Of a stretch of 50,904 bases of DNA, positions 1-50,904 are shown one piece after another. The DNA is taken from NCBI RefSeq assembly GCF_000003605.2, contig NW_003140822.1:62218-113121 (forward strand). Direction: 5' to 3'. Made by a program: the position numbers and the translations under genes. The DNA is from Saccoglossus kowalevskii. Lineage: Eukaryota > Hemichordata > Enteropneusta > Harrimaniidae. Positions within the stretch are counted from its first letter, which is position 1. Every line of letters starts with the position of its first letter. Under the pieces are notes generated by a model. The model saw only the letters and a list, made by a program, of their open reading frames with translations. It did not search any database and was not told the origin of the DNA.

Positions 1-129
1 GTATTTGTGACAGAAACTCAAAATTCTTTTTTTTTTTCTATTTTTGATTTTATCCAAATAGTTTTCATATTTAAATCGGAATAAATATTATAATATAGAA
101 GCCATCTTGTACATAACTTCCAATTTCAG

Positions 130-317
130 AAAAATGCATCAGCCCAGAAAACTGTATTGGGATAAGAAACTTTACTGAACGCTACTATTGCCAGCATATT
201 CACTACTTAGCAACAGAGTGCATGGAAACCAATTTTTTAGAAGTGTGTCGTAATGAAGAATTTTTACAACAACCATTGGAAAAGGTGAAAGAAATCTTAT
301 CTAGGGATCAGTTGCAG
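130..317 (+). CDS. Kelch-like gene exon a (N-terminal half of BACK domain)
   Basis: Acceptor caatttcag precedes the exon and donor gtaaat follows it. The exon starts with two bases completing a codon, then 62 codons in phase. It reads KCISPENCIGIRNFTERYYC and onward to EILSRDQLQ, the classic start of a BACK domain (NCLGIR-like motif). It ends in phase 0. Confidence 0.93.
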
Positions 318-3300
318 GTAAATCCATTATATTATCAATGTTTACATTTGATACAGAGTGTCCTGAGGAACTAATAATATTGTCTTTGTGAGGGTGTTTT
401 TTATAGCTGAGTCATAGAATAACTTTGAGAGAATCACAATATTCATTCACATGACTGGAATTTCATAGTCAGCTACTTCATGTAAAAATCATTAAAAATC
501 AAGCATTTCTGTCGTACTGGAACCAGATCTCTTGGTATATACATCGACCTTGTCATATCTCTGACAATTTGATTCATGATGGCCGAATGATGGCCAATTT
601 CTGATAAATCTAGATCCAGATTTTGGCCATCTTGGTACATACAATGAACATTATGAGACCTTGATGCATGGCATTTTGTTGACAGGTGGCCATTTTGTTT
701 TAATCACTGCTGTTCCAGAGCCATATCTGTGACTTGCCGTGATCTAAAGTTTATTCTTCTCTTAAACTTAAGCAAGACACTGTTCATGACTAGTTCACGC
801 ATAGTTTATGCATGTCCCACATTGGCATGACGAGTTTGCGCAATTCGAACAGTGTCGTCCCGACTTGGGCACGCCATATAAAAAGGGGGCCTCCTTATTA
901 TTGGATTGGCTGTGGAAGAGACAACATGCTGAATGCAAGAGAGACAATCATTGCAGGGAAGAGAAGATGCCTATACCTGTGATATAAGTTGTCTCTTTGC
1001 TGGCAATCTCTGGAATGGCGAGCAGTGTCCAGGAACACCACTGTCGTGCAGTAGTTGTGAACTGCTCATGAAATCGTCTTGAACTGCTCGTGCCATCAAT
1101 GCGTGAGGTACACGTGACCATGTCAGTGGGAAGGCAAGGCCATGCTGCGACGCACACCAATTTGTAAACATGTCGTGAACTTGACGTGAGCTGTTCGTGA
1201 ACTATTCATTGCAGTTTGTGACAGTCGTGGCATGGCACTGTCATGCATCCTCCCGACGAGTTCACAAAAAGTTCTCAAACAGTTTGTGCATAGTTCACGA
1301 CCCGGTTTCTAAATTTTGTCGTGACCAAAATTTGGAACATGGCATGCAGTCATGATGGGGTTTACCCACACTTCACGCCAGTTTACGACTAGTTTGTGCA
1401 CTGGCATGACTCAAGTCAGCCTTGCTTTATGGGGACTCATGTAATTACTCATTCATTTCATTGTATTTTAAACATGAAATGTTTACTGGATGAGAAAAAT
1501 ATCCTGTTATTAATGTAAGCTCTATTCGCAAAACATATATTCATGAACTAAACTATAAATATAAAATTGCATAAGGCTCTATTTATTCATGTTTTGCAAA
1601 TCATGAACATTGACTTTATATTAAAGTGACACTATCATCAAAACTGCAAAGGTACACTATGATGTTCAAAACATAAACTTGGCTCATTTCGGTAACTTTA
1701 TAGTTTATCATCACAACATACTTTTAACTATGCAGACCAAGCATGACGCATATACTTGATAATTGTTCGTCTGTAAATATGCAACTGGTAGATCTCTAAA
1801 AATGGTCCCTATCAATATGCATACATTTGTTGTTGTGTCTGTCCTTCTTCTGCATATGTAAAGTTCTGATGAAAGTGCTGCTTAAGCAATAACAAAAATA
1901 GATTTCTCTCTGGTCAGTACACACATCAGTTAGAAAGGTAAATGCATGACTGCACCATTTTATCTAAGGACCAGAAACATATAATTTTTTGACCTTATTG
2001 CTCAGTTTATATTTTATTTTGTTTAACAGACACTTTCAAGGAAAGGAGAAGAGGTCATCTTTGAAGCAGTTATGAGTTGGGTTAGGCATGACCTGACAAA
2101 GCGAAGTCCTCACATGATAGACCTGCTCACATGTGTTCGATTTCATCTTGTCAGCCCCAGTTATTATGCACAATACGTTATAAAGGACGATTTGATTGCA
2201 AAGAATCCTAGCTGTAAGAAAATGATTGATCAAATGTATTGTGATAAACTTACGACACGGACACTGAAAGTGAGGGGATATTTTGATGCTATAGTGGCTG
2301 TTGGTGGACAGGCACGAAAGTGAGTATAATGTTTGTGGTATTGGGTTTATTACTAATAACTCTGTGTGTATTGGTATGCTTGAGCTATAATAGCTTTGAT
2401 ATAAGGTCTGATGTTTTCTGAGAAGAGGAAATTGCATGAAAAGACCATGACCATAGCTATGAATCCAAGTATTTTTTGACTGTTGACTGACGTATCACTC
2501 TGCTATGTAAGATTTTTCGCACTGATAAACAGGGTTCAACCAATGAGTGAAACACAAGTGACTAATTTACTACAAGTGTATAGTTTAAAATCTCCATATG
2601 AATACATGTACAAGTGTGTGGTTTTCATTAATCTCCATCCCCATATCATATATGTGCCTGAAAAATGTGGCCAAGCTTCATTAGATTTTGTTACTCAAGT
2701 TGGTATCTTTAGTTATCTCATTTTGATATTTTTTCATAAAAAATGCTAACTTCAAGTGTGTCTTGAAAATCAGTCAGTTATTTATGTTGTAAATTACAGT
2801 AATGTAGAGTTGTTATCCACGGTGCGATGTGCAGTCCCATACACGAACCAACCCCAATGGTTAGACTTTCCTGCAATGTCAACGGGAAGAGTGTTACACT
2901 CAGTTGTCTCTGCAGGTGAGTAACACATATGTCTACAAGATGTAATTAATAATGATTTACAATCTCTATATGAAGTATGTGGTTTACAATCTCTATATGA
3001 ATACAAGTATGTGGTTTACAATCTCTATATGAAGTATGTGGTTTACAGTCTTTATATATAATATGTGGTTTACAATCTCTATATGAAGTATGTGGTTTAC
3101 AGTCTTTATATATAATGTGTGGTTTACAATCTCAATATGAATACTAGTATGTGGTTCACAATCCCAATATGAATGCATGTGTGTACATGGTTTAAAATCT
3201 CCATATGGAAACAGGTATGTGGTTTACAGTCTTTATATTTATAATGTGTGGTTTACAATCTCAATATGAATACTAGTATGTGGTTCACAATCCCAATATG

Positions 3301-6300
3301 AATGCATGTGTGTACATGGTTTAAAATCTCCATATGGAAACAGGTATGTGGTTTACAGTCTTTATATTTATAATGTGTGGTTTACAATCTCAATATGAAT
3401 ACTAGTATGTGGTTCACAATCCCAATATGAATGCATGTGTGTACATGGTTTAAAATCTCCATATGGAAACAGGTATGTGGTTTACAGCCTTTATATTTAT
3501 AATATGTGGTTTACAATCTCCATATGAATGCATGTGTGTGGATTACAATCCCAATATGAATGCATGTGTGGTTTACAATCTCCATATGAATGCATGTGTG
3601 TGTTTTATCAACTCCATATGAATACAAGTATGTGGTTTACAAACCCAATATGAATGCATGTGTGTGGATTACAATCCCAATATGAATGCGTGTGTGGTTT
3701 AAAATCTCCATATGAATGCATGTGTGTGGTTTAAAATCTCCATATGAATCCATGTGTGTGTTTTAACAACTCCATATGAATACAAATATGTGGTTTACAA
3801 ACCCAATATGAATGCATGTGTGTGGTATAAAATCTCCATATGAATGCATGTGTGTGTTTTACAATCTTCATATGAATACAAGTGTGTGGTTTACCATCTC
3901 CATATGAATACAAGTGTGTGGTTTTCATTATTGTCCATCTTCATACCATATATGTGCCTTAAAATGTGACCAAGCTTCATCAGATTTTGTTACTCAATAT
4001 GGTATCTCTAATTATCTCGTTTTTATTTTTTTCATGAAAAATGATAACTTCAAGTGTGTCTTGAAAATCTACAGCTTGCTGTGTTTTGGTGTTACAAGAA
4101 TAATTGAACCATGGAGTAAAAAAGCATGTATATTTTGTTTCAATTTTTTTATAGGAGGCTTTTTATTTGTGATTGGTGGAACAGACGTGTTTGGAAAACC
4201 ACTTGACACTGGAGAAAAGTATGACCCACAAACAAACTCTTGGTCAGCCATTACACCCATGCTACAAAAACGTCATGTGTTTGGTTTGGTAACCATTGAC
4301 AACCATATTTATGCTATTGGTGGTTGTGAAGATGAAAACATAAAGACAATGGAGGCATACAACATATACAATGACACATGGGAAATGAAGCCTCCCATGC
4401 AGATTACAAGAAGAAAGGCTGCATATACCACCATGCAAAAAAAGATTTATGTTATCGGAGGTGATAGCGGTGGCCAGCCTATTCAGCCTGTTGATACTGT
4501 GGAATGTTTTGATCCATTGTCACAGACATGGAGTATTATTGCCCCTCTGAAAGAACGCCGTTTTCAAGCCTTTGCGCTTGGTGTGTATGATAGGATCTAT
4601 GTGTTTGGTGGCTATCGGAATTTACTCTGTCCGAGCGCTCAGAATGATTTGAAATTTTGTCACAGTGAAGTGTACAATACTGAAAGACATGGCTGGGAAA
4701 CTCTTCCAAATGATGGAATGTGCACGATGACTACTAGCTCAGGTAATTTCATTCTTTTTCCACCAAGATGTGTGGTTATATTATTATTATTCTCAACCTA
4801 AGGGTTCATGAGTCTGACTGTTATATTTTACATGTAGGGCCTTACTTTGTTGTTTGGATGAAGTAGACTTAATTTTGGTTCATCTATCTGTCTGTAGTCA
4901 TTTCTTGGACATGTAGTGACTGATTTTCATCAGAATTAAGATGAACACACTTGATGATTTATAAATAAACATGTCAATTTTGTTTTTGATTTAATCAAAT
5001 GTGGCTGACTGGTGGCCATTTTGGCAATAAAATAGGGCTAAATTCTAATACATAAATTGTAATAAATTCACAACCATTTCTCGGAGATGAGTGCTGATCT
5101 TAATTCAATGTGACATGATGACATTACATATTGCACATTATTAATTTTATCATCGGTAATATCAGATTCAAGATTATTAATTGGCAGTAAAATGTACCTT
5201 GAAGATGACTGGGTCAATTTCACTCAAAACATGGCATGTTTACAAATATATTGGGTGATATTAGGAAAAATTGTTATAATTTATTTGACATCTGAGTCAA
5301 GATAGCCGACAAGAGGCTATTGTGTTCTTAGTTAGCTCCATTTTTAACAAAGTTGCATCATCAAATTTGTCAGATAACATCCAGTCTTCTTTTCAGTATG
5401 CTGTACAAATCATTGTTTTTAGCCAACTCTGACAAATATTTTTCACCAAAATTGTGCAAGTACACTCCCCGTAATGTGACTAAGACTGTTGTACTATTTT
5501 GAAAGTTTCATCTAATTTATGTTTTGTTTTATAAGGAACAATGGGATTAATACAGTACATTTATTAATATTAACTAAAAAAGAAGATGATTAATTTTACA
5601 AAATAATTGCTGATGACCACATTGTTCTGTAAGTCATCGTCATTTGGATCGATCCAGTGATGTAGTTTACTGATATTGAGTAAAAGGAACATAATGAATG
5701 TAGTTATTCCCAACAAAACTGGAAGCATGTATATACGTATACTATATTGTGTATATGACAGAGTGAAGGTGTTCATATTGGTGATTGACTGTCGTCCGTC
5801 AACAATTGCATTTCCAACTTCTTCTTGAAAACCACTAGCTCAATTGCTTCAGATTTGTTCCATATCTTCAATTCTCTATTTAAAAAAATATTTTTGTAAT
5901 TTTTGGTAAAAAATGCTATTTTCAACTTCTTCTTGAAAACTACTAGCTCAATTGCTTTGATACTTGTTTTTAGGTACCTTGGGTGGACCTCTGTCAGATT
6001 TGACCATTTCGTGGCGATATCTTCAATTCTATATTTTTAGCAAATATTTTTGTCATTTTGGCAAAAAAAAAGCTATTTTGAATTCTTTTTTGAAACAACC
6101 TTGGTGGATCTCTGTCTGTGTTGTTCATTTCATGACAATATCTTCAATTCTCTATTTTGAGCAAGTATTTTTGTCATTTTTTTCAAAAATGTTACTGTTG
6201 ACTTCTTTTTAAAAACCGCTACTCCAATTGCATTTTCAGATGAAATTCAAAATGGTTGACTGGTGGCCATTTTGTTGTCAACGATTGACTCTACACATTT

Positions 6301-6685
6301 CAGTTCCAGCATCAATTTCATGTTTGTTTTATTAACACATCCTTTACTTCACTATATAGTTCACTGGCAATCATGGGCAAGGTGTTTATGGTTTAACTAT
6401 GTTTAAAATCAGTTATCAAAAGTCTAATATTACTGTTTTTTCTTTTTATTCTTTCAAGGATTAAATGGTGTAGTACACATCCAGGGTAACATCTATGTAA
6501 TTGGACATTTGGATACTGGACATACTTATCAGTGTGTACGTTTCATGGATGAAAATGGTTGGGGAGGATGGAAAATTGCTATAACACCCATGCTGAATGA
6601 TCAACTCTACTTTGAATGTGCTGCATTGAGGATACCTTGTAGTTTATATCATAAAATGGTTTGTCAATATGGCAGTCAGTCTTAA
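130..6685 (+). CDS. Kelch-like protein (BACK + Kelch propeller), 3' five exons, 5' partial
   Basis: This is the C-terminal ~468 codons of a BTB-BACK-Kelch protein, the class that usually acts as a substrate adaptor for cullin-3 ubiquitin ligases; that role is family knowledge. Exons are 130-317, 2030-2319, 2800-2915, 4155-4742 and 6459-6685, all with AG/GT borders and compatible phases. The first two exons encode the BACK domain (NCIGIRNFTERYYCQ, then VIFEAVMSWVRHDL and VRFHLVSPSYYAQ). The last three encode six Kelch blades, visible as AVGG, FVIGG, YAIGG, YVIGG and YVFGG followed by W-x5-PM-type motifs. In the sixth blade the usual double glycine is replaced (YVIGH), as often happens in the closing blade. 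Translation ends at TAA 6683-6685. The BTB domain must be encoded upstream of the window. The closest vertebrate class may be KLHL24/KLHL6-like, but that is a guess, so no symbol is given. Confidence 0.9.
318..2029 (+). other. Kelch-like gene intron a
   Basis: GT-AG intron of 1712 bp. It holds a stretch with the motif ggtggccattttg near 685 (shared with 5011 and 6260) and the CpG-rich element at 770-1427. The rest, 1440-2020, is AT-rich with no coding signal. Confidence 0.8.
770..1427. mobile_element. MITE-like non-autonomous element, CpG-rich, imperfect terminal inverted repeats
   Basis: The segment begins aagcaagacactgttcatga and ends tgactcaagtcagccttgctt. The reverse complement of the end (aagcaaggctgacttgagtca) resembles the start with gaps over about 35 bp. 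The interior is built from related short blocks such as agttcacg, catagtttatgcatg and gactagtttgtgcac, and has many more CG dinucleotides than the DNA on either side. No transposase frame is visible, so it would be non-autonomous. No target-site duplication could be assigned with confidence. Confidence 0.45.
2030..2319 (+). CDS. Kelch-like gene exon b (C-terminal half of BACK, start of blade 1)
   Basis: Acceptor tttaacag, donor gtgagt. It begins in phase 0 with TLSRKGEEVIFEAVMSWVRH and ends in phase 2 with FDAIVAVGGQARK. The AVGG motif marks the first Kelch blade. The open frame runs three bases past the donor to a TGA inside the intron, which supports the splice at 2319. Confidence 0.94.
2591..2770. 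repeat. Upstream copy of a ~175-bp intragenic duplication
   Basis: It shares long near-identical blocks with 3897-4068, including tctccatatgaatac, caagtgtgtggttttcatta, ccaagcttcat, gattttgttactcaa and cttcaagtgtgtcttgaaaat. It lies just upstream of exon c. Confidence 0.85.
2800..2915 (+). CDS. Kelch-like gene exon c (blade 1)
   Basis: Acceptor aaattacag, donor gtgagt. This short exon has no in-frame ATG of its own. Its phase completes the AA from exon b to give AAT and yields NNVELLSTVRCAVPY, then QWLDFPAMSTGRVLHSVVSAG, the second half of the first Kelch repeat. It ends in phase 1. Confidence 0.9.
2940..3930. repeat. Degenerate minisatellite in Kelch-like intron c
   Basis: Units of roughly 25-35 bp carry gtggtttacaatctccatat followed by gaatgcatgtgt-type spacers and vary along the array. 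A higher-order unit of 129 bp repeats almost exactly, with starts at 3183, 3312 and 3441 (gtacatggtttaaaatctcc). The minus-strand open frames here are translations of this repeat and are not genes. Confidence 0.9.
3897..4068. repeat. Downstream copy of the ~175-bp intragenic duplication
   Basis: Second copy of 2591-2770, placed after the minisatellite and about 90 bp before exon d. Differences are scattered substitutions and small indels, so the duplication is not very recent. Confidence 0.85.
4155..4742 (+). CDS. Kelch-like gene exon d (blades 2-5)
   Basis: Acceptor tttttttatag, donor gtaatt. It encodes GGFLFVIGGTDVFGKPLDT, then the blades starting YAIGG, YVIGG and YVFGG, and ends TMTTSSG in phase 1. 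The frame stays open upstream of 4155 to 3914, but that stretch is intron: it is repeat-derived and lies before a strong polypyrimidine acceptor. Confidence 0.95.
4743..6458 (+). other. Kelch-like gene intron d
   Basis: GT-AG intron of 1716 bp. It contains motif copies ggctgactggtggccatttt (5003) and ggttgactggtggccatttt (6252), part of a dispersed repeat family, and the degenerate tandem repeat at 5817-6240. No other coding signal was seen. Confidence 0.8.
5817..6240. repeat. Degenerate ~120-160 bp tandem repeat
   Basis: The block atatcttcaattct recurs near 5860, 6019 and 6138. Each is followed by a variant of atatttttgtcatttt and then a variant of acttctt-ttgaaaacc. It is preceded by gtcgtccgtcaacaattgc, a motif style common in dispersed repeats of marine invertebrate genomes. 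The open frame across it is incidental. Confidence 0.65.
6459..6685 (+). CDS. Kelch-like gene terminal exon (blade 6, stop)
   Basis: Acceptor ttctttcaag. Phase 1 joins to give GLNGVVHIQGNIYVIGH, then WGGWKIAITPMLNDQLYFE, and it ends CQYGSQS before TAA. The residues match the final Kelch blade, with a short tail after it. Confidence 0.93.
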
Positions 6686-7982
6686 TGACATTAAAAAGCA
6701 AAAGATGGATAAACGTATAATATGAGGTTACTATATGGACACTGCCATAATAATCGATGCCCATGCATATTTTGCAGTATTCTCATGAATACCATAGGCC
6801 ACCCAGTAGGTTTTGCTTCTCATAGTGCATGTAAGTTTGAGATCTGTGTCTTGCACATATATCTTATGTGTGCCACATATGGTAGAAATGTTCGTTTTCT
6901 GTTTCAGAGAATGTTTTTTTGATCCAAATGAACATTTAATGCATGTATTCAAAAGCGATATTTAAATTTTTTTTAAATATTGAACATATATCTTTGTGGT
7001 ATTAAATATTCTTAATACAAATAAACATACACTGCATTTTGAACACACAATTTGAAAAACTAACTTCATTTCAGTTGTGTAATTTTCAATAAATTTTAAT
7101 ATTTCCTTTATTATTTCACTGATATCAACTTATTAATGTTAGTCATTTTTGATTACTAACAATAAATTTACACTTGCTGTACTGAATTTGGTCTTGCTGG
7201 CGACAGTGCCTAATTAATAGTCTGTGATTGATGTACATTAGACATTACCTTTATGAATTTTAGATAAAGACTGGATAAATAATGGCAAATATGTTATTTG
7301 CAACAGTAAGTTACAATATTTTGATGCTAATAGAATCAATAAAACATACACATGTGATAACACAGCCAATAAGATGTTACAGTAATGCAGTCACTGCCAG
7401 ATATGGGTTTAATTGTCATGTTCTCGCCCTTAGTTGCTTAGCAACACCAGGCATCATGGGTAGAACATTATGCAATTTTAGTATGCTGCTTTTCATCAGA
7501 CCTGGTACTGACGATTGTGAAATTGTGGAGGTGGGCAGGTTGTGCAAGTAATTTGGGTAAGAATTTCTTGTGGCTCCTTGCCTACAACTTTAATGCTAAT
7601 CTTCCCCCTCCAGTACAATTATGCATACCCCTTAGAACACTATTTATTTGAACAGGCATACTCAAATTATTGAGCGAGTTGGGGGTTTGAAGACGGCTTT
7701 ACGCAAATTTTTCTGCAATTTTCATATAAACAGTACTAACCCTGAGCATGGTAGATACTAACTGACCATGCCCTAAGCTTGGCAAACTTGCATTTAAGTT
7801 GAATTAACTTAAATAATAATTATCTTTATTGCACTTTATTGACTAAAATGCAATACAGATGTGAATAAAGACAAACACTTAAATATAAATGTTTTCTGAG
7901 CACTATAAGAACATCTTCAGACGTTGTGTATGTGTGCTCAAAGAATGGTATACATCTGTTTAATTAATAAAGTTTAATAAAG
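6686..7982. other. Kelch-like 3' UTR and AT-rich intergenic DNA
   Basis: It holds the candidate poly(A) hexamers and AT-rich sequence. The 89-codon frame at 7282-7551 has no recognisable domain and I do not call it a gene. Confidence 0.6.
7019..7024 (+). terminator. Candidate poly(A) signal for the Kelch-like gene
   Basis: This is the first AATAAA hexamer on the plus strand after the stop at 6685; further AATAAA copies lie at 7088-7093 and about 7160. Choosing the functional site needs transcript ends. Confidence 0.35.
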
Positions 7983-8495
7983 TAGTAGTGTTCACGCTAC
8001 ACCAAGTACAGGCTCAGATTTAAGCTAAACTTGTATGTTTGCATATTGGATAGATCCATTTGTATTCATGCACAGGGTAAGAAAGTGGTTAGCACGGGCT
8101 AAGGAATGCCGAACTTGTTAAGAATATACAAAAATCTTCAGTTATTGTAAGTAACTAGTAAGCTATACATGTTAGTTCCATGGTTTTAAATACCAAAAGC
8201 AAATTCAGAAAGTGCAGATTGCAGAAAACAGGAAGCAGCAGTGTCTCATTGTTGGTTATTTCTCGACAACAATATCTCTAGATGTACTTGTGTTAAATGT
8301 CATGTAAATATTCCAAATAAACATTGAATACAATAGTGTTTTGGTCACTTTAAGTTAAGCGTTCACACACACTTTGTTAGCCCGTGCTAAGGATCTGGAC
8401 CAGGACTTAAAAACGGGCCAGATTTAATCTGTGCTTAGCATTCCTAAGCTTTCAGACACCTTTTTTTTAGCACAGGCTGTACATGAACGCTACTA
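7983..8495. mobile_element. Foldback/MITE-like element with inverted repeats
   Basis: The outer arms are tagtagtgttcacg at 7983-7996 and catgaacgctacta at 8482-8495, which match 12 of 14 when inverted. Inside, ttagcacgggctaa (8089-8102) is a perfect 14-bp inverted match of ttagcccgtgctaa (8377-8390). No coding frame lies between them. Target-site duplications are not clear, and it may be two nested elements. Confidence 0.5.
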
Positions 8496-10102
8496 TTATA
8501 TAGAAAAGCAAATACACAGGCATGCATGCTAATTCCAAAAGACACTCATTCATGGGACTCAAAAAATACCCAAAACCTTGAGAAATCTTTTTGTCCTGTC
8601 TTTATTGCTAAATAATGCGACACAAGAAAAAAAATGATGACTTGGTTTTCTGAAAATACACAAAAATACACATCTGTGGTTTTAAATCACTGTACATTTA
8701 TAATTTTTGATTTTTTTTTTAAGGGTGGCAATGTCCAGGTGATGAGACAAGACTATAAATGAATGGGTCTACAAAATCGATTAGACGAAACATAATTGTT
8801 GGCCACAAGATCTGATCAATATTTACCATGAAAACAATTTATCTTTCATTTGGTTTTCAAATTACCGTGATTCAGCAACACATTTGTGATAAAATGACCA
8901 ATTTGCAGTGCCTCAAAACGAATTCCTGATTTTGGTGTTCGTTGAAAATCATAAGTGAAAGATTCATTAAAATTACTGATATCAATTTGTTGCTATAGGA
9001 ACAGCCTTAAAAGTGAACATAATGCCAAGATGCGCATGCAGTTGTAACATGGCTATATAAAAAACCAGAATTTCCATTTTGAGGCAGAACTGTAAGTCGG
9101 CAGTAATTTGTACATGACAAGCGTTTATTGACGTTGGTGTACTATTTACATCCATTGTTATGCAAATAATAATGTAGTGTTGCACAAACTGGGTGGCTGG
9201 AACGAAAGAAAATATCTAATGAAATATACAGGACCATTGCAGAGTCGTGAGATCTCTGGATGCCAAGATACTAAACAGTATTTGACTTTCTCTGCTTGAA
9301 GGATGTAATACAGTTGAATACTAAGATTACAGTCACACTCTGAGAAGATACTGTGTGGTTTATTGATGTTTTCGAATATTTGATGGTATGTACATGTGCG
9401 AAATATACAACAGTTAAAATAACTACAGCGAGTCACTAGCATTTGGAAACATGGCTAATTATAGTGAATCTATGCATTTCAAAAGTAAATGAAAAATCAA
9501 CTGGCAAACTGAAAGTCAACTGGATATGCAGCATCAATGAATATTCATAACCATCAAATATGACAAACATAGAAAACATAAAATAAACACCCTGATGTAA
9601 ACTTGAGGAAACAGTTTGGGTCAAGAAAAAACTAAGCATATCCAAGGACATGCAACCAAATTTCTCCATTGTTCCCTCTAAGCAACTTTTCTTAATATAA
9701 ATATTAATTTGGTTAATGTTAATACCAGACTTTTACTCGGTGACCTCACTGAGTAAGTTGCCTCCAAAAGAGGCTTAAAGGAAACACTCTTTTCAACTCA
9801 TTCCCCGAATGCATCATTATCACATACTCAACAGAGCACAGCAACCAAAGAAACTCCAGCATTTTCTGCAGGTACCTGCATGTATTATACAGATGGCCAT
9901 TACATTTCCTATACCAGAGTAAATGTTTTCTCTGAAGATAAATATTTAACTTTTAAGAAAAAAAAAGTAGACATAAGACAACATTGATGAACTCCTACAA
10001 GATGAACAATAAATTTACTTCAAAATATTTGAAGATATGTCAAATATATGTACATGTACAGGAAACATAATGGCCGTCTGTGTCACTGACGTTACACACA
10101 CT
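8496..10102. other. Intergenic DNA, no gene recognised
   Basis: AT-rich sequence with only short frames (9158-9442 and 9436-9669 on the minus strand) that have no domain, splice support or repeat origin I recognise. The distal TOX 3' UTR may extend into it. Confidence 0.5.
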
Positions 10103-10108
10103 TTTATT
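10103..10108 (-). terminator. Candidate poly(A) signal for TOX
   Basis: Plus-strand tttatt reads AATAAA on the minus strand, about 295 nt downstream of the TOX stop. It is the most plausible nearby hexamer; longer 3' UTRs are equally possible. Confidence 0.35.
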
Positions 10109-10402
10109 AAGCAAGGCAGTGAAGCGGCGTCCACAAAAACATTTTTAATAATAAATAGAATTATTCTGTACATGGTACTTGCTACATTGTACCATGATAA
10201 ATTAAGCAATTTAGCCTGGGTCAGGATAAGGACTACGTCCTCCTTGATTCTTGTCTAAGACATGTGCCAAAGAGGATTAAATACCATGATTTATATAAAT
10301 AAAAACACATAGAACATGACTAGATAGTATATTCTTTTATAAAGGAAAAAAATAAAAATATTCTATAATCTAAAAAAAACAAAAACGGAATCTTCTTTTC
10401 TT

Positions 10403-10463
10403 TTACTTGACTGATGGGAATATGTTTGGATTCCGCGATGCAACCCAGGCAGTGAAAACATCT
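10403..10463 (-). CDS. TOX: TOX terminal coding exon 8
   Basis: Acceptor tgctttcttctag, then AGATGTTTTC. It completes the arginine codon from exon 7 and reads [19 protein letters not shown] before TAA at 10405-10403. The DVF-x-AWVASRN block is the conserved end of TOX4-type proteins, which identifies this 61-nt exon despite its size. Confidence 0.93.
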
Positions 10464-13400
10464 CTAGAAGAAAGCAAAATATAAAAAATTAAAAAAAACC
10501 AAGAACATCAAAATGAAATGAGATACACAACAATAAGTGTCAAATACTGAAAACCGCACAGACCCAAATGAAAGCTACTCCCATCAAAAAACATAATGGG
10601 GGTAACAGTGCCTTCAACTCTCCTACAGATGATGTTGAGGGCGCTGTTGCACCAGTCAGATTTTTAAAAAATTCTCTCGAGCTATAATATTGAACTTATT
10701 TCCTGATACAAATATATAACCTAACCAGGTAAGCCAAAATTGGTACATTTGCTGATTGACAGTCTGGCTTATTGAGAACATGTTTTCTTTCCTGCTGTAC
10801 ATTGAACAGTGTTTAACCTAACAGATATACATGTAGGGTGTAACATGCATGTAATCATATGGCAACGGCTATTACACACTATCAGTTAATTTACCGATGG
10901 AAACCTGATAACATTAATGATCAGTTTGACTGTACAGCGCTGTCAGTGACTTTAATTGTCAATTTGGACATCAGATCTCATTTGTTTTCGAACAGCTCCT
11001 GTTCAGCTGGGTCCTTCATCAGTAATTGCAGGCACAAATGGATTTAAATGCAATAACGATCGTAATGCTGTGAGAGGTACTCCTGTGTAATTACTTTAAC
11101 ACTTTGTGTAGTTACTTTGACATTAGCTTGTGGATTATGCCTATCGGCTATGTACCAAATATCATAGGTTATTGAGTGGTAATGGAGTAAAATACGTTGT
11201 CCGTTCTGATGATGTCACACCAAGCCATTAAATTACACGCTACATGATTAAAATTAATATCCAACGACACATGTCATATTTCATATATCATTTAACGTCA
11301 CCTTCAGTCACGTCTGCACAAGACTTGATGAATGGACATTAATGTTCTGTCCTTGGCAATATTAGATGTTACATCATTGACATAGATTGCAAATCGTGTT
11401 ATCAGGAGTGAGTAAATAAATCTTTATTAAAGTTAATGTGAAATATATCTTCTGCTTAAAGAGCAGAGCAACATATAGAATGAAAAACAAGTTTAAATTC
11501 TGGACTATTCCAGAGTTTGTCAACAAGTCAGCTTAGGAAGAATAGAGGTACCAACAACAAAGGAATTCAGTGGGTCTGGATAGGATTACCAACAACAAAG
11601 GGAGTCAGTGGGTCTGGATAGGGGTACCGGAGTCAGTGGCTCTGGATAGGGGTACCGGAGTCAGTGGCTCTGGATAGGGGTATCAACAACAAAGGGAGTC
11701 AGTGGGTCTGGATAGGGGTATCAACAACAAAGGGAGTCAGTGGGTCTGGATAGGGTTACCAACAACAGAGGGAGTCAGTGGGTCTGGATAGGGTTACAAA
11801 CAACAGAGGGAGTCAGTGGGTCTGGATAGGGGTACCAACAACAAATGCCTTCAGTGGGAATGGATAGGGTTGCCAACAATGAAGGGATTTGTGGGGATGG
11901 AATTACAGATCCCAACAAGGAGATACATCAGGTATGGGTATATGATACCAACAACAAAATGCTTCATTGGGTGTGGTTAACAACAACAACAACACAGAAC
12001 ATCAGTGGAAGTGAGAGAGAACCCAAAACAGATCTCAGGCCTTCATTGTTTTCTTGAGTAGCAGGAGTTTGGCAAGTAGGCAAGGGACACATACAGGAAT
12101 GAAAAGCACAACAAGCAAAACATTAAATAAACAACACTTTTACAGGGGTAGATAGGGGAAAGAATCCAACCCTTACCTTGCTGAGCATCGGAAACATCTT
12201 AGGGGAGGAAAGAAAAAGAAATAGTGCAAAAATTTACATTTGGACTGAAATAATTGACATCTAGAAAATGGCTACAAGTTATGAAAACACCCAATAACTT
12301 ATGCTGAGGATTCATTGAGTTGCCAGCAAAGCAAGGGTTCAATAAGTGGGTTAAAAACTCACCTGCAGTGACTGACAACACACTCATTACTGCAATATTC
12401 TTTATCCCAATCAGGACTCTCCACAGCGGGATTCTCACAACCAACCCTCATGCAGGTCGCTGACCTTTTACGCTCATTTGTGTGAACCTAAGAAGAGTAA
12501 TTATGACCAATGATATGTCAGTTGCAAGTGTGCTTTCTCCAAAACTGTTGTACATGTAATACCTCATCAAATTTCATTTTGCTCACAGAGTTCACATGTG
12601 ATTATATTGGTAGTCGCAAAACGTACAAAGTAATAGCATTCCTGCACATTTATCAAAGCAGTATTCACTTAACATGGTGTTTTATGAAATATGAGCATTT
12701 TTAAATAGCGAATTTTGCTCAATGCACAATATACAGAATTTTAATTTAGCTGCCAACAATCTAATTGTGAAAATATGCTTTTTTTTAAAAAGAAATATCG
12801 TTTCACAGTAACTGAAAATTATATTTTCAAAGAAATCAAATCGGTCTTACCATATGAGGCTGAAGTTTTGGATTGGTGATAATGGTTTGAACAACAGGTT
12901 GTTGAGAAGCTGACCTGGCAACTGTCGTCATGGTAACAGTTATGGGCATGGAAGCTGTTGGGGTTGGTTTTGGCGCAATGATTCGTGGTATTGACTGAAT
13001 CATTGTAGTAGTTGTGTTGGCACTGGTGAGTGTGTTACTGGTCACTGTCATCTTTTTCTGTTTGTGACTTGACACATCTTCTGTTTCTGCCTGGTCCACA
13101 GCAGCCTGCAGCAAGATTAAAAAACAGAAAATTAGTGATTTTTATACATTTTCCAAACCACATGCAGTACAATGCATTATGGGAGATTTGTAAAAACAGC
13201 TTAAGGTTACACAGTAACTGCAAACATCCTTATTCATTCATTTCTTACAAAATATTAAAAACTGATGTTCTTTCCTGTATCATTAAAGCTTGGTGTAGAT
13301 ATTTTCAGAAAATGATAAATAAAGCAAAATCCTCTGTAAATGCATGCATGATACAAGCCTCCATTGCAATTATTTCTTATTTCAATATATTGCCTAGGGA

Positions 13401-16400
13401 GTGATGATCCTAACCACAGAATTTCACAAAAGATGATGAGGAATGAATAAACAGGCATTGAAAATTGCTGTCAACATTTCATCGTCATAGAAATCAGCAA
13501 GACTACATCACATTTGGAATTAAAATCAAAATGTTTATAATGCTCAGTTCAGTTTATTGCAAGACAACTGAATTGTTCGGAAAAAAGTAAAATCCATGAA
13601 AAATGTTTTATGCAGAGTATATGTAAACAACAACAATGAAATCTTAAAGCACCGCAGTCTTCATGCAGCGACTGTTCACACTTTGTGTAAACGAACTATG
13701 TATTTGATATGCATTGTGTGAGTCGCATAGAATCATACCGAACACACTGTGACATGACGAATAGTGCTTTACTAATGTTATTGTGTATTAGTCATTTCTA
13801 ACTGGAATTAATGAATACCATGTACATTGTATATTATTATTTTTAATAACTGATCTCAATGTAAATAACGGTGAAAACAATATTTTAAATATTTTAGCTG
13901 TCTTACTCGTTTCAGCAATTATTATTCTTGTAATTGGCAGTGAGCCAACACATAGGGAGTGCCATTAAATTATAATATACATTATGAACTAAAATTATAT
14001 ATAGTATTTTATTATGGAGGTGAATGGCCAATTTATTAATATTAATAATACAGTAATACATTAATGAAAGATGGCTGCAACAATAACCACCAAACCTTTC
14101 AATGTTAGGCTATTCAAAACGCAATTTAATGTCTCTGGCACTTTAATAAATTATTATGAATATTGGTAAAAAAAGGACATTAATATTCATTTTGAGTGTA
14201 AGTATTTCATACGTTTTCATTTATAGCTACATCATATGTTGATCCAGATTAAAATAAATGTTTTTCTATTACAGCATCTATTCTGCCTCCATGTAAGTTT
14301 ATACAATCACTACATGGATATTCAAAGAAATATGGTAGACAGTCTGCAGATCATAATCAATTTAAATTCTATCAATTTCCTAACTAGCAATGATTTTTAA
14401 AAAATAATTCTGGTGTTTGCTGGGACTGGACCAGTGTTTGATGTGGCCTAATCAGTGTTTGCTAGGACTCGGCCAGCGTCTGACGTTTTTAATTTTAAAG
14501 AAAGTTATAACAACCAAAATTATGTATTGAAATGCTACTACATGTCATATCCCAGATCAAATGCCAGACAAAAGACTTAAAATAAAACACAACATAGATA
14601 AAAGGATTGACTTGTGGTCGCATGACCTTTGATGAGCAATTACCAATATACCTGCATACCTTGGTACTATGCAGCACTGCGCTTCAACTTATTTGAAATG
14701 ATTATTTTGAATATTTATTTGATCAATTTTGTTTGAACTTGGTGAAATGAGTCCAACTCTGTAAAACATGTTTAATATTTGCATTTAATTTAATGATCTT
14801 TATTTCCTGAATGAGATTAAAATTGGTCAATGCAATAATTATTCTTTATGAGGAAAGTCATAATCTACCGTTTATTATAAACTAAAAACTCTTGTAAACA
14901 TGATTATTGTTTTCAATAAGCAAATGTAGAAAATGTTGACCTAAATGCCCTGAATACGTTTTGACAACATTCACATCATATAATATTTTAAAATCTAACA
15001 CTGATGAGCCCTCTAAAGTTGGTTGCCATAGCAATATCATCTGTGAATTACTAACCTTTGACACAAGACTAGCTCTGTAGGCAGCTAGTTTTTTTAAGTA
15101 CTCTTTTTTAGCAGCCTCAGTATTCTGCTTGTAAACCTATGTACAAAGAGAAAGAACAGTCAAACTGTTGATCATTTGCATACAATCAAAATCGCCACCT
15201 GAAATATGGCTGATTACCGATATTTTCTGCCAAACTTCAAATATGAAAAACATAATACTGACATACATTTAGAAATGAAAACTGATAGTCGTGATATTTT
15301 TTTTGGCGAAAAAATGTAAATAAAAAAAAAAAATAAGTAAGAATAAAACAGATTTCAACAACAGGAGATAGCTCTTACTTGCTTCTGTTCTACACCCAGG
15401 CTGTCCCACATCGAAGCCACAATTTTTGAGACTTCACCAAAACTAGCGTTTGGATTCTGTCCTTTGATGGCTGCCTGAGTATCCCTAAAAAACAACGCAT
15501 ATGCAGATACTGGCTTCTGTGGCTCATTCGGGTCCTTCTTTTTCTTTTTCTTTGGTGTCTTTTTCTTTGGCGGAGGTGGCGTCACTTCAACAGCCGTTCG
15601 TTTCAGAGTGCCGACAACCTGTTTACACAACAATAAAATACACACAATTTAAAACCAATGTTGGCTTTCAGCATCAGTCAAATTTAAAGTAGGAGGTCAT
15701 TTTCCAACTTTTATTAGAAAATGTTTGAATATATGTGAGCAATTAAACGATGTACCTGAGCTTTAGATCGAAAATAGCAATTTTTACCAAAATTGACAAA
15801 AATATTGACTAAAATTAGAGAATAGTAGGTATCTTTACAAAATGAACCACTCAGAGAGAGAAAGAGAACCACCCGAGGTACATTTGCAGTGATTATAAAA
15901 ACCTATACAGCCGACGGTTTTTAAGAAGAAGTTGAAAATGTAGCCGGCAGACAATCAGTGATATGAATAGACAGTGAAGCTAAAACATAGTGCAGACATT
16001 TTCTTCCGATAAAGCTCTAAGCCTACAGTGTATTACATGTATTTGTTTCATCCAATTATAGAAGCTGACAATTTTATCAAAATATTTTGTTGCAAGTTAA
16101 TTTGGACACAAGTTATCAACTTTTCTTGTTTTTGACATGATGCGCTAACACTACAAGCTATAGACAATTACATCTACATTCACTGTATATTATCTAATGT
16201 GTCTCTCAGATTTCTGGATGCAGGGGTTAGGGGCGGTACATGTGAAAGCACTCTGCATATACAGAGGTCAAAAATACAGATTGTAATTACACTTATGCTT
16301 GCAGACTATTATAGCAACACTTAACCTTTTGAGCAATATTATATTTCCCACCAATTTTTTTTTTAATATGCATTTTCTTTCTGTGTGGAATTGTCATAAT

Positions 16401-19400
16401 GTATTACGAAGTACAGATCTAGATCAGAATAAATGAGAAAATTTTTTTCTGATTGTGACTAAAAAATCATTGGCGTATAATTTTGTTTGTGAGAGCCATT
16501 GTAGAGATACATACCTGTGAAAGGGGAGTGTTATCATCACTATCTTCACTACTTTCATGGGGTATCGGGGACGTTGTTGGTGGCGATGGACTGTGCTTTG
16601 ATAACCGACCATCAACCATGTGTATCCCATGCCGCATTCCAACTTGCAGACCGAGATGTGAGCTGATTGCTGATTGGTTGATTGTAGACAACTGACTGAC
16701 TTGACTCTGTACATGCTGCGGTGGTGGAGGTATATGAACATCGTGGATGTACGAGGGGGTTGGGTGTGTTGTCATAGCAAACGTTGTCATGGGAAGAGTA
16801 TGACTATAGGACTGTTCTCCCGTCGATTGCACTGCACAAGGTACCGTGTCAATTCCCAAGCTACAGTTTGAGGCTGTTATAGGTGGAATATCAATTGTCT
16901 GTGGTGGGAATTGTGGATCAGGGAATGTTTCCATTGCAGGGTTCGGTAAAGAATCTGCAGTCTCTGTGATATGAGCCTGGGTAAACTTTGGGTTTGAGTC
17001 ATGTGTGAATGTTGGTGATGGGCTTGTCATTGGTTCTGTTAAGGCTGGTGCTGTGTTTGGGTCGGTCATACTGGTAGACATTGCTTCCATTGCTATCTGT
17101 GGCGGAGTGATTGGAGGAATGTCAAACTCTTCATCACCTAGGCTTGGTGTATGGAAAGTCTGAAAAAGGTCAAAAATAAACAATGGTGTTTAGTAATAAA
17201 ATAGTTTTGATTTTTAAAAAGTCACAGTTGGTGCAGAGGGAACATTTAAATTTCACACTTGCTTTATACACCACATGAAACAAATAAAAAGGAAAAAAAA
17301 TTTATTAAAACGCTAAAATAGTGTTCAAAATTATATATTTGACATTGAAGTCATGCCATTCTTGCATCAGAGCTTTACTTCCGCTTTGAGACTATGTGAA
17401 ACAACATAGTACTGTAAATAGGACCATAGTTAACATCAATATGTCGTGCATTGTGTGTTAAATGAGTTAGATAAGATGAACACTGAAAATCTGAAAAAAA
17501 CATGATACACAAAAAGTTGTGTTGCACGTAATAACAGTTTCAATGAACGAGTGAAACTATAAGTGTACTTTCAACCACAGAAAATTGTAGTAGGTAAACA
17601 CAGTCCTCTGTAATTATTTAATATAACAATGTATTCCGGACAAATAAGTATGAGAAAGGATATTTTGTCCAAAACCTCTGGTTATATTTAATAATTACCA
17701 GGGACTATGATTACCTACTACTATTTTCTATATACGTTTGTTATATTTATTAGTCCTAGCAACTTTCTTCTATTTTAATTTTAGCCACAATGGATATCAC
17801 CCGTGAAGACAAATAACCGCATCATATAACTTGGCTTATATGCATCTTAATGTTACCATGTGACTGCGAGAGATATTGAAATCTTTTGACTGGAAGCAAT
17901 TTAACAAGTGATAGTATATACTGTATTAGTGGGCGTTTGTTTCACTTACAGGGTAGCAAGGATGGATGCAATGTTAGCGGTTCTTGTTTCACTTACAGGG
18001 TAGCAGGGATGGATGCAATGTTAGCGGTTCTTGTTTCACTTACAGGGTAGCAAGGATGGATGCAATGTTAGCGGTTCTTGTTTCACTTACAGGGTAGCAA
18101 GGATGGATGCAATGTTAGCAGGTTCTTGTTTCACTTACAGGGTAGCAAGGATGGATGCAATGTTAGCAGGTTCTTGTTTCACTTACAGGGTAGCAAGGAT
18201 GGATGCAATGTTAGCAGGTTCTTGTTTCACTTACAGGGTAGCAGGGATGGATGCAATGTTAGCAGGTTCTTGTTTCACTTACAGGGTAGCAAGGATGGAT
18301 GCAATGTTAGCAGGTTCTTGTTTCACTTACAGGGTAGCAAGGATGGATGCAATGTTAGCAGGTTCTTGTTTCACTTACAGGGTAGCAAGGATGGATGCAA
18401 TGTTAGCAGGTTCTTGTTTCACTTACAGGGTAGCAAGGATGGATGCAATGTTAGCAGGTTCTTGTTTCACTTACAGGGTAGCAGGGATGGATGCAATGGG
18501 TCATAATTGGAACGAAGAATTTATTGACGATTCATTCACTAGATATTGAGACAGCATGTGTTTGTCACAACCTATTTTGGTAGAAAATTACTTTTAGGCA
18601 TGCTGTGCGTTTTAAAGTAGGAATTTTAAGATAAAATTGGCTACAAATAGTTATTTATAAAAATACACAATATACATGTAGAACACATTACAAACAAAGT
18701 CCAAAACTTGTTGCTCAACATTTTATAGTAGAAAATTTGATCAAGAATTTTTTCTAAATTATGATAGATACTATAACATTTTCGCCGTTAGATTTTATTA
18801 ACTTCCACTGTGACTCCCTGTCCTATTAGAACCCCCCCAAGTGATATTTCATTCATTGTTTGTATGCTGCAAATTCTAATGTCTAAAAATATATGTAAAT
18901 TTTTATACATAGGAGATGTACTCAGATATAAATAGGCAAATATAATTTGATGTTTGGTAAAAATATTTACAGTTCTACATATTAATATTTCTTCTGGTAA
19001 TTATGATAATCTGTAAAATTATGCAAATTAGGGGAGGGATATAAAATTGTTATAAAATGATGGGGTATATTCTAACACCCTTAAATTGCACATTATAGAA
19101 ATATTGGCACTGACTAACCATTTCACTGCATATAATTTCACTTCAATTTTTGTAAAAACAATAGGATATTAATTCTTCGGAAACCACATGTCGTCATATA
19201 CATAGAAAACTGCAATTTGTGTTATAATTAAAATATTGTTGAATTTAATTACACTGTTAAAGTCATTAAAGTCAATTTATGTAAATGTTTTTTTGCTGGT
19301 TCAGATTGCATCTTTTGTACCACATAATTACAAGTAAATTACATTGTCAAGGTCGTATGTGCCAATTTTAAATTTAGCAGAATTATAACTTTCTGCAAGC

Positions 19401-22400
19401 CTCTTTTTTTTAAATTTGAAAGAAAGACTTGAGGATAATTTGGTTGATAGCAGTACAAGTACAAATAGGTTTTCAATAATTTCCTGCTTGTTAGGGACAG
19501 TAGATACGAACACAGCGTGATGCGTGTATTTACAGATCTCTGATTATAGCATGGGGCTCTCATAATTGGCCGAATTGAAAGATCAGTGAAGTTATGATGA
19601 CAGAAAAGTTGTTTGTATGAAGTACAAAATAATAATTTCATTATTTCCATATTTCGTCAATAGTTAGAGTTGGAAAAGTATACATTTGGGTATCTATGAA
19701 CAGTAAAGGGAAAAAACAACTGATATCTTAGCAGTATTTTTTAAAAAATTTTTTAATATATTAATATAATTTCCGTTAATTCTCAACCAAGTGGAAAAAA
19801 ATGGTTGATAATATTGAAAGTGAGCATGGGTGTAATTTATGAAGTTGAATTTGCGATTCAAACAGTTAAACAAAAAAATAGAAAATAAGGATGAAGCGAA
19901 AATCAGAACAAAAATAGAATGAGTACTAAAAGCAAAAATGTCAAAGTGGAAAAACTATTATGATCAAAATATGAGCTTTCATGAAAAAAAGTAATTATAG
20001 AGTGATTCAAGTTGGGATTAATTAATTGCTTTTGAAAATAACAAAAATAATAATCTATCTGTCAATAATTATCTACGATCCCTTACAAAGTATTCAACAT
20101 GGCCGTAAGCAAGGAATGAAAACATATCAGAGTAGCAATCTGTAAACCCTAATTACAATAAACGTTCTTCATGTACAACCACCAATGAAATTCAATGTGC
20201 TTTCGTCAAATGTCACACACAGTATTTTTTTATTTCTCCTAATAATTGGTTTCTCAAATAAGCAGTAATAATTATACATGTATTAACCCGGTAGGATTTT
20301 TGGAGAAAATTTTAAGAATATTCTTTTCATGAAAGAAGAAAAGAACACAGATACAGAGAAACACTTGAAATGTACATGTACTTCAAATCTGGTTCTGGAG
20401 TGCTAAAGATTTAGTACTTTTTTTTTAACTGTATTTAAAGCTACTTTAATACCATGAAAGACACATTTTAGCGAATCGTTGACTCACGAACATTACTAGC
20501 GGCGAGAATACAAAGAATTGATTAAATAGAGAACTGATAATTTAGCAAAGTGTGCACATCTTTACCAGAGTACAGCATTTAAACCATCATGCTATTTATC
20601 TTTGTAAACAAGAGAAGAACTCATTTAATGAATGTCATCAAAGACGAATCAAATTAGAATGCGTTCATTTCACTACTCTAAAACTGAAATTTTTCTGTTT
20701 ATCAAATATGCCATTCAATTTCTAAGCATAAAGAAACCTTAAAAAAAAATAGAAATTGATGGTGTTTTTTTTCCTCCTCTCATTTTTATCCTTTTAACGT
20801 GATTAAATTGGAAAGCAAGATGAATGCATTCCCCAATTCGCTGTCTTGGTTTCCCTCCTCTTACTTTACCCTCTGGCTGTCAGTTCATTTCCTTTATAAC
20901 AGATTTTTTTTACTTGGGGCAGTTGTTTCCTAAAAGGATCTTCAGTTGTTATCCTTGAATCCAAAATATACACAATGCTAATATAATCAAAGACGGCAGA
21001 GTGGTTTGCCTCTCCTAATTGGGTCTGCCATAACCTCAGTCTGCAAACTGTAAATTGTTAGGATTCCTTCTAATTTTATTTTTAATGTTCAATATTTAAT
21101 ATCTGAAAGGCCATGCTGAATATTTTCCAAGTTCAAGGATTATTGGTGGTTGTGTTAATTTCCATGCCTTCCAATACTAGGCTCATTTTTTGGGTGTTAA
21201 TTTGCATATTATTAAAATACAGGGGCTTTTTTTTTAATCTGTATTTTGTCGTATTATATAGGTCCTTTTTTCTTGTTAATTCAAATATTATGAGGGGGGG
21301 GGGACGAGTTTTTCATTCACATGAGAATGTCAATCTGTTTAGAGACCAACTGCAAACTTGCATTTTCTTTGCAAATTTGATTTCTTTAGTTTTTTCAACT
21401 TCCATAATTTAAAACCAAAGATTTTCCAGGTCTATTATGTAAGAGGGGATATGTAGGTTGCTATAGCAACATATGACAAGACAACTGCCATAAGTTGCAT
21501 TCTTGGTAAGGTAAAATAAGCTTAGCGTGGCATAACAGCTGTTAGACCACAATTCCCGACGTGACACTCTCTAAATCCTACTCTTTATTATTATTTTTTT
21601 ATCATTGCCGATGATTGCTGAAAGTATCTGAGGCAATAATTTGTTGATATCAAACTTAATCGTCGTAGGAACCAGCAACATCATTTGTGACCATGGAAAC
21701 GCTCATTTCATCATTAACTGAATAAGTCGGTGTTATCATCACCATCATCAATACACATTTTATCCAATTTCCTTCAATTTTGTGACTCATCTGTTTGTAC
21801 TGACAATAACCTTGGCATGGAAATCACATGCAAATTGTCTATAATAAATAGCACCCATAAAGGTCAGTTTGCTTGATGTGTACAGCCACAATTTTTTTCC
21901 TTTATGAACACTTCCTGTATAACAATCATGACAACGATAATAACAAATAATATATATACTCAAATATAAATACCATCACTCATATGAACTATAAATTTTT
22001 TTTTGCAATTTGAATATTATTTTTCACATACTTCAGTTGCCTTGACATTTCATGATGTCATATCCTCTTAATTAACTGGTGATGTCATATCCTGTTTTCA
22101 TTAAAACTGTTATTCAACTGATTCAAGATGGCATTGTATTTTAACATGACCATTATTTATTTATTCTCTAAAGTTGTAGCATTTTTGTAATTTGTAATTA
22201 AGTAATTTGATTTACTCCCAAGATGCATAGCGTTAATTTGAATGGAGATTGGTCAATCAATATCAGGTGGCCGACATTTTAATGCTAATTGAGACTATGT
22301 TACTAACATTGCTCAAAAGATGGTGGTGAAATCATTATCAAATCAAGCGAGTATTTGATTCTCAGAAACTTGAATATGAACTTCTGTGATTTTAGAATGC

Positions 22401-25400
22401 TTTTGCACTTTTTCGCACATTACATAATGGGGAAAAGGAATGTCAGAGAAGACATTTTAAAGTTTAAAAAAATGGATCATAAGCAATCAATCAGATAATG
22501 AATTTCGAAAAAGTAAATGTTACTTTTTAAATTTTTTTTTTTTAATTACGAACTTACCTCATGTTGCATTACAGGATTTGGCGTGATTGTATTATTTTGT
22601 TGTACATTACTCATACTTAGACCAAAAGTAGAGTTGTCTTCTCCCTAAAAAAATAAAAACAAAAATGTCGGATCTTCATGTTTTCACAGTAAAGACATTT
22701 TGACCAATTGAATATAAGTGAGTAATAAAAATGATAATTGTGTTCATGGAAAATATGTTGAATATAATGGAATTAGAATCACTGTACATATAAGCTGATA
22801 TCCTACACAAATAAATACACAAGTGAACTTAGTATTCATGTATTAAACATGATTCCAACATTTTATAGAAATAGGATAAAAAGATGCTTTTTTTTCAATG
22901 ATATTTTAGTAAAAAATTATCTTCCATTTTTTTTTACAAATATACGAGAATTAATGGCCGACCAGAGTAACTTTTGTTGGAATTGTACACAGAGCAGATC
23001 ATATTATGACTTATTAATGCACGTGTGAACAAATATTTGAAACGTTTCAACGTTTTTTATCGTCAAAGAGGTTAAATATATCCATGTATCAAATTACTTA
23101 AGCATTATAATTTATAAAAATTGTATGTTTTGGTAGTTTCTTATTAGAGTATATTTAATAATATAGTAGAAATATCATGAATATTACACATTAAAGAATG
23201 TCTCAATTACAGATGTCCATGGAGTCCGCCACTTCCATGATGGAAGATTGCGAATGTCACAACAATAATTTGACCTGGTTACATATATTACATCACAATT
23301 TCTTTTTATCAGAGAAAAATTACTCGTATTCTCATCTTACATTAATATTTTTAATCAAGCATCACTCAGGGGAGTTGAAACAAATAAAACTTCACTGGAC
23401 GAACCAGATTTAATATCGGTATTATTTCCGTGTAACAACTCCAATTTAAGAAATAAAAAAACAAAATTTATTTGAAAAATAAAAAAAAGAACCATGCCTG
23501 TTTTTATGAATATTTCATATTAAACTTCATATTCAAAAAGTATTGACTGCCTTAAAAAGATGGTGTAATTGCAAGAAATGGCAGATTTCACAAAAGCAAT
23601 ATGTCAACATCTGGATCATTCACTGCTACGATGTATTAAATGAGAGCCATTCAGGTAATGCTCTTTTTATTTATTAGCATATCAACAATAAAATGCTAAT
23701 AACATTGCTTGAATACATCGCACCTGATCACTGAAGCATGGTCTGCTTTAAAACACATCTCGACCTAAAATAAGAAATCGTTGAATTCTATAGCAGTCTC
23801 ATAAATGTTTATATGCACGTTATTCAGAATGAAAGAAAGGAAAAAAATATTGAATCATCTGCTATAGAAATGTTACCTAAAAAACATATTGTCCTTTATT
23901 GATTTGGTATGCATGGATTGTGGAAATAATTATCAGTTTAATTAGTTTTGGTAAACTAATAACTGTACCAATACCTGATGGTAATTCAGAAAATATCCAG
24001 CTTATATTCTTGCTACATTGATCGGTAAGTGTAGGAAAAAGGCCAACTGGAACTACTTTCCCGCCAAATTTAGTACTAAAATATGTATTTGGTGTTGCCA
24101 CATTCACTTAGATATTCAATATCTGAAAATTATGTAAAGTGGCTGGATGGATCTTTAATTTGAATAATAAATTATAAGCAATTTTTCCCCAAAACAATAA
24201 TAACAAATTGTTATTAAAAACTAGATGGTTAGTATAAGTTAATTTTAAACCACAATATAAATAAATCTGTAACTTTCCAAACAAACATAGAAATTATTTA
24301 CATAATTAATAGGCACCATGAAATTTTGAGTACATTTTTGCGATTATAATAAACAGCCATTAAAATACATCTGCAAAATATTAACCATTTGAAATATTCC
24401 ATTAATTTAGCAGCAATTTTTCATAAAAAATAAATTTACACATTATGAAGACATTTTTTTTCATTTTGTGCCTGTGACTTTAAAATTAACTTAGTGTCAA
24501 CTTGACAAGTAAGACATTCAGATATCCATGGAAACGCTAATAAAATGCCATAAAAATCAAACTATCAATTTTGAAACCTTTATTAATGATAAAACTAGCG
24601 AATATAGCCTGTTCAATTCTTAATAAATGACAGTTTTATTACTCATAAAATTTCACAGCCCATATGTTATATTTTATTGATAACTGGCACTTTGCGAAGT
24701 GTAGCACATTGGTAAATACACCGATTTTAACACAATCAACTGCCAGGAAGTGCTGACCATTATGATTGCCATAAATAACATGTAGCTTTTCAATTGATGG
24801 TTATTTTTCACTTCATGGCAATCCATAATACACGATGACAAATGATACCGCCAAGTCTAATAACAGTCTTAATTTTACATCAAATTTCATTGTCCAATCC
24901 ATCAAAATCAGATGTTCCCGGTACAGGGCACCGGATTTTCCCTGTCAGGTAGCCATTCCACCGTTGATAAATTGATGGGCATTTTGGGTGATTCGCCAGT
25001 CACCGGGGTCAAATTGGAAAGTAATGGCAATAATGCAAGCAACCCTCGGGGACGTATAGTTTTACACAAGTTATAAAACAACTTGTCAAATTTAATTCAC
25101 TTCTCCATTATTACATTTACAGCCAGCAAATAACATGAAATGAGTTGGAGGTGTAACTTGAAAGATGGCCTACAACACTTATTAACCCTTGACCCTTATT
25201 GAATATATTATGCTCTAATGGCAGGGATAAAACAACAACATGGTTTTCATGATTGGAATAGTATACACCAGACTTCCCATGATTTGACGCTTTACGGAAA
25301 TATTTGTATTTCTATATTAAAACCTCCTAAATAATGAAAGATTGCACAATCAAATTTCCACTAATACAAGAAGTCTGAGTGTACTGATCGGCAAAGTATA

Positions 25401-28400
25401 TACATGTATACAATGAAATATACTGACTACTTGTATTGCTGGCATGATTGCATTCTAAACAAATATTGTATACAATTGATAAATTTCTTACGTATCTATT
25501 TTTTTTTAATATAAAATATGGATTATTAAATAAACATATTACATCAACTGAAAATGATGTATGACACAGACAGACCACTTTCAAATATAGGATAGTTCTT
25601 AGAACTAAAAATCACATAGCTGAAATATTTGCTTGTATTATTGCTCTCTAAAATTATTCTTAATGTATATCTAACACACCACTGTTGATGACATAGTCCC
25701 TGTTACATGCAGCTAGTGCTCCTTTGCATTTTGACTCGCAGGCATCAAGTGTGTGCATTTTTATAAAACAAAATGGCTAAGAGATGGACATCTTTTATTT
25801 GAATCAACAAGATAGATTCAAATTGGTCAATGCTCCTCTAAAATGAAGCCACAAATAGAGACAACGTTCTCAGTTTTGTTTTTACCTAGTCTGAACATGG
25901 ACATTAACTAGCAGTATTTTATTATATAGTAGTAATTTTTTTTTAAACTTGAAATTTACATTCTGTACTAGAAAATTTGTGGTATAAGACTTGTATCTGG
26001 GATTTTTTTTAAACTGACTATCACACATTTCTTCCAGATCTTTTAGTAGATTGTCACAATTCAAATATGAGAGTACCATTTTGAATTAAAAAGTTATGTT
26101 TAATTTAATACATTACACTGAGTGTTTCAGAATAATTGATATAAATATTGATACAATGGAAACCATAAGACTAATGGAAATTGTGAAGAAAACATTTTTT
26201 ACGGTTGTAGGGAATCAAAAAGGCCTTTTGTGGCCTCAGAGTCTCTAGAATTGCATTAAATTTATTTAAAATTCTAAAAAACAATTTTTTAACAATTTTG
26301 ATCATTGGAGGTATCAGAAATTATATGCATTTGGTGCAACAAAGATTACAGAAAACTACAGAAAAATATACAGAATGTTGCACTGAAATGTTGATAGAAT
26401 GAAAATCTTGATAAAATTTTTACTGTGTGAGACACACTGGGAAGAAATATCAAGTCCTGAACACCAAACAGGTGGAATAATTGCCACCAAATTACAAATC
26501 ACAGAAAATATCTTGATATCACATCCTCATCTTTCATCCACATTTACTTATTAATCGAAAGTATTTTTTATGGTATGCTCAAATAACCAACCATATTATG
26601 TAACTATGGCAACACTTTGGAGTACTTCATTCAAAAGTTTTTTCATTTGTGTGCTGAGCAGAGACCGTCATTAAAATATGGAAATTGAATAATACCCTCC
26701 GTTCAAAGCATAGTAATAATAAACATATTGAAGACTAGGAATCGGTATTCAATTTTGGAATTACCCATCACGCTAGAGACAGAACTACAGAGAATGGGAG
26801 AAAAATTGGCATTATCACAGGCAAATTAACTAAAGTTGATGTAATAGAGAATCTTATTGACGCCAGTTCTCTTGTAAAAATCCACAATGAAAAGACAGCA
26901 TCAATAGCAATATACAGGCAATTTCCTCTTCAATCCACGACAAGAAATTTGAATTCCTCTTTGCATTAGCCGGGTGTTTGTCAGAGGTGCTTGGCACCCT
27001 ATGTGTAATGGACACATCAAGGAAATTGTAACATATTTCAAGGATATAACTATTTCTAGTCAAACGTTGTTACAGTTAATTTGGGGTGACTGTGTCGAGA
27101 CCACGAACATGTGTAGAAATTTACAGATTGAAAACTCAGTCAATGATTTGGTGAAATCAATTCACTCAGGAAATGACCTTGCTTAATTTGTATGTTTGGT
27201 GTTGATAATTATTCCATTATTTCAGGTCTAATGTAATATGCATAGATGGTTATAAATGTAGCTTTCAATCACGTTTTGATATCACTCTTCATAAATAAAT
27301 AAAAATATGAATATTATGACAATCTGAGAATTATTTAAGTGTCACAATTGTTGTGAAATGACACATAGACCGCGTTTAGATTTTGTGTAAATAAACGAAT
27401 AGATTCAAATTCATGCGAGACTTGCACAGAACACGACACAGTATTGATGACTGTCATTTCTAATTAGCAGTAAAATCATTTTGTGCTTGATATACTGCCC
27501 CTTGTGGTTTTCATGTAGAAAACATGATATTTTATAAAAATATACAAAAAGGCTTCATTTATTAATATTTATTGTACATGTGTAGGTCATTTCAAAGCAT
27601 CTGCTCTTGCATGTTCAGTTCTCCATGAAGTACCAGCCACATGTACAATATAGATGATATACAAAATAGACGATATACAAAATAGACGATATACAAAATA
27701 GACGATATACAAAATTCGCAAATACGAAATTCGCAAATGAATCATCAATCAGTTAAAGAGGCAGTGGTCATCGCTGAGTGTGGGTTAAAATTTTGTGTAA
27801 ACAATGTATTATATATGAATTGTATATGTCGCATGGGACCCACCCACATTGCATGTTGTCATATACATCACCATAAACATTAAAGTACAATGTATGTTGC
27901 TATAATTTAATGTACGGTAGACAGGGAGACACAGCCAGTGACTTTCACAAAATTTTGTCCAAGCAAAAACTGTGAAATTACGGAATAGTTAATGGATAGA
28001 CTTTTTAAACACAGTTCTGGAAAAGGGAAGGGGTGAGAATAGAAGCGCACCCATTTCATAATACCTTATACAGTCAACAGCGTAACATGTACACTATCAG
28101 TTAATAATTACAGTGCTACATGTACGACGAGATTGATAGATAGAACAAATATGATACAAAAGCCGGGGCAATAATAAAGTCCTCTCTTAGACTGACAGGG
28201 CAATTGATGGATTGCTTGCAGACAATTATTCTCAAAACTTCAACCATCAATTTTCGGGAGTAGTTCTTTCAGTTGCCTCTCGTAATGATGACTACTACAG
28301 CTGGGAAAGGAGCTCACTTAATGACTAAGTGCAATTATTGCCAGTAAGACCATTCACCCATGTATTTAAATGAAACATTTGAATTAAACCAGTATTTTTC

Positions 28401-31400
28401 TTGTCTTGTATACTGTATGAATGTGCTTTTTGTATGTGTTCACTCAATTATATTTAATAATATATTCATTACATGGTAAAATTATTAAGTTAATACGCAT
28501 TAAGATTATTAAAATTTAAATTATTTTTTGCCATTGTGCCGAATAATTTAGTTCATGTTCAAATAAATATTGCAGACAATGAAATACTACTGCTATGTTG
28601 TAGTTGAATATAGGTGAAAATTACCACAAATATTGGGGGTATGTCTGGGCAAGATGTAAATAACATTTTGAACTGATAAACCAGAAATAAAAATATTGTT
28701 TTTTGTATGCAAAATCTGTTATATGATTAAGCGTTTCCGGGGTTTGTATTTAATCCGTGGTGAAAAGCGAGACTGCTGAATAGTAGAATGAAACAGTGCT
28801 TTTTACAAGTTTTCCATAGTCAAAATTGTGTAGTATGTGAAAATTCAATTACTTATATTATTTATTTTGATGACTTAGTCACACTTTCATATCAACGGCT
28901 CCCTCCCTTTAGTAAACATGAACAGAGAAACTCAACAATGTCTAGTAGTGGGAATATTTAAAGTGTTAAATTGTCACACCACAGCATGTTCATCGGGGTC
29001 CATGCTCTGTATGTAATACATGTAAAGCACACTGTTAACATGATCTTTGAAGACATGCTGTGCTACCAACCACCACTTTAAGTTGTGAACACAGAAAAAT
29101 TATAATTAAATAGACGTGTAATGTTTTGAAAACTGCAGATGAAGAGACTTGCCTTGTAAGGCAACTGGAGACTACATAGGTGCAATCACGTTCTGTTTTG
29201 ATTGTCTTGGTTACTAAAAAAATCATTTTTAAATTTAACAAAATAAAACACAAATTGGTGATGGTGGTGGCAATGGAAAGAATAGACATTTATTTATTTA
29301 TTTATTATTATCTGAGAATAATAATATTTCCTAAACTAAAGAAAATTTTTTCTGCTGGGTTTTCACTCAAGGGAAAATGAACAATGGCCAGTTAACACTG
29401 TTTTAAAGCCTTTTGTGAGTAACATTTTTTGGGTTCAGTTATGTTTTGTGAAGTGTAGACTTGAAAGTCTATTACTTTAAGTTGATAAAACAATATTGCC
29501 AGATGCACTTTGAATATTTGTATTCAGGTAGATTTAAAATAGAAAAAAAAAAAAAAATTGCTCAAATTGCTGAAAGCTCAAATTGTTGTCAGTCAGTCGC
29601 AATTTTACAAAGGAATGAGAAGAAAAACAACAACTTGGCCTTCATATACACTGAAAAAGAACTCCAACTGTGAAATTGTTTATGTTCAAGAATACAAAAC
29701 CAATGCAACTACAGTTGCCTGTAGCCTTGTAAAAACTGTTTCATTTTTGCCACTATAAATTTTTTGCAATACAGTTTATAGTGAACCCAATGAAATATAC
29801 GTGTCAATTTTTTGTCTGCTTTAATATCGCTTTTATTTTGCGAGGTAGAAAAATGTAAAATTTGTCAAATTGAACATTTCATTTGGCACAATTAGGATTC
29901 AATCCAACTCCTTGTAATTAAAAAAAAATTATAGCAACAGAAAAAATAAATCGATTTATAGTATTCACACAAGAATTGTGGTTCCATTGAGAAACATTTG
30001 CGATCAACACAACAAGTTTAATCACAGATGGAGATTTTTAGATTAATCTACATGGATGAGAGCCTTGTGGAAATCAGACTAGAAAGAATACATAGTCCAC
30101 CTCAAAACAACGATGCATGTACACACTATAGTGAATTTAAATCAGCCATCTGTCTCTTCAAAATGTCAAAAATATTAAGAGTAATAAGCCACAGTCCTCA
30201 GTGTGTTGTTTCAATTATATTCAGTAGCCTTTGTCAAACACATTGTCTATTCGTATGAAGGCAGCAAATTTTATATTCGTACGACGACAGCCAATTTTTA
30301 CTATCTGCAGGTGTATTGAACAATGAGAATGGTCAACAAAACAATTACAGTATAAAGTGAGTATGGAGCAGAAAATGTTCTTTTATCAGGATTCTCATCT
30401 GTTTTTTTTTTTAAATTATACCATATTATTTTAAACAGATACATCTACGGCAAAGCATGTTGAGAACATAAAAGCATGTAGCTTTAATTTTACCGTAGTG
30501 GTTGTGTACTTTTGAAACTGAAGTGGAACTTTCTGTCGCTGATTTATGCTTTCTATTGTACGTCATTATTTAAACTTTTATAGTAGAAAATTAATAACAT
30601 CTTTAGAAAAAAGCATTTTCATAATTTTTATGAAATTAGTTTTCCAGCCCTCCAGTGCAAATTAACACAAAATCCATGTATTTGTTTCCATTATATGGTA
30701 ATTCAAGGCGTAGTATTAAAAGGTTTTAAAAATGTGTATACAATTTTTTATATTATTTTAAATGCATATCATATTTCTACGTACTGTGTGAGTAAATTAA
30801 AATCAAATTGCACATTATTAGCGTCAAGTTTCCTCCTATCTATCTTGTCAAATTTTCAATATTCTTACCAACTCATTTTAATTTAAATCAAAACTGAGGA
30901 GTTACTAAACAGCACTGCAAATGGCAAAGGCAGCAGCGGTGGCGGTGGTAGCTGCGGCCATGTTGGTGACATAAAAATTAACCTTACAGGAGTCTGCAAT
31001 ACATTACAAATTACCAACATCTCCATACAATATTGACAAAATAATCAATGTATTTTGGAAACAAAAGATAAGTATAAAGCCACAATATGGACAGAGTGAA
31101 TAATACAAAATTTTCTCATATCACTGAAAAGTACAAAATAATTTCTAAAAATATTAATTTCTATCACGCGTATTAATGTTGATCAGAATGAAATCTACGC
31201 CATTTAATCAATGACAATAAAATCGTAATAACATGTTTGTGCATGTCTGTGTAATATTAAATGCACCAAACATTTATTAAACTAAGTCAAAAATTCATTT
31301 TGACACTGGAGGAAATAATTGTAAACAGCAACCAGTATAAAATCTGAGTTGAAACGTAAATGTATTTTGTGTTAGCAAGGATAACTATTGATAAACCATA

Positions 31401-34230
31401 ATTTGTTGCCATTGTTATAAGCTGAACATTATCTATCCATGTCTCTGATTGCCAGATAGAACCTACTGTCATGCAAAGATCAAAATCTAATAATTCAATC
31501 TACTATAAATATTGATGAGATTTAGTGTGAAAAGTCTCCATAAAAATTATATAGATCATTTTGAATAAATCTCAATATCATTGTTGTCATGACAACATAA
31601 TCCATATGCACCAGTTACTCATTTAATCAGTTAGTTGCTTGTTTCACAGCAGCGGTTATAGCGACATGTAATACACAATCGTTCAATAATTTCCACGACT
31701 AAGGACAAATCCAAAATATCAAATTGTTTTAAACATGTTGGTGTGAGTGCGTAACTCGTTATGACATCACATATGGGAATGATAAGGATGAATATTAGGT
31801 AGACTACTTTGGAATCAATGCAGCTTAAGTAGTAATCTTACGTAGGAGGGTGTGATTTCCACAACAATTCTGAAAATCTCCCCCGAGGAGTTTTTTATGC
31901 AGCAATGTTTTCCTACCGCAGGACATTGAGGAGAGAACATTTACAATCGCGTAACATTGTGAAGAGGTTAATGAGGTGAAAATGTTATTTATTTTTGGTT
32001 GGCAGAGAAAAAAGATTTCTGGTCCATTAATTTTCTAAAATAAATGCAGGTACACTTAAATAAAAAATGTTTTTCCATGAAAAATTGAATTGATTTTTTT
32101 TGTTTCACAAAATTTTTTTTTTTTTGGCGAGATATTTATTTCTATGAAAAATCTAATATTAACTGGTATCATGTAGCCCCATGACAAGCAACAAATACTA
32201 ACTGCAGACTCTTCTCAAATTAAAATATAATTTAGCAGATTAACAATTAGCAATTCAGATTGAAAATTGCTGCTAAAAAAAAAAACCATGAACCAAAAAA
32301 AGAAAAAAAACCTGATCAAAACTAAAATGGTTACTTCACTTCATGCTCTACATGACCCCGTCCCGCAAAACTGTCAGTACACGACCCCTCCTGCAAAGCT
32401 AGCAGTAAATTTTAATATCATGCCTAGTTATAAATAAAATGTAATATAACCAGAATGCGAGTTACATTAAATAAAGGCATTAAAAACTGTATGACATTTA
32501 TATTCCTGTAAATTTACTTTGTGCGTATACCTCCTTAGTCAATGATGTACAGACTTCTTTAAGGGGGAACAAAATATTCCCTTGGGCATAAATGACATTT
32601 TAGTGAAAAACCAACCAACATTTTCTGTCACATCGAAAGGTTTTCATATTGACTGTTTGCTATAATGATAGATACAGAGGGTCATCACAGGTCAGCGCTG
32701 TAACGCAGAAAGATTGAATCGCGTAGATTACACTACCTTGTCCATGTCATTGTAATTAATTTTTTCATTATTACCTGCCAGAGTAGATTTTTCACAATTT
32801 TAATGGCTATATGTCATCATAAAACTACATACATGCAAGAAATTCATAATAAAGCCGGAGTGCATCTGCAACTTGAGCTCGGCTAACTTTAAGACAAATG
32901 GTCGGGCAGTATGATGGAAGTATTTGCTACGGAATTAGCATCACTGCACACCTCCACTTGCCCAACTTCAGTTATTTTGGTACAATTTCAAATTGGCAAA
33001 TTCGGTATTCTGCGTAGCCTAACAAGCCTACATTCACGGATATTTATGAAAAAGAACACATTTCTATAGCACTGCATCAAGCGTAGATTGTGATTTAAAC
33101 GGAATCTAAATTAGTCGTCAATTCTATATAATTCTTATAATACGTTCAGTTCAGCATGAAGTCATACACGTCATTCGCTTCCTTAGAATAAATCGCACAT
33201 GTAGATTATATATGAAATGGATACAGTAAAATTGAGACTTCATTTGTTTAGTGATGCAACACAAGTCAGTTTCAATACAAGTAGACTACATTCTCACATT
33301 TCATTTCAAAATTATTTAGTTTTACTAATAAGAAGAATAAAATTTGGATGTTTGGATTTATTTACAGAAGACGATTGCAATTATAAAATAAGAAAAAAAA
33401 TTCAATCCGGAGAATAGTATTAAATTTATATAGATTTATTGACCTATGCTGTCAGAATTATAAAACATTAAAAACGCACTTCTATAACCAGATTAAACAT
33501 TACTTTAGAGATTAGAAGTGATCAACTATTACTTGACCACAACGATGACGACAATATGTGTTGTAAGAATAATTTGAAAGCATCACAAAGCTAAACTGAC
33601 ATGACAGGAAAGAAAAAACACAGATCACTGAACTATTCAAATTAAAAGAATTGAAAAAATATTAATACCAGGACAGATAAAAAAATTAATAAAACTATGA
33701 TACTTATAAAAACACACAATCCATATTCACAGATTCAGACACGATTATTAGTCAAAAGGAAGGATTAATTTAGGAAAGCAAATTTTCTGATGGATATTTG
33801 AATCGTCTATTAGGAACAAAAGACTGTACTTTAAAAGAGAGCAGTTAAATTGGAGCTACTCGGAGCTTTTATCAAAAACACGGTATAATAATAATAGAGT
33901 GCTGACAGGCCTAATAAGCACATATGGCATTAATCTGTTTGGCAACTATTAAAATAAATTAGTACACAAGTTTTGCCATAATTACCCGTCTGCTGTTACA
34001 GTATTGAAATTGAACAAATTTCAAGTAAATATATTAGGAAGGAGGCCAAAGAAATAATAATACTAACGATACTAGGGAATGGGCCCTTGTTAACAGCGAT
34101 GCTATAATAGACGACTCAAGCTATATTGCGGCTGACAGCCACTATGGTTATCCTAGAACAAAAGAAGAACAGTCGTAGATAATGTGTATTTTGATAACGA
34201 TATACATACCAGGAAAGTAAGGATTCCCAT
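10403..34230 (-). CDS. TOX: TOX-family HMG-box nuclear protein (full spliced gene)
   Basis: TOX-family proteins are nuclear single-HMG-box DNA-binding regulators (family knowledge). Spliced on the minus strand, exons 34230-34210 (tentative), 22644-22558, 17159-16515, 15618-15379, 15136-15056, 13105-12851, 12487-12363 and 10463-10403 give about 504 residues, near the length of vertebrate members. Landmarks in order are: [18 protein letters not shown] at about residue 36; [16 protein letters not shown], a conserved TOX motif; [11 protein letters not shown], a basic NLS at about 269-279; the HMG box [20 protein letters not shown] at about 280-355; RIIAPKP in the serine/threonine-rich tail; and the cysteine cluster C455, C460, C475, C479, H483, C484 followed by [13 protein letters not shown]. 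Keeping this entire C-terminus is most like TOX4, so the gene probably represents the ancestral single TOX. All joins from 22644 downward keep frame; only the first exon is uncertain. Confidence 0.96.
10464..12176 (-). other. TOX: TOX intron between microexon and terminal exon
   Basis: It contains the ~38-bp minisatellite at 11544-11990 and a TGATTGACAG motif at 10753-10762. The rest is AT-rich with no coding signal. Confidence 0.7.
11544..11990. repeat. ~38-bp minisatellite (ggtaccaacaacaaagggag type)
   Basis: About ten units of ccaacaacaaagggagtcag followed by tgggtctggataggggta. Two units are shortened to ggggtaccggagtcagtggc, and the units degrade toward 11990. The 70-codon frame here is repeat-derived. 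Confidence 0.9.
12177..12197 (-). CDS. TOX: Predicted 21-nt cassette microexon of TOX
   Basis: Between exons 7 and 8 the minus strand shows a long polypyrimidine tract ending cctcccctaag, then 21 nt, then a good donor gtaagg. Length and phase (2 in, 2 out) preserve the frame and would insert CFRCSAR, turning HC-R-DVF into [13 protein letters not shown]. Skipping restores the conserved family sequence, so it would be optional. Prediction only. Confidence 0.5.
12363..12487 (-). CDS. TOX: TOX coding exon 7 (C-terminal cysteine cluster)
   Basis: Forty-one codons plus two bases. [20 protein letters not shown] then [16 protein letters not shown] gives a C-x4-C-x14-C-x3-C-x3-H-C pattern typical of the TOX4-type C-terminus and suggestive of zinc binding. 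Acceptor tcttcttag, donor gtgagt. Confidence 0.95.
12851..13105 (-). CDS. TOX: TOX coding exon 6 (Ser/Thr-rich, IAPKP motif)
   Basis: Eighty-five codons, phase 0. It starts [18 protein letters not shown], runs through threonine-rich sequence, and contains [20 protein letters not shown], matching the IAPKP segment downstream of the HMG box in vertebrate TOX proteins. Acceptor cttgctgcag, donor gtaaga. Confidence 0.93.
13106..15055 (-). other. TOX: TOX intron 5
   Basis: AT-rich intron between exons 5 and 6, with no recognised repeat or extra exon. Short frames on both strands have no domain. Confidence 0.7.
15056..15136 (-). CDS. TOX: TOX coding exon 5 (end of HMG box)
   Basis: Twenty-seven codons, phase 0. 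[20 protein letters not shown] then RASLVSK is helix 3 of the TOX HMG box. Acceptor tacatag, donor gttagt. Too short to appear as a long open frame. Confidence 0.97.
15379..15618 (-). CDS. TOX: TOX coding exon 4 (NLS and first part of HMG box)
   Basis: Eighty codons, phase 0 at both ends. It reads [17 protein letters not shown], then the lysine tract [11 protein letters not shown], then the HMG box [20 protein letters not shown] through [13 protein letters not shown]. The HMG box is nearly identical to that of vertebrate TOX proteins, leaving little doubt about the family. Confidence 0.98.
15619..16514 (-). other. TOX: TOX intron 3
   Basis: AT-rich intron of 896 bp separating exons 3 and 4; nothing further recognised. 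Confidence 0.75.
16515..17159 (-). CDS. TOX: TOX coding exon 3 ([11 protein letters not shown] and TINQS regions)
   Basis: The largest exon has 215 codons in phase 0. It starts [20 protein letters not shown], is rich in Pro, Thr, Ser and Met as in transactivation regions, contains [19 protein letters not shown], and ends with an acidic serine run, [15 protein letters not shown]. Acceptor cttttttcag lies upstream; donor CAG/gtatgt. Confidence 0.96.
17579..17729. repeat. Foldback (inverted repeat) element, 49-bp arms
   Basis: Arm 17579-17627 (starting agaaaattgtagtaggtaaa) and arm 17681-17729 (ending acctactactattttct) are inverted copies matching at 42 of 49 positions, separated by a 53-bp loop. 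It looks like a small MITE. In the TOX pre-mRNA it would form a long hairpin. Confidence 0.85.
17939..18503. repeat. 47/48-bp minisatellite, about 12 copies
   Basis: Unit starts gtttcacttacagggtagca at 17939, 17986, 18033 and 18080 (47-bp spacing), then every 48 bp from 18128 to 18464. Copies are almost identical, differing mainly by caagg/caggg and by one extra A (gcggtt versus gcaggtt). The 48-bp period makes an apparent 16-residue repeat protein on the plus strand, which I reject as a gene. Confidence 0.95.
22558..22644 (-). CDS. TOX: TOX coding exon 2
   Basis: Minus-strand acceptor ttttttag and donor gtaagtt enclose 29 codons, [18 protein letters not shown] through MQHE. It joins in phase 0 to TFHTPSLG, giving the family's conserved [13 protein letters not shown] run. 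This join is the best evidence that it is a real exon. Confidence 0.9.
22645..34209 (-). other. TOX: TOX intron 1 (~11.5 kb), if the first exon is correct
   Basis: Long AT-rich intron. It contains a 16-bp tandem repeat (27656-27715), a GC-rich trinucleotide-like patch (30920-30962) and less AT-rich islands near 24905-25060 and 28180-28330 that could be regulatory. No coding exon was recognised on either strand; frames such as 23198-23413, 27186-26974 and 30028-30258 lack domains. Confidence 0.55.
27656..27715. repeat. 16-bp tandem repeat
   Basis: The unit gatatacaaaatagac is repeated at 27656, 27672 and 27688, then partially at 27704. It is followed by two copies of a tcgcaaata/gaaat motif. 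Confidence 0.9.
34210..34230 (-). CDS. TOX: Tentative TOX first coding exon (MGILTFL)
   Basis: On the minus strand ATG begins at 34230 directly after an in-frame TGA, gives seven codons (MGILTFL), and meets a donor CCTG/gtatgt in phase 0, exactly the phase required by the next exon (GEDNSTFG). A very short N-terminus before the [11 protein letters not shown] motif would resemble TOX4. The start context is mediocre (T at -3, G at +4). Another upstream or intronic first exon is possible. Confidence 0.45.
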
Positions 34231-34344
34231 TCAGCACAACTTGTTGTGTTATATAAATCCCACAGAATTGAGGCATCAAATGGTTAGTTAAAGATGGTTC
34301 TTTCCGTCTCCTGTACTGTGTTCTCCAACTTGTACTTACACAGT

Positions 34345-34445
34345 GGACACACACACAACAGTAACATGTGGGTTATAAATATGCAAATGAGGGTCGTGTC
34401 ATGGTTGGCTGATCAGGGTCATGTGACACAAATGATTGGCTTCCC
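34345..34445 (-). promoter_or_regulatory. TOX: Candidate TOX core promoter (CCAAT, octamer, TATA-like)
   Basis: Read on the minus strand: a CCAAT box at 34439-34435 in GCCAATCA, an exact octamer ATTTGCAT at 34388-34381, and an overlapping TATA-like TATTTATAA at 34381-34373. Spacing would place a start site near 34350, about 120 nt before the ATG at 34230. The arrangement is textbook-like but short motifs arise by chance in AT-rich DNA. Confidence 0.35.
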
Positions 34446-36701
34446 TCTTTGTTATGGAAATAGCGCTTCTGTAAAGGGAAGCCCATGGACAGTTCTATTT
34501 TTCACATAGGGGTGATTTTTTTGATTTTTTAAAAGGAGCAGATATGCTGGATTTGACTTTTTTCTAATCAGAGACTTATAAAGCAACACTAAATATTAAA
34601 ATAACTGTTTTTTGTACTAGTGATGGAAAGTATTTAGGGTTGGATACAAATTGCAAATGATAGCAAGAGGAATATCAATACAGTACAAGTTCTTGCGATT
34701 TTAGTGTATTTTCAGTCTTACAAAAACAGGAGTCTGCTATAAAGATAACATTTGCAGTAGTAAGGGAGTAATCATTCATTCTCGTTCCAAACACTCAATT
34801 GTTGTATAATGAAATTTATGCTTTAAAAGAAAAATCTAATCAAATTACGACATTAAAACAAATTTCTGACAGCAAAATTAAATTTGCAACATCAGAAATT
34901 ACTGTCCAGTCCCTGGGGTAATTTGCTGATAAATAGCTTAAACAAAGAGCCAATCATGGACAAGGAAATGTGTGCCCGTTGCCCGGGAATAACAATTGTA
35001 TATATAATTGATTTACCAAAATCTGTTGTATGAAATCAATTTCCACAAAAATGAGATTTTGAATATGTTTTCATCGTTGATATAGACACGTTATGACCTG
35101 AATTGCTGTTGTAGATCGTTGAAGGTTCAGTTTCCCCTCGATTTTTTCATTTGATATCGATACTCCTTGTAAATCAAGCAATTACATGGATAGCAAGTGA
35201 ACTAGTCACTGAACACTTCAAAGTGTTGGAGAAAATTAAACAATGAATTAATAATGTCATGGGTATTAAGAAATCAATATATAATGCAGGTAATACCACT
35301 CCTAGCAATTGCCTCATGGCAAAAATTAACACCTTTATGGTAGTATCAGTGGGGGGTGTTTATCAGCGCTGTGTGCGAACATACGATCTGGGGGCTGAGG
35401 TTAATCTTAAATCCTCATCTGTTTGGGCAATACAGCATCACATGACCTATGTTGGATTGATGATTTCTCCAATGTAAATTACGAAAAACTTCAATCATTT
35501 TCAAAGTACTTGTTTAAGAGGAATCTAAGATGACAATATTTGGGAGTACTCTCTATACGGTATTTCGCAAAGTTGGTGTGAGTCACTTCACACATTAAGA
35601 ACAAATGTTTTTTTGTATTTTGTCTGACTCACAAATCTTGTAAATTTAAAGTGATTTACAGTGCAAGCAACATCGGTCATTAAGAAAATAAATGCATGTG
35701 ATCATGAAAGAGTTTTTTAAAAGCAATACTGTTTTCATTTGCCTTATAGCTATAAACACCTTTTAAATAGGTACAAAATGTTAACCTTAAACACTCCGAT
35801 TGAACAACTGTGTCATCCTCAAACAAAATAATTCTCTTCACTAGTTGCTTAATTCGGAACTGCCGACAAAATTCTCTCAGTTAAACATTAAATTAGTTTG
35901 AAGCAAAAATATCACTAAAATATTTGAAAAAATTGCGTTAAAAATTTTTGAGAAAATAATGGTGAAAGAACTGCATGACCTGAGAAGAAAATATCAATGA
36001 CAAAAATAAAAATTAGAAATTCACAAACGAGCACTCAATGCACATTGTTATATAATAGAAGGGGAATTCGCAAGGTAATTAGGAAACAAGAGAGATACTT
36101 GTCATCTCCTTCTGAGAGTGGGAAAATAACATCTGTACTACAGAATGAGGGATTGCACTGTTGATGGTATCCCAGAATTCATTAGCTACCATGACTACAG
36201 ATAAACAAAAATAACTCAAGATGACCTAGAATTATATAAGAAGCAGCAAAAGTCATTACATTTTATTATGTTTAAAAATTGATAACAGGATGTTTGAGTG
36301 AAAAAAAAGATTAAATTATTACTATCATGCTATTATAGTTTTTTTTTTAAATTCTAAGTTTATGAGAAAGTGTCATTAACAACTGAACTGAATGAAACTG
36401 AAATTAATGATGGATTTGTTCTAAATTTGAAAATTATAATGTTAGTAGCTAGACTTAAGGATACATATCTGCACGAGAAATGTACATCATTACAAGTCTA
36501 CGAAACAAACGATATGTTAATATCATATTTGATACAATTACCACCAATCATGATGCAAACTACCAGTACACATGATTGGCAGAAAAGGATTCAACCACTG
36601 GTGTGGAAAAACAAAAGAAATTATTTGTATTGTTCAATTTACAATAATTGTAGAGTACAACAAAAGGGGATACGTGACCTTACAACACAATGTAGGCACT
36701 T

Positions 36702-36711
36702 TGATTGACAG
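36702..36711 (+). promoter_or_regulatory. PBX-MEIS/PREP composite-type site TGATTGACAG
   Basis: Exact ten-base match to the known PBX-PREP consensus. A second TGATTGACA lies about 65 bp downstream near 36767, so the two form a loose pair. Function is unproven. Confidence 0.3.
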
Positions 36712-39700
36712 CTGACATGCCAGAGAAAAATTAAATCAAAACAAAACACAGTGCATACAATGCATTGTGATTGACACCAACCAATACTGTATTGTCAAAC
36801 TAGTAATTGGCTTAGGGTTCAAACTAAAAAATATGTGCAAAAAAAAAAAAAAAAGCTCTCTAACAACACTCAATGATAAAGAACAGTTGCGTGATGACAA
36901 TCCGCCTCTTGAACGCTAAGCTTCTTGAAAAGGAAAGTCAGCTTTGACAGGATCTGATCATTTTGCAAGTTTGGATTAAAGCAAGATAAACAGAGAATAA
37001 TTAACTCAGGCAGTGATGGGATATGTAGTTGGAATGACAATCTCGTTTTTCAAACTCTGTATATCAAAAAGAGTTTGGTTCAGGGTAATAATGTATGAAG
37101 TGAGTAAAGTCCACCTGCCACTGTGAATTGTGTATTCCTTATGAGAATAGCAAAGAGAACACACTTATTGAAACCAAAGATGAGAGAAACCACACAACTG
37201 TGCAGATAAGACTATGTAGAGGATTTCAATAAGAAGAACAGAACTATTATACCAAACAAAAATCAATAACAAACTCGGCAAATTAGTCTGGATTATGGTC
37301 AACCATCCTGATCACATTTAGATCAGGTCCATCTGATTCTCAGTTTGGTTTCCATTGTGAAAATATATACACATGATGTTAGAAATTCAGATTCCCATTC
37401 CTTGTGAGAATTGAGTAATGCCATCTGCTTGTCCCTAATTCCTAATTTAAAAATCTTATCATTTTACGTTTTAAAGGCAAGAATAGAACAAAAAATGATT
37501 AGTTTCATGTAGCAGAGATTATTTAAAGGTTCACGTAGCGAAAAGGGGACTTAAAGGCTCATGCAGCAAAGAGAGGACAAGTTAATTCCTTTTGTCTATG
37601 GAACACTTTTGTTTTCCATTGAATGTTCTAATCTCTTTATAATCTGTTTATAATCCGGAAAATGAAATAAAACCTTACAACTTATGTTTTTACCAAAAAC
37701 TATGCATATTTAATAAAGTGTATTGTCTGTATTCCATATAGTTACTACCACTGCCACCATGTATGTAACAACATTTAGATTTACATTGTTTTAGCAATAA
37801 CTTAAAACTACTAGCTGCTAGCTTGATATGAGTTATTGATTATTGTATTAATTGATTCAATTAAATTACATTAAATTAGTAGTCATCATGTTCTGTATAA
37901 AAACTACAAAATGTCTCATCAACGACAACAACCTGACCACATTAAATTCTAGGTAATACTGGGATCGACAAATGGAACACTAGGTAAATATTTTATAAGG
38001 CCCGTAATTGCATACTCTATAGAAATGTGAATTTAATAAAGCTTATCTTGAATTGTCCACCAATGAGGCAGAAAATATGTTGATAAAACTTTGTGTCAGT
38101 CAGGCTTATTGTGAAAACTAAACAACCGTATCTCCTTTTCATTCTATAGCTACATTGAATAGTAGATGAGAGAGAAGTTCGCATAATCAAGTCCTTCACA
38201 AATATATTCATGAAACATATCTATTTTGCAAGTTTTCAATCAAGTTCACGTATTTGTTTGTTACTGCAGAAAAATAATGTCCTGTGATCTCTAAAGTCTT
38301 TTTACTCCGCTGCATCCATTTTTATTGTCACATGCTCAATTTTGAATACTTAACAAAAAGTTCAATTGTAATCTTCAATGTTAACGTTCAAAGTATATAC
38401 ATGTACAAGCAAAATGCATTTATTTTGACGACATTTACATCCCCAGATTACCATTTTTTTCAAAAGTTTTGCGATTATTAGATCCTACGAATCTGAAAGT
38501 AGTATGTGTAATGTTAGGGCAGAGTCTATAGTCACAATAAATGTAATTTTTAGTTTAGAGATGTCTTATAAATGTCCTGTCTTAAATTATGAAATGCTAA
38601 AGATTTCTAGTGAACAACAATTTATGCGGTTTATGTTGACTCATGTTTTTTTTTTTTTTTTTATGCATGATTACATCTAGTTTTTGTGTCTCTTTATGTC
38701 ATTGTACGTTACATACATGTAGATGTGATAAAAACATGTTAAGCCAGTGTAAATAGGCTTAAAAATGGCGGAGTTAAAACTCCTTCAAAAGGGGTATCTG
38801 AGAAAACTATTACCGGGGGTATGTAAGAAAAATGAAATTAAAGACTAATCACAATTCATGATATCATACTCATTAATCAACAAAATTGTCTTCTGTTAGG
38901 TGCAACAATCAAACATATTATTAATTTTGCCAACATGCCAATGACAAAATATTCAAAATTTTAATGAGCACTGTTTAGCTATTCAAATTGTCAAATTTAT
39001 ACACAACAACCTTCAGCACCAGACAGCAACACCTACTGATTCACAAGTGATTTTTTTTTCCCGTCTAATTTAGTATTAATCTTTGATTGCTTTTTATCAT
39101 TTTATCTTTTTTTATGTTCTTTTACTTTGCAATTTACATAACTTTTATCTTTTAAGATCTTACTGCTATACTTTCCAAACTCAGTGTTGTGTCAATGATT
39201 TTAAAACCAGATGTGTGAAGCGTGAGTGACCATGTAGAAAATGCGTTACTGTGTAACACTTATACTGGCGTAAAACATATGTGAACACAAAACGGGGCTC
39301 AAATGCCATCACACAACGACCATTAATGTTAGGTCAACTGTATTCTCATTTAACCAATTTACAACATGCTCAGTACATGTGTCAAATATTTAGCCAGGAA
39401 AGACCAAACTACATTGTTATCTTCTGCACCTCTTGGAAAAATTGATATTGCTTATTAATCAAAATAAAAAATAATTTGTTTTTTATGTTCATTGTATAAA
39501 AAAAAATGCTGGCGTGAACTCAAGATTATGGGATCCTTATCTTGTTAACTATCTGGTGTAACTTTTCCTTGTGAGAACACGGTTTATATTAAGCCAGTTA
39601 CAAGTACAGTACCATGGGTCACTCAAAACACATACATGTACCGGGTATACCCCAAAACAAATATTGTTGACACCATACAAAAAAGTAGAAGAACCACATT

Positions 39701-42700
39701 GTAGAGCACATCAGATTTACCAGTGTCTATAAGCTTTAAATGTAGTTACTATAAAACTGCTTCAATTTCTGCAAATTTTTTGGGTCTTTTTGTAGGAGTA
39801 AATCTTTCATTAGAATTCTTAAAGAGGCATCTACAGTTAAGCTGACTCTCATAGCAAACTGACTTACTGGATACAATAGGAAACAAAACACAGATTAACA
39901 GTGTGAATAAGTGTTCCATGATGTAGTCCCGGGGATTGACAGATTCCTCTTTATGTCATATTCACTCTTGAATCATCAAATTAAGACAATCAACAAATCA
40001 CAGTGATATGTATTGTTTAATACAGATAATTTTTTGAAATATATTTTTTTCAAAATTTACCTGCATTCTTATGCGATGATGAAGACTGTCTTTGTCATTA
40101 CTACATTACTCAAAATAACGCCTATTAACTATTTTACAAAAAATTATTAAATTACCAATAATACAAAATACGAATACATGTACCCATAATGCACTTTGAT
40201 GAACAAGTTTATGTTTTTTTTTATAAAGAACTGAGCATGACGTATACTAAGATTATTGCCTGGGGCCTTGATACAACAGCTCTCATAGTCAATTTGAACA
40301 GTCCAAACTATTTTCAAATAATCGTTATATTCAGTGATTACGTACAGTACGTAAAGGGCAGTACTCTTAATACATTTCTGCCATGGGGATAATTGTTGTC
40401 TATTTCAAATTTTAATCGCAGTGCAGAGGTGATACATTTTTCAGGGCATTCTGTGTGCACAGTATTAATTGAAACATTACAGTCACTGAACATGACATGG
40501 ATGTTGCAAATTCCCAAATGGGCAGCTGAGTAATTTTCTACGTCTTCTGCAACCAATCAAGTGAAAAATTTTATTTGCAGTTTTCACAAGGGAAAGTACT
40601 TAATAATCTGACACAATTCGTCACTTTTGGAATCATGGAAACATGTATCACAACAATAAATGCTTTTGTGCTGTAAATATATGATAAATTGTTTTAATGT
40701 TGTCAGAAATTCAATTAAAATCATAAAATTTTGTGGCAGTGAAATTTCCGCTGGGGTTATATGGCACAGAGTTTCAGCGACTTTTGAGAATTTTTTTTTT
40801 ATAAACGCCATAAAATCATTAAATCGCCAAAATTCGGAGCAATGAAAATCAAGTAGTTTGGTAATACGTTTATATTACGGCTTGGTTGCCAGTGGTAACA
40901 ATATTCCAATGTGATTATGTGCATAATAATAATATTTTTAGACAAAATAAAATTAATCTGGGATTTTCAGTAGCCAGTATTGATATTTTTTGGGCAATCA
41001 TGCAAAAAGTTGATTTCAGGAAAATGAACACAAAAGTATGTATTTCTATGCAGATTAGCGCCATGGTATTTCCACCAAAGTTATAATTCATTATTTCATT
41101 TATTCCTTTCATGTGTAGTCAATGATTTATACCTAGTTGTATGGAAATTTTGTCATGAAACCTAACTTGTTAATGTCTGTAATTATGTTCTAGCAGGAAG
41201 CTAAAAGTGAAAAAATAAACAAGTCATTGTCAATGACGATCTGTTTGCATTAGAGCTGAATTATTATTTGAGTAATAATAAATCAAATACCAGGTGTGTT
41301 CGAATGTTGATTTTGTTTTTTATGTTTTTTCTTTGTACCAACTTTGAATCTATCCAGGCATGTCTGAGAAATAGATGGATAGAACCTGAAATACCAGTCT
41401 AAATTTTGGACTATGAAAATATAAAAACCTAACCTGTATTTTTGAGCTTCTTTATACACATACTGGTTAACAAACTAAATAATACGCAAAAAAAGATTAT
41501 ATCGTAGGTTTTTATTCTAGAGTCACTACTGTGGACAGAACATCCCAAAATGCACCTGTTTATGAAAATATTTCATTCAAACAAAATACTTATTCCTTGT
41601 GACTTTTCAATTGACACAAGACAACAAAAATGTTTCTAGAAAACTTCCAAAGCATTTTTAATTAATCAACATCACTCAGAAAGATTATTTTTATGTAACA
41701 ATGTGTTGCCTACTTTAAATGTGACAAAACTCTTAAAGGCATATTTCAATAATTTATTCCCAATTTGGTTGAGTTATGAATTTTTTATTGTTTTATCTCT
41801 CAACAATATTGAATTTTGTGAAAAGTATCATTATCTAGTGTTGTTATTATCTGTTACAATAAAAATTGTCAAATTCTTTAAAATATTCATGAAGCTATTT
41901 TCATGGTCTACTCAATAGTGCATATCACACTAAATGAGTCTCATAATGTACTGTTATTAAAACCAATTGACGTATCACCTGTGCCTATTTATTAACCTTT
42001 TCATGACCTTTCCAGTAATATTTACTGCAGTTTATGTGAACATGACTATAGGAATAACAATATATGTAGTCTATTTTCAGAAATTCAACTAAATGTGTTC
42101 CAGTTTATCAACTATAATTTATTCAACTTATAAGTTATGAAAGTATCTAGTCTGATATAACTAAAAACAAACACCGATTATTTTTATTAGTATTCTGAAT
42201 TGTTTATTATTATTTATTTGGTTGGCTCAGAAATTAAATTTTTTGTAAAAATGTTATAAAAATTGTGATATTGATATTCGATGAAAATTAAATTCTTTAC
42301 CTGAATAATTTTTTTCTCAATTACTGACAATTTAAAAACAAACAAACTGTGACATGCAACTTTTCAGCTGATGCACAGAAACAAACAAATTTTTATTGTT
42401 AGCTGCATAAGTCTTAATTTGTCCTACTGTATTCAACTAAAATTTATAATTTTAGCAAGTAATGGGGTCAATTTAGCTTTTTAGATTAAAATAAACGCTA
42501 TTTATTTTTTCTTGTATTCAGAAAATATTACGCGTGTAAACTTATCACAACGCATTAATGCAGAATACCATCACCATCTTCAGCCTTGACAATACGTCAA
42601 CCAAGCAAAAGAAAAGAAAATTGAAAGAATATGTAATAAATTAAAACTGACAGATTTTGTTAATACAGGTGAAAAAACTGGGGGAAAGTGACATATGGCT

Positions 42701-44354
42701 CGTTTTTCATATTTTAGATTCTAAAAAGGGTCAGAAGGCAATCCCCATGGCGACAGTGAAAGACGTTTATCAATACTCTTTGTGTTCATTTTATTTGACA
42801 TATTGTCTATATTGTCAAATACAGTGTCATCAAGAGTGTTTCACAGGATGAATACAATAACCAAATGATACGGCATTGTCAACTTAAACTCAATCAATCA
42901 GGATCCAGTATCCACCACATGTATTAGGAAATACTTATCTATCAATAGAGAAGGAAACAAATCAATAAAACAAATTGTTAGTTTAAGGGTTCCTTCATAG
43001 ATTATCAAACACATAGGAGAGAGGGAGTGATCAAGATGATGAGGTAAAGTAAATCATCAAATTAACCATGCATTATGTTATGAAACTTGTACAGGTCTTC
43101 AGTAGCTTAGTCACATCATTTTAAAACCACACTGTCGTCTTGGTAGCATACTACAACTTAATCACTGTAAACAGCGCCCTCTGTATACCCCAAAGGTCAC
43201 AGTGATTTGCAAATAATTTGCATGTTGAATACTTTTATAATTCATTAGATCTAAGGTTTTTGTAAGTAAAACCATAGTGTCTTCAGTCTGTGATGTCAGG
43301 TTCATAATTGGATATACAACGTTTCATGATAGTGACTGTGAAAAACAGCCCTCAGTGAATAAATATATAAATTTTCACTGACTGACCAAATAGTATAGTC
43401 CCAAGTTGATAATGTCCAAAAAATTGCTTTTAGAGTTTTAAAAAAATTATGAGGAGCCAAGAATGACATTTCAATTTCAAAAAATGTCTTAATTTATCTT
43501 GTATTAATTATAATTACATCATGCACTTTTATTCTCCAAACTGACCAATGGACAGGTAACTCTTGATTACTGATATTAAATTTGTCAATTTCTATAATTC
43601 ATACATAGCTGTTTACATTATTGAAACTATCATTATCTTGCACTGCAATAGCAACATTTTGTTTTTTCTAAAAAACATACATACAAGTTTTGGCATTATA
43701 TACACAATCAACTAAAAAATGAATTTGGATCGGTAGTTTATATGTGTTTGACAATCATATAATAAGAAAAAAAAATACTGTAAACAACTATAATTTGTGA
43801 GATGGATTGAAATGAATTTGACACTAAAAAATCATAGAAGACACAGTGAAAATTTGTCCTCATGAATTCCATTAAATCATCAATCCGTGAAATTCCTAAT
43901 TGTAAAAGTTTCAACTATTTGCACCAGAATTGTACACATTAACAATGCAGACGATTTATTAAAGGTTGAACACATCAGATGCAATATACAACAAGCAGAG
44001 TAGACGAATCACGGCAGGATGGAACGTGCATCAATACTGACACATAGCGTACAAGCAGGAAATGAGAGATGGGATGAAAATCGATCTAGTTATTCTACAT
44101 GTTATACGCTGACTAACGCACTGTCATGTTTCATCCAACAAATAAATGACAACGATGAGTTATCAGAAATGTAATATCCTTTCAGCAATCTTTTCTAAAT
44201 CATTTTTTTTTTATCGATTATATTAATTTTCTCCCGGACGAAAATGTGATACTTAATGTGTAATGCCTTATTGTCTGTGAAAAATTCAAATAAATGAAGG
44301 CGAGTGGAAAGCATTGGTTGAGCCATGATCTTTAATGGACGGGCATTTTATTAA

Positions 44355-44374
44355 CACTACAGCGGGCTGTAGTG
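44355..44374. promoter_or_regulatory. Perfect 20-bp palindrome
   Basis: cactacagcgggctgtagtg has 9-bp perfect inverted arms around a GG centre, inside a less AT-rich stretch. It may be a dimer binding site or chance. Confidence 0.4.
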
Positions 44375-44751
44375 ACCACATGATAAAGTACCTACTGATA
44401 GATATCAAGCTTTGAAGATAATGGCCATCATTTTTCATTTTCAAAGAATGGGCCCCCATACAAAGAGAACAAATTGATAGAACATATGGCACTCTATAAG
44501 TCAATGACGTGCACTGAAGGAAGAGAAAACAGACATAATTTAGATCTTTGTAACCTCATGATAATAGCGTATGTCTTACAGCTGCAGTATGCATTTCTGA
44601 ATCTTCATGATTGCTCTCCCTGATGATTCTGGACTAAATATAAAGTGCGTTTGATTTATTCCTTGGAAAAAGAATTGATTTAAACTTATGTGCTGTAAGG
44701 GTGAAATTATAAAAGGAAATTTTGTATCTAGTTTTGTTTTCAAATACTGGT

Positions 44752-46428
44752 CTATATAGATTCAAATACTGTTGCACATCAAATCAAATACTGGCACACA
44801 TTGATTCAAATACTGGTGTACATGATTCAAACATTGGCGCACATTGATTCAAATACTGGTGCACATCGGTTCAAATACAGGTGCACATAGATTCAAATGC
44901 TGGTGTACATCGACTCAAACACAGGTGTACATTGATTCAAATACAGGTGCACATCGATTCAAATACAGGTGCACATCGATTCAAATACAGGTGCACATCG
45001 ATTCAAATACAGGTGCACATCGATTCAAATACAGGTGCACGTCGATTCAAATACAGGTGCACGTCGATTCAAATAAAGGTGCACATCATGTTGTGTACAT
45101 CGATTCAAACACTGGCACACATTGATTCAAACACAGGCACACATTGATTCAAATACAGGTGCACATCGATTCAAATACAGGTGCACATCGATTCAAATAA
45201 AGGTGCACATCATGTTGTGTACATCGATTCAAACACTGGCACACATTGATTCAAACACAGGCACACATTGATTCAAACACTGATGCACACTGATTCAAAT
45301 ACTGGCACACATCGATTCAAATACTGTTGCACACTGATTCAAACACAGGTGCACATGGACTCCAACACAGGTGTATATTGATTCAAATACTGGCGTACAT
45401 CGGTTCAAATACTGACACACATTGTAGCCAAATACTGGCACACATTGATTCAAACACAGGCACACATTGATTCAAACACTGGCACACATTGATTCAAATA
45501 TTGACGAACATTGATTCAAATACAGACACACATTAATTTAAATACTGGCACACATCAATTCAAATACTGACTCACATTGATTCAAATACTGGCACACATC
45601 GATTCAAATACTGGTGTAAATTGACTCAAATACTGGTGCACGTCGATTCAAATACTGTTGCACACTGATTCAAACACAGGTGCACATTGACTCCAACACA
45701 GGTGTATATTGATTCAAATACTGGCGTACATTGATTCAAATACTGGCACACATTGTATTCAAATACTGGCACACATTGTATTCAAATACTGGCACACATT
45801 GTATTCAAATACTGGTTCACATTGTATTCAAATACTGGTACACATTGTATTCAAATACTGGTACACATTGTATTCAAATACAGATGCACATCGGTTCAAA
45901 TACTGGCACACATTGTAGTCAAACACAGGCACACATTGATTCAAATACTGGCACACATCAATTCAAATACTGACGCACATTGATTCAAAACTGGTACACA
46001 TTGTATTCAAACACTGGCACACATCAATTCAAATACTGACTCACATTGATTCAAATACTGACGCACATTGATTCAAATACTGACACACACTTATTCAAAT
46101 ACAGTTATGAATCAATATTAATTCAAACACTGGTGCACACTTATTCAAATACAGGTACACAGATTCAAATACTGGCACACATCGGTTCAAATACTAGCAC
46201 ACATTGATTCAAATATTTACGCACATCGATTCAAACACTGACACACATTGATTCAAACACCGGCACACATTGGTTCAAATACTAGCACACATTGATTCAA
46301 ATATTTACGCACATTGATTCAAATACTGACACACATTGATTAAAATACTGGTGCACATTGATTCAAACACTGGCGCACACTTATTCAAATACAAGTACAC
46401 AGATTCAAATACAGTTATGCATCAATAT
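44752..46428. repeat. 22-bp minisatellite, ~1.7 kb
   Basis: About 75 units of attcaaatactggcacacatt with substitutions (acaggtgcacatcg, actggtgtacatcg). Higher-order copies are visible: an aaataaaggtgcacatcatg block at 45071 and 45195, and a gttgcacactgattcaaaca block at 45326 and 45657. Apparent 70-93 codon frames (44844-45147, 45709-45983) are repeat translations. Confidence 0.95.
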
Positions 46429-46565
46429 AAATTTTATAATTGTTTTACTTTGTTTTATGTTCATGTTTGTTAGACTTTACGTAACCTGTCTTGTGTATGT
46501 TCCAAATAAAATATCCTAGCCTTGCCTATCCATCAATTCAAATACTGATGCACATCAATTCAAAG
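46429..46565. repeat. Interruption and resumption of the 22-bp array
   Basis: After the array, about 100 bp of unrelated sequence ends in ccaaataaaatatcctagcc, then array units (catcaattcaaatactgatg) resume briefly. This suggests an insertion or a deletion-scarred unit. Confidence 0.5.
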
Positions 46566-47220
46566 CATACCTAAAACTGATTGCTAGTGTATAATGGCAG
46601 TTTATGCAAGAAAAATTAATACACAATACTTCAAGTTTATTGAAGTAATATTTCAACATGCACAATTAAAAATTTGTGTGGGAAAATAATTAGTATACCA
46701 ATTATAACAAAGAACGAAATCTTGGGTATCTGCAGAAATACACCTCATAATCCAGTGTACCCATGTAAAAACATTAAACTCAATATTTAAAAATTCTACC
46801 CATGTAAATATAGAATTCTATTCAAGTGTTGAAATTTACAGCAAATTAATAAATTAGAAACTACGCCTCATAAAATAAATCAATAAAACCAATGGACAGA
46901 CGTACTACTTATCATTATCAATTATTAAAATACAACTCTTAAACCACACATCAATTAATATTAATTTTTCTCTAAGGAGAAAAAACACATAAAACTATGA
47001 TCATTGCTATAATTAGGAATAAAGAATTGTACATATTATGAATCAATTACAATGAGAATGAGGTCTTGGATGTGGACATATTAAAACAAAAATGCCATCA
47101 ATTACAATATGATTATTATACATGAATAATTTTATTTTTATAAATATTGAATGTTTTAAACAATTCCAAGATTCTGATTACTGTTTTTGTTATATTTCTC
47201 GTGCCATACTGGTCCATATA
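46566..47220. other. AT-rich spacer
   Basis: Nothing recognised between the two minisatellites. Confidence 0.6.
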
Positions 47221-47720
47221 TGGAATGACAGAATGCCAATTTATTCTAGAGTAGTGGGACGGTGATTTATATTTGGAATGGCATGATGCTGACTTATTCT
47301 AGAGTAGTGGGATGGTGATTTATACTTGGAATGACATGATGCTAACTTATTCTAGAGTAGTGGGATGGTGATTTACACTTGGAATGGCATGATGCTAACT
47401 TATTCTAGAGTAGTGGGATGGTGAGTTATACTTGGAATGGCATGATGCTGACTTATTGTAGAGTAGTGGGATGGTGAGTTATACTTGGAATGGCATGATG
47501 CTGACTTATTCTAGAGTAGTGGGATGGTGATTTATACTTGGAATGGCATGATGCTAACTTATTCTAGAGTAGTGGGATGGTGATTTATACTTGGAATGGC
47601 ATGATGCTAACTTATTCTAGAGTAGTGGGGTGGTGATTTACACTTGGAATGACAGAATGTGGCTTGTATTTGGAGTGCATTTGGATGCTGACTAGAGTGT
47701 GATTTATACATGGAATAGCA
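47221..47720. repeat. 53-bp minisatellite, about 9 copies
   Basis: Units begin tggaatg at 47221, 47274, 47327 and onward at 53-bp spacing and contain gatgctgacttattctagag and tagtgggatggtgatttata. The last units (after about 47650) are degenerate and shortened. Confidence 0.93.
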
Positions 47721-50700
47721 ATATTTTACCAAATGGTCATAATTTCTGATTGGCTACTGGTTTAATTAAGGCGATATAGATTGACTTTGGCGATCACATT
47801 ATTCAACTCACCCAATTTAAAGAAAGAACTATGTGAACATACATGTAGTCCCATAAACACAATGCAATACAAGACTCATGTGAACACATTTCAAAGACAA
47901 TTTAAACTTAGTAAAAAGTTATTTTGTTCTGTATTGCGAAAAGTTACATGTACTTTTTAGTCAGAATTTATTTTGGTAAACCGTGTTGACACAAGTCATT
48001 TATTGTCTTGAATAAAATACAAGCAAACCAGTGGAAAACAGTATTTTCTTTGTAGTCATTTCAAATTCTTAGTGCTTGTTGAAGATTATGCCTCATCTCA
48101 GTCACGCACTGTATTAACTAACACCCAGTGAGGACAAAGCTTAGCACCACATTTGCATCGGCAAAATTCATGTTCCAAAATTTTAGAGGTCAATGTTTTC
48201 TGCTTTTGTTTTTTCATTTGATGATAAATATAACAACTTAGTGGCAACACATGGGGACCAAATTGATTTGATTAATGGCCAGAGATGAGGTATTGATGAT
48301 AGGAGACTATTCACTTTTTGAGATGTTATTCAACAAAAAATTGCATACATTTTTATGATACAGTTTAGCATATTATTGTAATAAATCTTCAAACAGATTT
48401 GGAGTGAAAGTGTTTGAGATCTGTTTGGTGTATTATTAGTTGAGATACAGCTGAGAAAAAACATTACCATTTTTCGCCAAAATGGTAGTGTAATATTTTG
48501 CATAATTTAGGCAGTAACTACAAATTTCTTGGTTAATTTTGAAGTAAAACAACATAATTTCATAATGTAAAATCACAGATCAAACATGGAGTGAATCATG
48601 CATTTTATTATGTGTGGCGGCAACAACTGACTTTGTCATTCAAATTGTTCAAACATATATGACCTTGGAATTTTTTATGACAAATTTTGAAAATTTGACA
48701 AACAACTACATGTACAGCGATATTGTGAATTTAAGTCTATACTTGTTAATTTCATGTACAATGCAAATATTTATTAAAAATCTTAATATTGCATTGTGCA
48801 CATTGAAAAGATCGTGAATTTAGTCAAATGTCAATACAGCGAGGTCCATTAATGTTAATAATACAGTTATTTCAATCAAGCATAGTCACCTTATTAATGA
48901 GTTTGTGATCGTCTTCTTATCTATATAAATATTCTAACATCAAGCAACATTTATTACTATAAATCGTCCTGACCTTAGCATTGTTCCCAACGGCATGCAA
49001 AATTTAAACTGTTAATTGCTACTCAACAATACTGCATTATTTATCATTCATTGAGAAAAACTGTCAGCCTCGTTTTCTCTTTCTTTCTAGCTTTTTTTTC
49101 CTAATCATCAGGGACTGAAGTTTAATTCAGCTCGAGACTACAGAGATTTGTACTTCTCTGAGGCTATTGTACCTTCCAATGCCCTCTATACAGCAGTGTG
49201 TGTGCAAGCACAGGTTAAAAATGTATGCTTTCTCATACATCTACAATCTATCCTTTAGTTCCTAATTATTTCATAATCATTTATAGTCAATTGTTCATTT
49301 TTAACATGCAAAATTTTATTATTTATTATATATTATTTATACAAAACAGACAGATGACTTAAATTTAGTTTTACATAATCGGCAATGTCAACAATAATCA
49401 CAGTTTTTGGAAAGCAGTTAGTCACCCAATCAGGTTGTGCATTGGTTTGTTTAATCGCAGTTCAACTTCAGTGAAGGTATATTAGATATGGATAAAAATT
49501 GGTTCTTTTAGGACAGAACTCCACTGTGATACAGCACTTTATTGGAATTACAAAACACATTGGGCTACCAAAGGCCTCTTGAATAGCCAATATGAATGGG
49601 AAAAATGGGGAAAAAAAAGTGTCAGTGATGTGTTAAGTTAAACACTGGGTCTACCAATTATATATACACACAGCAAGTGTCACTAGTTAATTTGTCTATA
49701 GAATTATACAGTAATATAGTCATAGCACAGCCAAATTTGCTCTATTAGTAGTGCAAATCTAATAGGAGTGCATATGAAAACCAACCATTTATTGTATAGA
49801 ATCATTAAAACATTACTTAGTCTTAACAAAATTTTGAACACAACACCTCTGTAATTTAAGTGTACGCGCTACTAATTGAGCAAATACAGTATTTCACCAA
49901 ACATGCATCACCTCACACAAGGGTTAATTTTCGAATGAAAATATGAATAAACTTTTTAAGAAAAAAAGACCCCTAAACATGGTCAGATTCAGCTAATTTA
50001 TGTCAAATTTGTCAATTTTACAAAAAAATACCCTTTTCATTTGGGAATTAATTTTTTATCACTTTTGATGATGTTTTGAGTTTGTGCAGAAGAAACAAGT
50101 AGTTTACATCATTCTTGAATCAAAGCCTTTAAATGTCACACAACATAAAATGAGTTAATAACAAATTATACCCAGAACTAACCATGCTATAACCATCGTA
50201 ACGTACCAGAAGGTTGTAATATAAATATAAACATTGTTCACTGTAAACGAAATAAGGAAGTAATGAAACCCACTTATATATCTGCATCAAATCCCTTTAC
50301 TCCAGCTATCATCTTTTCCTTAATTTCATTTCCTCGTTGAAAAAGTGATACTTATTTTAAGATAATACTATTTACGAAAAGGTGAAACAAGAGAAGTTAA
50401 TGTCATCGAGTGAGTGAAGCGAGTGGGGAAAACACCCAAAGCCTATTAATTAGCCTGCACAGATTATACCCCAATACACAGAACAAGCCGCGTCCTAATG
50501 ATGTACAGATTACACTGAAGTGAAAATCTAAAAAGTTATTGAAAAGTGGTTCTTAGGATATTGTTATAACTGTACATTGAATGATCAAAACATAGGAAAA
50601 CCACCATACAGTTACTCATTACAGTCATAAGAATCCATGATGTTATTGGTGAAACCAGTTAAGACACTAAGCCGTATGCCTTCAGTGTGCTTTACTCTGT

Positions 50701-50904
50701 CTCATCCTCTACACTTGTCAAAAGATTAAATAATACTCCAACAATGAAATCCCCTAAGTGTCCAATGAGAATACTGCACTTTGATGAATTTATGCACTCG
50801 AGACTCTACAGCAGAATTTAAACACTGCAGCAACACCTGTGTGTTTTGGGTATGTTTTTGGCACTGTGGCTGTTAGTGCAGTGACAGCCATGAGGCCAAC
50901 ACCT
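47721..50904. other. Distal gene-poor region
   Basis: AT-rich, with no recognised gene. The 67-codon frame at 48614-48817 is featureless. A less AT-rich stretch at about 49110-49215 and the final ~90 bp stand out in composition. Confidence 0.5.

Follow-up and report, generated by a model that had tools for sequence, protein, structure and literature searches.

A candidate 21-nt microexon, predicted to split the PNUTS-binding helix, in a TOX4-like gene of Saccoglossus kowalevskii

The 3' portion of a TOX4-like gene lies on the minus strand of the stretch of DNA analysed in this work (the window, 50,904 nt of Saccoglossus kowalevskii contig NW_003140822.1). Spliced together, six of its exons give a continuous reading frame of 468 codons and a stop (Table 1). 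The introns among these exons are in phase 0, except for the last one, which splits an Arg codon as AG/A. The joined protein contains an HMG box (Pfam HMG_box, 63.1 bits against a cut-off of 25.4), and a search of solved structures with the C-terminal domain gave one convincing match, chain B of 9CI7, which is human TOX4 (E 3.7e-21); the three further structures listed had E 0.47 or worse. The HMG box and the 9CI7 domain match place the gene as TOX4-like and, in the reading that we favour, as a probable TOX4 orthologue. The adjoining gene, on the plus strand at 2027-4798, is represented by the BACK and Kelch exons of a BTB-Kelch-type gene, and a minisatellite array of 27-32-nt units (2956-3924) lies between its BACK and Kelch exons.

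Table 1. Exons of the TOX4-like gene and features around the candidate microexon, in the order of the minus strand (positions of the window)
Feature	Positions	Strand	Basis
Coding exon upstream of the HMG box	16515..17159	-	Open-frame join of exons
Coding exon with the HMG box	15379..15618	-	Pfam HMG_box on the joined protein
Coding exon, end of the HMG box	15056..15136	-	
TOX4-like coding exon that links the HMG box to the zinc loop	12851..13105	-	
Coding exon preceding the microexon: zinc loop (CX4C...CX3C), then the first part of the PNUTS-binding helix	12363..12487	-	
Upstream intron, 165 nt, if the microexon is used	12198..12362	-	
Stem arm in the upstream intron	12323..12339	-	Predicted, 17 pairs, -26.4 kcal/mol
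Pyrimidine tract and acceptor AG of the microexon	12198..12222	-	Sequence and score
Candidate 21-nt cassette microexon, adds CFRCSAR	12177..12197	-	Open, phase-preserving, acceptor 10.1 and donor 11.5
Downstream stem arm across the microexon donor: 8 bases at the end of the exon and the 9 intron bases that follow	12168..12184	-	Predicted
Microexon donor, -3 to +6	12171..12179	-	Score 11.5; predicted paired
Downstream intron, 1713 nt, if the microexon is used	10464..12176	-	
Last coding exon with stop: remainder of the PNUTS-binding helix and C-terminus	10403..10463	-	

The candidate exon lies in the last intron and reads, on the minus strand, ...tttttctttcctcccctaag/ATGTTTCCGATGCTCAGCAAG/gtaaggg, the slashes marking its borders at 12197 and 12177. 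Splice sites were scored with generic, approximate matrices. The acceptor scores 10.1 bits, and four other acceptors of the gene, not counting those of the 17159 exon and the HMG exon, score 9.1, 10.3, 6.9, and 9.0. With 11.5 bits, the donor ranks second among the scored donors of the gene (6.9, 7.7, 7.9, 9.9, and 13.8), the top value of 13.8 belonging to the preceding exon. Because that exon (12487-12363) ends in ...TGC AG and the last exon (from 10463) starts with A GAT GTT, the skip and include isoforms are both open. The first-pass annotation had proposed a 21-nt segment at this place with a strong acceptor, a good donor, and matching phase, and the sequence and the matrix scores bear out each of these points; its translation of the insert as CFRCSAR, with two added cysteines, is likewise right. 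We consider use of 12197-12177 as a microexon somewhat more probable than not. It is a promising candidate of an already known type, and its position is one where the predicted effect would be sharp.

The C-terminal domain of TOX4 has been solved together with PNUTS, which allows the place of the insert to be read at the level of single residues. In human TOX4, zinc is held by Cys572, 577, 592, and 596, residues 597-612 form the PNUTS-binding helix (PDB 9CI7), and the hydrophobic interface consists of W587, Y591, V597, V598, V604, F605, W608, and V609 (PMC12278311). The two proteins bind with a Kd of 0.3 nM, and their contact has been called constitutive (PMC12278311). When the skip form is aligned to human TOX4 in 9CI7 (77.4 bits), all four zinc ligands and all eight listed hydrophobic contacts are identical, in agreement with the earlier suggestion that skipping gives the conserved family sequence. 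Among the polar PNUTS contacts, by our own numbering on this alignment, D586, D588, R612, and N613 are kept and K585 is Pro; since K585 is replaced here, PNUTS binding by the skip form is itself something that we infer. The inclusion form aligns to the same chain with 63.9 bits and a 7-residue gap.

CFRCSAR falls within the PNUTS-binding helix, between the matches of human R602 and D603, and the junction codon is the match of R602. The insert had been placed within the conserved C-terminal cysteine motif of TOX proteins, where it was proposed to alter a zinc-binding-like module; the insert is, however, outside the zinc module. We reject altered zinc binding as its main effect for two reasons: all four zinc ligands precede the insert, and the Cys directly before it, human C601, was Ser in the TOX4 domain that was crystallised and titrated, which still folded and bound at 0.3 nM (PMC12278311). 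Counted from V597, the inclusion form would present F, R, A, R, F, and T at the places of V604, F605, W608, V609, R612, and N613, and the helical hydrophobic moment falls from 0.42 in the skip form to 0.27. Seven residues make about 1.94 turns of an alpha-helix, so the helix face downstream of the insert would keep nearly the same direction and be shifted by about 10 angstroms along the axis. With two Arg and one Ala placed in the buried core, PNUTS binding should be lost or much reduced. The predicted effect of the insert is therefore a loss of PNUTS-PP1 binding with zinc binding unaltered.

RNA folding of 12370-12100 on the sense strand predicts a long stem between the upstream intron and the microexon donor. 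It has 17 pairs, of which 14 are Watson-Crick and 3 are G-U, with a predicted energy of -26.4 kcal/mol and a loop of 138 nt, and a repeat finder reports a 16-nt inverted repeat (88% complementary) at the same site. When the upstream intron was shuffled 2000 times, no helix of this strength formed with the microexon and its donor (the strongest was -22.4); for comparison, the strongest helices found at four other donors of this gene range from -4.0 to -10.0. When the 505 GT sites in the gene region are ranked by accessibility, the microexon donor falls within the lowest 0.2% with folding windows of 300 nt and within the lowest 0.4% with folding windows of 200 nt. Both internal mismatches of the stem arms at the DNA level are G-U pairs in the sense RNA, as would be expected if RNA pairing matters, with two sites being few. 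A switch by temperature is unsupported, as the stem is predicted to be formed at 5, 15, 25, and 37 C alike (mean pair probability 0.99-1.00). We also considered a small transposon with terminal inverted repeats as the source of the stem and found no support for it: the 20-nt flanks contain no adjacent direct repeat, and the window holds no second copy.

Several observations moderate what can be read from this stem. The donor of the preceding exon, which is surely used, is also predicted to be inaccessible (within 1.4% of GT sites), so predicted pairing need not block the use of a donor. Taken as a whole, the 271-nt region is only moderately more stable than its shuffled versions, with a z of -2.2 and 4 of 200 shuffles folding as well. 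Helices of -26.4 or stronger occur at three places on the two strands together (12339/12168, 10075/9895, and 10602-10650 on the plus strand), and 60 shuffles gave 0.017 per strand; this genome thus seems to form such repeats for other reasons too. By our own arithmetic, the chance that one of three such helices covers a given donor is about 0.3%. We think that a stem of such strength could keep the exon silent, and its position over the donor suggests skipping by default.

The first-pass annotation had suggested a regulated cassette, for example a neural one. Researchers have described the exons of the neural eMIC programme as small, with a short upstream intron, a strong upstream donor, UGC near the acceptor, a long AG-free stretch, a UCUC-rich tract, a CUAAY branch point, and a weak acceptor, to which a weak donor is added in the fly (PMC8797185). 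The candidate has TGC at -31, and 45 nt separate its acceptor AG from the end of the next AG upstream. The ordinary exons of the gene have TGC within the last 50 nt in four of four cases and AG-free stretches of 26, 92, 43, and 81 nt; as both marks also precede ordinary exons, they carry little weight. UCUC and CUAAY were looked for in the 165-nt upstream intron and neither was found, and both splice sites are strong rather than weak. The eMIC signature is only partly present: size, short upstream intron, strong upstream donor, TGC, and AG-free stretch are there, and UCUC, CUAAY, and a weak acceptor are absent.

A real possibility, to which we give slightly less than an even chance, is that 12197-12177 is a cryptic splice-like pair that is never used, the donor-like string being an arm of an intronic inverted repeat with no role in splicing. 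How readily such a pair arises by chance bears directly on this. Among all site pairs spaced by 3-51 nt on the two strands of the window, the microexon alone has both scores this high, and it alone has a sum of 21.6 or more. Shuffled introns held a pair with both scores this high in 1 of 1000 cases and one that was also in phase and open in 0 of 1000; at a laxer cut of 8 and 8, 14% of shuffled introns held a pair and 3.7% one in phase and open, and the real window has 3 such pairs on its two strands together. Shuffling the whole window (n = 150, both strands) gave on average 0.13 pairs by sum; the mean was 0.05 when only lengths that are multiples of three were counted, and 0.03 when both scores had to be reached. 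At least one pair by sum occurred in 12% of the shuffled windows. With the cut lowered to a sum of at least 18 and at least 6 per site, 2 pairs are observed where 1.96 are expected; there is no excess at this level, so the top pair alone stands out. Being the only pair of its strength in the window speaks for a real microexon, and the window-wide expectation by sum and the strong inverted repeats elsewhere in the window speak for a cryptic pair. However, by arithmetic from the window shuffles, only about 0.0025 pairs would be expected on the sense strand of the approximately 5.3 kb of mapped TOX4 introns if length divisible by three and an open frame are also asked for, and an inverted repeat alone does not produce a donor consensus. 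The cut-offs were derived from the observed pair, which makes all of these chance figures optimistic. The pair is unusual for its place, yet within chance for a 51-kb window.

Two other readings accept that the exon is used. The preceding HC and the two Cys of the insert could form H-C-x-C-x-x-C, for which the inclusion form has the spacing SHCRCFRC, and a second metal site of this kind would fold the start of the helix into a new zinc turn and create a new binding surface instead of a simple loss. We think this improbable, as the inclusion form has no Pfam family match up to E 5 and, besides 9CI7, no convincing match among solved structures. A lineage-specific constitutive exon would agree with the strong splice sites, but the interface residues are unchanged on either side of the insert, which is hard to explain if the insert were in every transcript, and the donor is predicted to be buried; this reading seems to us very improbable. 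We also give little credence to the idea that the segment arose when the first part of the last exon was duplicated and then decayed, a proposal that concerns origin only and is compatible with the other readings. The starts of the last exon (10463) and of the microexon (12199) do share a pyrimidine tract and AGATGTTT, but the match past the tract is 8 nt, and about 1 in 100 randomly drawn 69-nt pieces equal it, as do 2% of the shuffled versions of the microexon.

The explanation that we tentatively favour, with a probability not far below even, is that 12197-12177 is a real, mostly skipped cassette microexon of the TOX4 orthologue, whose inclusion leads to the loss of PNUTS binding. Use of the exon, its default skipping, and the loss of binding are what we infer from the sequence, the frame, the conserved residues, and the predicted stem. 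According to this explanation, the stem would form once the donor has been transcribed, hiding the donor from U1 and looping out the acceptor. Because the donor would be held in a 17-bp stem with the upstream intron, skipping would be the default: the preceding exon, with the strongest scored donor, would be spliced to the last exon, and TOX4 would bind PNUTS-PP1. If the stem were opened or outcompeted by a helicase, a binding protein, or altered elongation, U1 could bind and the exon would be included. CFRCSAR would then stand in the middle of the PNUTS-binding helix, with the four zinc ligands untouched, and, if the helix continues, the V597/V598 face would be followed by F, R, A, and R where PNUTS expects V604, F605, W608, and V609. 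The included isoform would keep the HMG box and the zinc loop, and its PNUTS binding would be lost or strongly weakened. When fly Tox4 lacks the last 34 residues, PNUTS does not co-precipitate with it and its nuclear accumulation is reduced (PMC12278311), and the included isoform might likewise show less nuclear accumulation.

A bolder proposal, which we regard as unlikely at present, is that TOX4 is not always a constitutive PNUTS-PP1 subunit and that, in this lineage, a hairpin-gated microexon provides its splice-controlled release with the zinc loop intact. If this were true, an HMG-box factor would be freed from an RNA polymerase II phosphatase by an insert that splits a helix and adds about two turns. 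Engineered PNUTS mutants have been used to split the PNUTS-dependent from the PNUTS-independent roles of fly Tox4 (PMC12278311). If the exon is used, the included form would be a natural separation-of-function isoform, DNA-binding TOX4 without PNUTS-PP1, which would mean that the animals themselves separate these roles and that the 0.3 nM contact becomes a regulated one.

The candidate resembles several known systems in part. Compared with the complex of human TOX4 and PNUTS in 9CI7, the skip form shares the four zinc Cys and the eight hydrophobic contacts and differs at K585, and the inclusion form differs by seven extra residues in the PNUTS-binding helix. The available text of the human TOX4 paper mentions no inclusion-type isoform and does not contain the word 'isoform' (PMC12278311), and the passages of PMC3842248 consulted describe no TOX4 splice variant. 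Keyword literature searches found no TOX4 microexon in print, and among the microexon literature matches listed for TOX, no title names a TOX HMG-box gene. A pattern search for relatives gave 24 matches in bacterial/archaeal and 79 in viral collections, none of which was confirmed. Like the neuronal microexons of the chromatin proteins PHF21A and LSD1, the candidate is tiny, keeps the frame, and would alter a single interaction of a nuclear protein; the transcripts of those microexons are known and neuron-specific (PMC11605454), whereas the TOX4 exon is predicted from genomic sequence. It shares with the eMIC (Srrm234/Srrm3/4) programme (PMC8797185) the small size, the short upstream intron, and the strong upstream donor, and departs from it in its strong acceptor and donor and in an upstream intron that has neither UCUC nor CUAAY. 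A parallel to the stem is the hairpin of tau exon 10 (PMC6720520), where the donor also lies within a hairpin and lower inclusion is expected; in tau there are about seven stable local pairs, whereas the TOX4 stem has 17 predicted pairs and a 138-nt loop, with the partner arm in the upstream intron.

The window also contains other repeats. Just past the TOX4 stop codon, probably in the 3' UTR, lies a 26-nt inverted repeat (9889-9914 / 10056-10081; 85% complementary, 141 nt between the arms); on the sense strand, no uninterrupted helix within 250 nt is stronger than its 20-pair core (10075/9895; -29.3 kcal/mol). Within the last TOX4 intron, 10602-10650 of the plus strand is predicted to fold into a hairpin of 17 pairs around a loop of 15 nt (-27.6 kcal/mol), and 11542-11887 is a 38-nt minisatellite of 9.6 copies; on the sense strand, two of its units have acceptor-like sites of 9.3 bits (11641 and 11613), equal in strength to the real last acceptor. 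A 48-nt minisatellite at 17937-18498 (11.8 copies, 98% alike) is open on the plus strand for 144 to 174 codons, and each of its units contains the acceptor-like TTGTTTCACTTACAGGG. Two further arrays consist of 22-nt units (44739-46414, about 75 diverged copies) and of 53-nt units (47221-47651, 8.1 copies, 94% alike).
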